Shown here in pieces: positions 1 through 64,000 of a stretch of DNA of 64,000 nucleotides. The stretch spans positions 1 through 64,000 of the forward strand of contig JAJFFJ010000083.1 of NCBI GenBank assembly GCA_021776685.1, given 5' to 3'. Position 1 is the stretch's first letter. Each line of letters opens with the position of its first letter. The notes below the pieces were generated by a model. It saw nothing but the letters and a program-made list of their open reading frames with translations. It made no database searches and was not told the DNA's origin. A program made the translations under genes and the position numbers. This DNA comes from Alphaproteobacteria bacterium. Its GTDB lineage: Bacteria > Pseudomonadota > Alphaproteobacteria > Bin65.

Positions 1-538
1 TGACCGGGTGGCCCGGCTGGTGGACGCCCGCTGGCTGGAAGCCAGCTTCCAGGTCAGTGACGAGCAGTATGGCCGCCTGATCGCGGCGGGCGTCGTGCGC
101 GGCAAGAAAGCGGATATCGTCTGGCGCACCCGGGCCAAGACCTTCAAATATGTCGCCGTGATTGAGCGTATTTCCGGCCAGGTGGCCAGCGGCAGCGGCG
201 GCGTCGTGCTCTATGCACGGATCAAGAACACCAGTCTCAATACAATTCTGCGCCCTGGGGTTTTCGTCGAGGTGGCGATTCGTGATCGGGTCTACAACAA
301 CGTCTACCGCCTGCCGGACGAGGCGCTGGTCGGCACGGCGACGATCTATGTTGCGGTGAAACAACCCGCTGGCGCGGACGACAAGGGCCCCGTCTGGAGG
401 CTTGAACGGCGGGTCGTCAAGGTTGTGGGCCGGCAAGGCAACGACATTCTGGTTCAGGGTGCGCTCAAGCCTGGTGACCGTGTGGTTGCGTCCACCTTCC
501 CCGAGATTGGGCCCGGCGCGAAGGTGACTCCCAGATGA
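1..538 (+). CDS. RND efflux periplasmic adaptor (HlyD/AcrA family), C-terminal fragment
   Basis: The reading frame is open from base 2 with no start before the window edge, so this is the C-terminal part (about 178 residues) of a longer gene. It carries the end of the beta-barrel (IKNTSLNTILRPGVFVEVAI, the typical 'L.PGMFV.V' adaptor signature) and a membrane-proximal domain ending in GALKPGDRVV. Adaptors of this family are anchored in the inner membrane and bridge an RND pump to an outer-membrane channel. The stop codon overlaps the start of the RND pump gene by four bases (ATGA), so the two are co-translated. No outer-membrane factor gene follows. Substrate is unknown. Confidence 0.9.
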   Translation, partial: DRVARLVDARWLEASFQVSDEQYGRLIAAGVVRGKKADIVWRTRAKTFKYVAVIERISGQVASGSGGVVLYARIKNTSLNTILRPGVFVEVAIRDRVYNNVYRLPDEALVGTATIYVAVKQPAGADDKGPVWRLERRVVKVVGRQGNDILVQGALKPGDRVVASTFPEIGPGAKVTPR

Positions 539-3500
539 CCAGCCCGCCGGAGGCGCCGGAAGGGCAGGGTAGAGGGAGCGGGGACAAGCCCCCGCCAACC
601 GTACGCAGAACCGGTGTCATCCCGATGTTTGCGCGGCACCGCACGGCCGCGAACCTTTTGATGGCCCTGATGATCGTCGCCGGCCTGTTCGCACTGTTGC
701 GGATGAACACCCAGTTCTTCCCTGATTTCGGCATCGACATCGTTTCCGTGAGCATCGACTGGCCGGGCGCCAGTGCGTCTGATGTGAACCAGAACATCAT
801 CCAGGCGGTGGAGCCCGAAGTGCGCTTCATCGATGGCGTCAAGGAGGTCACCTCGACCGCCTTTGAAGGGCGGGCCTCCGTGGTGATCCAGTTCGAGCCC
901 GGCTCCAATATGCAGCGGGCGCTGTCCGAGGTGGATACGGCGGTCTCGCAGATCACAACCTTGCCGGAAGATTCAGAAAAGCCGGTTATCCGCCAGATTG
1001 CCAGATTCGATTCCCTCAGCCGCATCGTCCTCGCCGGGCCCTATTCAGAATCGGCGTTCAAGGCGATCGCCAAGCGCATTCGCGACGACCTGCTGGCCCG
1101 CGGACTCGACAAGGTCACCATCATTGGCGCCCGCAAGGAAGAGATCTGGGTCAATGTCCGGCCGGAATTGCTGCGCCAGCTGAACCTGACCCTCGGTGAC
1201 ATTGCGGCCACCATCCGGGCCCAGTCCCAGGATGTCCCGTCCGGGGACCTGCGGGGGCGCTCCCGCCGGCAGATCCGTAGCCTGGGCAAGCTGACCACGG
1301 CCCGGGAAGTCAGCCAGGTGGAGATCAAATCCCTGGGTGACGGCCGCAAGGTGGTGCTGCGCGACGTGGCCCGGGTGTCTGAACGGTTCGAGGACCGTGG
1401 TGTGACCGTGCGCATGGATGGCAAGCGCGGCATCGAGCTGTTCGTTCAGCGCTCGCCTTCCGCGGATGCCTTGTCGCTTGCCGACAAGATCGACGCCTAC
1501 GTGAAGGAGCTGCGCAAAACGCTGCCGGCCAACATTCAGGTCGTCCAGTATGACAAGCAGTCGGACCTGATTCGCAGCCGGATTGCGCTGCTGATCGAAA
1601 ATGGCATCACCGGGCTGATCCTGGTGCTGGTGGTGCTGTTCATCTTCCTGAATTTCGGTGTCGCCTTCTGGGTGGCCATGGGCATACCGGTGTCCCTGCT
1701 GGCGACCATGATGGTGATGTATGCCAGCGACCAGACCATCAACATGGTCAGCCTGTTCGGCATCATCATGGCGCTCGGCATCATCGTCGACGACGCCATT
1801 GTTGTGGGCGAACATTCGGAAGCCCTGCACCGCAAGGGCATGAGCGCCCAGATGGCGGCGGAAGGCGGGGGACAGCGCATGGCGCCGCCCGTGTTCAGCG
1901 CGTCACTGACCACCATTGCGGCCTTCCTGCCGCTATTCATGATCACCGACATCATCGGGCAGATAATCCAGGCAATACCGCTGGTGGTGGTGGCTGTGCT
2001 CGTGGCCAGTCTGATCGAGTGTTTTCTGGTGCTGCCGGGGCATATGCGCGAGGCGCTGAAACCGGCGGTCGGGGTCTGGCGGATACCATTCGCGCCGTTC
2101 CGCCGCTGGCGCGCTATCTTCGATCCACGCTTCGACCGATTCCGCGACGGACCCTTCCGCTCATCCGTGGGCTTCGCCCTGCGCTGGCGTTACGCCACCC
2201 TGGCCGTGACGGGAGCAAGCTTCATCATGGCTGCCGGTTTGGTTGCCGGCGGGCGTTTGTCCTTCGTCTTTTTTCCAAGTCCCGAGGTGGACAATATCCT
2301 CGTCAATGTGGAGTTCACCGCCGGCACGCCCCGCGCGCGCACGGTCAAGATGATCGACGAGCTGGAACGGGCCATGCGGGCGGCGGAAATGAAGCTGGCC
2401 GGCAAACGCGGCGCGCTGGTGAAGGCCGCTGTCGCACGGGTGGGCTCGTCCATCGGACGGGCCTTCGGCTCATCGATCAACGGAGATCATGCAGGGTCCA
2501 TCATTGTCCAGCTGATCCCGACTGAGAATCGGAACATCAAGGCGTCTGAATTCGCCAAGGCCTGGCGGCAGGAGCTCCGGCGCCTGCCGGGCATCGAATT
2601 GTTGACCATTGCGCCCGTGCGGGGTGGCCCGCCAGGTCGCGACATCGATGTTCGTCTTACCGGCGATGATCCCACCAAGCTCAAGGCGGCATCGACCGCC
2701 GTCAAACGCCTGATCCGCTCCATTTCCGGCACCCGCGATGTGGAGGATGACCTGCCCTGGGGCAAGCAGGAGGTGATCCTTGAAATGACACCGCGGGGCA
2801 GGGCGCTCGGGTTCAACACAGAAACGGTTGGCCGTCAGGTGCGCCATGCCTTTGAAGGCGCCATCGCGATGCGCTTTGCACGGGGCGACGAGGAAGTCGT
2901 GGTGCGGGTGCAGTTCCCTCGATCCTCGGTAGACAGCAATGCGCTGAACAACCTGTATCTCAAGTCACCGGGCGGCGCCTATGTGCCCCTGGAGTCCATC
3001 GTCAAAATGCGGACCAAGATCGGCTTTTCACGGATCAAACGTCAGGCGGGCAAGCTGCAGGTGTTGATCGTTGGGGACCTGGATAAAGGCGTCATCACCA
3101 CGCCGGCACTGAACGCGAAACTGCTTGAGGGTGGTTTGCCCGCCATCGCCACCAAACATGGGGTCAACTATTCCTTCAAAGGCAAGGCGGAGGAACAGCA
3201 ACGCACCCTCGACGACATGGCCGTGGGCGGTATCCTGGCGCTGGCCTTAATCTACATTATCCTCGCCTGGGTCTTTTCCAGCTATTTCCGGCCGATTGTG
3301 GTCATGATCATCATTCCCATCGGGCTGGTCGGCACGGTACTCGGCCACTACCTGCTGGACTATGACCTGACGATTCTCAGCCTGATTGCGTTGTTCGGCC
3401 TCTCGGGCATCCTGGTCAACGACTCGATCATCCTTGTGACCACCATCAAGGAGCGGCTGGATCAGGGAGAACCGGTTTTCGACGCCATCATCGACGGCAG

Positions 3501-3750
3501 TTGCGACCGCCTGCGGGCGGTCATTCTGACATCGCTGACCACCATCGGCGGGCTGACGCCGCTCTTGTTCGAGACCGACCTGCAGGCGCAATTTCTGATT
3601 CCGATGGCAATTACCATGGTCTTCGGCCTGGCCTTCGCCACCTTGCTGGTGCTGTTTGTGGTGCCCTGTCTGATGGGTGTTCTCCATGACTTCGAGCGCA
3701 TGGTGCGCGGCTTCTTTGGCATGGAACCGCCACGGGCGGCGACGGAGTAG
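535..3750 (+). CDS. RND efflux pump, inner-membrane permease (AcrB/HAE1-type)
   Basis: A protein of 1071 residues, the usual size for proton-driven RND pumps. It shows the two-fold repeat of one membrane helix, a large periplasmic loop and a bundle of helices. The proton-relay aspartate pair is visible in GIIMALGIIVDDAIVVGE near residues 408-425. The second-half equivalent GLSGILVNDSII lies near residue 955 and has a single Asp, as expected for AcrB-like pumps. There is an N-terminal cytoplasmic extension of about 30 Pro/Gly-rich residues before the usual 'FARHRTAANLLM' start. It is translationally coupled to the adaptor. Drug or metal specificity cannot be told; the CusA-specific methionine pattern is not evident. 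Confidence 0.95.
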   Translation: MTSPPEAPEGQGRGSGDKPPPTVRRTGVIPMFARHRTAANLLMALMIVAGLFALLRMNTQFFPDFGIDIVSVSIDWPGASASDVNQNIIQAVEPEVRFIDGVKEVTSTAFEGRASVVIQFEPGSNMQRALSEVDTAVSQITTLPEDSEKPVIRQIARFDSLSRIVLAGPYSESAFKAIAKRIRDDLLARGLDKVTIIGARKEEIWVNVRPELLRQLNLTLGDIAATIRAQSQDVPSGDLRGRSRRQIRSLGKLTTAREVSQVEIKSLGDGRKVVLRDVARVSERFEDRGVTVRMDGKRGIELFVQRSPSADALSLADKIDAYVKELRKTLPANIQVVQYDKQSDLIRSRIALLIENGITGLILVLVVLFIFLNFGVAFWVAMGIPVSLLATMMVMYASDQTINMVSLFGIIMALGIIVDDAIVVGEHSEALHRKGMSAQMAAEGGGQRMAPPVFSASLTTIAAFLPLFMITDIIGQIIQAIPLVVVAVLVASLIECFLVLPGHMREALKPAVGVWRIPFAPFRRWRAIFDPRFDRFRDGPFRSSVGFALRWRYATLAVTGASFIMAAGLVAGGRLSFVFFPSPEVDNILVNVEFTAGTPRARTVKMIDELERAMRAAEMKLAGKRGALVKAAVARVGSSIGRAFGSSINGDHAGSIIVQLIPTENRNIKASEFAKAWRQELRRLPGIELLTIAPVRGGPPGRDIDVRLTGDDPTKLKAASTAVKRLIRSISGTRDVEDDLPWGKQEVILEMTPRGRALGFNTETVGRQVRHAFEGAIAMRFARGDEEVVVRVQFPRSSVDSNALNNLYLKSPGGAYVPLESIVKMRTKIGFSRIKRQAGKLQVLIVGDLDKGVITTPALNAKLLEGGLPAIATKHGVNYSFKGKAEEQQRTLDDMAVGGILALALIYIILAWVFSSYFRPIVVMIIIPIGLVGTVLGHYLLDYDLTILSLIALFGLSGILVNDSIILVTTIKERLDQGEPVFDAIIDGSCDRLRAVILTSLTTIGGLTPLLFETDLQAQFLIPMAITMVFGLAFATLLVLFVVPCLMGVLHDFERMVRGFFGMEPPRAATE

Positions 3751-3764
3751 GCGGTCAATGATCC

Positions 3765-3792
3765 GCGCCGCTTGCCTGTATCAAGGCGGCGC
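3765..3792. terminator. GC-rich stem-loop between convergent genes
   Basis: The arms GCGCCGC (3765-3771) and GCGGCGC (3786-3792) are perfectly complementary and lie in the 42-base gap between the RND pump and recG, which converge. There is no T-tract on either side, so it would be an imperfect intrinsic terminator at best. Chance is possible at this GC content. Confidence 0.3.
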
Positions 3793-5874
3793 CTATCCCG
3801 ACCGCAGCAGGCGGGCCGCTTCATCCCGTTCGAACAGATACAGCAGTGTGCGGATAGCCTGGCCCCGCTCGCTTTCCAGCCCCGGGTCCTTGTCCAGCAG
3901 CAGGCGGGCGTCCTGGTGAGCGAGCGTCAGAAGTTCGGAGTGATGGGCCAGATCAGCCACGCGGAAACGGGGCAGGCCGCTTTGCCGGGTGCCCAATATT
4001 TCTCCGCCGCCACGTAGCCGAAGATCTTCCTCGGCGATCCGGAATCCATCTTCAGTCTCGCGCATGATGTCGATGCGCGCGCGCGCCACGTCGCCAAGCG
4101 GTCCCTGATACAGCAGCAAGCAGGTGGATGCCCGGTCGCCACGGCCGATGCGGCCCCGCAGCTGATGTAATTGCGCCAGCCCAAAGCGCTCAGCATGTTC
4201 GATAACCATCACAGACGCGTTGGGCACATCCACGCCAACTTCGATAACCGTCGTAGAGACCAGAAGGTCCAGCTCGCCGGCGGCGAACCGGCTCATGACG
4301 GCGTCTTTTTCTTTGGCCGCCAACTGCCCGTGCATCAGGCCTACACGCTCGCCAAAGCGCCGCTGCAACCAGCCGAACCGTTCCGTCGCGGCGGCCAGGT
4401 CCAGCTCGGCGCTCTCCTCCACCAAGGGACAGACCCAAAAGACCTGTGCGCCCTGGCCAATCGCCCGTTCCAGCGCTGGCACCACGTCCTGAAGTTTGTC
4501 GTTGGGCAGGGCGCGGGTATCCACCGGCTTGCGTCCCGCTGGCTTCTCCGTCAGGCGTGAACTGTCAAGATCGCCATAAGCTGCGAGCATCAGGGTTCGC
4601 GGGATGGGTGTTGCTGTCATCACCAGCACGTCGGCGGCAGAGCCCTTGTTCGACAGAGCCATCCGTTGATGGACCCCAAAGCGGTGCTGTTCGTCGATCA
4701 CGATCATCCCCAGATCGTCGAACACCACGTCATCGGAGAAGAGCGCATGGGTGCCGATGGCGATCTGAATCTCGCCGACGGACAACTCCGAGACAATCTG
4801 CTCCCGCACACGCCCTTTATCCCGGCCGGTCAAGAGCACGGCGCGTACGCCGGTTTCTTCGGCAAAGCCGCGAATGGTCTGGAAGTGCTGCCGTGCGAGC
4901 ACTTCCGTGGGCGCCATCAATGCCGCCTGGGCGCCGCCGCCCACCGCATTGAGCATCGCCAGCCAGGCGACCACCGTCTTGCCGCTGCCCACATCACCTT
5001 GCAGCAGCCGGAGCATGCGCGCGGGCGAGGCCATGTCTTCTTCGATCTCGCGCAGGGCTTGATTCTGCGCAGACGTAAGCGTGAAGGGAAGGGTGGTCCC
5101 GGCGCGCTGGCGCAGTTCGGTGTTGGTGTCGAAACTCCGGCCTTTTTGTTTCCGCGTGCGGGCGCGCAGGAGCTGCAGGGCAACCTGGGTCGCCAGCAAC
5201 TCGTCATAGGCCAGGCGCAGGCGATGACGTGTGTCGTGGGCAAAGTCAGTGGCGCTCTCCGGCGTATGGACCTGCTTGATCGCAGTTTGCCACGCGGGCC
5301 AGTCTTGTTTGCTCAGGAGCGCCGCATCGGTCCATTCCACCAGATCCGGCGCTCGCCCGACTGCGGCGGCCACAGCTTTGCGCAGGACCCGGCCCGACAG
5401 GCCCGCAGTCAGGGGATAGACCGGTTCCACCCGCCGGATCGTGTCTGCGTCGTCCGGCGTGCCGATTTCATCCGGATGAACCATCTGTTTGCTGCCGCGA
5501 AAATCCTCAACCTGGCCGCTGACCAGGCGGGTTTCACCGATGGGAAACTGCTTCTCCAGCCAATCCGCCTTCGCGTTGAAATAGACCAGTGTCAGCTCGC
5601 CGGAGTCGTCGAAGCAGCGAATGCGCCAGGGCAAACCGCGGCGCCCGGGCTTCTCATGGCTGCCCACAACTACCGTCAGGGTCAGGATTTGCCCGGCTTC
5701 CGCATCGGCGACCGGGCTGCTGGCCCGCCGGTCCACAAAACCGGCGGGCAGATGCCAGAGCAGGTCGACAATCTTGTCCCCCGCCACCCGCGCAATAAGC
5801 TCGCCCAACCGTGGACCAATGCCGGCGAGCTTGGTTATCGGCTCAAAAAGGGGAAAAAGAACTTGCGGACGCAC
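3793..5874 (-). CDS. recG: ATP-dependent DNA helicase RecG
   Basis: A protein of 693 residues, normal for RecG, which remodels stalled replication forks and Holliday junctions. It has an N-terminal wedge/OB domain (about residues 1-200), then a superfamily 2 helicase core. Walker A is LLQGDVGSGKT near residue 295, Walker B is the DEQH box VIDEQHRFG near residue 395, motif III is TATPIPRT, and motif VI is QLRGRIGRGDRAS. The C-terminal RecG signature LRLRGGGEILGTRQSG is present. The start is GTG at 5874, matching the typical MRPQVLFPLF opening. It converges on the RND pump and diverges from sdhE. Confidence 0.97.
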   Translation of the reverse strand: MRPQVLFPLFEPITKLAGIGPRLGELIARVAGDKIVDLLWHLPAGFVDRRASSPVADAEAGQILTLTVVVGSHEKPGRRGLPWRIRCFDDSGELTLVYFNAKADWLEKQFPIGETRLVSGQVEDFRGSKQMVHPDEIGTPDDADTIRRVEPVYPLTAGLSGRVLRKAVAAAVGRAPDLVEWTDAALLSKQDWPAWQTAIKQVHTPESATDFAHDTRHRLRLAYDELLATQVALQLLRARTRKQKGRSFDTNTELRQRAGTTLPFTLTSAQNQALREIEEDMASPARMLRLLQGDVGSGKTVVAWLAMLNAVGGGAQAALMAPTEVLARQHFQTIRGFAEETGVRAVLLTGRDKGRVREQIVSELSVGEIQIAIGTHALFSDDVVFDDLGMIVIDEQHRFGVHQRMALSNKGSAADVLVMTATPIPRTLMLAAYGDLDSSRLTEKPAGRKPVDTRALPNDKLQDVVPALERAIGQGAQVFWVCPLVEESAELDLAAATERFGWLQRRFGERVGLMHGQLAAKEKDAVMSRFAAGELDLLVSTTVIEVGVDVPNASVMVIEHAERFGLAQLHQLRGRIGRGDRASTCLLLYQGPLGDVARARIDIMRETEDGFRIAEEDLRLRGGGEILGTRQSGLPRFRVADLAHHSELLTLAHQDARLLLDKDPGLESERGQAIRTLLYLFERDEAARLLRSG

Positions 5875-5980
5875 AATCGTGCTCGTTTTCTGTCGTCATG
5901 GACAATCCGGCACATTCATGGGGCGTCGCCGGAGTGGTTTATCCTAAGCGCCCGTTCCCGCCGCACAACAGGCCACTTCG

Positions 5981-6256
5981 ATGCCCTCTGAGTTGTCCAC
6001 GGATATTGACCGGCAACGCCGCCGGCTCCATTTCCGCTCCTGGCACCGGGGCACAAAAGAAATGGACCATTTGCTTGGCAGGTTTTCAGACGCTCATTTG
6101 GAGACCCTGAGCGCGGATCACCTGGCGGCATATGATGCATTGCTCGAGGAAAGCGACCCGGACCTCTACAACTGGATTACCGGCCGGGAATCGGCACCCG
6201 ACCACATCTCCGATGCTCTGATTGAATTGATGAAAACATTTCATAATGCCAAGTAA
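5981..6256 (+). CDS. sdhE: FAD assembly factor SdhE (succinate dehydrogenase assembly factor 2)
   Basis: A small protein of 91 residues of the SdhE/Sdh5 (DUF339) family, which promotes covalent flavin attachment to the succinate dehydrogenase flavoprotein. The hallmark RSWHRGTKEMD near residues 20-30 fits the family's conserved 'RRGMREMD/L' flavin-transfer motif. The acidic helical remainder ends in LIELMKTFHNA. In alphaproteobacteria sdhE is commonly found beside recG and mfd, as here. Its 3' end overlaps the start of mfd by 11 bases. Confidence 0.93.
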   Translation: MPSELSTDIDRQRRRLHFRSWHRGTKEMDHLLGRFSDAHLETLSADHLAAYDALLEESDPDLYNWITGRESAPDHISDALIELMKTFHNAK

Positions 6257-9200
6257 CTCTTTGAATTTACAGGATCTGACTCAAGGATCAGGCCAAGTGA
6301 CTGTGGCCGGTGCTCCGGAAGGTGCGGACGCCGCGCTCCTGGCCGATCTGGCCGTTTCCGGGCAGCCGGTCCTGCATGTGGCGCTCGACGATGCCCGTGT
6401 GGATCGCCTGCTGGATCTGTTGAGGTTCTACAACCCGGACATTTCGGTGGCCGCCTTTCCTGCATGGGACTGTCTGCCCTACGACCGGGTGTCCCCCAAT
6501 GGTGAGATCGCCTCCGAGCGGGCAAGCGTCCTGGCGGGGCTGGCATCGGGCGATCTGCCACCGATCGTGCTCACCACAGTATCCGCCATCCTGCAGCGGA
6601 TTCCGGGTCGGGACGTATTCGAGAGCCGGCTATTCACCCTGGAACGGGGCGGCCGCCTGGATCAGGACGCGTTGACCAGCTTCCTGGCGCAAAACGGCTA
6701 TGCCCGTGTGGGCACGGTGCGCGAGCCTGGGGAATTCGCGATCCGGGGCGGCATCATCGATCTTTACCCGCCGGGCCTTGGCAATCCCCTCAGGCTGGAT
6801 CTCTTCGGCGATGTTATCGAAGACCTCCGTGCCTTCGACGCTGCTACCCAGCGAAGCGATGAGGCGCTTGCATCTGCGCGCCTGTCACCGGTTCGCGAGC
6901 TGGTCCTCAATGAGGACGCCATCGAGCGGTTTCGCACCGGTTATCGTGGGCTCGTAGACGGCGGCGGCCTCACCGATGATCCGCTCTATGAAGCGGTGAG
7001 CGCGGGCCAGGCCTTTCCCGGTATGGAGCACTGGCTACCGCTTTTCCATGACTCCATGGCGACCTTGCCCGCATGGCTGCCAGACAGCCTGATAACCCTG
7101 GATCCCCAGGCGGATCAGGCGATCCGTGCGCGTCTGGACCAGATTGTCGATTATTTCACGGCCCGCGCCGACCATGCCGGCAGCGCCAAAATGGCGGATA
7201 TGTCTGGTGGCGGTCGGTACTGGCCATTAGCACCCGAGCAGCTGTATCTCGGCGATACCGAGTGGGACTCCCTGCTGGCTGGCCGCCCGTCACTCGCGCT
7301 CTCATCTTTTGCAGCAGAGGACGGGGCAGGGACAGTAGATCTTGGTGGACGGCAGGGGGTCGGCTTTGCCGATGCCCGACAGGACCCCAACCGGGAGCTT
7401 TTCGACGAGGTTGCCGCCCGTATTCAGGGGCACAAGAGCGACGGCGACAAGGTTCTCGTCACCGCCACATCAGCGGGTGCGGCGGACCGATTGGGCCAAC
7501 TACTGGACGAACAGGATATCCCCACATCCCTGCTGGACAACCGGAAGGCCATAGACCACCTCGCGTCGGACGTCGCCGGAATTGCCGTGTTACCGCTCGA
7601 GCATGGCATCCTGATGCCAGGTCTCGCTCTCGTCACGGAGCAGGATATCTTCGGCGAGAAACTGGTCCGCCGGGCCCGCAAGCGCGCCCGCGGCGCCGAC
7701 GAATTCCTCACCGAGCTCTCCGCCATCTCCGAAGGCGACTATGTGGTCCATATGGATCACGGCATCGGCCAGTATGACGGACTGGAGACCCTGGAAGTTA
7801 CCGGTGCGCCTCATGATTGCCTGATGGTGCATTATCACGGCGGCGACAAGCTTTATGTCCCGGTCGAAAACATGGATGTGCTGGCGCGCTATGGCGCCGA
7901 GGACAGCGGTGCGCAGCTCGACCGGCTGGGCGGCGCTGGCTGGCAGGCGCGGAAGGCCCGGGTCAAGGCGCGCATCAAGGAGATTGCCGACAAATTGCTG
8001 GCTGTGGCGGCGGAACGCGAACTCAGCGACGGCGAGGTGATTCACACCGAAACCGGCCACTATGAGGAATTCGCGGCGCGCTTTCCCTATGATGAGACCG
8101 AGGACCAACTGAGTGCCATTGGCGACGTGCTTGCCGATCTGGAATCGGGCCGGCCCATGGACCGGTTGGTTTGCGGAGACGTCGGCTTCGGCAAGACAGA
8201 GGTGGCGATCCGCGCGGCCTACAATGCCGTCATGGCGGGGCACCAGACGGCGGTCGTGGTGCCAACGACCCTGCTGGCCCGACAGCATTACGAAACCTTC
8301 CGCCAGCGTTTCGCCGGGCAGCCCGTGCGCATCGGCCGTCTCTCACGTCTGGTGACGCAGAAAGAAGCCAGCCTCACCCGTAAGGCGCTGGAAACCGGTG
8401 AAATGGATATTGTCATCGGCACCCACGCGCTGCTGGGTAAGACCGTCCGGTTCAAGAATTTGGGCCTTCTTGTGGTGGACGAGGAACAGCATTTTGGTGT
8501 GGGCCAGAAGGAGCGGCTGAAAGAGCTGCGCGCCAACGTCCATATCTTGACCCTGACCGCAACGCCGATCCCCCGAACTCTGCAGATGGCCCTGGCCGGC
8601 GTGAGAGACATGAGCCTGATCGCCACGCCGCCGGTCGACCGCCTGGCCGTGCGCACCTTCGTGCTGCCGTTCGACCCCGTGGTGCTGCGCGAGGCGATGC
8701 AGCGGGAGATTTTCCGCGGCGGGCAGATCTTCTACGTCTGCCCGCGCATCAAGGACCTGGTGACGGTCGAGGAAACCATCCGTGAATTGATGCCGGATGC
8801 GCGGATCGCCATGGCCCACGGTCAGATGGCGCCCGCCGATCTGGAAGAAGTCATGACCCGCTTCTACGACGGCGAATACCAGGTGCTGATCTCGACCAAC
8901 ATCATCGAGTCGGGGCTCGACATCCCCAGTGTCAACACCATCATCATCCACCGGGCGGACATGTTCGGGCTGTCGCAGCTCTATCAATTACGGGGCCGGG
9001 TGGGGCGGTCGAAAACCCGCGCCTATGCCTATCTGACCGTGCCATCCGACAAGATGCTGACCAAGACCGCCCAGAAGCGGCTGGAAGTGATGCAGACCCT
9101 CGATACGTTGGGCGCAGGTTTCAGTCTCGCCAGTCACGACATGGATATTCGCGGCGCGGGCAACCTGCTGGGTGAAGAACAGTCCGGCCATGTGCGCGAG

Positions 9201-9770
9201 GTGGGGATTGAACTCTACCAGCACATGCTGGAAGAGGCAGTGGCCACAGCGCGGGATAAATCCGGTACCGGGGCCGCCGACGACGCGGACGATTCGTCGG
9301 CCGACTGGACACCGCAGATCACCATCGGCATGCCGGTGATGATCCCCGAGGCCTATGTGGCAGATCTCACCGCACGGCTCGGGCTCTACCGCCGGTCAGC
9401 TTCGCTGGTGGACCGGGAGGAGATCGATGGCTTCGCGGCGGAACTGGCTGACCGTTTTGGCCCGCTGCCTGAAGAAGTGCAGAACCTGCTCGACCTCATC
9501 GGCATCAAACAGCTCTGCCGCCTGACCAACGTCGCGAAAGTTGACGCAGGCCCCAAAGGCGCCGTGCTGACTTTCCACAATAATTATTTTTCCGACCCTG
9601 CAGGCCTCGTCACCTTGATCGCGCAGGAATCCGGGACCATGAAGCTCCGCCCGGATCAAAAACTTGTCTATCGCCGCAACTGGACCAACCCGGAAGCCCG
9701 GGTGAAAGGCATCAAGTACCTGATGCGGAAACTGTCTGATCTGGTGGTCCACGGGCAGGTCGCCCCCTGA
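6246..9770 (+). CDS. mfd: Transcription-repair coupling factor Mfd
   Basis: A protein of 1174 residues, the standard length. It displaces RNA polymerase stalled at DNA lesions and recruits UvrA. The N-terminal UvrB-like module includes FPAWDCLPYDRVSPN (about residues 72-86). The RNA-polymerase-interacting domain is around residues 490-560 (DYVVHMDHGIGQYDGLE, KLYVPVENMDVLARY). The translocase has Walker A GDVGFGKTEVA near residue 643, VVDEEQHFG near 742, TATPIPRTL, and QLRGRVGRSKT. A C-terminal UvrA-contact-masking domain follows. The ATG lies inside the sdhE coding end, so the two genes are coupled. Confidence 0.98.
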   Translation: MPSNSLNLQDLTQGSGQVTVAGAPEGADAALLADLAVSGQPVLHVALDDARVDRLLDLLRFYNPDISVAAFPAWDCLPYDRVSPNGEIASERASVLAGLASGDLPPIVLTTVSAILQRIPGRDVFESRLFTLERGGRLDQDALTSFLAQNGYARVGTVREPGEFAIRGGIIDLYPPGLGNPLRLDLFGDVIEDLRAFDAATQRSDEALASARLSPVRELVLNEDAIERFRTGYRGLVDGGGLTDDPLYEAVSAGQAFPGMEHWLPLFHDSMATLPAWLPDSLITLDPQADQAIRARLDQIVDYFTARADHAGSAKMADMSGGGRYWPLAPEQLYLGDTEWDSLLAGRPSLALSSFAAEDGAGTVDLGGRQGVGFADARQDPNRELFDEVAARIQGHKSDGDKVLVTATSAGAADRLGQLLDEQDIPTSLLDNRKAIDHLASDVAGIAVLPLEHGILMPGLALVTEQDIFGEKLVRRARKRARGADEFLTELSAISEGDYVVHMDHGIGQYDGLETLEVTGAPHDCLMVHYHGGDKLYVPVENMDVLARYGAEDSGAQLDRLGGAGWQARKARVKARIKEIADKLLAVAAERELSDGEVIHTETGHYEEFAARFPYDETEDQLSAIGDVLADLESGRPMDRLVCGDVGFGKTEVAIRAAYNAVMAGHQTAVVVPTTLLARQHYETFRQRFAGQPVRIGRLSRLVTQKEASLTRKALETGEMDIVIGTHALLGKTVRFKNLGLLVVDEEQHFGVGQKERLKELRANVHILTLTATPIPRTLQMALAGVRDMSLIATPPVDRLAVRTFVLPFDPVVLREAMQREIFRGGQIFYVCPRIKDLVTVEETIRELMPDARIAMAHGQMAPADLEEVMTRFYDGEYQVLISTNIIESGLDIPSVNTIIIHRADMFGLSQLYQLRGRVGRSKTRAYAYLTVPSDKMLTKTAQKRLEVMQTLDTLGAGFSLASHDMDIRGAGNLLGEEQSGHVREVGIELYQHMLEEAVATARDKSGTGAADDADDSSADWTPQITIGMPVMIPEAYVADLTARLGLYRRSASLVDREEIDGFAAELADRFGPLPEEVQNLLDLIGIKQLCRLTNVAKVDAGPKGAVLTFHNNYFSDPAGLVTLIAQESGTMKLRPDQKLVYRRNWTNPEARVKGIKYLMRKLSDLVVHGQVAP

Positions 9771-9825
9771 CCATTGGCGCCGGTGCTGCTGGCGTCAGGG
9801 AGGCAGGTCCAACGTAGAGAATTTA

Positions 9826-11127
9826 TCACGCCAGGGCGCGGCCCTCTGCGACGACCTTTTCACCACCGATGAAAACCGTGTCCACAAGGTTTGTGCCGAA
9901 GCGATGGATCACCATGCCATGTTCGGGCACCCGCCAGATGACAATGTCAGCGCGCTTGCCCGGCTCGAGGCTGCCGCGGTCGTGGCCGCGGCCGAGGGAG
10001 GCCGCTGCATTCAGCGTCGACATATGCCAGATCTCCGCATAGCCGAGACGGAAAAGCCGCGCTGCGGTTTGCATGGTCGCCTGCATTGAAAGGGTTGGGC
10101 AGCTGCCCGGATTGTAGTCCGTCGACAGGGCGACCACGCAGCCGGCATCTAGGGCGCGCCGGGCGACCTCCGGCATGAAAGGTTTCTCCGCGGGCGCCAA
10201 CCCACCTTCTGTAAAGGCAGGAACCATTTCCATCATATGATAGGTGACGCCGGGAAACAGGATCGCCGCCGTGCCGGCAGCCGCCATGGCCTGAAAGCCC
10301 GCTTCGGTGGTGTAGTCCGCATGATCGGCGCTGGCTGCGCCCAACTCCGCTGATAGGAATCCACCCTCGGCATCGCCTGTCTGGTCCGAATGAACCCGGA
10401 TGCCCAGGCCCAGCGCTTTCGCCTGTTCCCCGATCCGCCGGCACTGGTCGCGGGAGAAGCCAATGGGGTCGCAGCAGACATCGCAATATTCCGCGAGTTC
10501 AGCCGCCGCCGGCAGCATGTCGATTACCAGATCCACATAGGCGTCCGTGTCGTCTAGAAATTCCCGTGGCGGTACATGGGCGCCCAGGAAGGTGGGAATG
10601 ATCTCGATCGGGTGCTCCAGGCTCGCTGTCAGGCGCAGCAGCCGCAACTCCGTTTCGCGCTCAAGCCCATAGCCGGTCTTCGCTTCCAGGGTGGTGGTGC
10701 CGTGCGCCGCCATTTCGTCCAGGTCGGCCAGCGCCTGTGCCCGCATGTCGTCGTCTGCCGCGGCCCGTGTCCAACCCACCGAGCGGTGGATGCCACCCTG
10801 TAGATCCGCCCCACCTTCGCGCCCGGTAACCTTGAATTCCCATTCATCGTGGCGGGAGCCCGCGTAGACCAGGTGGGAGTGGGGGTCCACCAAGCCCGGC
10901 GTTACAAGATTTCCGCCGGCGTCGACCCGTTCGCGCGCGTCAAATCCATTGCTGATTTCCTCACCTGTACCAACAGCGGCAATCACACCACCGGTGACAG
11001 CAAGGGCGCCGCCGGTAAAAGTTTCCAGGGTGCGGATCGCATCGCCGCAAATGCCATCGGCCGGGCCAGCACAGGTGACCAGCTCACCAATATTCTCGAT
11101 CACAAGATCTGCTGTTTGCCGTGCCAC
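9826..11127 (-). CDS. hutI: Imidazolonepropionase (HutI)
   Basis: A protein of 433 residues of the amidohydrolase fold. It hydrolyses 4-imidazolone-5-propionate to N-formimino-glutamate, the third step of histidine degradation. Visible features are the metal-binding opening VDPHSHLVYAGSRHDEW (about residues 80-95), TTTLEAKTGYGL, the HSDQ metal/substrate site and STDYNPGSCPTLSM, which is characteristic of HutI. Translation starts with GTG at 11127, preceded by a strong GGGGAGG ribosome-binding site. It is transcribed away from the IclR-hutU genes, with an inverted repeat in the shared promoter region. Confidence 0.96.
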   Translation of the reverse strand: MARQTADLVIENIGELVTCAGPADGICGDAIRTLETFTGGALAVTGGVIAAVGTGEEISNGFDARERVDAGGNLVTPGLVDPHSHLVYAGSRHDEWEFKVTGREGGADLQGGIHRSVGWTRAAADDDMRAQALADLDEMAAHGTTTLEAKTGYGLERETELRLLRLTASLEHPIEIIPTFLGAHVPPREFLDDTDAYVDLVIDMLPAAAELAEYCDVCCDPIGFSRDQCRRIGEQAKALGLGIRVHSDQTGDAEGGFLSAELGAASADHADYTTEAGFQAMAAAGTAAILFPGVTYHMMEMVPAFTEGGLAPAEKPFMPEVARRALDAGCVVALSTDYNPGSCPTLSMQATMQTAARLFRLGYAEIWHMSTLNAAASLGRGHDRGSLEPGKRADIVIWRVPEHGMVIHRFGTNLVDTVFIGGEKVVAEGRALA

Positions 11128-11172
11128 CCTTGCCTCCCCACGCTGTGTCGCTTGACCGGTATTCCCATTTTA

Positions 11173-11187
11173 CGGTATATCATACCG
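11173..11187. promoter_or_regulatory. Inverted repeat in the hutI / iclR divergent promoter region
   Basis: The arms CGGTAT and ATACCG are exact complements around a three-base spacer (ATC). The site is centred about 50 bases upstream of the hutI start and about 45 upstream of the chosen iclR start. It is a plausible operator for the adjacent IclR-family protein, which would then control both hutI and its own operon. Binding is inferred from position and symmetry only. Confidence 0.5.
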
Positions 11188-11224
11188 CAGAGTGGTAATT
11201 GTCAATTCCCCCGCACCGGCGCTC

Positions 11225-11992
11225 ATGGACCAGATCAAAGCCAACGATTCGCTTCCGGAAGGGCAATCACCCGGCGACACGGGCGATGCACCCGGTGGCG
11301 TCCGCTCCGTCCAGCGTGCCTTTTCCCTGCTGCAGTGCCTGACGCCGGATCGGCCCGCCGCAACCCTTACCGACTTCGCCCAGCGTAGCGGCCTTGCGAT
11401 CAGCACGGTGCAGCGGTTGCTGAATACCCTTGAGGCCAGCGCCGTCCTCCGCCGCCGGGCAGACGGCGCCTATACCTTCGGCAACGTCATGTTGCAGATC
11501 GGCGCGATTGCCCTCAATGCACTGGACCTACACCGTCTCGTAGAGCCGCATCTTGAGCGGCTCTCCCGTGACACCGGCGAGACGGCAAATTTTGGCATTC
11601 TGGATACCGCGGGCAACGTCATCTATCTGCGCCAGACCCAGAGCGAACGGGCGTTGCGTCATGCGGGTTGGCTCGGCCGCTCATTCCCGGCCAAAGGCAC
11701 CGCCATCGGCAATGCGCTTCAGGGGCAGGTGGACAGCGAAGGCCTGGTCATCTCCCGCGACACGCTTGAGCCCGATGTGACTGCCGTGGCGGCGCCAATC
11801 TATGGCCCGGCATCGACAGGCGAGACAGGCATCGCGGGGGGCATCAGCATCACCGGTCCCAGCTTTCGCATTGACGACACCCATCTGGCGGTCTGCCGGG
11901 CGCACGTTGCTGCAGAAGCACGGGCCCTGAGCGCCAGCATTGCCGGGCACTGGCCGCACGCGGCACCTGATTCGGGAGAAGACGAGGCATGA
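11225..11992 (+). CDS. IclR-family transcriptional regulator of the hut cluster
   Basis: About 255 residues. The N-terminal winged helix-turn-helix begins at RSVQRAFSLLQCL and contains LTDFAQRSGLAISTVQRLLN. It is followed by the IclR effector-binding domain (LERLSRDTGETANFGILD, GRSFPAKGTAIGNAL, GGISITGPSFR). The ATG at 11225 was chosen; a GTG at 11192 in the same frame would start only five bases after the inverted repeat. Neither start has a clear ribosome-binding site. The gene overlaps hutU by four bases (ATGA). Most hut operons use the GntR-type repressor HutC, so an IclR regulator here is unusual. Effector is presumably urocanate or a pathway intermediate (inference). Confidence 0.93.
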   Translation: MDQIKANDSLPEGQSPGDTGDAPGGVRSVQRAFSLLQCLTPDRPAATLTDFAQRSGLAISTVQRLLNTLEASAVLRRRADGAYTFGNVMLQIGAIALNALDLHRLVEPHLERLSRDTGETANFGILDTAGNVIYLRQTQSERALRHAGWLGRSFPAKGTAIGNALQGQVDSEGLVISRDTLEPDVTAVAAPIYGPASTGETGIAGGISITGPSFRIDDTHLAVCRAHVAAEARALSASIAGHWPHAAPDSGEDEA

Positions 11993-13659
11993 ACGACACA
12001 CCACTCGCGGGACCACAGACGCGTCCTAACGAAGTGCGCGCGGCCGAAGGCACCGAACTTCGCTGCCTTGGCTGGCGGCAGGAGGGCATCCTGCGCATGC
12101 TCGAAAACACCATCGCCAACGGCGAGCGCCCGGAAGACCTGATCATCTACGGCAGCACCGGCCAGGCCGCCCGTAACTGGGAGAGCTATCACGCGATTGT
12201 CCACCAGCTGAAGAACCTCAAGGATGACGAAACCCTGGTGATGCAGTCCGGCAAACCCGTCGCGGTGTTCCGGTCCCATACTGGCGCGCCCCGGGTGATG
12301 GCCGCCACCAGCAATCTGGTCCCGCGCCATGCCAACCGGGAGGAATTCGACCGCCTGCGTGAGGAAGGTCTGACAATTCACGGGCAATATACGGCAGCGT
12401 CCTGGGCCTATATCGGCAGCCAGGGCATCATGCAGGGCACTTACGAAACCTTTGGCGCCTGCGCCCAGAAGTTCCTGGACGGTGATTTCACCGGCAAGAT
12501 TGCGCTTACCGGCGGCCTTGGCGGCATGGGATCGGCCCAGCCCCCCGCGGTCTCGATGAATGGCGGCGTTGCTCTGGTGGCGGAAATCGATCCGGCGCGC
12601 ATCGCCCGGCGCCTCGACACCGGCCATCTGGACGCCGCCTTCGACACTCTGGAAGAAGCCTGGGCGCAATGCCGGGCGCAGGCGGATCGCGGCGAACCCG
12701 GCGCTTACGCCATCTGCGCCAATGCGGCCGACGTTTGCGAGCATTTCGCTGAATCTGATGACAAGCCGGCCTGTGTCACTGACCAGACCTCCGCGCACAA
12801 TCTGTTGTTTGGCTACGTGCCCTCGGGCCTGACCATTGAAGAGGCCCGGGCCCTGCGGGAGTCCGACCCCGATACCTATCTCGAGCGGTCGAAAGACACC
12901 GTCTGCCGCCACGTGCGGGCTATGTTGAAGCTCCAATCCCAGGGCGTTCCGGTGTTTGAATATGGCAACGACCTGCGGGGCGCTGCCTTCGACAGCGGCG
13001 TCACAGACGCGTTCGATGTGCCGAGTTTCATGCCCCTGTTCATCCGTCCCAGTTTTGCCAGGGGCAGGGGGCCAGTGCGCTGGGTGCTGCTCTCCGGAGA
13101 CGTGAAAGATCAGCAAGTTGCGGATCAGGCGGCGATGGAGCTGTTTCCGGACGACGTTCTCCTGAATACATGGCTGAAGCTGGCACCCGAACGGGTGCCC
13201 ATTGAGGGTTTGCCGGCGCGAACCTGCTGGCTGGAATATGGCGCCCGCCGCAAGATGATGCGCAGGCTGAACGATCTGGTTGCCTCCGGCGAGATATCGG
13301 CGCCCATCGCCGTAACCCGCGATCATCTCGATTCCGGCGCCACCGCCTTTCCCCGGCGCGAGACCGAAGGCATGCCCGACGGTTCGGACGCAATTGGCGA
13401 CTGGCCCTACCTCAATGCCATGCTCAATGTGGCCGGTGGCGCGGATATGGTTGCAATTCATCAGAATGGCGGCGACATCGGCGGATCGATCTCCGCAGGT
13501 ATGACCGTGATCCTGGACGGCAAGCCGGAAACCGCTGACCGTATCGACCGGGTGTTCACCACCGACCCCGGCATCGGTGTCATCCGTCATGCTGACGCCG
13601 GCGTGCCGGAGGCTGAAGCCTTTCTCAAGCAATCGGACATTCGCGGAGGACTGGTGTGA
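11989..13659 (+). CDS. hutU: Urocanate hydratase (urocanase)
   Basis: A protein of 556 residues, the family's normal length. It converts urocanate to 4-imidazolone-5-propionate using tightly bound NAD+ as an electrophile. Diagnostic segments are the start TELRCLGWRQEGILRMLENT, YGSTGQAARNW, VMQSGKPVAVF, the glycine-rich NAD site KIALTGGLGGMGSAQP near residues 165-180, and MLNVAGGADMVAIHQNGG. It is co-translated with the upstream regulator (four-base overlap) and the downstream hydrolase. It provides the substrate for the divergently encoded HutI. Confidence 0.98.
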   Translation: MNDTPLAGPQTRPNEVRAAEGTELRCLGWRQEGILRMLENTIANGERPEDLIIYGSTGQAARNWESYHAIVHQLKNLKDDETLVMQSGKPVAVFRSHTGAPRVMAATSNLVPRHANREEFDRLREEGLTIHGQYTAASWAYIGSQGIMQGTYETFGACAQKFLDGDFTGKIALTGGLGGMGSAQPPAVSMNGGVALVAEIDPARIARRLDTGHLDAAFDTLEEAWAQCRAQADRGEPGAYAICANAADVCEHFAESDDKPACVTDQTSAHNLLFGYVPSGLTIEEARALRESDPDTYLERSKDTVCRHVRAMLKLQSQGVPVFEYGNDLRGAAFDSGVTDAFDVPSFMPLFIRPSFARGRGPVRWVLLSGDVKDQQVADQAAMELFPDDVLLNTWLKLAPERVPIEGLPARTCWLEYGARRKMMRRLNDLVASGEISAPIAVTRDHLDSGATAFPRRETEGMPDGSDAIGDWPYLNAMLNVAGGADMVAIHQNGGDIGGSISAGMTVILDGKPETADRIDRVFTTDPGIGVIRHADAGVPEAEAFLKQSDIRGGLV

Positions 13660-14648
13660 TGACCCCGCCTGAAGGCAGCACGCCTAATGCTGATGCGGCG
13701 CAGGTCACGGGCCCGCTGACCCACCTGCCGTCAGATCCCTTCGCGAGTTTCATGGGCCAGCCGGTGGAAACCGACCTGAGCCGCCTGGAGGCGGACTTTG
13801 CCATTGTGGGCGCGCCGTTCGGGTCGCCCTATCACATGCAGGGTGTGGCGTCAGATGCCGCGAACGCGCCGGGGGCGGTACGTGACCGCTCGCACCGCTT
13901 CGGCCGCATGATCGACCACCATGACTTTGATTTTGATGACCGCCTGTTTGCCGGCCAGGCATCGCCTGTGGTCGACTGCGGCGACGTTATTGGCGATCCC
14001 CGTGATCTGGAAGGCAACAAAGCCCGGGTGACGGCAGCGGTGCGCGCGATCCTCGACCGAGGCGCCGTGCCGATCGTGCTGGGCGGCGACGATTCTGTTC
14101 CGCCCCTTGCCATTCGCGCCTATGAGGGCAGGGGGCCGGTCACGGTTCTTCAGTTTGATGCCCATCTTGACTATCGCGACGAGGTCAACGGGATCAGCGA
14201 CGGCTATTCCAGCCCCATGCGCCGGGCAGCTGAAATGTCCTGGGTAGACAAGATCGTGCACGTGGGGCTGCGCGGCTTGGGCAGCGCCCGCACACAGGAT
14301 GTGGAGGACTCCCGCGCCCGGGGAAATGTGCTTATCCCGGCGCGGCAGGTCCGGACAGAAGGCGTGGGGTGTGTGCTCGATGCCTTCGAACCCGGAGCAA
14401 AGGTCTTCATTACGCTGGATTGCGATGGCTTTGACCCGGCAGTGATGCCAGGCACCAGCTGCCCGATGCCTGGGGGACTGGACTATTGGGAAGGCGCGGA
14501 TATCATTTCCGGCGTGGCGCAGAAGTGCGACGTGGTCGGCATGGATTATGCAGAACACTTTCCATCGCTGGATTTTCAGGGCATCACGAGCCTGACATTG
14601 GCCCGCCTGATTGCGACGCTGATCGGCACCATTATCAGGAAGCCGTGA
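13656..14648 (+). CDS. Arginase/agmatinase-fold hydrolase, probable formimidoylglutamate hydrolase
   Basis: 330 residues of the ureohydrolase superfamily. Dinuclear-metal motifs seen are DAHLDYRDE (about residues 167-175) and TLDCDGFDPAVMPG (about 248-261). The first motif reads LGGDDSV where most members have GGDHS, so the usual first histidine ligand is aspartate. From its place directly after hutU (overlap of four bases if GTG 13656 is used; ATG is at 13659) it most likely hydrolyses N-formimino-L-glutamate, the HutG reaction. Sequence alone would equally allow an agmatinase or guanidino-acid hydrolase. The pathway role is inferred from context. Confidence 0.85.
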   Translation: MMTPPEGSTPNADAAQVTGPLTHLPSDPFASFMGQPVETDLSRLEADFAIVGAPFGSPYHMQGVASDAANAPGAVRDRSHRFGRMIDHHDFDFDDRLFAGQASPVVDCGDVIGDPRDLEGNKARVTAAVRAILDRGAVPIVLGGDDSVPPLAIRAYEGRGPVTVLQFDAHLDYRDEVNGISDGYSSPMRRAAEMSWVDKIVHVGLRGLGSARTQDVEDSRARGNVLIPARQVRTEGVGCVLDAFEPGAKVFITLDCDGFDPAVMPGTSCPMPGGLDYWEGADIISGVAQKCDVVGMDYAEHFPSLDFQGITSLTLARLIATLIGTIIRKP

Positions 14649-14685
14649 GCAGCACGGAACAACAAATCGAGGGAATTAGCTTCAC

Positions 14686-14697
14686 TTGTATATACAA
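14686..14697. promoter_or_regulatory. Perfect 12-bp palindrome resembling a HutC operator, upstream of the ABC transporter operon
   Basis: TTGTATATACAA is fully self-complementary and lies 105 bases upstream of the substrate-binding protein gene and 38 bases after the hut hydrolase stop. GntR/HutC-family repressors are known to bind TTGTA-type half-sites with TACAA symmetry at hut promoters. No HutC gene is present in the window, so a regulator encoded elsewhere would be required. Confidence 0.55.
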
Positions 14698-14801
14698 CTG
14701 ATCCGAGGTAAATCAGTGAGGCGCAAATGCCGGTCCGGTACAAGAGCCGTGCCACAATCCGGTAGAAGTCTCGGGTCGAAACAACGCTCTTAGGGAGAGG
14801 A

Positions 14802-15950
14802 ATGATGAGGACTAAACTTCTTTTCGCCGGTGTCCTGTCTGCCGGTATTTTTGCGGCAGGCATGGCCCAGGCGCAGAACATCAAGATCGGGTTTCACGCC
14901 CCGCTGACCGGCTTCGCCGCTGCGGATGGCAAATCTGCTGTGCTCGGCGCCCAGTTGGCGGTTGAACAGATCAACGCCAAGGGCGGCGTCAACGGCAAGA
15001 AGCTTCAATTGGTTATCTATGATGATCAGGCTTCACCCAAAAACTCCGCACCGATCGCCAACAAGCTGATTAGCCAGGATAAAGTGGCGCTTGCCATCTC
15101 CGGCAGCTATTCCGGCGCCACCCGGGCGGCAGCCGGCGTATTCCAAAAGGCGAAGGTCCCGTATATCGCAGCATATGCCGTGCATCCGTCGATCACAAAG
15201 GCGGGGCCGTATGTTTTCCGCACCTCCTTCGTGGGCGAAGTGCAGGGCCGTGCCGGCGCAAAGCTGGTGGGCGATATCCTGAAGAAGCGTCGGGTTGTGC
15301 TGATCACGCTGAAGAATGATTTCGGCCGGTCACTGGTGCGTGGCTTCAAGGAAAAGGCTGCTGCATATGGTGTCAAGATCGTCTCTGAATATGAGTATTC
15401 GATCAAAAACCGTCAGTTTGGCCCGATCATCGCCAAAGTGAAAGCCGACAAGCCCGACGCCATTTACGCCACCGGCTACTTCTTCACCGCCGGTCCCCTG
15501 GTGCGTCAGCTGCGCGCCGCGGGCGTCAAAGCCGTGGTCATTGGCCAGGAAGGCTATGACTCGCAGAAGTTCATCAAGATCGCCGGCAAAGCGGCGGAAG
15601 GCGTTGTGATCACCACATCGTTGAACCGCGATTCCAAGCGCGCCGTGACCCTGGGCTTCATCAAGGCGTTCGAGAAAAAGGCCGGTTACAAGGCTGACAT
15701 GGTGGCCGCCACGACCCATACGGCCATCTATGTGGCAGCAGCCGCGCTGAAGGCCGCCGGCAGCATGGACCCGGCCGCAATTCGAGCGGCAATCGCCAAG
15801 ACAACGGTCAATGCCGCGACGGGCCAGATCTCGTTCAACAGCCTCGGTGAAGTGCAAAAGTCGGTTCTGGTGCAGGTTGTCCGCAATGGCAACTGGCACT
15901 TCCACTCGAAGATCGACGACAAGATGCTGCTGGCGCCGCCGACCAAATAG
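14802..15950 (+). CDS. ABC transporter periplasmic substrate-binding protein (LivJ/LivK-like)
   Basis: 382 residues. A cleavable signal peptide is clear: Met-Met-Arg-Thr-Lys, a hydrophobic stretch and AQA just before QNIKIGFHAPLTG (cut near residue 25). The mature part is a type I periplasmic binding fold of the branched-chain amino acid receptor family (GAQLAVEQINAKGGVNGKKL, SGSYSGATRAAA). A strong GGGAGAGGA ribosome-binding site precedes ATGATG. It heads a five-gene transport operon. Family members bind leucine-type amino acids, amides, urea or aromatic acids. Placement after hut genes suggests histidine, urocanate or a related ligand (inference). Confidence 0.95.
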   Translation: MMRTKLLFAGVLSAGIFAAGMAQAQNIKIGFHAPLTGFAAADGKSAVLGAQLAVEQINAKGGVNGKKLQLVIYDDQASPKNSAPIANKLISQDKVALAISGSYSGATRAAAGVFQKAKVPYIAAYAVHPSITKAGPYVFRTSFVGEVQGRAGAKLVGDILKKRRVVLITLKNDFGRSLVRGFKEKAAAYGVKIVSEYEYSIKNRQFGPIIAKVKADKPDAIYATGYFFTAGPLVRQLRAAGVKAVVIGQEGYDSQKFIKIAGKAAEGVVITTSLNRDSKRAVTLGFIKAFEKKAGYKADMVAATTHTAIYVAAAALKAAGSMDPAAIRAAIAKTTVNAATGQISFNSLGEVQKSVLVQVVRNGNWHFHSKIDDKMLLAPPTK

Positions 15951-16063
15951 GTCAGGCGTCAAACGCAGTATTAAGGCGCAAGCGCGCAAGCGGCAGCCGC
16001 CGGAAGGGTGACCCCCTCCCAGCGGCTGCCACTCCCTTCAGGCGGCTACGGGGAAGCTGACCT

Positions 16064-16951
16064 TTGACCGAACTCGCTCTCCTTGTGCAGGGCCTGCTGG
16101 ACGGCAGTATCTATGCGCTGATTGCCGTGGGTCTGACGCTGGTCTACGGGCTATTGCGAATCCTGCATGTGGCGCATGCCGCCCTGTTCACGCTGGGCGG
16201 CTATGTGGGCGTCGTCGTTACCAACGAGACCGGCAGTTTTATCCTCGCGCTGGTCGCGGCGATGATCGTGGCCGGCATTGCCGGCATGATTATCTATCGG
16301 CTGGTCTACCAGCCGATCCTGCATCTGCCGCCTTATGTTGCGCTGATTGCCTCCATTGGCCTGTTCATCGCCATGCAGGAAGGCTTTCGGTTCTATGACG
16401 AGCAGGGCGTGTCTTATGTGAATCCGCCGGTCCAGGGCACCCTGGAACTTGCCGGCCAGACGCTCCAGCTGGCAAAAATAGTGACCTTTTTTGTGGCCAT
16501 TATTCTGATCGGCGGGCTCGGCCTGTTGGCGGCGAAAACCCGGACCGGTGTGGCGTGGCGCGCCACGGTGACCATGCCTGCAATGGCAGAATCGTTCGGC
16601 ATTAACATCATTCAGGTGCGGTATATCAATTTCTTCATCGGCTCGGCGCTCGCCGCCGTCGCGGGCGTGATGGTGTCGCTGACCACCAATTTGGTCGAAC
16701 CAACGAGCGGTGACGTCTGGAGCTACAAGGCGCTTGCCATCATTGTGCTCGGCGGGCTGGGCAGCATGCGGGGGACGTTGATCGCCTGTTTTGCCTTAGG
16801 TGTTCTTGAAGCATTTGCCACAACAACCTGCGTGCCGCTGGGCAATATTCAAATCTGCCTCGGCGAAATCATGAACCGGGACGCCATTGCCTTCGCCTTC
16901 CTGGTGATCGTTCTTATGATCCGCCCTCAGGGCCTGTTCGTGAGGGCCTGA
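16064..16951 (+). CDS. livH: ABC transporter permease, LivH type
   Basis: 295 residues, about eight hydrophobic helices, beginning LVQGLLDGSIYALIAVGLTLVYG, the usual opening of LivH-type permeases. The EAA-like loop is near LGGLGSMRGTLIA (about residues 228-240). Translation starts at TTG. Together with the next gene it would form the membrane channel of the importer. The 113-base gap after the binding-protein gene is GC-rich and may hold an attenuating stem-loop, as binding proteins are usually made in excess; none is compelling. Confidence 0.94.
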   Translation: MTELALLVQGLLDGSIYALIAVGLTLVYGLLRILHVAHAALFTLGGYVGVVVTNETGSFILALVAAMIVAGIAGMIIYRLVYQPILHLPPYVALIASIGLFIAMQEGFRFYDEQGVSYVNPPVQGTLELAGQTLQLAKIVTFFVAIILIGGLGLLAAKTRTGVAWRATVTMPAMAESFGINIIQVRYINFFIGSALAAVAGVMVSLTTNLVEPTSGDVWSYKALAIIVLGGLGSMRGTLIACFALGVLEAFATTTCVPLGNIQICLGEIMNRDAIAFAFLVIVLMIRPQGLFVRA

Positions 16952-16955
16952 GACC

Positions 16956-17831
16956 ATGGAAGATCTGCTCAACGCCTATGACATGAGCCTGATCCGCACT
17001 GCCGCGGTGATGGTCATCATGGCGCTCAGCCTGAACCTGATCACCGGCTTCTGCGGGCAAATCAGCCTGGGCCACGCCGCCTTCATGGGCGTAGGCGCCT
17101 ATACCTCGGTGGTGCTGTCGATCAATGGCGTCGACTTCATCCTCGGCACGCTTGCGGGGATGGCGCTGGCGGGAATATTGGGGATTTTGGTGGGCCTTAC
17201 GTCGCTCAGGGTGCGGCACGATTTTCTGGCGATCACCACAATGGGAATTGTGTTTCTGTTCAGTGGCATCGTCGAACAGTCGTCCTTTCTGGGCGACACT
17301 GACGGCCTCTCCGGCTATCCCCATCCGGCCTATGGCGATTTCGCCTATATGGTGATGACTATTTTACTCGCCATCGCGGTGATGCTGCTCAGCATCTACA
17401 TCCGCCGGTCATGGATGGGCGCGACCTTCAAGTCGATCGGCGATGACGAGGACACCGCCCGAATTCTGGGCATCGACGTGTCGCTCTACAAGCTGGCCGC
17501 TTTTGTGATGGGGACCTCCCTGGCCGGGCTGGCCGGTTCCCTCTACGCACACCAAACCACCATCATCCAAGCAGAGAATTTTGGCTTTATCGAATCCATC
17601 ACCGTGCTGTCCATGGTGGTCTTTGGGGGTGTCGGCTCGATCGCCGGCGTGACTGTCGCGGCCATCGTACTGACGCTTCTGCCGCTGTGGTCGCAGTTCA
17701 TCGGTGACTACAAGCTGCTCTTCTATGGCGGGTTGCTGTTTTTGATGATGCGCTTCGCCCCCTATGGGTTGGCCGGCATTGTCGTGCGCTTGCAAAGACT
17801 CGTGTTCCGCCGGACGGGGGATACGGGATGA
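16956..17831 (+). CDS. livM: ABC transporter permease, LivM type
   Basis: 291 residues with multiple membrane helices. LNLITGFCGQISLGHAAFMGVGAY (about residues 26-49) is the classic LivM signature, and VFGGVGSIAGVTVAAIVL (about 211-228) is the cytoplasmic coupling loop. It starts four bases after livH stops and overlaps livG by four bases, so translation is coupled through the operon. Confidence 0.95.
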   Translation: MEDLLNAYDMSLIRTAAVMVIMALSLNLITGFCGQISLGHAAFMGVGAYTSVVLSINGVDFILGTLAGMALAGILGILVGLTSLRVRHDFLAITTMGIVFLFSGIVEQSSFLGDTDGLSGYPHPAYGDFAYMVMTILLAIAVMLLSIYIRRSWMGATFKSIGDDEDTARILGIDVSLYKLAAFVMGTSLAGLAGSLYAHQTTIIQAENFGFIESITVLSMVVFGGVGSIAGVTVAAIVLTLLPLWSQFIGDYKLLFYGGLLFLMMRFAPYGLAGIVVRLQRLVFRRTGDTG

Positions 17832-18598
17832 CCACGGTTCTGGAGGTCCGCGACCTGCGTGTGGTCTTCGGTGGCGTGACGGCCGTGGACGGAGTTTCCT
17901 TCAGCGTCGACGATGGCCAGCTGCTGGGACTGATCGGCCCCAATGGTGCCGGCAAGACAACGGTCATGCGCTCAATCACCGGCATTGTCCGGCCCACCAG
18001 CGGCAACATTCTCCTCGACGGCCAGCGGGTGACGGGGCTGCCCATCCACCGCCGGATGCGCCGCGGTCTGGCCCTGTCGCAGCAACTGGTCCGGCCCTTC
18101 CGCGAAATGTCGGTGATCGAAAATGTCGCCTTCGCTGCCGGCTATCGGAAGACCGGCAATCCCCTGAAATCACTGGTGACCTTCGATTGGACGCAGGAAC
18201 GGGCCAGGGCGACTGAACTTCTGGCAATGGTCGAAATCAGTTCCTACGCAGATGCGGATACCGGCTCGGTGCCGCTTGGCGTGCTGAAGCGCCTGGAAGT
18301 GGCCCGCGCGCTGGCCCTGGACCCGAAGGTACTCCTGCTGGATGAGCCGCTCGCCGGCCTCAACAGCAATGAGGCGGTCACCCTCGGCGATACCATCAAA
18401 CGACTGAATGGTGACGGCCTGACCGTGGTGCTGATCGAGCATAACCTGGGAGAGGTGATGCGCATCTGCCCGCGCCTTGTTGTGCTGGATAACGGCCGCA
18501 AAATTGGCGACGGGCCAGCCCAGGAGGTCATGGCGGATCCGGACGTGCGCGCTGCCTATCTGGGTACCGGCGCAGGAGGCAGTCATGCTGCGGCTTGA
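17828..18598 (+). CDS. livG: ABC transporter ATP-binding protein, LivG type
   Basis: 256 residues. Walker A is GPNGAGKTT near residues 38-46, and Walker B is VLLLDEPLAGLNSNE near 168-182 followed by the H-loop LIEHNLGEV. The usual signature loop (LSGGQ, or LPYGxQR in LivG proteins) reads VPLGVLKRLEVARAL here, a noticeable divergence. It forms a heterodimer with the next gene to power import. The 3' end overlaps the livF start by 14 bases. Confidence 0.95.
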   Translation: MTTVLEVRDLRVVFGGVTAVDGVSFSVDDGQLLGLIGPNGAGKTTVMRSITGIVRPTSGNILLDGQRVTGLPIHRRMRRGLALSQQLVRPFREMSVIENVAFAAGYRKTGNPLKSLVTFDWTQERARATELLAMVEISSYADADTGSVPLGVLKRLEVARALALDPKVLLLDEPLAGLNSNEAVTLGDTIKRLNGDGLTVVLIEHNLGEVMRICPRLVVLDNGRKIGDGPAQEVMADPDVRAAYLGTGAGGSHAAA

Positions 18599-19292
18599 CG
18601 GCATGAGCTGCGGCTACGGCGACTTCCGCGCCGTGACGGACCTCTCGCTCGAGGTGCGGGAAGGCAGCATCTTCGCCCTGATCGGCGCCAACGGTGCCGG
18701 GAAGTCGTCGACAATCCTGGCGATCGCCGGCCACGTGGCGTTGCAGGGCGGTGGGATCACATTCGAAAATCAGGAAATCTCAACGCTCCCCGCCCGGCGG
18801 CGGGTGCATCTGGGCATCGCAATAGCGCCGGAGGGCCGGCAGCTGTTTCCCGACCTGACCGTGCGCGAAAACCTGATCGTCGGCGGGATGATCCACGACC
18901 GCAAGGCCGAGGCCGAAAATATCGAACGCGTCCTGGGCCTGTTCCCGCGGTTGGGCGAACGTCTTACCCAGCTCGCCGGCTCCCTGTCGGGCGGTGAGCA
19001 GCAGATGCTCGCCATCGGCCGCGCGCTGATGGCCCAGCCAAAGTTCCTGATGATCGACGAAGTCTCTCTCGGCCTGATGCCGGCCATGGTCGACGTCTGC
19101 TACAACGCCATTGCCGCCCTCAGGCAGGAGGGCATTACCGTCTTGCTGGTGGAGCAAAGCACCCAGCGGGCGCTCGACATTGCCGACGATGTCTGTGTGC
19201 TCGAATCAGGCCGCACGGTCTGGCAGGGGACCGCTGCGGAGGCCCGCGATGACCCCAGCCTTACCGCCGCCTATCTGGGCCTCAGCGACTGA
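18585..19292 (+). CDS. livF: ABC transporter ATP-binding protein, LivF type
   Basis: 235 residues from ATG 18585, chosen because the ribosome-binding site AGGAGG sits just upstream and the protein then starts MLRLDGMSCGYGDFRAV like other LivF proteins. A longer frame from 18477 would overlap livG by 122 bases. Walker A is GANGAGKSS, the signature is LSGGEQQMLAIGRAL, Walker B is FLMIDEVSLGL, and the H-loop is LLVEQS. It is the last gene of the transporter operon. Confidence 0.95.
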   Translation: MLRLDGMSCGYGDFRAVTDLSLEVREGSIFALIGANGAGKSSTILAIAGHVALQGGGITFENQEISTLPARRRVHLGIAIAPEGRQLFPDLTVRENLIVGGMIHDRKAEAENIERVLGLFPRLGERLTQLAGSLSGGEQQMLAIGRALMAQPKFLMIDEVSLGLMPAMVDVCYNAIAALRQEGITVLLVEQSTQRALDIADDVCVLESGRTVWQGTAAEARDDPSLTAAYLGLSD

Positions 19293-19390
19293 CCGGGCAG
19301 GATCGATGATTCTTGCCGGCGGATCATTCAGGGTAGACCGCACCAGCCTGGCCGTTCAGGGTGGCCCACTGCAGACAGGAACCTAGCCCC

Positions 19391-19993
19391 GTGCCCCAGG
19401 ATCAATCCCCAGCTTCACCTGCCACCGCATCAAGTGCCGAAGCGCCGCCGTCGATCAATCCCTACAATCTGATCTGGTCGATCGGCGCCATCGTCATCAT
19501 GATCTGGGCGATCCTTTCCGGTGATCGCTGGTTCCTGCAGTTCATCCACGTGATCAGCGCGCTTTTGTGGACAGGGGCGGATCTGTTCATGGGCTTTGTG
19601 GTCGGGCCGATCATGCGCAAGATGCCGCCGCCGGCGCGCGCCGCCTTCACCATGCGCCTGGTGCCGCGGATGCTGTTTCTGATGACCACGCTGTCAATTG
19701 TCGGCGGTACGTCCGGTTGGTTTCTGGCCGAACAATTGGGTTATTTCGACCTGGATTACCCGCAGCTCTGGTGGGTTATTGCTGCCGTCACCATTCTGAT
19801 CGTGCTCACCGTTCAGGGCACCGGCATCCTCTTGCCAACAAATCTGATCGTCTATTTTGAGCTCCGCAAACCGCAGCCGGACTACGACCGCATCGGGCGG
19901 CTGATGCGGTTCTATATTTTCCTGGTGGCGTCCCAGGGTGTTATGCAAATCGCCATGATCGTGATCATGACGCGCTTTTCGTCGGGGGTTTAA
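19391..19993 (+). CDS. Integral membrane protein with four helices, unknown function
   Basis: About 200 residues from GTG 19391 (AGGAA eight bases upstream). A Pro/Ala/Ser-rich start is followed by four hydrophobic helices: LIWSIGAIVIMIWAIL, FLQFIHVISALLWTGADLFMG, VPRMLFLMTTLSIVGG and WWVIAAVTILIVLTV. A fifth amphipathic or membrane helix follows near the C-terminus. The FIHVISALLWTG segment recalls the 'H..a...W.G' helix of CopD/DUF2269-like membrane proteins and of the PuuD membrane domain, but the match is weak. It lies between the transporter operon and a convergent DsbA-like gene. Confidence 0.82.
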   Translation: MPQDQSPASPATASSAEAPPSINPYNLIWSIGAIVIMIWAILSGDRWFLQFIHVISALLWTGADLFMGFVVGPIMRKMPPPARAAFTMRLVPRMLFLMTTLSIVGGTSGWFLAEQLGYFDLDYPQLWWVIAAVTILIVLTVQGTGILLPTNLIVYFELRKPQPDYDRIGRLMRFYIFLVASQGVMQIAMIVIMTRFSSGV

Positions 19994-20005
19994 GCCCGAA
20001 CCCGG

Positions 20006-20686
20006 CTACTCCGCTGCTGGGGCAGCTTCGCCTTCGGCCATTTCCTTTTGGATCTGCTCCCAGGCTTGCAGAAAGACGGCGGGGTCCTGGGCGCCCGAAA
20101 TGGCGTATTTGCGGTTGATGATGAAGCAGGGCACGCCCTGGACCCCCATTTGGCGGGCGGTGGCGTCTTCCTCGCGGATGCGCTCCACATCTTCGTCGGA
20201 CTCCAGATAGGTCCGCGTTGCCGCCTCGTCGAGACCGGCGGCCGTGGCGATCGCAACCAGCTCATCCACATCGCCAATGTCACGGGCGTCGATGAAATAG
20301 GCCTGGAAGAGCGCTTCCACCACCGTGTCCTGATCTCCGGTCTTGCCCGCGAAATCGATCAGCCGGTGGGAATTTACCGTATTGGGTTGCCGCGCCATCT
20401 GGCTGAAGTCGAAGGCTAGATCTTCGCCCTTTCCCGCGTCCTCGATGGCGGAATAAACCTTTTTGGCGCCTTCCTTGCCGCCAAACTTGGCCTCCAGATA
20501 GTCGCGCCGGTCCATACCCTCGTCGGGCATTTCCGGGTTCAGCTGGAAAGGCCGCCAGCCGACCATAACCTTGATGTCGTCTGGCTTCTCGGCAAGCGCA
20601 CGCTCCAGCCGGCGTTTGCCCACATAGCACCATGGGCAGACGGTGTCGGAAACAATGTCGATGGTAATGGTGGTCGGTTCGCTCAT
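20006..20686 (-). CDS. DsbA-family oxidoreductase (FrnE-like)
   Basis: 226 residues from ATG 20686, which follows an AAGGAG ribosome-binding site; the frame extends further upstream without support. It has no signal peptide, so it is cytoplasmic. The thioredoxin-fold active site CPWC is at residues 17-20 (IVSDTVCPWCYVGKRRLE), and the cis-proline loop is in QGVPCFIINRKYAISGAQ near residues 185-200. This is the FrnE/2-hydroxychromene-2-carboxylate-isomerase-like group implicated in thiol redox chemistry. Substrate is unknown. Confidence 0.93.
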   Translation of the reverse strand: MSEPTTITIDIVSDTVCPWCYVGKRRLERALAEKPDDIKVMVGWRPFQLNPEMPDEGMDRRDYLEAKFGGKEGAKKVYSAIEDAGKGEDLAFDFSQMARQPNTVNSHRLIDFAGKTGDQDTVVEALFQAYFIDARDIGDVDELVAIATAAGLDEAATRTYLESDEDVERIREEDATARQMGVQGVPCFIINRKYAISGAQDPAVFLQAWEQIQKEMAEGEAAPAAE

Positions 20687-20829
20687 ATCAGGCTCCTTTT
20701 GGCGACAAACATAAGACGCCCTCGCAGGAAAGGCGAGGGGAGTGGCCCATGAGAATGAGGCTGGTCCGTTAGGGGCTGGGGCTGGTAAGACTCCCCTCAA
20801 AGCCGGTCGGACACTGCCACGAGGCCATT

Positions 20830-21339
20830 GTGATCTACGAAACTGCCCAACTTTGGGACGCAATTACAGGAATCTGGGACGCCAGCGACCCGGCGGCTCT
20901 GCAAAACCAGCTGCGCATCTATATCTGGCTGTTTGCGACCGGATTCACTGGAACCGCCTGCTGGCGGGCCAAACACCGCTGGATGCGTCTCTCTATGCTG
21001 ATTGCCAACCAGGCGATCCAGCTGGCGATGATGACCACCGGATTTCAGAAAATCGTGACGATCCTGGAAGTCCCCTATACCAGCCTGGGGATATTCATCG
21101 GGTCGATCATAATTTCCGCCTGGATGTTCCGGTTTCGCAAGCCGCGCGCCTACCGTGACCTGGAGCGCAAGCGCAAACGGGAGGAAGCGGAAGCCGCGGC
21201 CCGCGAGTCCGATGCGCTTTCTCAGGAAGAGGTGCAGCACCTCAGCAATCAATGGATGGAGCCGCAACTCGTTCAGCCAAGCCAACCCGGCCAGCCTGCG
21301 ACACCGGGAGGTCTGCCACCCGGCCAACGCGGCAGCTAG
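20830..21339 (+). CDS. Hypothetical membrane protein with charged, proline-rich tail
   Basis: 169 residues from GTG 20830. There are likely three membrane segments: RIYIWLFATGFTGTACW (about 30-46), MLIANQAIQLAMMTTGF (about 57-73) and TSLGIFIGSIIISAWMF (about 86-102). A highly charged helix, RDLERKRKREEAEAAARE, and a Gln/Pro/Gly-rich tail follow. I do not recognise a family. It diverges from the DsbA-like gene and precedes an SDR gene by nine bases. Confidence 0.75.
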   Translation: MIYETAQLWDAITGIWDASDPAALQNQLRIYIWLFATGFTGTACWRAKHRWMRLSMLIANQAIQLAMMTTGFQKIVTILEVPYTSLGIFIGSIIISAWMFRFRKPRAYRDLERKRKREEAEAAARESDALSQEEVQHLSNQWMEPQLVQPSQPGQPATPGGLPPGQRGS

Positions 21340-21348
21340 AACGGCTGC

Positions 21349-22122
21349 ATGACAGTTTCCTTCGACGTTTCCGGCAAAGTGGCTCTGGTCACTGGCGCCT
21401 CTGGTGGGCTGGGCGCCCAATTCGCCCGGTGCCTGGCCGAAGCCGGCGCAAAAGTGGCGTTGACCGCCCGGCGTCTGGACGCTCTCCAGTCACTCTCCGA
21501 CGAATTGAATACGGCCGGCGCGACCACAATGCCGGTGGCCATGGATGTGACGAAGCGGGATCAGATTCTGGCGGCGCTGGACTTGGTCGAGGCTGAATGG
21601 GGCCTGGTGGACGTGCTGGTGAACAATTCCGGCATCGTCGTCAGCAAGCCGATCTTCGAACATACCGAAGATGATTGGGACTCAATCCTGGACGTGAACC
21701 TGAAAGGCGCGTGGCTGACGGGGCAGGAAGTGGCCCGCCGCCTGGTCGAGGCGGGCAAGCCCGGAAGCATCATCAACATCAGCTCCGCCCTCGGCTATGG
21801 TCGGGTATCAAGCCAGATCCACGAATATTGCGCGTCCAAGGCCGGACTGATCCACCTGACCAAGTCCATGGCGACGGAGCTGGCGCCCATGGGCGTACGC
21901 GTCAATGCGCTGGCGCCGGGCTATGTGATCACCGATCTCAACCGCGACTGGCTGACCGGCTCATCCACGGGCGAACGCCTGCGCCAGCGAATTCCGCAGC
22001 AACGCTTTGCCGAGGCGGACGAGCTTGATGGCGTCATACTGCTACTCGCCTCCGATGCCGCAGCCTACATGACCGGCAGCGTCGTCGAGATCGATGGCGG
22101 GCTCTCGGTGGTGAGCGTTTAG
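21349..22122 (+). CDS. Short-chain dehydrogenase/reductase
   Basis: 257 residues, classical SDR. The nucleotide-binding motif is VTGASGGLGAQ near residues 14-24, the structural motif is VLVNNSG (NNSG instead of the usual NNAG), and the active site is Ser in SSALGYG with Y-x3-K in EYCASKAG. The end, YMTGSVVEIDGGLSVV, is typical of ketoacyl-reductase-like enzymes. It is just upstream of an acyl-CoA dehydrogenase, suggesting oxidation of a hydroxyacyl-CoA or alcohol intermediate; the substrate is not deducible. Confidence 0.92.
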   Translation: MTVSFDVSGKVALVTGASGGLGAQFARCLAEAGAKVALTARRLDALQSLSDELNTAGATTMPVAMDVTKRDQILAALDLVEAEWGLVDVLVNNSGIVVSKPIFEHTEDDWDSILDVNLKGAWLTGQEVARRLVEAGKPGSIINISSALGYGRVSSQIHEYCASKAGLIHLTKSMATELAPMGVRVNALAPGYVITDLNRDWLTGSSTGERLRQRIPQQRFAEADELDGVILLLASDAAAYMTGSVVEIDGGLSVVSV

Positions 22123-22226
22123 AGCACTTTGGCGCGCCGGCCGATCTAGTGAGCCAGTGCCACCATCGAATTGGCGCCCTGTCCCTATGCGGGATGCCCC
22201 AAAACCCAAGACTTTAGAGGCCCCAG

Positions 22227-23429
22227 ATGGATTTCACTCTTCCCCCGGAAATCGAAGACTACCGCCAGCGTGTGCGGGCGTTCGTGGACCAGCACATTAT
22301 GCCCGTGGAATCCGATCCGGATGCCTGGGATGACTATGAAAACATCAACGAAGCGGCTCTCGAAAAGCTGCGGGAAAAGGCGAAGGCGGAAGGCCTCTGG
22401 GCTTTTGGCATGCCGAAGGAGCGGGGCGGCCAGGGCCTGTCCATCGTCGCCATGGCGGCGCTTTACGAGGAGGCCAACCGGTCGATCTTCGGCCCTTGCA
22501 CCTTCAATTGCGCCGCGCCCGATGATGGCAACATGATCCTGCTCAACCGTGTCGCCACCGACGCCCAGAAGGAGCGGTGGTTGCAGCCGATCATCGACGG
22601 CAAGGTGCACAGCTCCTTCGTAATGACCGAACCGCACCCGGGCTCCGGCTCCGACCCCGCCGGCATGATGATGACCAAGGCGGAGAAGAAGGGCGACAAG
22701 TGGGTCATCAACGGCGACAAGTGGTTCATCACCGGCGCGGGGGCCGCGGAACATTTCATCGTCATCGCGCGCACGTCAGACGACCCGCGCCGCGGCCTCT
22801 CGGCCTTCCTGCACCATCGCGACGACCCGGGTTTTGATCTCCTGCGCCGGATACCGATCATGGGGCCGGAGGAGCATGGCGGCCATTGGGAGGTGCGCTA
22901 CACCGACTTCGAGGTGCCTGAAGAGAATATGCTGATGGCCGAGGGCGAGGGGCTCAAGGCCACCCAGATCCGCCTTGGCACGGCGCGTCTGACCCATTGC
23001 ATGCGCTGGACCGGCCTCGCCAAACGCTGCCTGGAAATTTGCGCACCCTATGTGAAGGAGCGGAAAAGCTTCGGCATGACGCTTGCCCAACACGAGGGCG
23101 TGCAATGGATGCTGGGCGAGGCGGCCATGGAGATCAATATTGGCCGCCTGCTGACCATGCATGCGGCCTGGAAGCTCGACCAGGGCGACTTCGCCCGAAA
23201 AGAAGTGAGCATGGCCAAGGTTGCGGTGTCGGAAGTGCTGCACAAGGCCGCCGACACTGGCATCCAGCTCCTCGGCGCCAAGGGCTACTCAAAAGACACC
23301 CTGCTCGACTGGATCTACCGCTACTGCCGCCAGGGCCGCCTCGTCGACGGCGCCAGCGAAGTGCACAAGATGGTGCTGTCGAACTACCTGCTCGCGGAGG
23401 GCGACGACTTCTGGCGGTGGGGCGTGTAG
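22227..23429 (+). CDS. Acyl-CoA dehydrogenase (ACAD10/11-like)
   Basis: 400 residues, full length. An N-terminal helical domain is followed by the FAD-binding middle domain (SFVMTEPHPGSGSDPAG, about residues 131-147; WVINGDKWFITGAG) and the C-terminal helical bundle. The end carries RLVDGASEVHKMVLSNYLL; the Glu within 'DGASEVH' is in the region of the family's 'DGP.EVH' signature. It is an FAD enzyme introducing a double bond into an acyl-CoA. This is the last gene before the AT-rich patch. Confidence 0.93.
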   Translation: MDFTLPPEIEDYRQRVRAFVDQHIMPVESDPDAWDDYENINEAALEKLREKAKAEGLWAFGMPKERGGQGLSIVAMAALYEEANRSIFGPCTFNCAAPDDGNMILLNRVATDAQKERWLQPIIDGKVHSSFVMTEPHPGSGSDPAGMMMTKAEKKGDKWVINGDKWFITGAGAAEHFIVIARTSDDPRRGLSAFLHHRDDPGFDLLRRIPIMGPEEHGGHWEVRYTDFEVPEENMLMAEGEGLKATQIRLGTARLTHCMRWTGLAKRCLEICAPYVKERKSFGMTLAQHEGVQWMLGEAAMEINIGRLLTMHAAWKLDQGDFARKEVSMAKVAVSEVLHKAADTGIQLLGAKGYSKDTLLDWIYRYCRQGRLVDGASEVHKMVLSNYLLAEGDDFWRWGV

Positions 23430-23639
23430 AGACGGTATCGGTAAATTAAGCGGATTAGGTATCTCAATAGGCTGCGATTGAATATTTTTCCGTCTGGCTC
23501 CCCTCTCTCGGTCTAACCCCCAAACAACCTTAGCTTGTTGATCCTGCATCTCCACCAAATCAGTAAGTGGCGCGTTCTTTACACCAATCTCAAGTTGAGT
23601 CATGATTAATATTGCAATTACCTAGTTGGGTGAGGGCGG

Positions 23640-24008
23640 GTGAGGCGAATTGCTGGCAGAAGAGTGGGCCACCTTTTGGTTCTTGGGCTATGCATCGGGG
23701 CGAGTAGCTGCGCTGTCCGCTATCATGACAAGAAAACCGGAGAAACCCACATCATCGGCTTTGGTCACATGGTGATGAAGGCAGCGCCTGCTGGGCAAGA
23801 CAAGGTCGCGGTAGTTAGCGGCGTCGACATCTGGGGATTTGGATTTTCTGCGTTAAAGGGTGATGGCGTCATACTCACGATCGGTTACAGCAGCGAGAGG
23901 CAGGTACAGATTGTCAAGAAGGACGCGAGGCTGGGCCTGAAGTGGCCGGCGCGTGGATTGCTGAAAATGCTGGTCTTCGATCGACCGCAGGCGGAGACCA
24001 AAAAATAG
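23640..24008 (+). CDS. Small predicted lipoprotein, unknown family
   Basis: 122 residues from GTG 23640. A signal sequence (RRVGHLLVLGLCIG) ends in a lipobox, ASSC, with Cys near residue 24, so it is probably membrane-anchored by a lipid. The rest is rich in Lys, Gly and Val, with YHDKKTGETHIIGFGHMVMK and a repeated beta pattern. I do not recognise the family. It is followed after 10 bases by a second lipoprotein. Base composition is more AT-rich than the flanks. Confidence 0.72.
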   Translation: MRRIAGRRVGHLLVLGLCIGASSCAVRYHDKKTGETHIIGFGHMVMKAAPAGQDKVAVVSGVDIWGFGFSALKGDGVILTIGYSSERQVQIVKKDARLGLKWPARGLLKMLVFDRPQAETKK

Positions 24009-24018
24009 GGAGGCAGGT

Positions 24019-25038
24019 ATGATGCAAAGTGGATTTTATCGTGGGATTGGCATTTCTGCTGCTGCGTTCCTGGTTGTCGGCTGTGTCGGCCAGGATACGA
24101 TTCTATTTGCGACCAAGACAAATGTCGGCATCGATATCGACACCAAGCCCCCAACTGCTGAAATCACCATTGCTCGCCGTGAGATCGTAATCTCGCCGAC
24201 CTACGAAAAAGGGAAAAAACCCAGCGTCCTTGGAAGTTTTCGTTTCGGATCCGAGAAACCTTTTAACAATGGAATTTCCGGGACATTTGCCGGCGGCGCA
24301 GCGGCGATTGCGCTTGCAAAGAAAGATCCAGCATCCGGGATTACCGACAAGACCGAGCCTGGTGTGGTAGAAGGAATTGAAAAGGATGCTCAACTCTGTT
24401 TGGCCAAAAAACCGAAGGGACGGTATTGGAATCTCCGGATCGAGCCTGATAGCGGCATCGTCCGGCCGTTTGTGTTCGGTACAGATACCTCTTTAGGTTT
24501 GAAGATCGCTTGGTCCGGCCTGGCAGCAGCGCTGCCCGACTCCCTCAAGCTTGGATACAATCGCAAAGAGATGGTCGTGGCCGGGCTTAGCGTCGTAAAG
24601 AATCATGAAACAAACAAACCGAACTGCAAATATATAGTTCGCATGACGCCCTTTATCGCAACAATCGACCACAGCAGCAGTACAGCTAAGCCGCTAGATA
24701 CCAAGTTACGATTGGTCCAATATTTCGCGACTGGCAAGGCGGCCGTTTATCTTGCACTCAGGAAGGAAATAAGAGATGTCCTAATCAAGAAAATTATCCC
24801 TGACGCTAAAGTCAAAGATATTAAAGTAGATAATAAATCTACGAGCCGGAAAACAATATTATGCTGGCTCAAGACGGACAACGCAAATAAAACAAAACAA
24901 TTAAAAGAATATGCAAAGAATAATACCGGCCGAGATATCGATGTGCTGGATATAGTTCACGAAAAAGGGAAGGACCGCGAACAACTGCGCCAAGATTTTA
25001 TCAAAGAAAAAGATATCAAATGCCCAAGTGGAGGATAG
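24019..25038 (+). CDS. Predicted lipoprotein, unknown family
   Basis: 339 residues with a strong GGGAGGCAGG ribosome-binding site. The signal sequence ends in a lipobox, VVGC (Cys near residue 22). The mature part starts VGQDTILFATKTNVGIDIDTKPPTAEI, suggesting an extracytoplasmic beta-rich domain. The C-terminal third (about residues 240-339) is very rich in Lys, Asn and Ile and its codons are AT-rich, unlike neighbouring genes. Two cysteines near residues 282 and 335 could form a disulfide. No family recognised. Probably horizontally acquired. Confidence 0.8.
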   Translation: MMQSGFYRGIGISAAAFLVVGCVGQDTILFATKTNVGIDIDTKPPTAEITIARREIVISPTYEKGKKPSVLGSFRFGSEKPFNNGISGTFAGGAAAIALAKKDPASGITDKTEPGVVEGIEKDAQLCLAKKPKGRYWNLRIEPDSGIVRPFVFGTDTSLGLKIAWSGLAAALPDSLKLGYNRKEMVVAGLSVVKNHETNKPNCKYIVRMTPFIATIDHSSSTAKPLDTKLRLVQYFATGKAAVYLALRKEIRDVLIKKIIPDAKVKDIKVDNKSTSRKTILCWLKTDNANKTKQLKEYAKNNTGRDIDVLDIVHEKGKDREQLRQDFIKEKDIKCPSGG

Positions 25039-25041
25039 AGA

Positions 25042-25188
25042 ATGGCGACGAAAAGATATCCGGGTATCGAGAAACAGCATGTCGGTACTACCGTCCAAAC
25101 CGCAGTGAACGATGGCGCTACGAAAGTCGTTTGTACCAAGGATGATGACGGAGACACTTGGACGATCGAAGTCACCAAACCTGACTAG
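25042..25188 (+). CDS. Small protein of 48 residues, unknown
   Basis: An ATG preceded by GGAGG (eight bases upstream) opens a 48-codon frame ending in TAG at 25186-25188, starting three bases after the lipoprotein stop. The product (MATKRYPGIEKQHVGTTV..., ending TIEVTKPD) is soluble, charged and has one cysteine. Position, spacing and a good ribosome-binding site make it a credible third gene of the same unit. No function can be suggested. Confidence 0.6.
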   Translation: MATKRYPGIEKQHVGTTVQTAVNDGATKVVCTKDDDGDTWTIEVTKPD

Positions 25189-25218
25189 CTTGAAATGGTA
25201 TTTACCACGAGTCCGGCC

Positions 25219-26274
25219 CTATTTTGAGACTAATGGGTCGACACTAAGCACCGACTTTACAGTTGCCAATGCCCCCTCATCCAGCGCGGCGTACTGCTCC
25301 CGGATAATTCGCCAGCACTTGGCCTGATATTTGAATACATCCTGGCTGTAGCTGTGGCCGAGCGCTTCATAGCTGAAGGTTGTATCGCCTGCGTCGATGG
25401 CGGCGGCGTTGGCCGCGAGGAAGGGCAGGTAGACGTCGCCGGCAAGCGAGAGCAGGTCGCCAACCGGGTGGCCGTCAAGTGCGGCACCGTCCAGCCAATT
25501 GCCTTCTACGCCAGAGGCATCTTCCAGCACCTGCAGCCATTGGAAGGTCGCGGGTCCATGTTCGGCCATGACCGCGCGGGATGTGGGATCGGTGGCCAGG
25601 GATTCGAGCTGCCCGTACCAACCCATGTCGGCGAGCGACGCGCGGCTGCCGAACAGGAACAGGCTTTTAGCCTGAAGCGCCTGCATGATTGTGAGCAGGC
25701 GGCGATAGACCTCTTCGATCAGGGGCGCATTTTCCGGCGTGCAGCCGACCAGGGCCATGCGGCTCTGCTGGCGCCGGGCGAAATGCAAGCCGGCGTCGCG
25801 CTGGATATCCTCGCTATAGCCGCCGCCCAGCAGTTCCGTCGCCACAATGCGGCTCTTGAACAGCGCGTCCGTTTCATGGCCCCAGCGGTAGTGGAAGGCG
25901 ATCTTGACGCCCCATTCGTCGGCCATGTCCTCAAGAAGATGGGAGAGAAAGGCGAGCGCGGGATCGTCCGGCATCACTGAGCGGTCGGCGCGGCGTGCCT
26001 CCAATTCGTAGGCCAACGGTGTGGTATCGTTGCGATAGCTGTCATCCTCCGGAAACCACATGATCGGCACCACCGGCGGCCTGATATGCTGGATCTCCTC
26101 ATAAGCCGGTTTCGACACCGGGTCGTGCGGCAGTCCCTCGGGCACCCAGTCCAGCGACGCCGGAACCCAGTCGAATGGAATGCGCCGGTAGCGGAGGAGC
26201 GCCCGCATCTTCAGCGCATAGGGAGAGCCGATGGAGCCGAACAGGCGGTGGCGGCTGGTCATGCGGCCAGTCAT
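25219..26274 (-). CDS. Glutathione S-transferase-like protein, long form
   Basis: About 350 residues, much longer than typical GSTs (200-230). The N-terminal thioredoxin-like part starts RHRLFGSIGSPYALKMRALL, and a helical GST C-terminal domain with extra sequence follows. A second start, Met-Thr-Ser-Arg-His at residue 5, is equally possible. It overlaps the acyl-CoA ligase gene by four bases and is the last gene of a six-gene operon. GSTs in catabolic operons often serve in reductive dehalogenation, ether cleavage or isomerisation; which applies here is not known. Confidence 0.88.
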   Translation of the reverse strand: MTGRMTSRHRLFGSIGSPYALKMRALLRYRRIPFDWVPASLDWVPEGLPHDPVSKPAYEEIQHIRPPVVPIMWFPEDDSYRNDTTPLAYELEARRADRSVMPDDPALAFLSHLLEDMADEWGVKIAFHYRWGHETDALFKSRIVATELLGGGYSEDIQRDAGLHFARRQQSRMALVGCTPENAPLIEEVYRRLLTIMQALQAKSLFLFGSRASLADMGWYGQLESLATDPTSRAVMAEHGPATFQWLQVLEDASGVEGNWLDGAALDGHPVGDLLSLAGDVYLPFLAANAAAIDAGDTTFSYEALGHSYSQDVFKYQAKCWRIIREQYAALDEGALATVKSVLSVDPLVSK

Positions 26275-27806
26275 GAGGTTTGTCCTCCCGAATATTCCGC
26301 AAGCCAGGCGTCGCGCAGGTCCGGCTTCACCACCTTGCCGGCGGCATTGCGGGGAAAGCTCTCCATCAGGGTCACATGGCTTAAGCGCTGGAATTTAGCC
26401 GACACCCGCTCGTTGACCCAGCTGCGGAGATCATCTGGCGAGATTGTGCCATCGGCAATGACAGCGGCAACGCCGGTCTCGCCCCACTTCGCGTCTGGCA
26501 CCGCGAAGACCACCGCTTCCAAGACGGCGGGATGCTGGGTCACCACATCCTCGATGTCCCGCGGATAGACACTGACGCCGCCGGACTTGAACATGTCCTT
26601 CTTGCGGTCGACCAGAAAGAGGTAGCCGTCCTCGTCCACATAGCCGAGGTCGCCGGAGTACAGCCAGCCGTCGCGAATGGCGCCAGCGGTCAGATCGGGC
26701 CGGTTGTAGTAGCCAGACATGAGGATCGGCCCGCGACCCACGATCTCGCCGATTTCGCCGGCAGGCAGATCGCACCCGTCCTCGCCGACAATGCGCAGGT
26801 CGAATCCCGGCGGCGGTGCGCCGACCGAGCCGAGCTTCTCCGCCAGTTCCGTGCAGTCGAGCAACGTCTGGAACCCTTCCGCCAGACCGTAGAGTTCGTG
26901 CAGCCGGCCTGGTAGAGCAGCTTCTACCTGTTGCTTGTGCTCCAGATGCAGGGGCGCGCCGATGGTCACGAGGCATTTCAGGGTGTCGAACGCTGATGGA
27001 TCGAAGCTCGGGTGGTTGAGCAGCGCCACGATCTGGGTCGGCACCATCATCATGTGCGTGACGGCCTCCGTCCGAACCGTCTCTATCACCGCCGCAGGAT
27101 CGAACGCCCGGTGCAGGATGTAGCGCGCGCCCAGGTAGGCTGCCGGAAGGAAAGTCATGAAAGCGCCGTTGAAAACCAGCGCACCGGTGTGCAGCAGCAC
27201 GGACTCTGGCGCCATGCGCCAGGCGAGCGGATAGAGGGTGCTGTAGTGCCACCGCGCCCGGTGGCTCAAGGTGATGCCCTTGGGCTCGCCTGTAGTGCCA
27301 CTGGAATAGATGATGTTGTAGGGATCTTCGGGTTCTACGCCGGTCGGGGCGGGGGCGTCGCCCGGCGCATCGTTCACCAGGTCGGCATAGGTTCGGTACC
27401 CCGGCCGGCTTCCAGGCCCGACCCAAACATAACGGTCGTCCGCAATCTTCAGTTCGGCGCGCGCATCGTCGAGCGCATCACCGGTCTCCGGTGCGGCGAA
27501 GACGATCGCGGCCTCGGATTGGTTGAGGAGATTGATGATCGCCTGGCGCTGCAGCAACGGGCTCAATGGGACCGCGACAGCGCCTGTCTTCGCGCAAGCC
27601 CAGTAGATGCACAGCAATTCGAGGCAGTTCGGTAGCAAGGTCGCCACCTTGTCGCCTTTGGTTACGTCCGCCTGTATCAGGCCGTTGGCGAGCTGGTTTA
27701 CGCGGGTGTCAAATTCGGCATAGCTCAGGCAGCTGCCTTCGAAGACGACAGCTTCGTGACCGCCGCGGAAGCGGGCCTGGCGATCCAGAATACGTGTCAG
27801 GTCCAA
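26271..27806 (-). CDS. Acyl-CoA synthetase (AMP-forming acid:CoA ligase)
   Basis: 511 residues, full-length ANL-superfamily enzyme. The P-loop is YSSGTTGEPKGITLSH near residues 165-180. The adenylate motif is ELYGLAEG (the usual Thr of YGxTE is replaced by Leu), followed by GWLYSGDLGYVDEDGYL and the hinge DRKKDMFKSGG. The catalytic lysine is in RNAAGKVVKPDLR near residue 495. It would activate a carboxylic acid to its CoA thioester. It sits between the AhpD-like and GST genes, overlapping the latter. Confidence 0.95.
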   Translation of the reverse strand: MDLTRILDRQARFRGGHEAVVFEGSCLSYAEFDTRVNQLANGLIQADVTKGDKVATLLPNCLELLCIYWACAKTGAVAVPLSPLLQRQAIINLLNQSEAAIVFAAPETGDALDDARAELKIADDRYVWVGPGSRPGYRTYADLVNDAPGDAPAPTGVEPEDPYNIIYSSGTTGEPKGITLSHRARWHYSTLYPLAWRMAPESVLLHTGALVFNGAFMTFLPAAYLGARYILHRAFDPAAVIETVRTEAVTHMMMVPTQIVALLNHPSFDPSAFDTLKCLVTIGAPLHLEHKQQVEAALPGRLHELYGLAEGFQTLLDCTELAEKLGSVGAPPPGFDLRIVGEDGCDLPAGEIGEIVGRGPILMSGYYNRPDLTAGAIRDGWLYSGDLGYVDEDGYLFLVDRKKDMFKSGGVSVYPRDIEDVVTQHPAVLEAVVFAVPDAKWGETGVAAVIADGTISPDDLRSWVNERVSAKFQRLSHVTLMESFPRNAAGKVVKPDLRDAWLAEYSGGQTS

Positions 27807-27807
27807 G

Positions 27808-28413
27808 CTATACCTGCGGCGGCGGGAGGTTCTTCGGGCCTGAGGTATCCGCCATGCCTGCGGCGATCATCTCCCTGTAATAGTCCATGTAGCGGCCGGA
27901 CATTTTCTCGGGTGCGCCGCGGGCGCGGAAAAGGTCCTCGTCCCACTTCTTGTCGATGCCGTGGCCTTCGATCATGCGGTTGAACCAGTTCCAGCTGGCA
28001 CAGACGGTGATCGCCAGCGTCAAATCTTCCTCGTTCCAGCCGGCCTTGTAACAGGCGATGGCGTCATCGTCGGTCATCTGGCTGGGGGTCAGGGTCAGCT
28101 TGCGGACATATTTCAGAACCGGCTTGAAGCGATCCTCCACGGGCGCGGTGTCGATGTCGTCCACGAGCTTCTGGAACAGGTCCTCGTCGATACCGAGCGC
28201 CATGCAGACATTCTTGTGGGCGCCGAAGCAGAAGTCGCAGGCGTTCAGGAGCGATGTGAAGGCGGCGATGATCTCTTTCTCATTTTGCGTCGGCCCCGCG
28301 GGGTAGCTCATCAGCCGGTCGATGAAGTCCATATAGGGCTCGAACAGATCCCATTTGGACATCTGCAGCTGGGACATCGAGATGATGCCGTCATGGCTCG
28401 GGAAATAGGTCAT
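27808..28413 (-). CDS. AhpD/carboxymuconolactone-decarboxylase-like protein
   Basis: About 201 residues from ATG 28413, chosen because GAGGA lies just upstream; the frame extends to 28449. The AhpD-type redox motif is CDFCFGAH (C-x2-C-x3-H) near residues 68-75, within FTSLLNACDFCFGAHKNVC. Family members are peroxidase-related or ring-fission decarboxylating proteins. Two bases separate it from the acyl-CoA ligase gene. The exact reaction is unknown. Confidence 0.9.
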   Translation of the reverse strand: MTYFPSHDGIISMSQLQMSKWDLFEPYMDFIDRLMSYPAGPTQNEKEIIAAFTSLLNACDFCFGAHKNVCMALGIDEDLFQKLVDDIDTAPVEDRFKPVLKYVRKLTLTPSQMTDDDAIACYKAGWNEEDLTLAITVCASWNWFNRMIEGHGIDKKWDEDLFRARGAPEKMSGRYMDYYREMIAAGMADTSGPKNLPPPQV

Positions 28414-28445
28414 GGCTGGGTCCTCAGGGTGTCTGGTCCGCCGCC

Positions 28446-29429
28446 TCAAGCCGCCTCAAGCTTCCGGGCCATCTTCACCAGCAGATTGTCGGCGATGCCG
28501 GGGCGGCTCCACGGGCACACGGCAAGGCAGATTCCACAGGTCATGTTGTCGACGAAATATGGAATGCATTTGTCGAAATTCACGTACCATTTGCGTTCGC
28601 CGCGAACCATTTGCTTCTCACTGCTAATGGCGTCGGGCGGGCAGGCCTTGGTGCAGACCTGGCAGCTGGCGCAAAACATGTCGGCGCCAAAGACGTCCGG
28701 TGCATCGGCTTCGAGCGGCAGGTCGGTCAGCACCAGGGAGAGGCGAAAATTGGCGCCAAACTTCCGGTGGATCAGCGAGCCATGCTTGCCCAACTCGCCC
28801 ATGCCCGCCTCGATGGCGGCCGGGATCATCAGCACATCCTCGGTCATCGGCCCGGTCTTGGGCGCGCCGTACCAGCCCTGGCTGCGGACCCAGTTGGCAA
28901 GATGTTTGGACGTGTTGCCCGCCCGCTCATACTGGATCATGACCTCGATATAAGCGCTCTCCCCAGGCGCCGCGATCATGGCGTCGAAGTCCTGATCGAA
29001 GGCCATGACAACGGCATACTTGCCCTGCGGCGACGGCCTGTCGGGGTAGGCCCAATCGTCCCGCCACGCGGCGATGCCCACATCGTCCGCGCCAAGCTCC
29101 AGCGCCTTGGCTTTCAGGGCGGCGGTCCATCCACCGGCAGGCGTGTCCGCCGCCTCGGAAGCTACATCCAAAACCTCGATTTCGGCAGTGCGCTGGCGGT
29201 ACTTCCGTGCCTCGGCAATGGCCGCGTTGTCTTTGTCTTTTTCATAGAAGTAGTACATGACCGGCGCATGGGGCGTGGAGTCATCCTGCCGCCAGAACAC
29301 CGGGTTCGGCTGCCGCTTTTCAGTCTCGCCCAGTCCATTGATCTCGTTGCCCGAAATATCCGGCCACAGCTCCAGGACTTCCGGGTTGGGCTCCCACATA
29401 TCGGTGCCGGCATGGTCTTTCGGGGGCAT
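28446..29429 (-). CDS. Corrinoid/iron-sulfur oxidoreductase related to reductive dehalogenases (paralog 1)
   Basis: About 327 residues from ATG 29429 (GGAGAAAG upstream). The core reads MGELGKHGSLIHRKFGANFR followed by LSLVLTDLPL, matching the 'G.LG.HG..I...G...RL..V.TDLPL' corrinoid-domain signature shared by reductive dehalogenases and QueG. Two [4Fe-4S] motifs follow: C-x2-C-x2-C-x3-CP (CASCQVCTKACP, about residues 254-265) and C-x10-C-x2-C-x3-CP (ending CGICLAVCPWSRPG). KWYVNFDKC between them is also RdhA-like. There is no Tat signal, so it is cytosolic, and at about 330 residues it is shorter than respiratory RdhA (about 450-500). It is not typical QueG. The substrate is unknown. Confidence 0.85.
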   Translation of the reverse strand: MPPKDHAGTDMWEPNPEVLELWPDISGNEINGLGETEKRQPNPVFWRQDDSTPHAPVMYYFYEKDKDNAAIAEARKYRQRTAEIEVLDVASEAADTPAGGWTAALKAKALELGADDVGIAAWRDDWAYPDRPSPQGKYAVVMAFDQDFDAMIAAPGESAYIEVMIQYERAGNTSKHLANWVRSQGWYGAPKTGPMTEDVLMIPAAIEAGMGELGKHGSLIHRKFGANFRLSLVLTDLPLEADAPDVFGADMFCASCQVCTKACPPDAISSEKQMVRGERKWYVNFDKCIPYFVDNMTCGICLAVCPWSRPGIADNLLVKMARKLEAA

Positions 29430-29458
29430 ATCTTTCTCCGCTTGGCGTGGCTGCTGGA

Positions 29459-30430
29459 TCACGCGCGCCGACGCGCCATCTTCGCCACGAGGTTGTCAGC
29501 GATTCCAGGCCGGCTCCAGGGGCAGACGGCCAGACAGATGGCGCAGCCGTGATTGTCGACGAAGAACGGCACACATTTCTCGAAATCCACGTACCATTTG
29601 CGCTCGCCCCGGACCATCTGCTTTTCATCGGAAATGGCGTCGGGAGGACAGGCGTTGGTACACACCTGACAATTTGCACAAAAGTCGTCAGCGCCGAAAA
29701 CATCAGATGTATCGGGGTCCAGCGGCATGTCAGTCAGGACCATCGACAGGCGGAAGCTGGCGCCGAACCTCCGGTGAATCAGGGAGCCGTGTTTGCCGAG
29801 TTCGCCCATGCCCGACGCGATGGCCGGCGGGATCATCAGCACATCCTCGGTGGACGGGCCGGTCTTGGCTTCGGCGAACCAGCCCCGGTCGCGGATCCAG
29901 TTGGCCAGGTTTTTGGCGCTGCTGCCGGCCCGCTCATATTGCGCCATCATTTCGACAAAGGCGCTGATGCTGGGTGCGGGCTTCATCTCATCGTAGCTCT
30001 GGATGACCGCCAGAACGATGGCCCGGGTCCCCTTGGGCGCTGGGCGGTCCGGATAGGTCCATTCGGAATTCCAGACACAGATGCCCGCGTCGTCGGCTTT
30101 CAGGTCCAGCGCCGCCTGCTTGACGGCGCTGGTCCAGCCGCCGGCCGGTTCCGGCGCAACCTCTGATGCGATGTCATGAACCTCAATAGCATCGGTCCGT
30201 TCACGGAATTTGCGCGCCGGGGCCGTTCGCGGATCGGCCATGCCTTTTTCAAAGAAATAGTACATCGCCGGCGCGTGGGGCGTGGAGCCATCCGTGCGCC
30301 AGAAAACCGGTGTAGGCGGGCGCTTCTCGGCCTCGCCCAGGCCATTGATGTCGTTGCCGGAGACATCAGGCCAGATTTTCATCACCTCTGGATTTGGCTG
30401 CCACGCCTGAGCCGAGCCTTTAGAGGCCAT
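29459..30430 (-). CDS. Corrinoid/iron-sulfur oxidoreductase related to reductive dehalogenases (paralog 2)
   Basis: About 323 residues from ATG 30430 (GGGAGGGAAG upstream). It aligns with the adjacent paralog almost without gaps, roughly two-thirds identical by eye, with the same corrinoid signature (GELGKHGSLIHRRFGASFR) and the same cysteine spacing (CANCQVCTNACPPDAI; CAICLAVCPWSRPG). The second cluster differs in CVPFFVDNHGC. The N-terminal NPEVMKIWPDVSGNDINGLG is shared only with its partner. A heteromeric complex or sequential reactions are possible. No electron-donor gene is adjacent, so an outside ferredoxin or flavodoxin is needed. Confidence 0.85.
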   Translation of the reverse strand: MASKGSAQAWQPNPEVMKIWPDVSGNDINGLGEAEKRPPTPVFWRTDGSTPHAPAMYYFFEKGMADPRTAPARKFRERTDAIEVHDIASEVAPEPAGGWTSAVKQAALDLKADDAGICVWNSEWTYPDRPAPKGTRAIVLAVIQSYDEMKPAPSISAFVEMMAQYERAGSSAKNLANWIRDRGWFAEAKTGPSTEDVLMIPPAIASGMGELGKHGSLIHRRFGASFRLSMVLTDMPLDPDTSDVFGADDFCANCQVCTNACPPDAISDEKQMVRGERKWYVDFEKCVPFFVDNHGCAICLAVCPWSRPGIADNLVAKMARRRA

Positions 30431-30477
30431 CACTTCCCTCCCGCAATCCCGTTCTCGCAAATAGTCCTGCCGACTGC

Positions 30478-31095
30478 CTAGTCCTTGTGCGGGGCGTGGT
30501 CGCCCTCGACCATGTGGAACATGCGGCCGACGGGCTCCTCCCAGACCAGGTTCCGCTCCATGGCGCGGGCGGGCATGTCCTGGATGACATACTGGATGGC
30601 AGGTTCATCGCCGGTATTGATGTGCTCGTGAAGGCCCATCGACGGGCAGGCGAAGGTGTCGCCCCGCTCCCATTCAAACTTGTGGCCTTCGACGATGGAA
30701 TATCCCGTGCCCTGGACGATGTGATAGAGCGCGAAGCTGTTGTGCCGGTGGGGCAGGATATGTTCGCCCGGATTGAAGATTTGGATGCCGATGAAGGTCG
30801 AGGGCACGGCGCCGCCGGCGTCTCCGGTATCCTCGTTGACCAGGGCGATGAAGCGGCGGTCGGCCCGGCGCAGCGGATCGGCAGCAACCTCGTCCAGACG
30901 CGGCTTCAGGTCCTGCCAGCGCCAGAAGGCCGGGCGCACATTCTTCTTGATCAGGAAGGGATAATATTCGTCGTCGGTCATGAACTGGGCCCAGGGCGTA
31001 TCTACCGTGGCGTCGACTTCGTCGTGGCCTTCGGTGGTCTCCGCCATTTTCGTGCCATCCTTGGCGGCCTGGTCCGGTTTGATCTGTTCGTTCAT
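30478..31095 (-). CDS. Cupin-domain protein, possible ring-cleaving dioxygenase (gentisate-dioxygenase-like)
   Basis: 205 residues from ATG 31095 (GAGGGAGACGGAT upstream). A single cupin barrel is visible: motif 1 PGEHILPHRHNSFALYHIVQG (two His of the metal site, near residues 102-104) and motif 2 GDTFACPSMGLHEHINTGDE with further His. The pattern resembles the gentisate 1,2-dioxygenase/1-hydroxy-2-naphthoate dioxygenase group, but those have two cupin domains and about 340 residues, so this is only a half-size relative. It is the first gene of the operon and divergent from the LysR gene. Confidence 0.85.
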   Translation of the reverse strand: MNEQIKPDQAAKDGTKMAETTEGHDEVDATVDTPWAQFMTDDEYYPFLIKKNVRPAFWRWQDLKPRLDEVAADPLRRADRRFIALVNEDTGDAGGAVPSTFIGIQIFNPGEHILPHRHNSFALYHIVQGTGYSIVEGHKFEWERGDTFACPSMGLHEHINTGDEPAIQYVIQDMPARAMERNLVWEEPVGRMFHMVEGDHAPHKD

Positions 31096-31194
31096 ATCCG
31101 TCTCCCTCGTCACGCCGCCGCGGTTCGCGCGGGCGGCGGGTGCAGTATAGCTGAATTGGGCGGTATCGCAGGCGTGATCTTGGCGATCTATATT

Positions 31195-31229
31195 CATTTG
31201 TAAATGGAATGAAATTTATATAGTTCATT
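31195..31229. promoter_or_regulatory. Inverted repeats in the LysR / catabolic operon divergent region
   Basis: Two dyads lie just before the lysR start: CATTT-GT-AAATG at 31195-31206 and AATGAA-N10-TTCATT at 31208-31229. The region is strikingly AT-rich compared with its flanks. The second has the T-N11-A-like geometry of LysR-family sites, and both share ATTCATT-like half-sites. It is about 100-130 bases upstream of the cupin gene start. Likely operator for the divergent LysR protein (inference). Confidence 0.5.
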
Positions 31230-31235
31230 TCGATT

Positions 31236-32147
31236 ATGAATATGAATGATCTCGACTTGAACCTGCTCGTTATTTTCCGGGCGGTCATGCGCCAGCGCAA
31301 CATCTCCCGGGCGGCGGCTGACCTGGGCCAGTCCCAGCCCACCGTCAGCAACGCCCTTGCGCGCCTGCGCCGTCAGTTGGACGACCCGCTGTTTGTCCGC
31401 GCGCCGCGTGGCGTTGCTCCGACGCCCTATGCCGTCGGCATTGCACCCAAGATCGACGCGGCGCTGGATCTCCTGGCGGACAGCCTGACCCGGTCGGCCT
31501 TCGACCCGGCAACCGCGCGTCGGGATTTCTCCATCATCATGACGGACATTGCCGAAGCGGTGATCCTGCCCCAGGCCCTGCAATCCATCGGCGCCGAGGC
31601 GCCCGGTGTGCATTTTCGCACGCTGCAGCTGCCCAGTGTGGCGGCCGCGGCAGCGCTCCGGCGCGGCGATATCGATCTGGCCATAGGCTACTTGCCGGAA
31701 TTCGAAGCCGGGTTTTACCAGCAGACCGTCTTTGAAACCGACTATGTGGTCATCGGCGCGGCGGACAACCCGCTGCTGGCGCGACGGCTCACAACAGCGC
31801 GTTTCGCCCAAGCCCGCCATGCGCTGGCGGAAGCTGCCGGCACCGGCCACCATGTGGTCGAGCGTCTGCTAAAGCGGCAGGGGCTGGATTCGCAGATTGC
31901 CGCCCGCGTCCCGAGGTTCCTTTCACTGCCGCTGATCGTGGCCGCAAGCGATCTGCTGGCCACGGTGCCTCGTCCACTGGGAACCCTGCTCGCCGGTACG
32001 GCGGCGCTCAGGGTTGTCGATCATCCCCTCGACCTGCCGCCGGTGGATATCCGCATGTTGTGGCATGAACGGGTGCACCAGGACCCCGCCAGCCAGTGGC
32101 TACGCCGGCGTCTCGCCGGTGTCTTCGCCCGCACGGTATGGAAGTGA
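31236..32147 (+). CDS. LysR-family transcriptional regulator
   Basis: 303 residues. The N-terminal winged helix-turn-helix is LNLLVIFRAVMRQRNISRAA with QSQPTVSNALARLRRQLDDP, followed by a substrate-binding domain (residues about 90-300). Sequence style (DLNLLVIFRAVM, DDPLFVRAPRGVAPTPYA) matches the NodD/NahR/LinR-like subgroup that controls aromatic-compound pathways. It is divergent from the six-gene operon, which it probably activates in response to the pathway substrate. The start is ATG 31236; a second ATG follows two codons later. Confidence 0.94.
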   Translation: MNMNDLDLNLLVIFRAVMRQRNISRAAADLGQSQPTVSNALARLRRQLDDPLFVRAPRGVAPTPYAVGIAPKIDAALDLLADSLTRSAFDPATARRDFSIIMTDIAEAVILPQALQSIGAEAPGVHFRTLQLPSVAAAAALRRGDIDLAIGYLPEFEAGFYQQTVFETDYVVIGAADNPLLARRLTTARFAQARHALAEAAGTGHHVVERLLKRQGLDSQIAARVPRFLSLPLIVAASDLLATVPRPLGTLLAGTAALRVVDHPLDLPPVDIRMLWHERVHQDPASQWLRRRLAGVFARTVWK

Positions 32148-32217
32148 TGGCGCCGGATTGTATGGCCTTGGGCCGCCAAATCAGGTACGCGAACAACTGG
32201 ATTTTATGGAGGAAGAC

Positions 32218-33060
32218 ATGGGCGAACTTGGCCAGAAGCTAGAAGGGCGCGTTGCCCTGGTCTCGGGCTCGGGCCGCGGCATCGGCCGCGCGCTGGCGCT
32301 GAAGCTGGCAGGTGACGGCGCGCGGGTGGTGGTCAACGATCTCGATGCCGACCCTGCACAAGAGGTGGCCGAAGAAATCAAGGCCATGGGCGGCGAGGTG
32401 GCAGTCTGCGCCGGCAGCGTCACGGAAGACGGCTTTGCCGACAGCTTCGTCAAGACCGCCATGGATACCTGGGGCAGCGTCGACATCATCGTCAACAACG
32501 CCGGCTACACCTGGGACAGCGTCATCCAGAAGATGACCGACGAGCAGTTCGACGCGATCATCGACGTGCATCTGAAGGCGCCGTTCCAGATTTTGCGCGC
32601 GGCAGCCGAGCCAATCCGCGTACTCGCCAAGACAGAAGCAGAGAAGGGCGGCGTACATACCCGCAAGGTCGTCAATATCTCCTCGATTTCAGGGCTTTAC
32701 GGCAATTCAGGGCAGGTCAACTACAGCTCCGCCAAGGCCTCGCTCATCGGCCTGACCCGGGCGCTGGCCAAGGAATGGGGCCGCTACAACGTGACGGTGA
32801 ACTGCGTCGCCTTTGGCCTGATCCACACCCGCATGACTCAGGCCATCGAGGGCGAAGCGCCACCGACGCTCGACATTGGCGGCAACGAAGTGCGCGTCGG
32901 CGTCCAGCCCCATATGCTGCAGATGATGGAGCAAATCATCCCCCTCGGCCGCGGTGGCACGCCGGAAGACGCCGCGAACGCGGTGTATTTGTTCTGCATT
33001 CCGGAGAGCGACTATGTCAGCGGGCAGATCGTGGTCGCCGGTGGCGGATTGCTGATATAG
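32218..33060 (+). CDS. Short-chain dehydrogenase/reductase
   Basis: 280 residues from ATG 32218, preceded by GGAGGAAG; the open frame extends upstream into lysR without support. SDR motifs are SGSGRGIGRALALKLAGDGA, VNNAGYTW, SSISGLYG and the active site YSSAKASLIGLTRALAKEWG (Y-x3-K). The long middle segment with PHMLQMMEQIIPLGRGGTPE suggests a 3-oxoacyl-reductase-like enzyme. It is 70 bases after lysR on the same strand and may be part of the same catabolic locus. Confidence 0.92.
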   Translation: MGELGQKLEGRVALVSGSGRGIGRALALKLAGDGARVVVNDLDADPAQEVAEEIKAMGGEVAVCAGSVTEDGFADSFVKTAMDTWGSVDIIVNNAGYTWDSVIQKMTDEQFDAIIDVHLKAPFQILRAAAEPIRVLAKTEAEKGGVHTRKVVNISSISGLYGNSGQVNYSSAKASLIGLTRALAKEWGRYNVTVNCVAFGLIHTRMTQAIEGEAPPTLDIGGNEVRVGVQPHMLQMMEQIIPLGRGGTPEDAANAVYLFCIPESDYVSGQIVVAGGGLLI

Positions 33061-33155
33061 GGCATTACGAGGCCATCCTTCTGCCCTCATCCTGCCTGTT
33101 AGCAGCGCGGCGATGCCAATCCTGATATCATCTGGTGAATCATCAAGGATCGATC

Positions 33156-33668
33156 ATGCGGGTACTTCTGCTCTTCACACTTGTTGGCCTGCTCGCGACG
33201 CCGGCCCATGCCAGTTTTCGCAGCAACTGGCAAAGCTGTGAGAACGCCCGTGGCGCGGCCGCGATAAAAGCCTGCACCTGGCTGCTGAAATCGGGCCGGC
33301 TCAAAGGCAAGCAAATACCGGCAATCTGGTTCAACCGCGGCTGGCTGCATCATGATCTGAAGCAGTACCAACAGGCGATCCGGGATTACAGCCGCACCCT
33401 GAAGCTTGATCCCCGGCACGGCGCAGCTTTGACCAACCGGGCGAAGGCCTATCTGGATGTGATGCGCTTCGAACCGGCCATCGCAGACTATACCCGCGCG
33501 CTCCGCATCAACCCCAAGGACGCCACGTCCTTCTATTACCGCGGCTTCGCCAACGAAAATCTGGGGCGAAAAGCGGCTGCTATTCGCGATTACCGGGCTG
33601 CCCTGAAGCTGACCCCGTCACAGAAAGAGAGCCGCGCCGGCCTGAAGCGCCTGAGCCCCGCGCGCTAG
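33156..33668 (+). CDS. Exported tetratricopeptide-repeat protein
   Basis: About 170 residues from ATG 33156 (AAGGA upstream), giving a signal peptide MRVLLLFTLVGLLATPAHA. At least three TPR units follow (IWFNRGWLHHDLKQYQQAI, ALTNRAKAYLDVMRFEPAI, SFYYRGFANENLGRKAAAI). Two cysteines in SCENARG and KACTWLLKSG frame the N-terminal region and recur in the next gene, so they may form a disulfide. Probably a periplasmic scaffold. Function unknown. Confidence 0.85.
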   Translation: MRVLLLFTLVGLLATPAHASFRSNWQSCENARGAAAIKACTWLLKSGRLKGKQIPAIWFNRGWLHHDLKQYQQAIRDYSRTLKLDPRHGAALTNRAKAYLDVMRFEPAIADYTRALRINPKDATSFYYRGFANENLGRKAAAIRDYRAALKLTPSQKESRAGLKRLSPAR

Positions 33669-33710
33669 GCAACCGCGGTCCGGTCCCGCTGCACTGGAAA
33701 GGAACGTCAG

Positions 33711-34469
33711 ATGCGCCACATTGGTTCATTTTTCGCCCTGACTCGTATCGCCCTGGCATGCGGTGTCCTGGCGGGACTGTTCACTGTTACCCCAGCCCAC
33801 GCCCAGTTCGACGCCTACTGGCATGTATGCGCGAAGGGGCGGGGCGAGGCGGCCGTGATCTCGTGTGACTGGCTGCTCAAATCCGGCAAGCTGACCCCGG
33901 CGCAACGGCCGATGGTCTATTGGTACCGCTGCTGGGGCAATGTCGTGTTCATGCGCCGCTACAAGGCGGCGGTGGCGGACTGTTCGGCGGCGATCCGGCT
34001 CAAGCCCGATGATGCGCGGTTCTGGCTCGACCGGGGTCTCGCCTGGGCGCGGCAGGGGCGGTACGACAAGTCGATCCCCGATTACACCGAAGCGATCCGA
34101 CTCAAGGCGGACTACGTGCTGGCTTATAACAACCGGGCCATCGACTACCGCAAGACGCGGCAGTGGGCGAAATCGATTGCGGATTACGAGACCCTGATCG
34201 GCCTCCGGCCCCGCCACCCGCAGGCCTACCTTCGTCTGGGCAATCTCTATGAACGGCAGAAATCTTATGCCAAAGCGCTCGCCATCTTCAGCCGCAGCCT
34301 GAAGCTGTTCCCTGGCGATGCCGGCGCAATCCACATCCGCCGCGCCCGTACCCATGAGCGTTTGGGCAACAAAATCGCCGCCATCGCCGATTACCGCGCC
34401 GCCCTCAGGATCGACCCTGAAGACGAGATTGCCCGCACTGCGCTGAAACGGCTGGGACTGGAGCTGTAG
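33711..34469 (+). CDS. Exported tetratricopeptide-repeat protein (paralog of the preceding gene)
   Basis: 252 residues with a signal peptide ending AHAQ near residue 31. It shares with the upstream gene the W-x3-C and ISCDWLLKSGKLTPAQ segments and the end VRAALRIDPEDE-like TPR, but it has about five TPR units instead of three. It is 42 bases after its paralog, so a tandem duplication with repeat expansion is likely. Function unknown. Confidence 0.87.
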   Translation: MRHIGSFFALTRIALACGVLAGLFTVTPAHAQFDAYWHVCAKGRGEAAVISCDWLLKSGKLTPAQRPMVYWYRCWGNVVFMRRYKAAVADCSAAIRLKPDDARFWLDRGLAWARQGRYDKSIPDYTEAIRLKADYVLAYNNRAIDYRKTRQWAKSIADYETLIGLRPRHPQAYLRLGNLYERQKSYAKALAIFSRSLKLFPGDAGAIHIRRARTHERLGNKIAAIADYRAALRIDPEDEIARTALKRLGLEL

Positions 34470-34779
34470 CCGTTGATATTCCTGAAATAATTCCTATATC
34501 TAGGCTCTCCTGGGATGCCTGCAACACCCCTGGTTCAGATCGTCATTCGCAACAAATCGCAACATTCAGCAACCTTAAAATAAAATGACCCCAAAGCTCC
34601 CAAAGATTCAGGTTGCGGCATCGCTTTCAGCGCTGCCGCCCCCACAAAACACCACATTCACCCACATCCGGAGGAAATTTCCCATTTCGGTCCGGTTCGC
34701 TGCGGCGCACGGGCGGCTGGCGGGGCCGGGCAGGGGGGATTAGGCTGATCTCAATGCACCCGAAAGAACGGACCAGACC
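34470..34779. other. Intergenic region with repeated CGCAACA/CAGCAACC-type words
   Basis: A 310-base non-coding stretch between the TPR gene and an acyl-CoA dehydrogenase. CGCAACA occurs twice within 15 bases (near 34548 and 34559), followed by CAGCAACC, and then an A/T-rich stretch AAAATAAAATGA. It may hold the promoter of the dehydrogenase. No coding frame, RNA or convincing terminator was seen. Confidence 0.5.
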
Positions 34780-35949
34780 ATGACCGCTGCTCTCAACGCC
34801 GACTACACCTCCCCCTGGGAGAATGAAGAGCTCTCCATCGTACGCGGGCAGATGCGCAAGTTCATGGACGCTGAATTCGCGCCGCATCTGGAAGACTGGG
34901 TCAAGCAAGGCAAGATCGACCGGGAAGCCTGGAACAAGGCCGGCGAAGCGGGGATCAATTGCGTGTCGATCCCGGAGGAATATGGCGGCGCGGGCGGCGA
35001 TTTCCGGCACGAAACCGTCGTTATGGAAGAGCTGGAATATTCCGGCGTCGGCGGCCATTTCGGCCATGCAGTGCACTCGACTATCGTCTCCCACTATGTC
35101 AACGCCTATGGCACCGAGGAGCAGAAACACCGCTGGCTACCGAAGATGGCTACCGGCGAGATGGTCGGAGCCATCGCCATGACGGAGCCGGGCACGGGCT
35201 CTGACCTGCAGGGCGTGCGCACGACTGCCAAACTGGAAGGCAACCAGTTGGTGCTGAACGGGGCCAAGACCTTCATCACCAACGGCCACCATGCGGACCT
35301 GATCTTCGTTGTCGCCAAGACAAGCGATGACGGTAAGCCAGCGGACAACATCTCGCTCGTGGCGATCGAGGCGGAGGGACTGGAAGGCTTTCGCCGCGGC
35401 CGCAACCTGGAGAAGATGGGCCTCAAAGGCTCCGACACGGCAGAGCTGTTCTTTGACGACGTGAAAGTTCCGCCGGAAAATATCCTCGGCGGTCAGGACG
35501 GGCAGGGCTTTTACCAGCTGATGAACCAGCTACCGCAGGAGAGGCTGGCGATTGCAGTAGGCGCCGTCGCCGCCATGGAGCGGGCCGTGCTGCTGACGGC
35601 GGAATATGTCAAGGAACGCAAGGCTTTCGGCCAGCGCCTTATGGACTTCCAGAACACGAAATTCGTCCTCGCCGAGTGCAAGACCGAGGCGCACATCGCC
35701 CGATGCTTCGTGGACTCCTGCATCGAGCGGCATGTGGCCGGCAACTTGGATACCGCCACGGCGTCGATGGCGAAATACTGGTGCTCGGACAAGCAGAACG
35801 AGATCATCGACCGCTGCCTGCAGATGTTTGGCGGCTACGGCTACATGATGGAATTCCCCATCGCCCGTATGTACACCGACGCCCGGGTCCAGAAGATCTA
35901 CGGCGGCGCCAACGAGATCATGAAAGAGGTGATTTCGCGGACGCTCTAA
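34780..35949 (+). CDS. Acyl-CoA dehydrogenase
   Basis: 389 residues, complete. The FAD/substrate domain has AIAMTEPGTGSDLQGVRTTA (about residues 131-150) and LNGAKTFITNG. The C-terminal bundle ends in GGYGYMMEFPIARMYTDARV and KIYGGANEIMKEVISR, with the catalytic-type Glu of the 'YGG.NEI' motif. This is the short- or branched-chain/long-chain acyl-CoA dehydrogenase pattern; chain-length preference is not certain. It stands alone on the plus strand. Confidence 0.95.
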   Translation: MTAALNADYTSPWENEELSIVRGQMRKFMDAEFAPHLEDWVKQGKIDREAWNKAGEAGINCVSIPEEYGGAGGDFRHETVVMEELEYSGVGGHFGHAVHSTIVSHYVNAYGTEEQKHRWLPKMATGEMVGAIAMTEPGTGSDLQGVRTTAKLEGNQLVLNGAKTFITNGHHADLIFVVAKTSDDGKPADNISLVAIEAEGLEGFRRGRNLEKMGLKGSDTAELFFDDVKVPPENILGGQDGQGFYQLMNQLPQERLAIAVGAVAAMERAVLLTAEYVKERKAFGQRLMDFQNTKFVLAECKTEAHIARCFVDSCIERHVAGNLDTATASMAKYWCSDKQNEIIDRCLQMFGGYGYMMEFPIARMYTDARVQKIYGGANEIMKEVISRTL

Positions 35950-35962
35950 GGAATTGATAACG

Positions 35963-35974
35963 TCTACTAGTAGA
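35963..35974. repeat. Palindrome TCTACTAGTAGA, copy 1
   Basis: A perfect 12-base palindrome in the 27-base gap between two convergent genes. The same 12 bases occur once more at 52800-52811. The CTAG core is generally rare in bacterial DNA, so two identical copies are unlikely to be trivial. A function here is unclear. Confidence 0.7.
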
Positions 35975-35976
35975 TA

Positions 35977-36951
35977 TCAGGCGCCATCCTGGCGATAGCT
36001 GTAGGTGGCATCCAGTTGCGACCGCACATGGTCGCCAAAGTGAAACGCTGGCTCATTGCCAACCGGCCGGTCGCCAAGCGCCCTATTGCCAACTGTCAGC
36101 GGGCGCACCTCGGTATCGAAGGACGGGTCGAAGAAATAGGCCACCGAATACCGCTCCGCGCCGCTGGGATTGACCACCCGGTGGGGCGTGCTCCGCCAAC
36201 GGCCATCGCTCCATACCGGCACGATATCGCCGGTGTTGACCACAAAGCTGCCGGGCAGGGGCGGCGCGTCGATCCAGTCGCCGCCGGGGGTGCGCACCTG
36301 CAGGCCGCCGACCTGGTCCTGAGCCAGGATCGTCAGGCAGCCAAAGTCCGTATGAGGCGCGGAGCCGTAGAGACCCGGTGGTGCGTCTGCGGGACGGGCA
36401 GGGTAGTGCAGCAGGCGCAACCAGGCGATGGGGCGGTCAAAGCCGTGGTCGAGCGCCTGCGCCTCAAGGCCAAAGGCCGTCGCCATGGCACGTACCAGGT
36501 CGCAGGCCACCTGTTCCACGGCGGCTTCATAAGCGTCGAGGGCGGTGAGAAAGCCGGGAACCGCGCTTTCCGCTGGCCACTGGTTGGGACCCGCAAGCGG
36601 GTTGTCCGGCGTCAGTTCAGCCGGGTCCAACTCGCGCAGTTTGATGAAGGATTCGGAATGGTTGGGCAGGTCGGCGGCTTCGATAGACGACGCCACGTCG
36701 ATGGATGAGGCCAGCTCGATATAGCCCCGGTGGCCCTGGTTGACCGCAATGCCGCGTTTGGCCTCAAGGGGTTGGGCGTGGAAGCGGCGGGACGCATCGA
36801 AGACGCCTTCGACCAGAAGATCCGGCACGCCGTGGTTGACGATATAGGCGAAGCCCCAATCGGCGTAGGCCTGATCCATTTCGCCGGCGATCCGGTCGCG
36901 GCCGGCGTCGGTCTCCAGTCCGGTCAGGTCAATCGTTGGAATTCCGGCCAT
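35977..36951 (-). CDS. Fe(II)/2-oxoglutarate-dependent oxygenase (isopenicillin N synthase family)
   Basis: 324 residues. The N-terminal DIOX_N-type domain starts IPTIDLTGLETDAGRDRIAGEM with AYIVNHGVPD. The catalytic double-stranded helix has metal site H-x-D in APHTDFGCLTILAQDQVGGLQV (about residues 200) and the distal His with the 2OG-binding RxS in HRVVNPSGAERYSVAYFFDP (about 257-277). Substrate is not evident; relatives act on amino acids, antibiotics and hormones. It is the second gene of a unit behind upp in orientation, with a gap of six bases. Confidence 0.92.
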   Translation of the reverse strand: MAGIPTIDLTGLETDAGRDRIAGEMDQAYADWGFAYIVNHGVPDLLVEGVFDASRRFHAQPLEAKRGIAVNQGHRGYIELASSIDVASSIEAADLPNHSESFIKLRELDPAELTPDNPLAGPNQWPAESAVPGFLTALDAYEAAVEQVACDLVRAMATAFGLEAQALDHGFDRPIAWLRLLHYPARPADAPPGLYGSAPHTDFGCLTILAQDQVGGLQVRTPGGDWIDAPPLPGSFVVNTGDIVPVWSDGRWRSTPHRVVNPSGAERYSVAYFFDPSFDTEVRPLTVGNRALGDRPVGNEPAFHFGDHVRSQLDATYSYRQDGA

Positions 36952-36957
36952 GGTGGC

Positions 36958-37599
36958 CTAGACGGTGCCATAGATGCGGTCGCCGGCATCGCCCAGACCC
37001 GGCAGGATATAGCCCTTCTCGTTGAGCTGCCGGTCAATGGCGACGGTGAAGATGGGCAGTTCCGGGTGCGCGGCGTGCAGGGTGGCGACCCCTTCCGGTG
37101 CGGCCAGCAGGCAGGCGAAGCGGATGTCGCCGGCGCCAGCGTCTTTCATCCGCGTTACCGCCGCCGCCGCAGTGCCGCCGGTCGCCAGCATCGGGTCGAC
37201 GACAACCGTCACCCGCTCAGCCAGCCGATCCGGCGCCTTGAAGTAATACTCGACCGGCAGCAGCGTGTCGTGGTCCCGGTACATGCCCACAAACGCGACG
37301 CGTGCCTCCGGGACCATGTCGAGCATGCCGTCCAGCAGGCCGTTGCCGGCGCGCAGGATCGACACCAGACAGGGTCGCGGGCCGGCGATCACCGGGCTTT
37401 CCATTGGCTCGAGCGGTGTTTCGATGGTTTCGGTGGTCAGCGACAGGTCGCGCAACACTTCCATCGCGATCATCCGCCCGGTGTGGCGCAAAAGGTCACG
37501 AAAAGTGCGCGTTTCCGTTTCCTTCTTCCGCATCATCGTCAGGTGATGCTGAAGCATTGGGTGGGTCAGGACGTGGGTGAATTCATTTGCCATCGACAC
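36958..37599 (-). CDS. upp: Uracil phosphoribosyltransferase
   Basis: 213 residues, slightly over the usual 208. It converts uracil and PRPP to UMP (salvage). The PRPP loop is [19 protein letters not shown] near residues 130-148, and the uracil-binding end is [17 protein letters not shown]. Start ATG 37599. Encoded immediately before a 2OG oxygenase gene on the same strand, divergent from the His-rich membrane protein. Confidence 0.97.
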
Positions 37600-37777
37600 A
37601 TTCTCTTCTCGCCAGCCTCAAGCGGCGGGCCGGTATCCAAGGGATACTCGATAGCAAGCGGCCGGGCGGTCCACAATTGATTAACGATAAAGCAACCACT
37701 CGGACCTACGATTCGCGAAAGGAAATCGACTGACGACAGACCGTGATCTGCCCATGGCGATCGCAGGAGGACATGAC

Positions 37778-38941
37778 ATGACACCACAGGATGGCGCTTC
37801 GATTGTGGCGGCTTCCACCGGCATTTCAACGCCGGCGGCAAAACCCGGATATCTGTTTGGCCCGGTCGTCGATTTCCTGTGCCTCGGCGGTGGATCGCTG
37901 ATCGTGCTTGCATTCGTGGCACTGCTGATCCCGGAAACCAAAGCGCTGAACGTGGGCTACGTAATGCTTTTGGTGGCGCACCTGATCAACCATCCGCACT
38001 TTGCCCATTCGTACCAAATTTTCTACCGGCAGTACGGGCGCAAGGCGTTTGGCAAAGAGACCGCCCCGGCATTGCGGTTCCGCTATTTATTTGCCGGGAT
38101 CGTGGTGCCTATTCTGTTGACGGCATTTTTTGCAACCACAATCGCCATGGGCGAGCCTAAGCTGCTCGGTTTTGGCGCCAACATTATGCTGTTCTTTGTT
38201 GGGTGGCACTATGTGAAGCAGGGCTATGGCATGATCATGGTCGATGCCGTCCTCAAGAAGCAGTTTTTCAAGGACCACGAAAAAACCGCCCTCAGGGTCA
38301 ATGCCTACATCGGCTGGGCCACGGCCTATTTGGTGGCCAACCGCGCAGTGGCCGAGAACGACATGTGGGGCCTCAAATACTACGCGTTCGAGGCGCCCTC
38401 CTGGTTGTTGACCGGCATCTTGACCGTGGCCGCCCTGTCGTTAGCCGCAACGCTGGTCATGTTCTACCGTCGATTCCAAACCGAGCGCCAGCTGCCCTGG
38501 ATCGGAGTAACCGCCTACCTGACGTCGATCTATATCTGGCTGTTCCCGGGGATCGACCCGATCTTCATCCTGATCATCCCGGCCTGTCACTCGCTGCAGT
38601 ATCTGGTGGTGGTTTGGCGTTATCAGCTCAATATCGCACGCGATCAGGCGGATGGAAATGAGGCCATCGGTTCACTCAAAATTGGCAGCTGGGCGCCAAC
38701 AAAGGCCGGATTTCGCTTCCTGCGCTTTTGCGCCTTCGGCATCATCCTCGGCTTTGCAGGTTTTTGGCTCATTCCTCTGCAACTTGATGGCCTCGTCAGC
38801 TACGACACGACCCTGTTCGGCAGCAGCATGTTCCTCTTCGTCTTCTGGGTCTTCATCAACTTGCACCACTACTTCATGGACAATGTGATGTGGCGCCGGG
38901 AGAATCCTGAAACCAAGAAATACCTGTTCTCACACGGGTAA
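37778..38941 (+). CDS. Polytopic membrane protein with conserved-looking histidine clusters, unknown function
   Basis: 387 residues from ATG 37778 (AGGAGG upstream). About nine membrane helices are apparent. Histidines cluster at predicted membrane or interface positions: HLINHPHFAHSYQIFY (about residues 67-82), GWHYVKQGYG (about 145), PACHSLQYLVVVWRY (about 270) and INLHHYFMDNVMWRRENP (about 363-380). This resembles the multi-histidine layout of membrane-bound di-iron or retinal/carotenoid-type enzymes, but I recognise no family. A strong terminator follows, so it is monocistronic. Confidence 0.88.
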   Translation: MTPQDGASIVAASTGISTPAAKPGYLFGPVVDFLCLGGGSLIVLAFVALLIPETKALNVGYVMLLVAHLINHPHFAHSYQIFYRQYGRKAFGKETAPALRFRYLFAGIVVPILLTAFFATTIAMGEPKLLGFGANIMLFFVGWHYVKQGYGMIMVDAVLKKQFFKDHEKTALRVNAYIGWATAYLVANRAVAENDMWGLKYYAFEAPSWLLTGILTVAALSLAATLVMFYRRFQTERQLPWIGVTAYLTSIYIWLFPGIDPIFILIIPACHSLQYLVVVWRYQLNIARDQADGNEAIGSLKIGSWAPTKAGFRFLRFCAFGIILGFAGFWLIPLQLDGLVSYDTTLFGSSMFLFVFWVFINLHHYFMDNVMWRRENPETKKYLFSHG

Positions 38942-38962
38942 AACCGCCAATCAATTGGTGCA

Positions 38963-38997
38963 AAAAGGCCCGGACGGCGTTCCGGGCCTTTTCTTTT
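38963..38997 (+). terminator. Rho-independent terminator
   Basis: A perfect 12-bp stem (38963-38974 with 38981-38992, arms AAAAGGCCCGGA and its complement) around a six-base loop, running into TTTTCTTTT. It lies 22 bases after the stop of the His-rich membrane protein. The A-run on the other side makes it possibly bidirectional. Confidence 0.92.
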
Positions 38998-39058
38998 CAA
39001 CGGCATTTGGATAACGCTGCACCCATCGTCGCGATCCTGCGCATCCTGGGGGAACCAC

Positions 39059-40465
39059 ATGCCGGACCAGTCTTACCGGACCTATCTCAAAAACCTTGAA
39101 CAGCAAGGCCACATGCTGCGTTTCACCAAAGAGGTGGATCCGCTGACAAACCTGTCAGCGATCGAATGGCGGGCCTATGCGGAAACCGGCAAGTCGAGCC
39201 TGTTCACCAACGTGAAAGGCCATCCGGGATGGCAGGTGGCGAGCCAGATTCTGGCGGACCGCACCAAATGGGCGCTGGCACTGGGCGTTGACGAAGATGA
39301 TCTGCTCGATTGGCTGAGCATCACGACCGAAACGCGAACGCCGTTGGTCGACGTAGGAGAAGCCGACGCCCCGGTGCAGGAAGTGGTCGAGATCGGTGAC
39401 GATGTAGATCTGGACAAGGTGCCGGCGGTCATCACCTCGGAGCATGACGGCGGGCGCTATCTCGCATCCGGCATGGCGGTCGTCCGTGATCCGGATACAG
39501 GCGGCCTCAACATGTCGATCCACCGCCAGCAGATCTTCGACCGCAACACAACAGGCATGATCATGCTGCCGCGCCATGCCCGGCGGATCTATGACAAATA
39601 CTGCGCCCGGGGTGAACCGATGCCGGTTTCCTTCTTCTACGGCGCCCACCCGGCGATCTTCTTTAGCGCCTCTTTCACCACTTCCATCGGCGCCAGTGAG
39701 TTGGAAATTGCGGGCTCCCTGATGGGCGAGGGGGTGCGCACCGTGAAATGTAAGACCAACGACCTTGTGGTGCCTGCCGAGGCGGAGATGGTGCTGGAAG
39801 GCGTGGTCATGCCGAATGAAATGCGGCCGGAAGGCCCGTTCGGTGAAGTGGTCGGCACCTATGCAGATGCGGGCGAGTCAGAGGTCTTTCAGATCAAGGC
39901 GCTGACCCGCCGGGCTGATCCGATCCACTACGGGATCCATTGCGGTTTTCCCGTCACCGATACCCAGGCGGTCATGGGACTGGGACTTGAGGCGGCCACA
40001 AAGGTCCACCTGTCGCGGGTTGAAGGCGGCATGGATCTGATGGACGTGCGTTGCCTGACCGTGTCCGGCAACATGGCGCTGGTCATCAAGTTACGGCCAC
40101 GGGTGGAAGGGCAGGCGAAGACGGCCCTGATGGCGGCGCTTTCCGGCCCGTATCTGCATCCCAAGCTCGCCATCGCCGTCGATCACGACATCGCCGCCGA
40201 CGACCTGCGTCAGGTGATGTGGTCGATGACCACCCGGGTTCATGCAGAGCGGGACGTAATCATGATTCCCAATGCCCGAACTTTTGCGCTGGACAAGGCG
40301 TCCGATGTGGCAGCATCCGGCAATGTACTGCACCGGGTTGGCACCAAATGGATGATCGACGCGACTATTCCGTTCGGTCAAACCGCCGACGGGCGCGACC
40401 TGTTCGAGATGGCCATGCCCTTGAACTATGACAGTGTCGCGCTCGAGGATTTCCTGCCTGAGTAG
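39059..40465 (+). CDS. UbiD-family decarboxylase
   Basis: 468 residues, near the family norm (about 490). UbiD enzymes reversibly decarboxylate aromatic or unsaturated acids with prenylated FMN supplied by UbiX. Visible segments are TYLKNLEQQGHMLRF at the N-terminus, GGRYLASGMAVVRDPDTG, NMSIHRQQIFDRNTTGM (about 145-161), RPEGPFGEVVGTYA (E of the catalytic E-R-E region) and KLAIAVDHDIAADDLRQVMW. No UbiX gene is in the window. Given other oxygenases and CoA-chemistry nearby, a catabolic rather than ubiquinone role is likely (inference). Confidence 0.93.
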   Translation: MPDQSYRTYLKNLEQQGHMLRFTKEVDPLTNLSAIEWRAYAETGKSSLFTNVKGHPGWQVASQILADRTKWALALGVDEDDLLDWLSITTETRTPLVDVGEADAPVQEVVEIGDDVDLDKVPAVITSEHDGGRYLASGMAVVRDPDTGGLNMSIHRQQIFDRNTTGMIMLPRHARRIYDKYCARGEPMPVSFFYGAHPAIFFSASFTTSIGASELEIAGSLMGEGVRTVKCKTNDLVVPAEAEMVLEGVVMPNEMRPEGPFGEVVGTYADAGESEVFQIKALTRRADPIHYGIHCGFPVTDTQAVMGLGLEAATKVHLSRVEGGMDLMDVRCLTVSGNMALVIKLRPRVEGQAKTALMAALSGPYLHPKLAIAVDHDIAADDLRQVMWSMTTRVHAERDVIMIPNARTFALDKASDVAASGNVLHRVGTKWMIDATIPFGQTADGRDLFEMAMPLNYDSVALEDFLPE

Positions 40466-40480
40466 GGCTGCCCGCAGACA

Positions 40481-41473
40481 TCAGCCGTCCACATAATCCT
40501 CGATATAATAGGCGATGATTTCGTCGATCGAGGATTCCAGTGGCAGGCCCAGGTCCAAAGCCCTCTGGTGCTCTGTCGCCTGGGGCCAGGTTGCAACAAT
40601 CGCCTCAATCGCCGGATCGGTGTCGATGGTGATGGCCCCGAGCTTGCGGTCACCCGCGACGCGGGGCAGGGCGTCTATCACATCCCCGACGGTCACCGCC
40701 ATGCTGGGCAGGCTCACGGCACGATCCGGACCCAGCCGGTCCCCCGGCAATTCATGGAGCGCAATGATACCGTCGATCACGGCGCGATAGCCCAGCGCCG
40801 GCATCGCCGTTTGGCGGGAAACCGGCACCGCATAGTCAATGCCATTCAGGGGCTCGCGGGCCACGGCCGAGGCGAAGCTGGATGCTGCAGCATTGGGCGC
40901 ACCCGGCCGGAAGATGACTGTGGGCAGCCGCGCCGTACGGCCATCCAGGAAGCCTTTGCGGGTATAATCGTTGATCAGCAGTTCGTTGATCGACTTGGTC
41001 GCGCCATATGTGGTCTGCGGCACCTGTTTGGTAAAGTCGCCCACCTTGTCCGGCATGGCGTCGCCGCCATAGGCCGCGATGGAGCTGGTGAAGACCAGAC
41101 GCGGCTGAGAGCCACGGGCGCGGCAGGCCTCCAGGACATTCAGCCCGCCAGTGAGGTTCACCCGCATGGCGAGGTCAAAATCAAGCTCACCCCCGCCACT
41201 GACCACAGAAGCGAGATGGAAGACGGAGATGTCATCCCGGTCGATCAGCCGATCTATGGTGGCTTTGTCGGAAACGTCACCGGCAACAATGGTCGCCTGG
41301 CCCGCCGGCACCTCTTTGAGCATGGCCGAATTTTCCGGGCTCACTTGGTCAAACAAGACCAGTTCATCAATATCGGTGTCGCCATCGGGGCCCGTCAGAT
41401 GGCCGCGGGCAAGCAAAGCACCAGCGAGCCGGCGGCCTAAGAAGCCAGTCCCTCCGGTGATGACAACTTTCAT
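40481..41473 (-). CDS. NAD-dependent epimerase/dehydratase, DenD-like (D-erythronate dehydrogenase family)
   Basis: 330 residues, extended SDR. The nucleotide motif is TGGTGFLGRRLAGAL at residues 7-21, and the active site is SSIAAYG with Y-x3-K in TYGATKSINELLIND. The sequence LDFDLAMRVNLTGGLNVLEAC and the C-terminal GDRAVSLPSMAVTVGDVIDAL-like layout match the D-erythronate dehydrogenase (DenD) subgroup of four-carbon acid sugar degradation; the other den genes are absent. It follows the PhyH gene by one base gap on the minus strand. Confidence 0.88.
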   Translation of the reverse strand: MKVVITGGTGFLGRRLAGALLARGHLTGPDGDTDIDELVLFDQVSPENSAMLKEVPAGQATIVAGDVSDKATIDRLIDRDDISVFHLASVVSGGGELDFDLAMRVNLTGGLNVLEACRARGSQPRLVFTSSIAAYGGDAMPDKVGDFTKQVPQTTYGATKSINELLINDYTRKGFLDGRTARLPTVIFRPGAPNAAASSFASAVAREPLNGIDYAVPVSRQTAMPALGYRAVIDGIIALHELPGDRLGPDRAVSLPSMAVTVGDVIDALPRVAGDRKLGAITIDTDPAIEAIVATWPQATEHQRALDLGLPLESSIDEIIAYYIEDYVDG

Positions 41474-41474
41474 G

Positions 41475-42335
41475 TCAGGCTCCTGATGGGGTCTGGATCG
41501 CGGGTGGGTTCATAGGCATGCCATCCCGCATGACCGAGGGAAACAGCGTGCTTTCCAACGGATCACCGTCGCCCAGTTCGGTGTTGTCCAATACCGGCAT
41601 GGTCGCCGGGCGAGGAGCGTAGCGCACGTCATCGCCGGCGTAGCGTATGGTGTAGGCCCGCCGCCGCCGTGTGGAAGTCATGTTACCGCCAGCCCCATGC
41701 AGGGTGTGGCCCGTGAAGGCCAGCAGGTCGCCGGGCTCGACATCCCAACTCAGGATCGTATGCGCATCACGGTCGGCCTCGATATCCGGCATAGGGGGCA
41801 GGCTTTCGTCGGTTTCGTAGAGCAGTTTGCTGCCGGAGAATGCGCGCGCCTGGTAGAGTTGTCGCGCCAAATGCGAGCCCTGTACGAACTCGAGCCGGCC
41901 ATTTTCTGCATCGGCCGCGTCGAGCGGCAGCCAGAAAGACACAATCTGCGTCCCGGTCAGAGGCCAGGCTGTGATGTCATTGTGCCAGGGCGTCCGGACC
42001 GGCGTGCCGGGCTCTTTCGCGAAAATCTGGTCGTAGAGCAGATTTAAGGCCGGGCACCGAAGCAGCGCCGAGGCCAGCGCGGGTAGAGGCGAGCTAAAGA
42101 TGTAAGCCGCCATATCCGGGTCCATCTGCCAGCGACGCGATTCGGCAAAGAAACGGCCACCGCCGCCGTCGTAGCCATGGTCATAAGGGCCAGGCATCGC
42201 CAACGCCGCCTCGATGCTGCCAGCCACTTTCTCGCGCCAGTGGCTCCCGATGGCCTGGCGCAGGCAGACGACTCCATCACGTTCGTAGGCAGCGACGGTG
42301 TCTTCGGTGACCCATTTTCTGATGTCGATGCTCAC
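41475..42335 (-). CDS. Phytanoyl-CoA dioxygenase-family protein
   Basis: 286 residues. The Fe(II)/2OG motif H-x-D is in PWHNDITAWPLTG near residues 117-129, and the distal His is in FTGHTLHGAGGNMTS near residue 207 with a following Arg-rich strand (RRRRAYTIRYAGDDVRY). Family members hydroxylate acyl-CoAs or small natural products. Forms a two-gene unit with the DenD-like gene. Substrate unknown. Confidence 0.92.
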   Translation of the reverse strand: MSIDIRKWVTEDTVAAYERDGVVCLRQAIGSHWREKVAGSIEAALAMPGPYDHGYDGGGGRFFAESRRWQMDPDMAAYIFSSPLPALASALLRCPALNLLYDQIFAKEPGTPVRTPWHNDITAWPLTGTQIVSFWLPLDAADAENGRLEFVQGSHLARQLYQARAFSGSKLLYETDESLPPMPDIEADRDAHTILSWDVEPGDLLAFTGHTLHGAGGNMTSTRRRRAYTIRYAGDDVRYAPRPATMPVLDNTELGDGDPLESTLFPSVMRDGMPMNPPAIQTPSGA

Positions 42336-42372
42336 GCCGAGTCCCTTACCGATGGTCGGGTTCTAGCGAAGG

Positions 42373-42462
42373 TGGCGGATGGGGTGGGATTCGAACCCAC
42401 GAGACGCTTGCACGCCTGCCGGTTTTCAAGACCGGTGCCTTCAACCACTCGGCCACCCATCC
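42373..42462 (-). tRNA. tRNA-Ser (anticodon UGA)
   Basis: Read on the minus strand from 42462: acceptor GGATGGG pairs with CCCATCC, followed by discriminator G and an encoded CCA (3' end at 42373). The D-arm begins TGGCCGAG. The anticodon stem-loop is CCGGTCTTGAAAACCGG with anticodon TGA. A long variable arm is present, as expected for a class II tRNA, and the T-arm is GGGTTCGAATCCC. It reads UCN serine codons, mainly UCA. Confidence 0.97.
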
Positions 42463-42479
42463 GCAATTTGCGTGGACCG

Positions 42480-42508
42480 GACTTATGAAAGCGGAACGGT
42501 CAGGTCAA
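42480..42508 (-). promoter_or_regulatory. Possible sigma-70 promoter of tRNA-Ser
   Basis: On the minus strand, TTGACC (42508-42503) and TAAGTC (42485-42480) are separated by 17 bases; the -10 box is about 17 bases before the tRNA 5' end. The -35 box is a near match to TTGACA and the -10 box is weak. Confidence 0.4.
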
Positions 42509-42533
42509 CCTGCAAGATGCCCCGCAGGACCGC

Positions 42534-42917
42534 CTATTTTTTACAGCCTTTGTTGTTGGTGGCGCCGCCGGGCATGATCGTGAGGCAAAATTTGGCGCCG
42601 TCTGTTTTGGCGTTATCCAGCTTCGCGCCTCGCAGATTGGCGTCGGTGAAATCTGCGCCACGCAGATCGGCGCCTTGCAATCGCGCTTTCTTGAGGTTTG
42701 TGCTCGAGAGATCCGCATCACGAAGGCGGGCCTTACGCAGATCTGCCCCAACAAGAGCCGCACCCCTCAAAGAAACTTCGCGCAAATCGCAGTTGCGGCA
42801 TTTGTGGGTCCGCAAAAGCTTGTGATAGGCGCGGGTGTCCCATGCAAAAGCCGGGACAGGCGATAACACGCCCCCGAGGAAAAAAAGCATCAGGATTGTA
42901 GAGCTTGCGCGACCCAT
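42534..42917 (-). CDS. Exported pentapeptide-repeat protein
   Basis: 127 residues. A signal peptide (STILMLFFLGGVLSPVPAFA) ends near residue 25. About eleven consecutive pentapeptides of A(D/N)Lxx type follow (for example LRGAALVGADLRKARLRDAD, then LSSTNLKKARLQGADLRGAD), which would fold as a short right-handed beta-helix. Four cysteines flank the helix (HKCRNCD; FCL; KGCKK). Exported pentapeptide proteins of this size have no established role. Confidence 0.88.
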   Translation of the reverse strand: MGRASSTILMLFFLGGVLSPVPAFAWDTRAYHKLLRTHKCRNCDLREVSLRGAALVGADLRKARLRDADLSSTNLKKARLQGADLRGADFTDANLRGAKLDNAKTDGAKFCLTIMPGGATNNKGCKK

Positions 42918-43090
42918 GATGGCGTTCCCGTTACTGGTGTCTGGAAGACCGCTTGTTCACCCGTCAGTTTACGCGCGAGGCGGTGACGTGCTGGCACAAA
43001 AGTTATTCATCGCTGTGAATGCCTTGCATAAGTTGGACGATCAGAGATGGTGACCTGGCACTGTTCAGGCACGCGGGCGAGGAGGGACTC

Positions 43091-43885
43091 ATGTCATTTT
43101 TCTGGGCGAAGCTGATGTGGCTGATACTCAACCCTGCCAACCTGCTGTTTGGCATGATGGCGATTGGCGTCATCTGCCTGTGGCTGGGCGCGGCAGGATT
43201 CGGCCGCAAGCTGATCACGCTCAGTCTTGCGGTGACGGTGCTCCTGATGGTGTTTCCGGTGGGCACCTGGCTGGTGCGGACGCTGGAGGACCGTTTTGAC
43301 CGCGGACCTCTTCCCGAGCAGGTCGCCGGCGTTATTGTCCTGGGGGGCAGCAGTCAAACCGACCTCGCACGGGACCGGGGTGTGACCGCTCTCAACGGCA
43401 GCGTTGAGCGCCTCCTGGGGTTTGTCCGCCTTGCGCGCAAGTATCCTGATGCGCTGCTGGTGTTTACTGGTGGATCCGGGAATCCATTCAACCAAAAGCA
43501 CAAGGAAGCAGACGCCGCTGGGCCGCTGCTCGTCGAATTGGGAGTGACGAAGGCGCGCCTGATCCTCGAGCGGGAGTCGCGCAATACTCACGAGAATGCC
43601 GTTCTGACCCGGAAACTGCTTGGCGCCAAAGCCAAGGGAGTTTGGGTTTTGGTAACCTCGGCCCGGCATATGCCACGGGCCATGGGCGCTTTTCGCCAAG
43701 CTGGCTGGGATGTTGTCGCCTATCCTGTTGACTACCAGACCAAGCGGGAAGGCTCGTGGGTTACCTTCCAGTCACCCCTCCGCGCCCTTGGCCTGTTGAA
43801 TCATGCCCTGCATGAATGGCTTGGGCTGGCCTGGTATCGTCTGAAGGGGCGCACCCACGACATTTTCCCAGGCCCCAATCACTGA
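43091..43885 (+). CDS. YdcF/ElyC-family (DUF218) membrane protein
   Basis: 264 residues from ATG 43091 (GGAGGGA upstream). Two N-terminal membrane helices (LMWLILNPANLLFGMMAIGV and LITLSLAVTVLLMVFPVG) precede a DUF218 domain with VAGVIVLGGSSQTDLA, LLVFTGGSGNP, LILERESRNTHENAVLTRKL and VTSARHMPRAM. In E. coli ElyC affects undecaprenyl-phosphate-dependent envelope synthesis. The product length and layout match ElyC/YdcF. Neighbouring rlpA and dac genes also serve the cell envelope. Confidence 0.93.
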   Translation: MSFFWAKLMWLILNPANLLFGMMAIGVICLWLGAAGFGRKLITLSLAVTVLLMVFPVGTWLVRTLEDRFDRGPLPEQVAGVIVLGGSSQTDLARDRGVTALNGSVERLLGFVRLARKYPDALLVFTGGSGNPFNQKHKEADAAGPLLVELGVTKARLILERESRNTHENAVLTRKLLGAKAKGVWVLVTSARHMPRAMGAFRQAGWDVVAYPVDYQTKREGSWVTFQSPLRALGLLNHALHEWLGLAWYRLKGRTHDIFPGPNH

Positions 43886-44119
43886 ACCTCCCTGAATCCC
43901 GGACTGGCGAAGCTCCCCAAAGAAATGGCCCACGGGAACGCCAACTGCTAGCCGCCGCGTACAGAACTCAACACAAATGGCATGGATCCAGGCGGTAAAT
44001 ATTTATCGTTAACAGCCTCTTAACGGCTGGGCCGTAGCATCCGTCTGGAATCACACATGCCACGGATCGGAAGTCAGGCGCTTGGGGCTGTTCCGTTCGC
44101 GTCTGGCGGGAGACAGAAG

Positions 44120-45343
44120 ATGAAGTCAGCACTGCCAACCATTGATGCAGGCGCGCGGCCCCGTTGGGTGGCTCCCCTGGTTCTCGGCGCCATTGCCATG
44201 GCGCTTGCGGGTTGCGGATCCACTTCCGAAGACGGCACCCGTTCAATCGCACGCGGTAAATACAAGCCCTACCGAACATATGTGGTCGGCGTGCCCTACA
44301 AAATCAGGGGCATCCGCTACTATCCCAAGGAAAACATGAACTACAACCAGGTGGGGATCGCATCCTGGTATGGCCCGGGATTCCACAAAAAACGCACGGC
44401 CAATGGCGAACAATATAATCAGGCTGATATGACGGCGGCCCATCCGACCCTGCCGATGCCAACGATCGTCAAGGTCACCAATCTCGAAAACGGCCGAAGC
44501 ATTGTGGTGCGGGTCAACGACCGCGGTCCCTTTGCCAATGACCGCATCATTGATCTGTCGAAGGAAGCAGCCCGCCGTATCCGCATGATTCGCCATGGCA
44601 CCGCCAGGGTGAGGGTGCAGGTTCTGCGCAAAGAAACCGTCGCATTGAAGCGCTCAGGCCGGGTCTACGCAGACATGGCCGCGCTCAACCGGCGATATGT
44701 GGATGGCAGGGGCAGTGGCACGGTGATTTCCGCCGAGAAACCGGTGCGCCGGTCCGAGAAAACCCAGCGCCGAGCGTTGCTGGCGGCACGTACAGCGGAG
44801 CCCCGCACCAAGACACCAGCGCGGATCTCAGATGTACGGCTGGATGACAGGGACAGCTCCGTCCGACGCGGCAATCTTGTCAAGAAATCCACTACGCGCG
44901 CAGCCTCGACAGCACCGATACGCATTGCGCCGCGCAGCTATGAACAGCCCCGTGGGAAATCCCGCGCAAAATCCTGGTCGAATGATCTGCCACAGTCGGA
45001 TCAGGAAAAGGCGCGGCGTGTCACCAAAAATCGTAAAATCACCCGTAAAACCAAGCCCGCACGAGTCACTCAGAGGCGGGTGGAGAAACCAAGGCCCGCG
45101 GCTGGGCGAATCTATGTCCAGGCCGCTGCCTATACGGAAAAAAGCCAGGCGCGGAGGGTCCGCAGCAAGTTGGGCCGCATCGCCAAATCCAAGATCACGG
45201 CAGTGCAAATTCGGCGCACGGTGTTCTATCGGGTCCGTTTGGGACCGGTGAATTCGGCGGCAGAAGGCGACCGCCTGCTCGCACGGGTGGTCTCTATGGG
45301 GTATCGTAACGCCCGTGTGGTCATCGACCCGTCGCGACCCTAA
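44120..45343 (+). CDS. rlpA: Septal ring lytic transglycosylase RlpA-like lipoprotein
   Basis: 407 residues from ATG 44120; the frame is open to 44057 but this start gives a lipoprotein signal (lipobox LAGC near residue 33). The RlpA double-psi beta-barrel includes GIASWYGPGFHKKRTANGE and VRVNDRGPFANDRIIDLS with the catalytic-type Asp. A long basic linker (about residues 175-320) and a C-terminal SPOR domain (YVQAAAYTEKSQARRVRSKL, about 330-405) follow. SPOR domains bind denuded septal peptidoglycan. It is followed by a D-alanyl-D-alanine carboxypeptidase gene, the usual alphaproteobacterial order. Confidence 0.95.
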   Translation: MKSALPTIDAGARPRWVAPLVLGAIAMALAGCGSTSEDGTRSIARGKYKPYRTYVVGVPYKIRGIRYYPKENMNYNQVGIASWYGPGFHKKRTANGEQYNQADMTAAHPTLPMPTIVKVTNLENGRSIVVRVNDRGPFANDRIIDLSKEAARRIRMIRHGTARVRVQVLRKETVALKRSGRVYADMAALNRRYVDGRGSGTVISAEKPVRRSEKTQRRALLAARTAEPRTKTPARISDVRLDDRDSSVRRGNLVKKSTTRAASTAPIRIAPRSYEQPRGKSRAKSWSNDLPQSDQEKARRVTKNRKITRKTKPARVTQRRVEKPRPAAGRIYVQAAAYTEKSQARRVRSKLGRIAKSKITAVQIRRTVFYRVRLGPVNSAAEGDRLLARVVSMGYRNARVVIDPSRP

Positions 45344-45408
45344 CGGCTGAGGCGGCCCGCAACCGGGCAGGTGAACATACCCAAAAGGCCACTATCCGGA
45401 CGGGATCC

Positions 45409-46233
45409 ATGTCCAGTCGCCTGCTTTTCATCCTGCTGACCGTAATTGCTGGTTTTACGGGCCTGTCCAGGCATAGCCAGGCAGAAAAACCGCCCGTACC
45501 TGCCGCAAAGCAGGCAATTCTGATTGCCCATCCTCTTGGCATCGTTTTGCTGGCAAAAAACCCCGACACGCCCATGGCGCCGTCGTCGATGACAAAGATC
45601 ATGACCGTCCTGATAGTCATCGAGGCCATTAAATCGGGTCGGCTCAAGGCAGCAGCTAAAGTCAAAATAACGAGAACCATGTTGCGAACCCGTGGATCAC
45701 GTCTCAGGCCGAAACGGGGCACGAGGATTTCTGTAAAATCGCTTCTGGCGGCGACAATTGTGGGATCTGCCAACGACGCAGCGAAGGCCCTGGCCATCCA
45801 CCTTGCCGGCTCGGAAGCCGCCTTTGCTGACAGGATGACAGCCCGCGCGAAGTCGCTTGGATTGCAGAAAAGCCGGTTCAGCAACGCCACCGGGTTCAAC
45901 GCGGATGGCCATCAGATGTCCGCCCGCGATGTGGCGCGCCTTGCCGGCTTTCTGATCGACAAACACCCGAAATATTACGCCCTGTTTGGCAAACGGTCCG
46001 CCAAGATTGGCAAAAAGACTCTGCGCAACCGGAATCCGGTGCTCGGCGCGGTCTCAGGTGCTGATGGCATCAAGACCGGACAGACGCGAAAAGGGGGCTA
46101 TGGGCTTGCCGCATCTGCCCGGCGCGGTGCAATTCGCTTGATTTTGGTGATCAACGGCCTCAAAAGCGCCAAGGCGCGACGTGCGGAAGCCAAACGATTG
46201 CTGGAGTGGGGGTTTCGCCACCTCCAGCGCTAA
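45409..46233 (+). CDS. D-alanyl-D-alanine carboxypeptidase (DacF/PBP5-type)
   Basis: 274 residues with an N-terminal signal sequence. Penicillin-binding motifs are SSMTK near residues 62-66 (active-site Ser), SAND near residues 119-122, and KTGQTRKGGYGLAAS near residue 223. It trims the terminal D-alanine from peptidoglycan stem peptides. It lacks the second domain of larger PBP5s. Encoded between rlpA and tmk, with a 65-base gap. Confidence 0.95.
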   Translation: MSSRLLFILLTVIAGFTGLSRHSQAEKPPVPAAKQAILIAHPLGIVLLAKNPDTPMAPSSMTKIMTVLIVIEAIKSGRLKAAAKVKITRTMLRTRGSRLRPKRGTRISVKSLLAATIVGSANDAAKALAIHLAGSEAAFADRMTARAKSLGLQKSRFSNATGFNADGHQMSARDVARLAGFLIDKHPKYYALFGKRSAKIGKKTLRNRNPVLGAVSGADGIKTGQTRKGGYGLAASARRGAIRLILVINGLKSAKARRAEAKRLLEWGFRHLQR

Positions 46234-46287
46234 CCGTGTGGCCCACCAGCTCATCACGCATCCACAGAAGCCGGGTAGCGAGCTCTT

Positions 46288-46923
46288 ATGGCTCAGACGC
46301 AGGCAGGCAGGTTTATCACCCTGGAAGGGGGCGAGGGGGCCGGGAAGAGCACCCAGGCGCGCCGTTTGGCTGACTTCCTTCGCGCCAGGGGCCTTGATGT
46401 GGTCACGACCCGTGAGCCTGGTGGAACAGAGGGCGCAGAAGCCATCCGAAATCTTCTGGTTGATGGGGCAGCGGACAGGTGGGATGCCTGGACCGAAGCG
46501 CTGCTGATGATTGCCGCCCGCCGGGATCATGTCGTTCGCCTGATCAGGCCCGCTTTGGCAAAAGGGCACTGGGTGGTCTGTGATCGCTTTGCCGACTCGA
46601 CCCTGGCCTATCAGGGCGTTGCCGGGGGCCTGGGCATGGAACCATTGAAGGCGCTTATGGCGCCTGTTCTGGATGGCTGCAGCCCCGATCTGACGCTGAT
46701 GGTCGATTTGCCGGTTGCAGAGGGTCTGGCCAGGGCGGATACACGGGGCAGCGGGGAAGACCGTTTTGAAAAACGCGGCCTGGAATTTCACGAAATGGTA
46801 CGCCAGGCCTTTCTGGCAATCGCCGCCGACAATCCCGATCGATGCCACATCATCAAGGGGGCCGGGACTGCCGACGAAGTCCAGCAGGATATCGAATCAA
46901 TCGTTTTGGATCGATTGTTCTAA
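46288..46923 (+). CDS. tmk: Thymidylate kinase
   Basis: 211 residues, full length. It phosphorylates dTMP to dTDP. The P-loop is LEGGEGAGKSTQARRLADFL (about residues 10-29), the DR motif with substrate contacts is CDRFADSTLAYQGVA, and the end shows the LID-region pattern ADTRGSGEDRFEKRGLEFH. It leads the conserved tmk-holB-metG-tatD-MBL cluster. Confidence 0.97.
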   Translation: MAQTQAGRFITLEGGEGAGKSTQARRLADFLRARGLDVVTTREPGGTEGAEAIRNLLVDGAADRWDAWTEALLMIAARRDHVVRLIRPALAKGHWVVCDRFADSTLAYQGVAGGLGMEPLKALMAPVLDGCSPDLTLMVDLPVAEGLARADTRGSGEDRFEKRGLEFHEMVRQAFLAIAADNPDRCHIIKGAGTADEVQQDIESIVLDRLF

Positions 46924-46941
46924 TATGGTTAATAGCCTGAA

Positions 46942-48033
46942 ATGACAGATGAAATCGATATTCTGCATCCGCGTGCCGCCGAGCGCCTGTATGGTCATCA
47001 GGAGGCCGCAAAAATGCTCGGAGATCAGCTCGCGAGTGGGCGCCCGCACCATGGCTGGCTGCTGACGGGGCCGCGGGGCATCGGCAAATCCACCTTCGCT
47101 TATACCGTGGCGAAGTCCATCCTGAGCGGCGCCGCCTTCGATCCACCTGCCAATATGTTCGGTGAAACGGACCCGCTGGATTTTCCTCGTGACCATCCAA
47201 TCGTAGGGCAGGTGGCACAGGGCGCAGCGGCGTCGCTGTTTGTCTATGAACGCCGCGTCGATCCCCGAAGCGGGAAACTCCGGACCCAGATCGATGTGGA
47301 GCTGGTCCGCCAGAATGGCGCGCGCTTTCATCTCCACACGGCAGACGGCGGCTGGCGGATTGCAATCGTGGACTGCCTCAACGATCTCAACCCGTCATCG
47401 GCCAATGCACTTTTGAAATTGCTCGAAGAACCGCCCAGCAAAAGTTTGTTTCTATTGATTAATCACACCGGTGGATTTGTTTTGCCGACTCTGCGGTCGC
47501 GGTGCCTGACCCTGACGATGAATCCACTGTCAGAAGATGATCTTGCCGCCGTCATTGCTCAAACCGATGATATTGCACCGGACGTGCTGCCACTGGTCCA
47601 TCGCCTGGCTGCTGGCAGTGCAGGGCGGGCATTGGAGATGACCACAGCGGACGGTCCGGGTCTTTATCGACAGATGATCGGCTTATTGTCCGGGTTGCCG
47701 GACCGGGATGATGAAAAGCTGCATAAACTTGCGACAAAACTGGGCCGAAACCGGGAATCGCCGGAGTACCAGACCTTCGTCGCGCTGCTTGAAGACTGGC
47801 TGGCCAAAACCGCCCGATTGGCCGCGAGCCAGGCGGCAGCGGAAGACCAAGCCTTCATTCCGGAAGAAGTCGATGTGCTGAACCGATTTATCGTCATGCC
47901 TGGGGTTGATCGTTGGGTTGGCGTATGGGAAAAAATCGTCGATCTGTTCCGCCGGACTGAAATCCGAAATCTGGACCGAAAACAAACCCTGCTGGATGCT
48001 TTCTATTGCCTTCAGCAGGCTGTTCGCGCCTGA
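46942..48033 (+). CDS. holB: DNA polymerase III subunit delta'
   Basis: 363 residues. It is a clamp-loader AAA+ subunit, with LLTGPRGIGKSTFAYTVAKS (about residues 34-53) and the sensor-type TLRSRCLTL near residue 178. It begins with the usual LYGHQEAAKMLGDQL. It is 18 bases after tmk. Confidence 0.95.
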   Translation: MTDEIDILHPRAAERLYGHQEAAKMLGDQLASGRPHHGWLLTGPRGIGKSTFAYTVAKSILSGAAFDPPANMFGETDPLDFPRDHPIVGQVAQGAAASLFVYERRVDPRSGKLRTQIDVELVRQNGARFHLHTADGGWRIAIVDCLNDLNPSSANALLKLLEEPPSKSLFLLINHTGGFVLPTLRSRCLTLTMNPLSEDDLAAVIAQTDDIAPDVLPLVHRLAAGSAGRALEMTTADGPGLYRQMIGLLSGLPDRDDEKLHKLATKLGRNRESPEYQTFVALLEDWLAKTARLAASQAAAEDQAFIPEEVDVLNRFIVMPGVDRWVGVWEKIVDLFRRTEIRNLDRKQTLLDAFYCLQQAVRA

Positions 48034-48089
48034 ACCAATCAGGTGCCAGGCTCCTTTTGCTCCTTTGAATTACCGATTTAGATAACCTA

Positions 48090-49628
48090 ATGAAATCAAA
48101 ATTTTATATTACGACCGCGATCTCTTATGTGAATGGTGAACCGCATCTGGGCCACGCCTATGAAGCGATATCGACGGATGTAATTGCGCGATTCAAACGC
48201 CTTGATGGCTATGACGTCCATTTCCTGACCGGCACCGATGAGCATGGCCAGAAAGTGGAAAAGACCGCCCAGGCGGCTGGCAAGGAAACGCGTGCATTCT
48301 GTGACGAGATCGCCGCGCATTTCGAACAAATGACCCAGGACCTCAACATCTCCAACGATGAGTTCATCCGGACCACCGAAGAACGCCACTATGTGTCATC
48401 TCAAGCGATCTGGCAGAAACTGCAGGATGCCGGCGATATCTATCTGGATAGCTATGCTGGCTGGTATTCCGTGCGCGACGAGGCATTTTTCGGCGAAGGA
48501 GAGCTGACCGACGGCGAGGGCGGGGCGAAATTGGCACCCTCTGGCGCTGAAGTGGAATGGGTCGAGGAGGCCAGCTATTTCTTCCGCCTGTCGGCCTATC
48601 AAGACCGGCTGATCGAGCACTATGAGGCAAATCCGGGCTTCATCCGGCCGCCACACCGCCGAAACGAGGTGATGAACTTCGTCAAGCAGGGGCTGACGGA
48701 TTTGTCGATCTCGCGCACCACGTTTGATTGGGGCGTGCCGGTACCGGGCGATCCGAAACACATCATGTATGTGTGGCTGGACGCCCTGACGAACTACATC
48801 ACTGCGGTAGGCTATCCTGAGGAAAACTCGGAGAAGTTCAAACGATACTGGCCCGCCGACGTGCATATCATCGGCAAGGATATCGTCCGCTTTCATGCGG
48901 TCTACTGGCCAGCATTTCTCATGTCCGCCGGCGTGGAACTGCCCAAATGCGTCTTCGGACACGGGTTTCTCACCATTCAGGGCGAGAAAATGTCGAAATC
49001 ACTCGGCAATGTGGTGACGCCCCAATCGATCAAGGACGAATTCGGCCTCGACCAGATGCGGTACTTCCTGATGCGCGAAGTGCCATATGGCGGCGACGGT
49101 TCAATGTCGCGGGACGCCATCATTCAGCGGATCAACAGCGATTTGGCCAACGACCTGGGTAATCTGGGCCAACGGGTGCTGTCTATGATCGCCAAGAATT
49201 GCGGGGGCAGGGCGCCTACGCCAGGACCCTATACCGACGATGACCACGCGCTGCTGTCAAAGGCCCAAGGCTTGCTGGACACTGTGCGTACCGACATGGA
49301 CGACCTCGCCATCCATCGCATGCTGGAGAATATCTGGCGCGTCGTCGGTGATGCCAATCGCTATGTGGACGCTCAGGCGCCCTGGGCATTGCGGAAGACC
49401 GACCCTGACCGCATGGCGACGGTCCTTTACGTTCTCGCCGACGTGATTCGCCAGTTGGCGATTTTCGTCCAACCAGTGGTGCCGGATGCGGCGGCCAATC
49501 TGCTCGATCAGCTTGCGGTACCGGCCGAGAGCCGCGATTTCGCAGCACTGGCCACGGCGATTCCGCCTGAAGCTGTATTGCCAGCACCAAGCCCGATCTT
49601 CCCGCGGATCGTCGAGGATGCTGCGTGA
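48090..49628 (+). CDS. metG: Methionine--tRNA ligase (short alphaproteobacterial form)
   Basis: 512 residues. It charges tRNA-Met. The class I motifs are HLGH in [16 protein letters not shown] near residues 19-22 and KMSKS in [10 protein letters not shown] near residue 300. The zinc insertion and C-terminal tRNA-binding extension of the long E. coli form are absent, which is normal here. It overlaps the next gene by four bases. Confidence 0.97.
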
Positions 49629-50410
49629 TGCTGGTAGACAGCCACTGTCACCTGGATTTTGACGCGTTTCAGGAGGATTTCGACGGTGTCCTGGCGCGTG
49701 CTGGTGATGCGGGCGTCGGCACAATGGTGACGATCTGCACCCGGCTGAGCCGCTTTGCGGATGTGCGGCGGATCGCTGAAACCAACGCGAATATCTGGTG
49801 TTCCGTCGGCGTGCATCCTCATGAAGCGGCGGCGGAGGGCGTTGACGATCCTGCTGCGCTGCTTGAGCTGGCGGCACATCCGGAAGTGGTCGGTATCGGC
49901 GAAACCGGGCTGGATTATTACTACGAGCACAGCCCCCGCGAGGCGCAGGATATCAGCTTCCGCGCCCATATTGCCGCCGCTCGGGAATCTGAGCTGCCGC
50001 TGATCGTCCATGCCCGGAATGCGGACGTGGATACCATGCGAATTCTTCGCGAAGAGCACGCAAAAGGGCCATTTCCCGGGGTGATTCACTGTTTCACCGC
50101 ATCGCGGCAACTTGCGGATGCAGCGATTGACATAGGCCTCTATGTGTCATTTTCCGGAATTCTGACCTTCAAGAATGCCACCACCATCCAGGAAACGGCG
50201 GCTGAACTGCCAATTGACCGGATCCTTGTGGAAACCGACGCGCCCTATCTCGCGCCGGCCCCCAATCGCGGAAAACGCAACGAGCCTTCATTTGTTGCTC
50301 ACACGGCGGCATATCTGGCCGGTCTGCGGGGGGAAACCGCCGCTGGAATCGCAGATATCACCACAGAAAATTTCTTTCGCCTGTTCAGCAAGGCGCAACC
50401 ACCGGCGTAG
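49625..50410 (+). CDS. tatD: TatD-family metal-dependent deoxyribonuclease
   Basis: 261 residues; either GTG 49625 (coupled to metG) or ATG 49628 is the start. Metal-binding motifs are [11 protein letters not shown] at the N-terminus, [11 protein letters not shown] near residue 95, [11 protein letters not shown], and the C-terminal [12 protein letters not shown]. It acts on DNA 3' ends and on D-aminoacyl-tRNA in some species. Confidence 0.95.
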
Positions 50411-50424
50411 GCGGGCGGGCGGTC

Positions 50425-51207
50425 ATGAAGGTCACAATTCTGGGCTGTGGCGGTTCCGACGGCGTGCCCATGATTGGCGGTCGAGGCGCCGCCGGCGATT
50501 GGGGGGAATGCGACTCTGGAAATCCCCGAAATCGCCGGAGTCGTCCTTCAATCCTCGTCACACAGGGCGACGATGCGCTGCTGATCGACGCCAGTCCGGA
50601 CCTTAGACAGCAGATGCTCGAAAATCGCATCGACCGTGTGACCGCCGTTGCCTTTACTCACGAGCATGCAGACCACAGCCATGGCCTGCACGAGCTGCGG
50701 CGCCTGGCAACCCTCAGCAACCGGCCTATGGACGCCTGGGGGTCAACGGAAACCATTGCCCAGTTGCAGCTGCGCTTCGGCTATGCCTTCGAGCCGCTGG
50801 TTGGAAGCCCATATCCGGCAATCCTGAACGCCTGTCAGTTTGACGGTCCATTCACGGTTGGCGCGCTAAAGGTGACACCGTTTGATCAAGACCATGGCTT
50901 TGGAGTTGTGACGAATGGGTTTCGCTTCGGACCTCTTGCCTATTCGACTGATGCCACACGCCTGGACGATTTCGCGTTTGCGGCGCTGGACGGCGTTGAT
51001 ACCTGGATTGTCGACTGCCAGCAGATGACGCCACATCCAACCCACAGCCATCTTGAACAAACCTTGTCCTGGATCGGCCGGGTCAAGCCGCGGCGGGCCA
51101 TCCTTACGCATATGGGTAGCTCTCTGGACTATATCACGTTGCGGCAGCTTTGCCCGCCAGGCGTTGAGCCCGGGTATGACGGTAAGACCCTGGAATTCGG
51201 CCACTGA
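50425..51207 (+). CDS. MBL-fold metallohydrolase (PhnP-like)
   Basis: 260 residues. The start GCGGSDGVPMIGGRG resembles PhnP/YcbX-group cyclic-phosphodiesterase-like proteins. The metal motif H-x-H-x-D-H is in FTHEHADHSHGLHELR near residues 78-93, and a late His lies in LTHMGSSLDY. It is the last gene of the tmk-to-MBL cluster, 14 bases after tatD. Exact substrate uncertain. Confidence 0.93.
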   Translation: MKVTILGCGGSDGVPMIGGRGAAGDWGECDSGNPRNRRSRPSILVTQGDDALLIDASPDLRQQMLENRIDRVTAVAFTHEHADHSHGLHELRRLATLSNRPMDAWGSTETIAQLQLRFGYAFEPLVGSPYPAILNACQFDGPFTVGALKVTPFDQDHGFGVVTNGFRFGPLAYSTDATRLDDFAFAALDGVDTWIVDCQQMTPHPTHSHLEQTLSWIGRVKPRRAILTHMGSSLDYITLRQLCPPGVEPGYDGKTLEFGH

Positions 51208-51491
51208 CGCTTTGAGGCAAGTCGAAATACATCGATTCAATATTTACCGTAATATATATTATACGCCTAATAGATAAAGCCAACACGCAAGGATTGCTCA
51301 AGATGGACCGGGCGCGGGACGTTCGGTGAAAATAATCGCGCAGTCGATGTTGGTGCGCTTGACTCGTGCAATCCACCCACGCTTCATACCGCCCCCAATG
51401 GAGACAAATTAGGCGCCCAATGTAGCTCAAATCTGTCTCTCGCCTACCTGTTGCTGGAGGCGCCCCGAGGCGCCAGAGGAGAATCGACCAG
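51208..51491. other. AT-rich intergenic region with palindrome TAATATATATTA
   Basis: 284 bases between the MBL gene and a desaturase gene. A perfect 12-base AT palindrome lies at 51250-51261, in a stretch much AT-richer than the surrounding genes. No coding frame or RNA was recognised. It may hold the desaturase promoter or a transcription end. Confidence 0.45.
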
Positions 51492-52505
51492 ATGCAGGCT
51501 TTCACCGGACATGCCGACGCGTCAAACGCCGGTGGTGCTGGCGATTCAAATCTGGAGCGTTTTGAAGGCCGCAACACGGCGCGCGCAAGAATCCCGATCC
51601 GGCGCAATTTATCCTATTTTGCTGCGATATTGGCCCTGAATGCCGTGCTTGTGGGCGTGCTTCCGTCGGTGTTGCTGACAGCATCCAGCTGGTGGGCACT
51701 ACTGCTAATACTGATCTACCTTAGCGCGCCCCTCCACTGGGCGCTCATCCATGAAGCCAGCCACCGCCTGTTGCATCCCCTGCCCTGGATCAATCGCCTG
51801 TTGGGGCGCGTGCTGGGTATCCTTTTTCTGTGTCCTTTCGACATGCTGCGGGTCGGTCATCTGTGTCACCACGCGCTGAACGGCCGTGCCAGCGACCGTC
51901 CGGAACTCTATGACGCTGATCGGATCCCGCGATGGCGCGCCAGGCTGGTTTACTACTTCCGGCTTTCATTCGGCCTCTATATGGCGGAGCTGGTCGTCAC
52001 ACTTCTGATCTTCCTGCCACGGCCGCTTGTTCGCCGGGTTGCCCGTACCCTCGCCTACGACGGCAATGATGATTCCCTGAAAATTCCGGATATTGCGGAA
52101 CAACAGTTGACCTCGTCAGAACGGATCTGGTCCATCCGATTCGATGCTTTGGTGATCGTCCTCGTATGGGGTTTGGCCATCTGGTTCTATGGCTGGATAT
52201 CGTGGCTGTTCATCGCCGCGGTTCTGGCGCGGGGAACGCTGGTCTCGATATTTGACAATGCTCCACACTATGGCATGCCGTTGGGTGACCTGCGCCAGGG
52301 GCACGACACGAGGTTGCGCCCGGCATTTCGTTGGCTGGTCCTGAACGCCAACTTTCATGGCACCCACCACCGGAACCCCACCCTGCCGTGGTCGGAGCTT
52401 CCTGTCAGGTTCGAGAAGGATCAGGGCCGCTTCACCGGAAACTACATTTCCGCGCCCTTCCGGCAGTTGCGAGGCGTCATACCCCGGTCGCACCTTCAGT
52501 CATGA
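51492..52505 (+). CDS. Membrane fatty acid desaturase-type di-iron protein
   Basis: 337 residues, with an N-terminal hydrophilic part of about 45 residues before the first of about four membrane helices. The histidine boxes of the family are complete: HEASH near residue 93, HLCHH near residue 125, and HGTHH near residue 286. This is the desaturase/hydroxylase superfamily using two irons and O2. The substrate (fatty acyl, carotenoid or sphingolipid) cannot be told. Confidence 0.93.
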   Translation: MQAFTGHADASNAGGAGDSNLERFEGRNTARARIPIRRNLSYFAAILALNAVLVGVLPSVLLTASSWWALLLILIYLSAPLHWALIHEASHRLLHPLPWINRLLGRVLGILFLCPFDMLRVGHLCHHALNGRASDRPELYDADRIPRWRARLVYYFRLSFGLYMAELVVTLLIFLPRPLVRRVARTLAYDGNDDSLKIPDIAEQQLTSSERIWSIRFDALVIVLVWGLAIWFYGWISWLFIAAVLARGTLVSIFDNAPHYGMPLGDLRQGHDTRLRPAFRWLVLNANFHGTHHRNPTLPWSELPVRFEKDQGRFTGNYISAPFRQLRGVIPRSHLQS

Positions 52506-52772
52506 TCACCGATACACCTCCCGGTCGCGCATATAGGCAAGTTCAAACAGGCGCAGCAAACGCGCCGCCTCGCGGTCATGATCGGCGTATTGAGCAAGCC
52601 CCTTGGTGACAAAAGAGCAGAAGCTTACCGCCTCCGCCTTGCCGCGCAGGGCCCTGGCATCTGCAATCTCGGCAAGGTCGTCATGGACCAGTCTCCGCAC
52701 CATCACGTTGAGTTGCGATTTGACCATTCGGTTCTTCTGGCGCCACCGCTGCTGAGCTGTCTGCGTTGCCAT
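52506..52772 (-). CDS. Small basic protein resembling a ribbon-helix-helix DNA-binding protein
   Basis: 88 residues. After the basic start (QTAQQRWRQKNRMVKSQ), the stretch QLNVMVRRLVHDDLAEIADA then SFCSFVTKGLAQYA fits the strand-helix-helix spacing of RHH repressors such as Arc and CopG (a pattern match by eye, not a search). A perfect palindrome TCTACTAGTAGA lies 28 bases upstream of the start, where an autoregulator would bind. It is convergent with the desaturase gene, directly abutting it. Confidence 0.72.
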   Translation of the reverse strand: MATQTAQQRWRQKNRMVKSQLNVMVRRLVHDDLAEIADARALRGKAEAVSFCSFVTKGLAQYADHDREAARLLRLFELAYMRDREVYR

Positions 52773-52799
52773 GATCTGTCACCTGAAGTGAGATGATTA

Positions 52800-52811
52800 T
52801 CTACTAGTAGA
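52800..52811. promoter_or_regulatory. Palindrome TCTACTAGTAGA, copy 2, candidate operator
   Basis: Perfect 12-base palindrome between the small RHH-like gene (start 52772, minus strand) and mazG (start 52939, plus strand). It is identical to the one at 35963-35974. The location fits an operator for the RHH-like protein; no experimental basis. Confidence 0.55.
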
Positions 52812-52938
52812 AATACATGACGCAAATTAACAAGTCCTTAGGTCGGCCGCTAGTCGATGTTCCCCGATCCTGATATGGTCTTTACCGAATTTAAAAAGCG
52901 TCCCTTTCCGACCCCCATCCTTATGAATCGGCACTGGA

Positions 52939-53745
52939 ATGACCGAACAAATCAGCCGCCTGCTGACGATTATGACCCGCTTGCGTGATCCGGATCATGG
53001 CTGTCCGTGGGATGTGGAGCAGGACTTTTCCACCATTGCGCCCTACACCATCGAGGAAGCCTACGAAGTTGCCGACGCGATCGAACGCAACAATATGGAC
53101 GATCTTCGTGACGAACTCGGCGATCTGCTCTTGCAAGTGGTGTTTCACGCGCGGATAGCGGAGGAAGCTGGATCGTTTGAATTCGGCGATGTCGCCCAGT
53201 CGATTTCCGACAAGATGATCCGCCGCCATCCTCATGTGTTCGGCACAGAGCAGGAGCGTGATTCTGACACCCAGACCCGCGCGTGGGAGGAGCAAAAGGC
53301 CGAGGAGCGCGCACAGCGAGGCGCCAAGGGCGCGCTGTCCGACGTGCCACAGGGTCTCCCTGCCCTGCTACGAGCCGAGAAGCTGGGCAAGCGCGCCTCG
53401 CGGGTTGGTTTTGACTGGCCAGAAGTGCGGCAGGTGATTGCCAAGGTGGAAGAAGAAATTGCCGAAGTGGAAGCAGAGATTCCCGGCGCCGATCCCGCCG
53501 GACTTGAGCATGAAGTGGGCGATTTACTGTTCGCTGTTGCGCAGCTGGCGCGCCACCTGAAGGTCAACCCGGAAACAGCCCTGCGTCGCGCCAACCGGCG
53601 GTTTGAATCCCGCTTCGGACATGTGGAGATGGCGCTCGCTGCGGACGACCGCCTGCCAGCAGACGCATCCCTAGAAGAATTGGAAACCCACTGGTCGGCG
53701 GCCAAGGCGGCGGAACGCGCGTCCAAATCCGCCACTCCCGCGTAA
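52939..53745 (+). CDS. mazG: Nucleoside triphosphate pyrophosphohydrolase MazG
   Basis: 268 residues, the two-domain form. It hydrolyses (d)NTPs to the monophosphate plus pyrophosphate. The first MazG domain has LRDPDHGCPWDVEQDFSTIA and EEAYEVADAIE (E-x2-E metal site) with DELGDLLLQVVFHARIAEE. The second has EVEEEIAEVE-type helices and HEVGDLLFAVAQLARHLKVN. MazG often follows hflX in alphaproteobacteria; here groESL and two other genes intervene. Confidence 0.96.
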   Translation: MTEQISRLLTIMTRLRDPDHGCPWDVEQDFSTIAPYTIEEAYEVADAIERNNMDDLRDELGDLLLQVVFHARIAEEAGSFEFGDVAQSISDKMIRRHPHVFGTEQERDSDTQTRAWEEQKAEERAQRGAKGALSDVPQGLPALLRAEKLGKRASRVGFDWPEVRQVIAKVEEEIAEVEAEIPGADPAGLEHEVGDLLFAVAQLARHLKVNPETALRRANRRFESRFGHVEMALAADDRLPADASLEELETHWSAAKAAERASKSATPA

Positions 53746-53764
53746 CACCAAAGCTCAGGAATCG

Positions 53765-54526
53765 ATGATGACCGACAGCCTCACCGTACTCGTAACCGGC
53801 GCCACAGCAGGCTTCGGCGCCGCAATCGCCCGGCGTTTCGTCAATGCCGGTCACCGCGTGATTGCCACAGGACGTCGCCAGGATCGGCTCGAATCCCTAG
53901 AAGCTGAACTCGGGGACAGCGTTCACACCGTGCGGTTTGACGTTAGCGATCGGGCGGCGGTTGAAGCGGCCATTGCTAATCTGCCCGCCGACTTTGCCGG
54001 GATCGACGTGCTGGTGAACAATGCGGGCTTGGCGCTCGGACTGGATACTGCCGACGCGGCCAATCTAGATGATTGGGACACCATGGTGGACACCAACATT
54101 AAGGGCCTGGGCTACTGCACGCGGGCCGTCCTGCCGGGCATGATCGAGCGTGGCAGAGGCCATGTCATCAATATCGGATCGGTCGCCGCCAGCTACCCCT
54201 ACCCCGGTGGCAACGCCTATGGCGCGACCAAGGCCTTCGTCCGTCAGTTTTCGCTCAACCTCCGCGCCGATCTTCTGGGCAAGAATGTGCGTGTCACTTG
54301 TGTCGAGCCAGGTTTGGCGGAGACCGAGTTTTCCCTGGTCCGGTTCAAGGGTGATTCTGGCAAAGCATCAACCCCGTACCAAGATATTGATAACCTGACG
54401 GCGGACGATATTGCTGAATGCTGTTTCTTCGCGGCCACCCTGCCGGCGCATGTGAACGTCAACACCTTGGAAGTAATGCCGACCAACCAGGCTTTCGGGC
54501 CGTTCGCCTTCCACCGGGAAGGTTAG
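53765..54526 (+). CDS. SDR oxidoreductase, YdfG-like
   Basis: 253 residues. SDR motifs are VTGATAGFGAAIARRFVNAG near residues 11-30, LVNNAGLALGLD, NIGSVAASYPYPGG and the catalytic YGATKAFVRQFSLNL (Y-x3-K). The pattern (GLALGLD, GNAYGATKAFVRQF, GLAETEFSLVRF) matches YdfG-type NADP-dependent 3-hydroxy acid/L-allo-threonine dehydrogenases. The gene is 19 bases after mazG and its end overlaps the convergent phosphatase gene by four bases. Confidence 0.92.
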   Translation: MMTDSLTVLVTGATAGFGAAIARRFVNAGHRVIATGRRQDRLESLEAELGDSVHTVRFDVSDRAAVEAAIANLPADFAGIDVLVNNAGLALGLDTADAANLDDWDTMVDTNIKGLGYCTRAVLPGMIERGRGHVINIGSVAASYPYPGGNAYGATKAFVRQFSLNLRADLLGKNVRVTCVEPGLAETEFSLVRFKGDSGKASTPYQDIDNLTADDIAECCFFAATLPAHVNVNTLEVMPTNQAFGPFAFHREG

Positions 54527-55329
54527 TCCACGGCGTAGAAGTCGCGTATTTCCAACCAGCTCTCGGAATCCGGCGCCAATAACAGGGATTTGTCGACCGG
54601 ATAAGGGGCGTAGGTATCGCCATCCAGGTAGGCGAGATGGCCGTCGGCCTCGGCGTGCATCAGGCAGCCCGCCACATGGTCCCAGGGGAGCAGCCGGGTG
54701 AAGATCGCGTAGTGCGCCCGCTGATCCAGCAACGCCATATATTCGGCCGCCGCGCATCGGGTGAAAATGCGCCCGCCGATCTCCTCTTTCACAGCCTGGA
54801 CTTTTTCAAACAGTTCCGGCGTGCGTTTGCGGCCCACATACAACACCGCGGTCATGTCGTTGATGGGGGCAGCCTTCGCCACGCTCAGGCGGGTACCATC
54901 GCGCCAGGCGCCCTGCCCCACTTCTGCTGAATAGGCGACATCGCGAATGGGATCGAGGATCCAGCCGGCGACCGTCTGTCCATGTTCTACATAAGCAAGG
55001 ATGATGGCGAACCGTTCGTCGTCGTGAGCAAAATTCCAGGTGCCATCAATCGGATCGATGATCCATACCCGATCTTCGGTGCGTAACGCCTCCATCAGCG
55101 ACGCGTCTTCGGCAACCGCCTCTTCACCGATGACGATAGAGTCAGGATGCATGTCCAGAAGACGTCGGGTCAGGAACTTCTCACAGGCTATATCCGCGAC
55201 AGTCACAAGGTCGGCGGAACTGGTTTTTTCCTGAATGTCGCCGTCGCCCAACGCGCGAAAGCGCGGCAGCACCTCTTCCGCCGCGGCCTCTCTGAGCAAA
55301 TCGGTGATCGCGGTGATGTCCGGCTTCAT
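54523..55329 (-). CDS. Inositol-monophosphatase-family phosphatase
   Basis: 268 residues. The family's Li+-sensitive metal motifs are present: IGEEAV near residue 72, WIIDPIDGTWNFAHD near residue 90, and WDHVAGCLMHAEADGHL near residue 210. Members dephosphorylate inositol phosphate, fructose-1,6-bisphosphate, adenosine-3',5'-bisphosphate or histidinol phosphate (HisN). Context gives no decision. Located downstream of groL but beyond its terminator. Confidence 0.92.
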   Translation of the reverse strand: MKPDITAITDLLREAAAEEVLPRFRALGDGDIQEKTSSADLVTVADIACEKFLTRRLLDMHPDSIVIGEEAVAEDASLMEALRTEDRVWIIDPIDGTWNFAHDDERFAIILAYVEHGQTVAGWILDPIRDVAYSAEVGQGAWRDGTRLSVAKAAPINDMTAVLYVGRKRTPELFEKVQAVKEEIGGRIFTRCAAAEYMALLDQRAHYAIFTRLLPWDHVAGCLMHAEADGHLAYLDGDTYAPYPVDKSLLLAPDSESWLEIRDFYAVD

Positions 55330-55352
55330 GGCAAGACCCTAGCATATGGGCG

Positions 55353-55383
55353 AAAAAAAGGGCCGCGCCCATGGACGCGGCCC
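55353..55383 (-). terminator. Rho-independent terminator of the groESL operon
   Basis: On the minus strand, 25 bases after the groL stop, an 8-bp perfect stem (CGCGGCCC-type arm 55376-55383 with 55360-55367) encloses an eight-base loop and is followed by a run of seven T's (55359-55353). This is a textbook intrinsic terminator oriented for groL. Confidence 0.93.
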
Positions 55384-55407
55384 CCGATTTCGTCGGTGGA
55401 TGACGGA

Positions 55408-57376
<1,969 letters not shown>

Positions 57377-57485
57377 TTGCTCCTCCTCTTCGCGCCGACA
57401 GGGTGATTTCTATCCTGATCCTGCCGGTGTGACGCAGATGTGAAAAGGCCGCCAGGCGCAGACATGTGCGCGCTCCAGGCGGCTG

Positions 57486-57512
57486 TTGGCACTCTCATAT
57501 GATGAGTGCTAA
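57486..57512 (-). promoter_or_regulatory. CIRCE element (HrcA operator) of groESL
   Basis: On the minus strand TTAGCACTC (57512-57504), nine bases, then GAGTGCCAA (57494-57486): the canonical 9-9-9 CIRCE with one mismatch to the perfect GAGTGCTAA arm. HrcA repressor binds it. It lies directly after the -10 box of the groESL promoter, where repression would block transcription. Confidence 0.95.
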
Positions 57513-57514
57513 GG

Positions 57515-57543
57515 GATATAGGTGATCAATCCGGAGGCGTCAA
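57515..57543 (-). promoter_or_regulatory. Sigma-70 promoter of groESL
   Basis: On the minus strand TTGACG (57543-57538), a 17-base spacer, then TATATC (57520-57515). Both boxes are close to consensus, the spacing is ideal and the CIRCE element starts two bases after the -10 box. The -35 box overlaps the stop codon of hflX, so hflX transcription may read into groESL. Confidence 0.85.
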
Positions 57544-58883
57544 GCAATGCTGCTTGCCTCCGGCGTGTGTGTCGCATAGGCAGGAAACCGCTTGTGGAAG
57601 CGGGCGATGTCCTTTGGGTCCAAGGCAACGGTCAGGCGTGTCCCTGCGTCGTGATCCTGACGGTCCAGAACCTCTCCATGGTCATACAACCAGGACAGCG
57701 ATTGTCCGTCGGCCAGGGCCACGTCAACTTCCAACTTTCGCCGCCCTGCGCCCAATTGTGCCGCCAGCAGTTCAAGAAGTTCAACGCAGCCTTCCCCGGT
57801 CAGGGCAGACACCCCAACTCGCGGCGCATTTTCGCCATTCACGCGGCGTTTGACATCTTCTGCCTGGTCGGCGTCCAGCAGATCGATTTTATTCAGAACT
57901 TCGAAAAGCCCCGCCTCCACCTGTTCCTCCAGACCCAACTCACGCAATATCTGGTGAACACTCTCCGCCTGACGCTCGGTATCGGGGTGGGAGACATCGC
58001 GCACATGGAGGATCACATCCGCGCCGGTGACTTCCTCCAGGGTTGCCCGAAACGCCGCCACCAGTTGGGTCGGCAGGTCAGAGATAAAACCCACTGTGTC
58101 GGAAAGAATGACTTTCTGACCCGTCGGCAGATCGAGGCTGCGCATTGTGGGGTCGAGGGTCGCAAACAGCAGATCCGCCGCCATTACTTCGGCGCCAGTG
58201 AGACGGTTGAACAAGGTTGATTTACCGGCGTTGGTGTAGCCAACGAGAGCGACGACCGGATATGGCACTTTCTGCCGAGATTTTCTTTGCAGGCCGCGCC
58301 GTTTGCGCACCGTTTCCAGGTCTTTTTTCAGACGCGCAATGCGGTCGTCGATCATTCGCCGATCCAGCTCGATCTGACGCTCGCCGGGCCCGCCCATAAA
58401 GCCCGCGCCACCGCGCTGGCGTTCCAGATGGGTCCAACTGCGCACCAGCCGGCTGCGCTGATAGCTGAGATGCGCCAGATCCACCTGCAGGCGGCCTTCC
58501 CGGGTTTGCGCTCTTGCGCCAAAGATCTCCAAAATTAGAGCCGTCCGGTCGATGACCTTGGTGTTCAGCGCCGTCTCAAGATTGCGCTGCTGGCCGGGGG
58601 ACAGGCTGGTGTCGAAAATAATCACATCGATATCGGCGGCAGCGGCCTCTTCACTCAGCCGTTCGACAGCGCCTTTCCCGAGAAAAGTCGAGGGATGCAG
58701 GCGCGCAAGTCCCAGGGTCTGTGCGTCCACAACCTCCAGACCAATGGCCGCGGTGAGACCGACCGCTTCCTCCAACCGATTGGCAGCACCTGCCACGCCC
58801 GCGGCGTCGTTCCGCAGGAAAGTATGGATGACAAACGCCCGCTCAGGGGTCGGTTGATCGATCTGGAAAGTGGATTCGCCCAA
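57540..58883 (-). CDS. hflX: GTPase HflX
   Basis: 447 residues from TTG 58883, 11 bases after hfq stops. It is a ribosome-associated GTPase acting on stalled or stressed ribosomes. The N-terminal glycine-rich region ends in GGAGFMGGPGERQIELDRR. G1 is ALVGYTNAGKSTLFNRLTG near residues 213-231, G3 is LSDTVGFISDLP, and G4 is NKID in LNKIDLLD. It is followed by the groESL promoter, which overlaps its stop codon. Confidence 0.96.
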   Translation of the reverse strand: MGESTFQIDQPTPERAFVIHTFLRNDAAGVAGAANRLEEAVGLTAAIGLEVVDAQTLGLARLHPSTFLGKGAVERLSEEAAAADIDVIIFDTSLSPGQQRNLETALNTKVIDRTALILEIFGARAQTREGRLQVDLAHLSYQRSRLVRSWTHLERQRGGAGFMGGPGERQIELDRRMIDDRIARLKKDLETVRKRRGLQRKSRQKVPYPVVALVGYTNAGKSTLFNRLTGAEVMAADLLFATLDPTMRSLDLPTGQKVILSDTVGFISDLPTQLVAAFRATLEEVTGADVILHVRDVSHPDTERQAESVHQILRELGLEEQVEAGLFEVLNKIDLLDADQAEDVKRRVNGENAPRVGVSALTGEGCVELLELLAAQLGAGRRKLEVDVALADGQSLSWLYDHGEVLDRQDHDAGTRLTVALDPKDIARFHKRFPAYATHTPEASSIA

Positions 58884-58894
58884 CGGCAGCCGAA

Positions 58895-59152
58895 TCAGGC
58901 CGGTGCGGCCGCGGTCTCCACCTCAGGCTCGAACAGCTGCACTGGCTGACTCGGCATGATGGTCGAAATCGCGTGTTTGTACACCAGCTGCGAATGCTGA
59001 TCCCGCCGCAGCAACACACAGAAATTATCGAACCACGTGATGATGCCTTGAAGCTTAACGCCATTCACCAGAAACACGGTGACCGGCGTTTTCTGCTTGC
59101 GGATTTGGTTCAGGAACACATCCTGGAGGTTTTGGGTTTTTTCCGCGGACAT
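58895..59152 (-). CDS. hfq: RNA chaperone Hfq
   Basis: 85 residues, a typical alphaproteobacterial length. The Sm1 and Sm2 motifs are intact: [38 protein letters not shown] and [14 protein letters not shown] (the KHA of the Sm2 proximal site). It helps small regulatory RNAs pair with mRNAs. A short Ala-rich acidic tail follows. The 132-base upstream gap is its probable promoter region. Confidence 0.98.
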
Positions 59153-59284
59153 TTTTGTTTTCCTTTTTAGTCGAGGCGGACCTGAAGTTGTTCTCCCGCA
59201 GTTGGCCTCTAATCCGTTGATTTATTTAATCTTCCCAAACGACAAGCCTCCTCAGGCCTGCCGCCATTTCCTCCCTCTTTCTGG

Positions 59285-59944
59285 TCATATGGTGATTTGC
59301 CCGTTTACGGCAAGGGTCACCAGTTCCCCGAATGTATTTACGTGCCGGTCCGGCGTTGGGTCAATTGCTTCTTCCGGATGCACCCGACCGGCGGATATCA
59401 AGATTCCACAGCAACCGGAGGCATGGGCGCAGGCGATATCGATGGCGGCATCCCCCACATACCAGACGTCGCTACCGGCCGGAACGCCGAGGTTCCCGAG
59501 CGCCATGACAATTGGTGCCGGATCAGGTTTATCATGGGCTGCATCGCCCGCCCCCACGAGGGCCCCGAAATACTTTTCCCACCCCAGATGTTCCGCTTCA
59601 GACCGCAGGAGCGCTCCTGTCTTGTTACTCACTACGCCCAGGGGAATGCCCGCCGCCTTGAGCGCCTGCAATGCTTGTTCAGCGCCCGTTACTGTCTCCA
59701 GTTCCCTCAGATGGCTTTCCCGGAAGGTGGCATAGAAGATTTCGCGCGCCTCCTGCCACCGATCACCGAACATTCGGGGAAAGCTGTCGCGCATGGACTG
59801 TCGCACACTCGCCAAGGTTTCCTCGAAGGTCCAGGGCGCCTGCCCCATTGCTTCAAGCGCGGCATTCAGGGCGCGATGTATCGTCGGCCAATTGTCGACC
59901 AGCGTGTTGTCCCAATCGAACAGAATTGCCTGGGGAGCCGGCAT
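59285..59944 (-). CDS. HAD-family phosphatase (phosphoglycolate phosphatase-like)
   Basis: 219 residues. HAD motifs: DxDxT variant ILFDWDNTLVD at residues 7-17 (nucleophile Asp and acid-base Asp), GVVSNKTG (motif II), KPDPAPI (motif III Lys), and DVWYVGDAAIDIACAHASGC (motif IV). The helical cap belongs to the Gph/PGP group. It is five bases after the D-amino-acid aminotransferase gene, inside the trkA-hfq cluster, a common alphaproteobacterial insertion. Confidence 0.93.
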   Translation of the reverse strand: MPAPQAILFDWDNTLVDNWPTIHRALNAALEAMGQAPWTFEETLASVRQSMRDSFPRMFGDRWQEAREIFYATFRESHLRELETVTGAEQALQALKAAGIPLGVVSNKTGALLRSEAEHLGWEKYFGALVGAGDAAHDKPDPAPIVMALGNLGVPAGSDVWYVGDAAIDIACAHASGCCGILISAGRVHPEEAIDPTPDRHVNTFGELVTLAVNGQITI

Positions 59945-59949
59945 GTTCC

Positions 59950-60798
59950 TCAGAGCGCCGCAGTATAAGCGTCGTATTGCGCCTGCAGATGACGGGTCAA
60001 CTCACCGGGCGCACCCTCCCCGATCCGGGTATCGTCGATCTGGATAATCGGCACGACCCATGAAGTCGTGCTGGTCAAGAAGGCTTCAGATGCCTCCAAC
60101 GCCTCTTGTAAGGAAAATGACCTCTCGACGATCCGGTAGTTTGCCGATTGTGCGATTTCGAGGACGGTCTGCCGGGTAATGCCATTCAGGATGCTATGGC
60201 TTGGCTGGCGGGTGATCAGTTCTTTCTGGTCTGACACGATCCAGGCATTGGTCGCCGTGCCTTCGGTCACGTGGCCCTGGACATCAACCATCCAGCATTC
60301 ATAGGCGCCTGCGCGCACGGCCAACTGCTTGGCGAGAACGTTGGGCAAGAGCCCGACCGTTTTGATGTCGACCCGCTTCCAGCGTTCGTCAGGAGTGGTG
60401 ATGACGCGAACGCCCTCCTGGCGCACAGCAATCTTCGGCGCCTGGCTGCGTGCGGTAATCACCAATGCGGGCGTCGCATCCTGGGGAAAAGCATGATCGC
60501 GATAGGCCTGCCCCCGCGACACCTGCAAGTAGACGATCCCGTCGTTCACGCGATTGCGCCGGACGATCTCGCGAAAAATCGCCTTCAGTGCCGCAGGTGG
60601 CACCGGCCACTCAATTTCGATTTCGTCCAGGGAATAGCCGAGGCGCTTGAGATGCGGCTCCTCATCAACCAATTGGCCGCCGACCACGGCGATCACTTCA
60701 TAAACACCATCTGCAAACTGATAGCCCCGGTCTTCAATATGCACGGCGGCGTCATTGTGGGGCACATACTGTCCGTTGACGTAGGCGATTCGCGACAT
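59950..60798 (-). CDS. dat: D-amino acid aminotransferase (class IV PLP enzyme)
   Basis: 282 residues from ATG 60798 (GGGAGAGA upstream); the longer frame to 60837 overlaps trkA. It transfers amino groups between D-amino acids and 2-oxo acids, supplying D-Ala and D-Glu for the cell wall. The opening MSRIAYVNGQYVPHNDAAVH, the PLP lysine segment DIKTVGLLPNVLAKQLA near residues 145-161, and GTATNAWIV near residue 180 match Dat. Its place between trkA and hfq is typical of Rhodospirillales. Confidence 0.94.
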   Translation of the reverse strand: MSRIAYVNGQYVPHNDAAVHIEDRGYQFADGVYEVIAVVGGQLVDEEPHLKRLGYSLDEIEIEWPVPPAALKAIFREIVRRNRVNDGIVYLQVSRGQAYRDHAFPQDATPALVITARSQAPKIAVRQEGVRVITTPDERWKRVDIKTVGLLPNVLAKQLAVRAGAYECWMVDVQGHVTEGTATNAWIVSDQKELITRQPSHSILNGITRQTVLEIAQSANYRIVERSFSLQEALEASEAFLTSTTSWVVPIIQIDDTRIGEGAPGELTRHLQAQYDAYTAAL

Positions 60799-60814
60799 TG
60801 TCTCTCTCCCGCCG

Positions 60815-62200
60815 TTAGGCGAAAAAATCCCAGCCAACCTGGAGAAGTTTTTGCACGGAGCCCACGGTCTCCGGCGTGGCGAACATCACCACGCGGTCGC
60901 CCGGGTTCAGCACTGTATCGCTCTGCGGCAGAATGATCTCATCGTCCCGGGCAATCGCGCCGATGATGACGCCCCGCTCCAGATGTAACTCACCAAGCGG
61001 GATGCCAACCAGCTTCGAGGTATCGAGCGCTTCCGCCTCGACCACCTCGCCCACGCCTTCTCGCAAGGTACGCACGGCGCGGATACGCCCCCGGCGCAGA
61101 TGCTGCAGGATTGTAGAGACCGTAATCGCCCGCGGGCTGATCGCCACGTCTACGCCCAGGCTTGTGACCAGCGGCTGATAGTTCATCGTGTTGACCAACG
61201 CCGCCGTCCGGGTGCACCCGTTCCGCTTCGCCAGCAGCGCCGCCAAAACATTCACCTCGTCATCATTTGTGACGGTGATCAGCATGTCCGAATTGGCGAT
61301 ATTGAGCTCGTCCTGGATGTCCTGGTCGAGGACATCGCCATGTAGAACGATGGTGTGTGTCAGGGCTTCAGCACACGCCCGCGCGCGGTCCCGGTCCATC
61401 TCGATCAGTTTGAGCGATATCTCGCTGTCCAGAGCCTCGATCTCCTGAGCAAGAAACAGGCCGATATTGCCGCCACCCACGATAATGACGCGGTGCGCTT
61501 CGGGCTCATCGTGACCGAACACCGCCATCGCCCGGTGCATGTGGTCGTTGCGTGTAACGAAATAGACCTCGTCACCGACGATCATCTGATCGTCCTCTTT
61601 CGGCACGATCGTGTTGCCGTCACGAACAATGGCGAGCACGACCAGATGCAGATCAGGAAACAGGCTGCGTATCTGTTTTAGGGGCGTATCGAGGATCGGG
61701 CATTCTTCCTCGAGCCTTGTGCCAATCACCCGCACCAGCCCGTCCGCCAGCGATACGGTATCGAAGGCGCCCGGCACGTGCAGGCGTTCGCGGATGGCTC
61801 GGGCGACTTCGATTTCCGGCGAGATGCGAACGTCGATGGGCAGGTGATCTGCCGAAAACAGATTCGCCCACTCTGGCTGCAGATACTGCTGGGCGCGAAC
61901 CCGGGCCACCTTGCGCGGTACGTTGAACAGAGAATGGGCCACCTGGCAGGCGACCATATTGACCTCGTCCACCTGGGTCACGGCGATGACCATTTCCGTG
62001 TCAGCCGCGCCGGCTTTTTCCAGCACTTCAGGATAGGACGCGTTGCCGACCATGGCGCGTACATCCATCGTCGGAGATTCATTTATCTTGGCGATCAGGT
62101 CGGGTGACCGGTCGATAACCGTCACCTCGTTGCCTTCAGCCGAAAGATGTTGGGCGATATTCAGGCCGACCTGGCCGGCGCCACAGACGATCACCTGCAT
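60815..62200 (-). CDS. trkA: Trk system potassium uptake protein TrkA
   Basis: 461 residues, the usual size. Two RCK modules are visible: Rossmann motifs VIVCGAGQVGLNIAQHL at residues 3-19 and VIIVGGGNIGLFLAQEIE near residues 239-256, each followed by a RCK_C domain. It is the cytoplasmic NAD(H)-binding gating subunit of TrkH/TrkG. It follows ntrX, the standard alphaproteobacterial order. Confidence 0.97.
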   Translation of the reverse strand: MQVIVCGAGQVGLNIAQHLSAEGNEVTVIDRSPDLIAKINESPTMDVRAMVGNASYPEVLEKAGAADTEMVIAVTQVDEVNMVACQVAHSLFNVPRKVARVRAQQYLQPEWANLFSADHLPIDVRISPEIEVARAIRERLHVPGAFDTVSLADGLVRVIGTRLEEECPILDTPLKQIRSLFPDLHLVVLAIVRDGNTIVPKEDDQMIVGDEVYFVTRNDHMHRAMAVFGHDEPEAHRVIIVGGGNIGLFLAQEIEALDSEISLKLIEMDRDRARACAEALTHTIVLHGDVLDQDIQDELNIANSDMLITVTNDDEVNVLAALLAKRNGCTRTAALVNTMNYQPLVTSLGVDVAISPRAITVSTILQHLRRGRIRAVRTLREGVGEVVEAEALDTSKLVGIPLGELHLERGVIIGAIARDDEIILPQSDTVLNPGDRVVMFATPETVGSVQKLLQVGWDFFA

Positions 62201-62242
62201 CTAGATTTCACCTGACTAATGGCTCGGAAGACAGGACTGGGT

Positions 62243-63658
62243 TCAGGCGTCATATTTGGGAACAGGAGGATCGCCCCGCTCACCCGATGTGACACCCAGG
62301 GACTTCAGCTTTCGATGCAACGCGGATCGCTCCATACCCACAAAGGCGGCGGTGCGGGAGATGTTGCCTTCGAACCGGTCCACCTGCGCCATCAGATACT
62401 CGCGTTCGAATGTCTCTCGCGCCTCCCGCAGCGGCAACGCCATGATCTCGGTAGAGCGCTCAAGGTGCGGCACCGGCGCCGCTGCGCCAATCACTTCAGG
62501 CGGCAGCATGGAGGCGGATATGTCCTTGCTGTCATTGGCCGGCGCCATAATCAGGGCCCAATCGATTGTGTTGGAAAGCTGCCGAACGTTGCCGGGCCAA
62601 TGGTAGGCCTCCAGCGCGGCAATGGCGTCGGGGGCAAAATTCCGAACCGGCAGCCCATTGCGGCTGGCGGCAACTCCCATCAGATATTCCGCCAGGGGCG
62701 CAATGTCCTGTCGACGCAGACGCAGCGGCGGCACATCAACCGGAACCACACGCAACCGGTAGTAAAGGTCTTCGCGGAATTCGCCTTGTTCCATCATGAT
62801 TGAAAGGTCTTTGGCCGTTGAGGCGATGACCCGCACATCCACTTCCACAGCCGTCGCCCCTCCGACCCGTTCAAAGCTCTGGTCCTGCAGTACCCGCACA
62901 ATCTTGCCCTGGGTTTCCAGCGGCATATCGGCAACTTCGTCCAATAACAGCGTGCCGCCATGGGCCATTTCGAATTTGCCCGTGCGGCTTGTTTCCGCGT
63001 CCTCTGCGTCACCTTCCGCGCCGAATAGCTCGAATTCCATTCGGTCAGGATGCATGGTGGCGCAGTTGATCACGACGAATGGACCGGATGCCCGCGGCGA
63101 CCGCTCGTGAATCATACGGGCGACCACTTCCTTGCCGACGCCAGCCTGACCGGTGATCAGAACCCGGCTGCTGGTGGGCGCAACCTTTTCGATGACCTGC
63201 TTGACCTGGCTTATTGGCCCGGACTGACCGATAAGCTCCGGTGCAACGCCGGCACGAACCTTGAGTTCTTCCACTTCTCGCCGGAGGCGTGCAGCTTCAA
63301 TAGCCCTGTCCACGACCAACAGCAGGCGGTCGGTCTTGAAGGGTTTTTCGATGAAGTCGTAGGCGCCCTTTTTGATGGCCGCCACGGCCATCTCGATATT
63401 GCCGTGGCCGCTGATCATCACTACCGGAAGAGTCGGGTCTTCACCCTTGATGGATTCCAGCAATTCCATGCCGTCCTGGCGGCTGCCTTCCAGCCAGATG
63501 TCCAGCAACACCAGTGATGGACGACGTATTTTGAGTTCATCCAGCGCGCTGTCGGAACTGCCTGCAACGCGCGCCTCAAAGCCTTCATCCCGCAAAACAT
63601 CCGCAATCAGGCTGCGGATGTCTTCTTCGTCATCAACGATCAGGACTTCAGTTGGCAT
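62243..63658 (-). CDS. ntrX: Response regulator NtrX (NtrC family)
   Basis: 471 residues. The receiver is VDDEEDIRSLI with phospho-acceptor Asp in LVLLDIWLEGS near residue 53. The AAA+ domain has ITGQAGVGKEVVARMIHERS near residues 169-188 and GGTLLLDEVADMPLETQGKI. A C-terminal Fis-type helix-turn-helix is NISRTAAFVGMERSALHRKL. The sigma-54-contacting GAFTGA loop is absent: the segment reads ELFGAEGDAEDAETSRTGKF instead. It therefore probably does not activate sigma-54. It pairs with NtrY, encoded upstream. Confidence 0.95.
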   Translation of the reverse strand: MPTEVLIVDDEEDIRSLIADVLRDEGFEARVAGSSDSALDELKIRRPSLVLLDIWLEGSRQDGMELLESIKGEDPTLPVVMISGHGNIEMAVAAIKKGAYDFIEKPFKTDRLLLVVDRAIEAARLRREVEELKVRAGVAPELIGQSGPISQVKQVIEKVAPTSSRVLITGQAGVGKEVVARMIHERSPRASGPFVVINCATMHPDRMEFELFGAEGDAEDAETSRTGKFEMAHGGTLLLDEVADMPLETQGKIVRVLQDQSFERVGGATAVEVDVRVIASTAKDLSIMMEQGEFREDLYYRLRVVPVDVPPLRLRRQDIAPLAEYLMGVAASRNGLPVRNFAPDAIAALEAYHWPGNVRQLSNTIDWALIMAPANDSKDISASMLPPEVIGAAAPVPHLERSTEIMALPLREARETFEREYLMAQVDRFEGNISRTAAFVGMERSALHRKLKSLGVTSGERGDPPVPKYDA

Positions 63659-63690
63659 GTTCCGTGTCCTCGTTCGTCCCCGAAAGGTCG

Positions 63691-64000
63691 CTACTCGGCA
63701 GCTTGTTCCGGCAGCGCCGTTTCCGCGGCGGGCAAACTGTCTTCGGCCCGGAACGTCAGCGTCGCACTTGCGCCGCCCTCCGGCCGGTTATGCAGGGCCA
63801 AGGTGCCAAAGTGGTCCTCCATGATCTTACTTACTATGGCAAGCCCCAGACCCGTTCCCTTGGCGCGCGTTGTCACATAGGGCTCTGTCAGGCGCGGCAG
63901 CAGATCCTGTGGCAGCCCCCGGCCATTGTCCGTGACCACAATCTGCGCCTTTTCATTCTCCAGGGTCAGGCTGACGTTGATTTTGCCGACCTTGCTTTCC
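63691..64000 (-). CDS. ntrY: Sensor histidine kinase NtrY, C-terminal fragment
   Basis: The last about 103 residues of a histidine kinase whose 5' part lies beyond the window. The ATP-binding domain motifs are visible: VVTDNGRGLPQDL (N/G1 box) and GTGLGLAIVSKIMEDH (G2 box). The Pro/Glu/Ala-rich end is normal for NtrY. Located directly upstream of ntrX, as in other alphaproteobacteria, with a 32-base gap. Confidence 0.92.
   Translation of the reverse strand, partial: ESKVGKINVSLTLENEKAQIVVTDNGRGLPQDLLPRLTEPYVTTRAKGTGLGLAIVSKIMEDHFGTLALHNRPEGGASATLTFRAEDSLPAAETALPEQAAE

Follow-up and report, generated by a model that had tools for sequence, protein, structure and literature searches.

A compact operon pairing two short RdhA-superfamily proteins with a predicted salicylate-type cupin dioxygenase suggests a route for halogenated aromatic acid breakdown in air

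Most of what is known about reductive dehalogenases comes from strict anaerobes. The catabolic kind that tolerates oxygen has few members, mostly large fusion proteins acting on ortho-halophenols. The locus examined here, part of a 64,000-nucleotide stretch of an alphaproteobacterial contig (the window), raises the question of what two short proteins of this kind might do among aromatic-acid genes. The preliminary description reported six tightly packed minus-strand genes opposite a LysR gene, and all seven were recovered at those positions (Table 1), with junctions of -4, +1, -4, -4 and +17 bases within the six-gene operon. The annotated starts of Rdh2, Rdh1 and the cupin are probably slightly too long, because purine-rich stretches precede internal ATGs at 29429, 30430 and 31095 respectively, and the true start of the AhpD-like protein may be the ATG at 28413. 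No RNA elements were detected by Rfam across 24–38 kb, a promoter and terminator scan gave no informative site, and no electron donor gene was found within the six genes.

Table 1. Coordinates of the operon genes and the divergent regulator in the window.
Feature	Coordinates	Strand	Supporting match
Large protein of GST fold (351 aa), closing the operon	25219..26274	-	Pfam GST_N_3 above cut-off
AMP-forming acid:CoA ligase, 511 aa	26271..27806	-	Domains AMP-binding and AMP-binding_C
AhpD-like / peroxidase-related protein, 213 aa, CxxCxxxH (C71-H78)	27808..28449	-	TIGR01926 E 7e-19 (below cut-off)
Rdh2, short predicted cytosolic RdhA homolog, 338 aa, Y178/R240	28446..29462	-	RDH HMM E 4e-32
Rdh1, Rdh2 paralog, 333 aa, Y175/R237	29459..30460	-	RDH HMM E 7e-29
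Monocupin, predicted ring-cleaving dioxygenase, 5-nitrosalicylate 1,2-dioxygenase type	30478..31197	-	phmmer 8ch4 E 2.7e-37
LysR-family regulator, divergent	31236..32147	+	HTH_1 and LysR_substrate

Rdh1 and Rdh2 share 67–69% identity. The two [4Fe-4S] motifs expected of an RdhA were located in both by a motif scan, CxxCxxCxxxCP at 264 in Rdh2 and 261 in Rdh1 and CxxCxxxCP at 309 and 306, with an extra distal cysteine at 299 and 296. No Tat-type RR motif was found in the first 80 residues of either protein, so that the scan agrees with the earlier account on both points; the corrinoid signature 'GELGKHG...FRLS.VLTDLPL' attributed to both proteins is exact in Rdh2, and Rdh1 has TDMPL in place of TDLPL. 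The reductive dehalogenase model TIGR02486 scored 112.5 bits for Rdh2 and 101.7 bits for Rdh1, both short of the curated cut-off of 160.35 bits, while the QueG model TIGR00276 gave a poorer match of approximately 56 bits against a cut-off of 200. A phmmer comparison of Rdh2 with NpRdhA gave an E value of 7e-29. The AlphaFold model of Rdh2 (pLDDT 92.7) matched NpRdhA in Foldseek with a TM score of 0.7 and an E value of 7e-17; NpRdhA and PceA stood at about 1e-16, far above QueG (TM 0.42, E 1e-6). As judged from its fold, the model predicts a corrinoid-binding core.

Residues Y178/R240 of Rdh2 and Y175/R237 of Rdh1 align with the catalytic Y426/K488 of NpRdhA, a Tyr-Lys/Arg dyad described as the proton donor in dehalogenation (PMC7565698, PMC10463259), and the QueG rows of the alignment lack its Lys/Arg. 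The phenolic-OH-binding S422 and R552 of NpRdhA are replaced by V174 and F303, and substrate recognition is therefore likely to differ from that of NpRdhA. Because the initial quick tree gave long-branch warnings, a reduced, more careful tree was also built. The clade containing the window pair was supported at 100/100 and its 'SGN-x-INGLGE' subfamily at 94/94, separate from QueG, PceA and the NpRdhA/BhbA clade (100/100 in the reduced tree). By tree, Rdh1 and Rdh2 are assigned to an uncharacterised subfamily of the RdhA superfamily, and we found no 'SGN-x-INGLGE' member for which halogen release is reported. A respiratory RdhA was ruled out by the missing Tat motif and the lack of a small-membrane-protein (RdhB anchor) gene in the operon. 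QueG identity was rejected on HMM score, tree position, fold comparison and the dyad. In the wide sense the pair may be catabolic RdhAs: both lack a Tat motif, and the operon has an aromatic context.

NpRdhA from Nitratireductor, BhbA from Comamonas 7D-2 and JtRdhA are, like the window pair, cytosolic proteins of corrinoid fold with no Tat signal, two [4Fe-4S] motifs and a Tyr-Lys/Arg dyad, and the Nitratireductor OM-1 enzyme has a similar aromatic-acid setting with pobA. These enzymes are, however, duplicated or reductase-fused (approximately 700–1100 aa), whereas the window proteins are single-domain at 338 and 333 aa, do not have the S422/R552 pair and branch separately in the tree, which sets them outside the NpRdhA/BhbA class. 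The marine Roseobacter debrominase Ros_A3X954 (PMC13101508) is likewise a cytosolic catabolic RdhA, from a marine heterotroph, and its Fe-S motifs resemble those of host paralogs C45 and C97; it differs from the window pair in subfamily (the pair being about 26–28% identical to C45 and C97) and in operon make-up. T7RdhA of Acidimicrobiaceae TMED77 is also an RdhA homolog; its authors showed that it binds a corrinoid and two clusters, placed it on the PceA branch and docked it with PFOA (PMC10008544). QueG epoxyqueuosine reductase shares the cofactor set and core fold, but lacks the dyad Lys/Arg and has low fold similarity to Rdh2.

The nearest solved relative of the cupin is 5-nitrosalicylate 1,2-dioxygenase (5NSDO, PDB 8ch4) from Bradyrhizobium sp. 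JS329, followed by gentisate dioxygenases. Like 5NSDO the window protein is a monocupin with a 3-His iron site (His150, His152 and His190 in its own numbering), and 12 of the 15 active-site residues listed in the available text of PMC10306065 are conserved. Those kept include Arg56, Phe81, Gln85, Ser100, Tyr104, Val150 and Met154 (5NSDO numbering), and three are changed, Tyr58 to Phe116, Trp138 to His192 and His152 to Gln206. Its single domain, iron site and listed residues place the protein in the 5NSDO type, with an activity predicted from sequence. This tie is new here. According to the same text, 5NSDO accepts 5-chlorosalicylate and 5-nitrosalicylate and does not accept salicylate or gentisate; the cupin makes the aromatic-acid reading more specific and points towards a substituted salicylate. 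That text gives 5NSDO a role in nitroanthranilate degradation and mentions no Rdh partner, whereas the window cupin has Rdh neighbours.

The GST-fold protein (pLDDT 91.2) matched many GST classes in Foldseek with none dominant, and the proposals of a xi-class hydroquinone reductase and a zeta-class maleylpyruvate isomerase were set aside because no class was preferred; its family, of about 340–350 aa, is broad in alphaproteobacteria, with matches in 69 of 385 genomes of the class at best identities of 40–52% and no operon partners near by. The nearest solved chains to the CoA ligase were a fatty-acyl-CoA synthase (8weu) and a feruloyl-CoA synthetase (8wev), with 4-chlorobenzoyl-CoA ligase ranking lower, and comparison with homologs and solved chains pointed to no substrate. 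The AhpD-like protein has PDB relatives 3c1l and 6k40, and such genes also neighbour Rdh at four other loci (L024, L025, L028 and L188). The LysR protein had been placed in an aromatic-pathway subgroup; this was not borne out, the best models being of BsrA/LeuO type, with scores below their cut-offs and not specific to aromatic regulators.

The Rdh subfamily was present in 22 of 385 sampled alphaproteobacterial genomes. Co-occurrence of the six genes elsewhere, proposed earlier as a check, was not found: searches with Rdh2, cupin, GST and AhpD (up to 41 relatives, the 385 class genomes and a contig scan) returned no second copy of the operon, the host genus being represented by a single genome, and the Rdh, GST, AhpD and cupin homologs lie apart in the other genomes examined. 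The only recurring part was the divergent cupin/LysR pair (72% and 50% identity) in one genome, G017, on a contig that ends just behind the cupin. The closest Rdh2 ortholog (76%, genome G001) adjoins a TIGR02360 4-hydroxybenzoate 3-monooxygenase gene, which on a plasmid of Nitratireductor sp. OM-1 likewise accompanies a full-length RdhA. A further operon (G169) combines cupin_7, CoA ligase, hydrolase, FAD oxidase and Rdh genes. NADPH-FMN reductase genes adjoin subfamily members at three loci (L011, L032 and L188) and a flavodoxin-fold gene at another (L038). A plasmid search for close Rdh relatives returned only distant RdhA/QueG proteins of less than 35% identity.

The host genome encodes 12 RdhA homologs, five of its own paralogs exceeding the TIGR02486 cut-off, and a true QueG whose gene adjoins tgt and queA. 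Four of the homologs group next to a Sulfurospirillum RdhA reference in the tree and have Fe-S motifs resembling those of Ros_A3X954. Paralog C97 lies between salicylyl-CoA 5-hydroxylase and CoA ligase genes, genes for a CoA ligase or a CoA transferase lie close to C135 and C67, and C8 has lost the catalytic Tyr. Two COX1-type haem-copper oxidases were identified. CobN and CobA/CobO/BtuR were not detected in the genome and BtuB gave a sub-threshold match only, so that the host must import its cobamide or obtain it in some other way.

Our tentative best reading, held with somewhat less than even confidence, is that the six genes serve to degrade a hydroxylated aromatic acid bearing a halogen, by a pathway compatible with oxygen; the best guess at the substrate is a halosalicylate such as a 3,5-dihalosalicylate. 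Alignment and modelling show Rdh1 and Rdh2 to be RdhA-superfamily enzymes of the cytosolic corrinoid/[4Fe-4S] type, with the proton-donor dyad retained; we infer the halogen, the substrate and the order of steps. A low-potential donor from outside the operon, for which an NADPH-FMN reductase or a flavodoxin with its gene elsewhere might serve, would reduce both clusters and then the cobalt to Co(I). The two enzymes would remove a halogen, probably the one at the ortho position relative to the phenolic hydroxyl, where the catabolic RdhAs known by 2023 also act, and the two paralogs may differ in the congener they serve. Ring cleavage by the cupin, between C1 and C2, would follow on the 5-halosalicylate or other electron-poor salicylate so formed. 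The GST and AhpD-like proteins would isomerise the reactive cleavage product or render it harmless, the CoA ligase would activate the acid that this yields, or else the aromatic acid at the start of the pathway, and LysR would sense substrate or product. The reading draws on the RdhA assignment and the dyad, the cupin residues and the independent aromatic context of the G001, OM-1, C97 and G169 neighbourhoods, and also on the oxidases, the 12 RdhA homologs and the reductase and flavodoxin-fold genes beside other subfamily members. Counting against it are the missing operon elsewhere, the near-chance frequency of CoA ligases at Rdh loci, the lack of an electron donor gene in the operon, V174/F303, the changed cupin residues, the undetected cobamide genes and the lack of any reported halogen release in the subfamily. 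The cytosolic RdhA-like step in an aerobic aromatic setting proposed in the preliminary description is in keeping with the family assignment, the dyad, the haem-copper oxidases and the aromatic-acid genes. Its authors knew of no described pathway of this composition, and searches of the open-access literature for reductive dehalogenation tied to salicylate or gentisate, or for bromosalicylate degradation, likewise turned up nothing of this make-up.

The Rdh pair could instead act on an aromatic acyl-CoA, the ligase working first and the thioester being dehalogenated before a thioesterase or cupin branch. This is unlikely, although the CoA ligase belongs to the same translationally coupled operon, the paralogs C97, C135 and C67 lie near CoA-related genes, and the phenol-binding pair S422/R552 is lost. 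Set against these points, free phenols are the substrates of the catabolic RdhAs known by 2023 (PMC10463259), cupins of this type open the ring of free salicylates, the operon has no thioesterase, and a CoA ligase lies within 6 kb at just 5 of 62 Rdh loci, about chance level on an estimated background. It is quite unlikely that the compact subfamily as a whole, which is widespread in alpha- and gammaproteobacteria and Acidobacteria, dehalogenates aromatic acids as acyl-CoA in aerobes, here with cupin ring cleavage. If true, the subfamily would supply candidate genes for a reaction which, to our knowledge, is described biochemically in aerobes with no gene assigned, the reductive dehalogenation of halobenzoyl-CoA with NADPH; a literature search on this reaction found no paper.

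Removal of a non-halogen group (for example ether, sulfonyl or nitro), or reduction of another electrophile in an aromatic pathway, is unlikely to the same degree as action of the pair on an acyl-CoA. Similar cobalt chemistry would then account for the retained dyad, and mixed family contexts (by eye, including pyrimidine reductase-like and indolepyruvate oxidoreductase-like genes), substrate-contacting positions that differ from NpRdhA and the nitro group on the best-known 5NSDO substrate are consistent with this. The dyad is nevertheless described as a dehalogenation proton donor (PMC10463259), and some RdhAs of the host resemble classes for which debromination has been shown. It is also quite unlikely that the operon came together by chance or recently for a salicylate/gentisate-type pathway free of halogens, with Rdh recruited for redox protection or drifting. 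In favour of this, only one of the genomes examined has the gene composition, AhpD and GST would fit a protective role under stress, and paralog C8 lacks its Tyr. On the other side, the six genes are tightly coupled, every cofactor and dyad residue is intact in both Rdh copies, and the cupin residues match an enzyme for electron-poor salicylates. A QueG-like role for the Rdh proteins, on RNA or a nucleoside and with their place in the operon incidental, is hardly credible, since the weak QueG HMM match is opposed by the separate true QueG and by fold, tree and dyad.

The operon thus suggests a new route by which halogenated aromatic acids may be broken down in air, and it offers a concrete candidate substrate class for the Rdh subfamily. 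The host has two haem-copper oxidases and 12 RdhA homologs, and CobN and CobA/CobO went undetected, which makes cobamide supply a question for organohalogen turnover. A subfamily tied to halosalicylate-type ring cleavage would widen the aerobic range on natural and man-made organohalides.

The coordinates and gene order of the operon in the preliminary description agreed with the gene annotation. All six genes lie on the minus strand and, from cupin to GST, are separated by +17, -4, -4, +1 and -4 bases, so that translationally coupled expression from a single transcript is the natural interpretation; the LysR gene is divergent from the cupin. For Rdh1, Rdh2 and the cupin, translation probably begins downstream of the annotated start. 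Searches with Pfam and NCBIfam identified a cupin, two Fer4 proteins with an RDH match, an AhpD/CMD-type protein, an AMP-forming CoA ligase and a GST. Relative to the open-access literature searched and the other genomes examined this make-up is new: no such operon was found in the text searches, in line with the earlier statement that no described pathway of this composition was known, and the co-occurrence proposed as a check was not seen, the complete set being absent from all other genomes examined.

The full set of cysteines needed to bind two [4Fe-4S] clusters is present in Rdh1 and in Rdh2, and neither shows a Tat motif, as had been reported from the sequence alone. The profile comparison suggested at the same time matched the pair to TIGR02486 (RDH) with E-values of 4e-32 and 7e-29, both under the cut-off of the model, and the model of QueG (epoxyqueuosine reductase) fitted both proteins worse. 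The top PDB sequence matches were NpRdhA, the catabolic reductive dehalogenase of Nitratireductor, and a respiratory RdhA, rather than QueG. An AlphaFold model of Rdh2 based on 41 aligned family members (mean pLDDT 92.7) matched NpRdhA with E 7e-17 and TM 0.7, compared to E 1e-6 and TM 0.42 for QueG. The proton-donating dyad of NpRdhA, Tyr426/Lys488 (PMC7565698), aligns with Y178/R240 in Rdh2 and Y175/R237 in Rdh1; this Tyr-Lys/Arg dyad is termed conserved in the JtRdhA paper (PMC10463259), and Lys/Arg at the K488 position is not kept in the QueG rows of the alignment. At the computational level both the cofactor fold and the dyad are present. NpRdhA residues S422 and R552, which together with K488 contact the phenolic hydroxyl, are replaced by V174 and F303 in the window Rdh, and the adjoining E173 is Glu in most subfamily members. 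Because the dyad is retained but S422 and R552 are replaced, the chemistry looks kept and substrate recognition looks changed.

Two trees, a quick one of 77 rows and a careful one of 63, placed Rdh1 and Rdh2 in a subfamily of single-domain RdhA homologs with an N-terminal SGN-x-INGLGE motif. This subfamily was separated from the NpRdhA/BhbA clade (100/100), from the clade of Sulfurospirillum RdhA with the source-genome paralogs on contigs C91, C97 and C45 (100/98) and from QueG. Support of 100/100 for Rdh1, Rdh2 and orthologs of related genomes applies to that clade as a whole. Its members are spread over alphaproteobacteria, gammaproteobacteria and Acidobacteria. Of the 385 alphaproteobacterial genomes sampled, 22 have a match at E 1e-50 or better; no characterised member was found. 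The window Rdh enzymes represent an uncharacterised subfamily within a known superfamily.

The nearest solved relative of the cupin is 5-nitrosalicylate 1,2-dioxygenase (8ch4, E 2.7e-37), with gentisate dioxygenases ranking behind, and computation establishes the cupin type. According to PMC10306065, this relative cleaves the ring of 5-nitrosalicylate and 5-chlorosalicylate but does not attack salicylate or gentisate; in keeping with this preference, its active site is unlike those of the enzymes for the latter two substrates. Twelve of the 15 active-site residues described there are identical in the window cupin. The iron-binding histidines (H150, H152 and H190 in the window cupin) are identical in all three cases, as are Phe81, Ser100, Tyr104, Val150 and Met154 in the numbering of the relative; the three not kept are Tyr58, Trp138 and His152, which are Phe, His and Gln, respectively, in the window cupin. 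Given this relationship, the substrates of the relative and the residues kept, the best interpretation of the cupin is that it acts on salicylates carrying an electron-withdrawing substituent.

Surroundings of most Rdh family members were mixed. A CoA ligase was nearby at only 5 of 62 Rdh loci, and none of the 62 had a homolog of the window GST or cupin in its vicinity. The nearest Rdh2 ortholog (76%, genome G001) adjoins a 4-hydroxybenzoate 3-monooxygenase above its equivalog cut-off, and in Nitratireductor sp. OM-1 pobA is likewise near a full-length RdhA. The salicylyl-CoA 5-hydroxylase flanking the C97 Rdh scored 1073.6 bits, below its cut-off of 1078; this cluster and the window operon give one genome two Rdh/CoA-ligase/salicylate-type clusters. 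The row in genome G169 parallels the operon in part. NADPH-FMN reductases adjoin subfamily members at three loci (L011, L032 and L188, the L032 neighbour being grouped with that of L011) and the C157 paralog has a flavodoxin-fold neighbour, which hints at the electron donor missing from the operon. At loci L009 and L016 a subfamily Rdh is, by eye, divergent from PreT/PreA dihydropyrimidine dehydrogenase-like genes.

Coordinates of features in the window and at other Rdh loci
Sequence	Locus	Coordinates	Strand	Feature
Window		39059-40465	+	UbiD-type decarboxylase, possibly for aromatic acids, a few kb from the operon
Kordiimonas sp. NAT158	L031	4690-10996	same strand	Five tandem Rdh genes of the SGN-x-INGLGE subfamily
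C97, source genome	L042	5470-10838		Salicylyl-CoA 5-hydroxylase divergent from a cut-off-passing RdhA, then CoA ligase
G169	L181	6722-13456	one strand	Cupin_7, CoA ligase, alpha/beta hydrolase, FAD-linked oxidase, Rdh
C8, source genome	L034	8200-9294		Paralog with catalytic Tyr lost (VAVHIARID), Arg and cluster motifs retained; adjoins P450-, thiolase- and xanthine-dehydrogenase-family-like genes (by eye)
C136, source genome	L041	7871-10736		NpRdhA-branch RdhA lacking a reductase domain; immediately adjacent gene for a B12-binding-type radical SAM protein

The source genome contains 12 RdhA homologs (Rdh1, Rdh2, two on C45 and one each on C8, C71, C135, C67, C157, C91, C136 and C97), five of which pass the RDH cut-off, and three further distant proteins, two on C96 and one on C50. 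The Fe-S motifs of the C45 and C97 proteins are similar to those quoted for Ros_A3X954, a marine cytosolic debrominase (PMC13101508), a likeness at the level of motifs. The presence of two COX1-type oxidase genes speaks for aerobic respiration. Searches of this genome detected neither CobN nor CobA/CobO/BtuR, and BtuB matched only under its cut-off, so cobamide is probably taken up.

A QueG-like role for the Rdh pair, whose profile and structural matches favour RdhA, is extremely improbable; a true QueG is encoded on C132, adjoining tgt and queA. Action of the pair at the CoA-ester level, with a CoA ligase in the operon and at few other Rdh loci, is unlikely. A reductive reaction without halogen, set beside the changed phenol contacts and the retained dyad, is also improbable, and a pathway in which the pair is auxiliary only, in view of its place within the tightly spaced genes, is distinctly unlikely.

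The catabolic RdhA enzymes characterised to 2023 all act on ortho-halogenated phenols (PMC10463259). We infer the halogen, substrate, step order and electron donor of the proposed dehalogenation pathway. From a 3,5-dihalosalicylate, Rdh would remove the 3-halogen, ortho to the hydroxyl, giving a 5-halosalicylate, the type of compound accepted by the relative of the cupin, which would then cleave the ring. The CoA ligase may channel the ring-cleavage product or else the starting acid. This product would be reactive, so that the GST and AhpD-like protein, which may handle it, fit the operon. Overall, it is our leading but tentative reading, likelier than any one alternative though short of probable, that the Rdh pair dehalogenates a halosalicylate-type acid and the cupin opens the ring.
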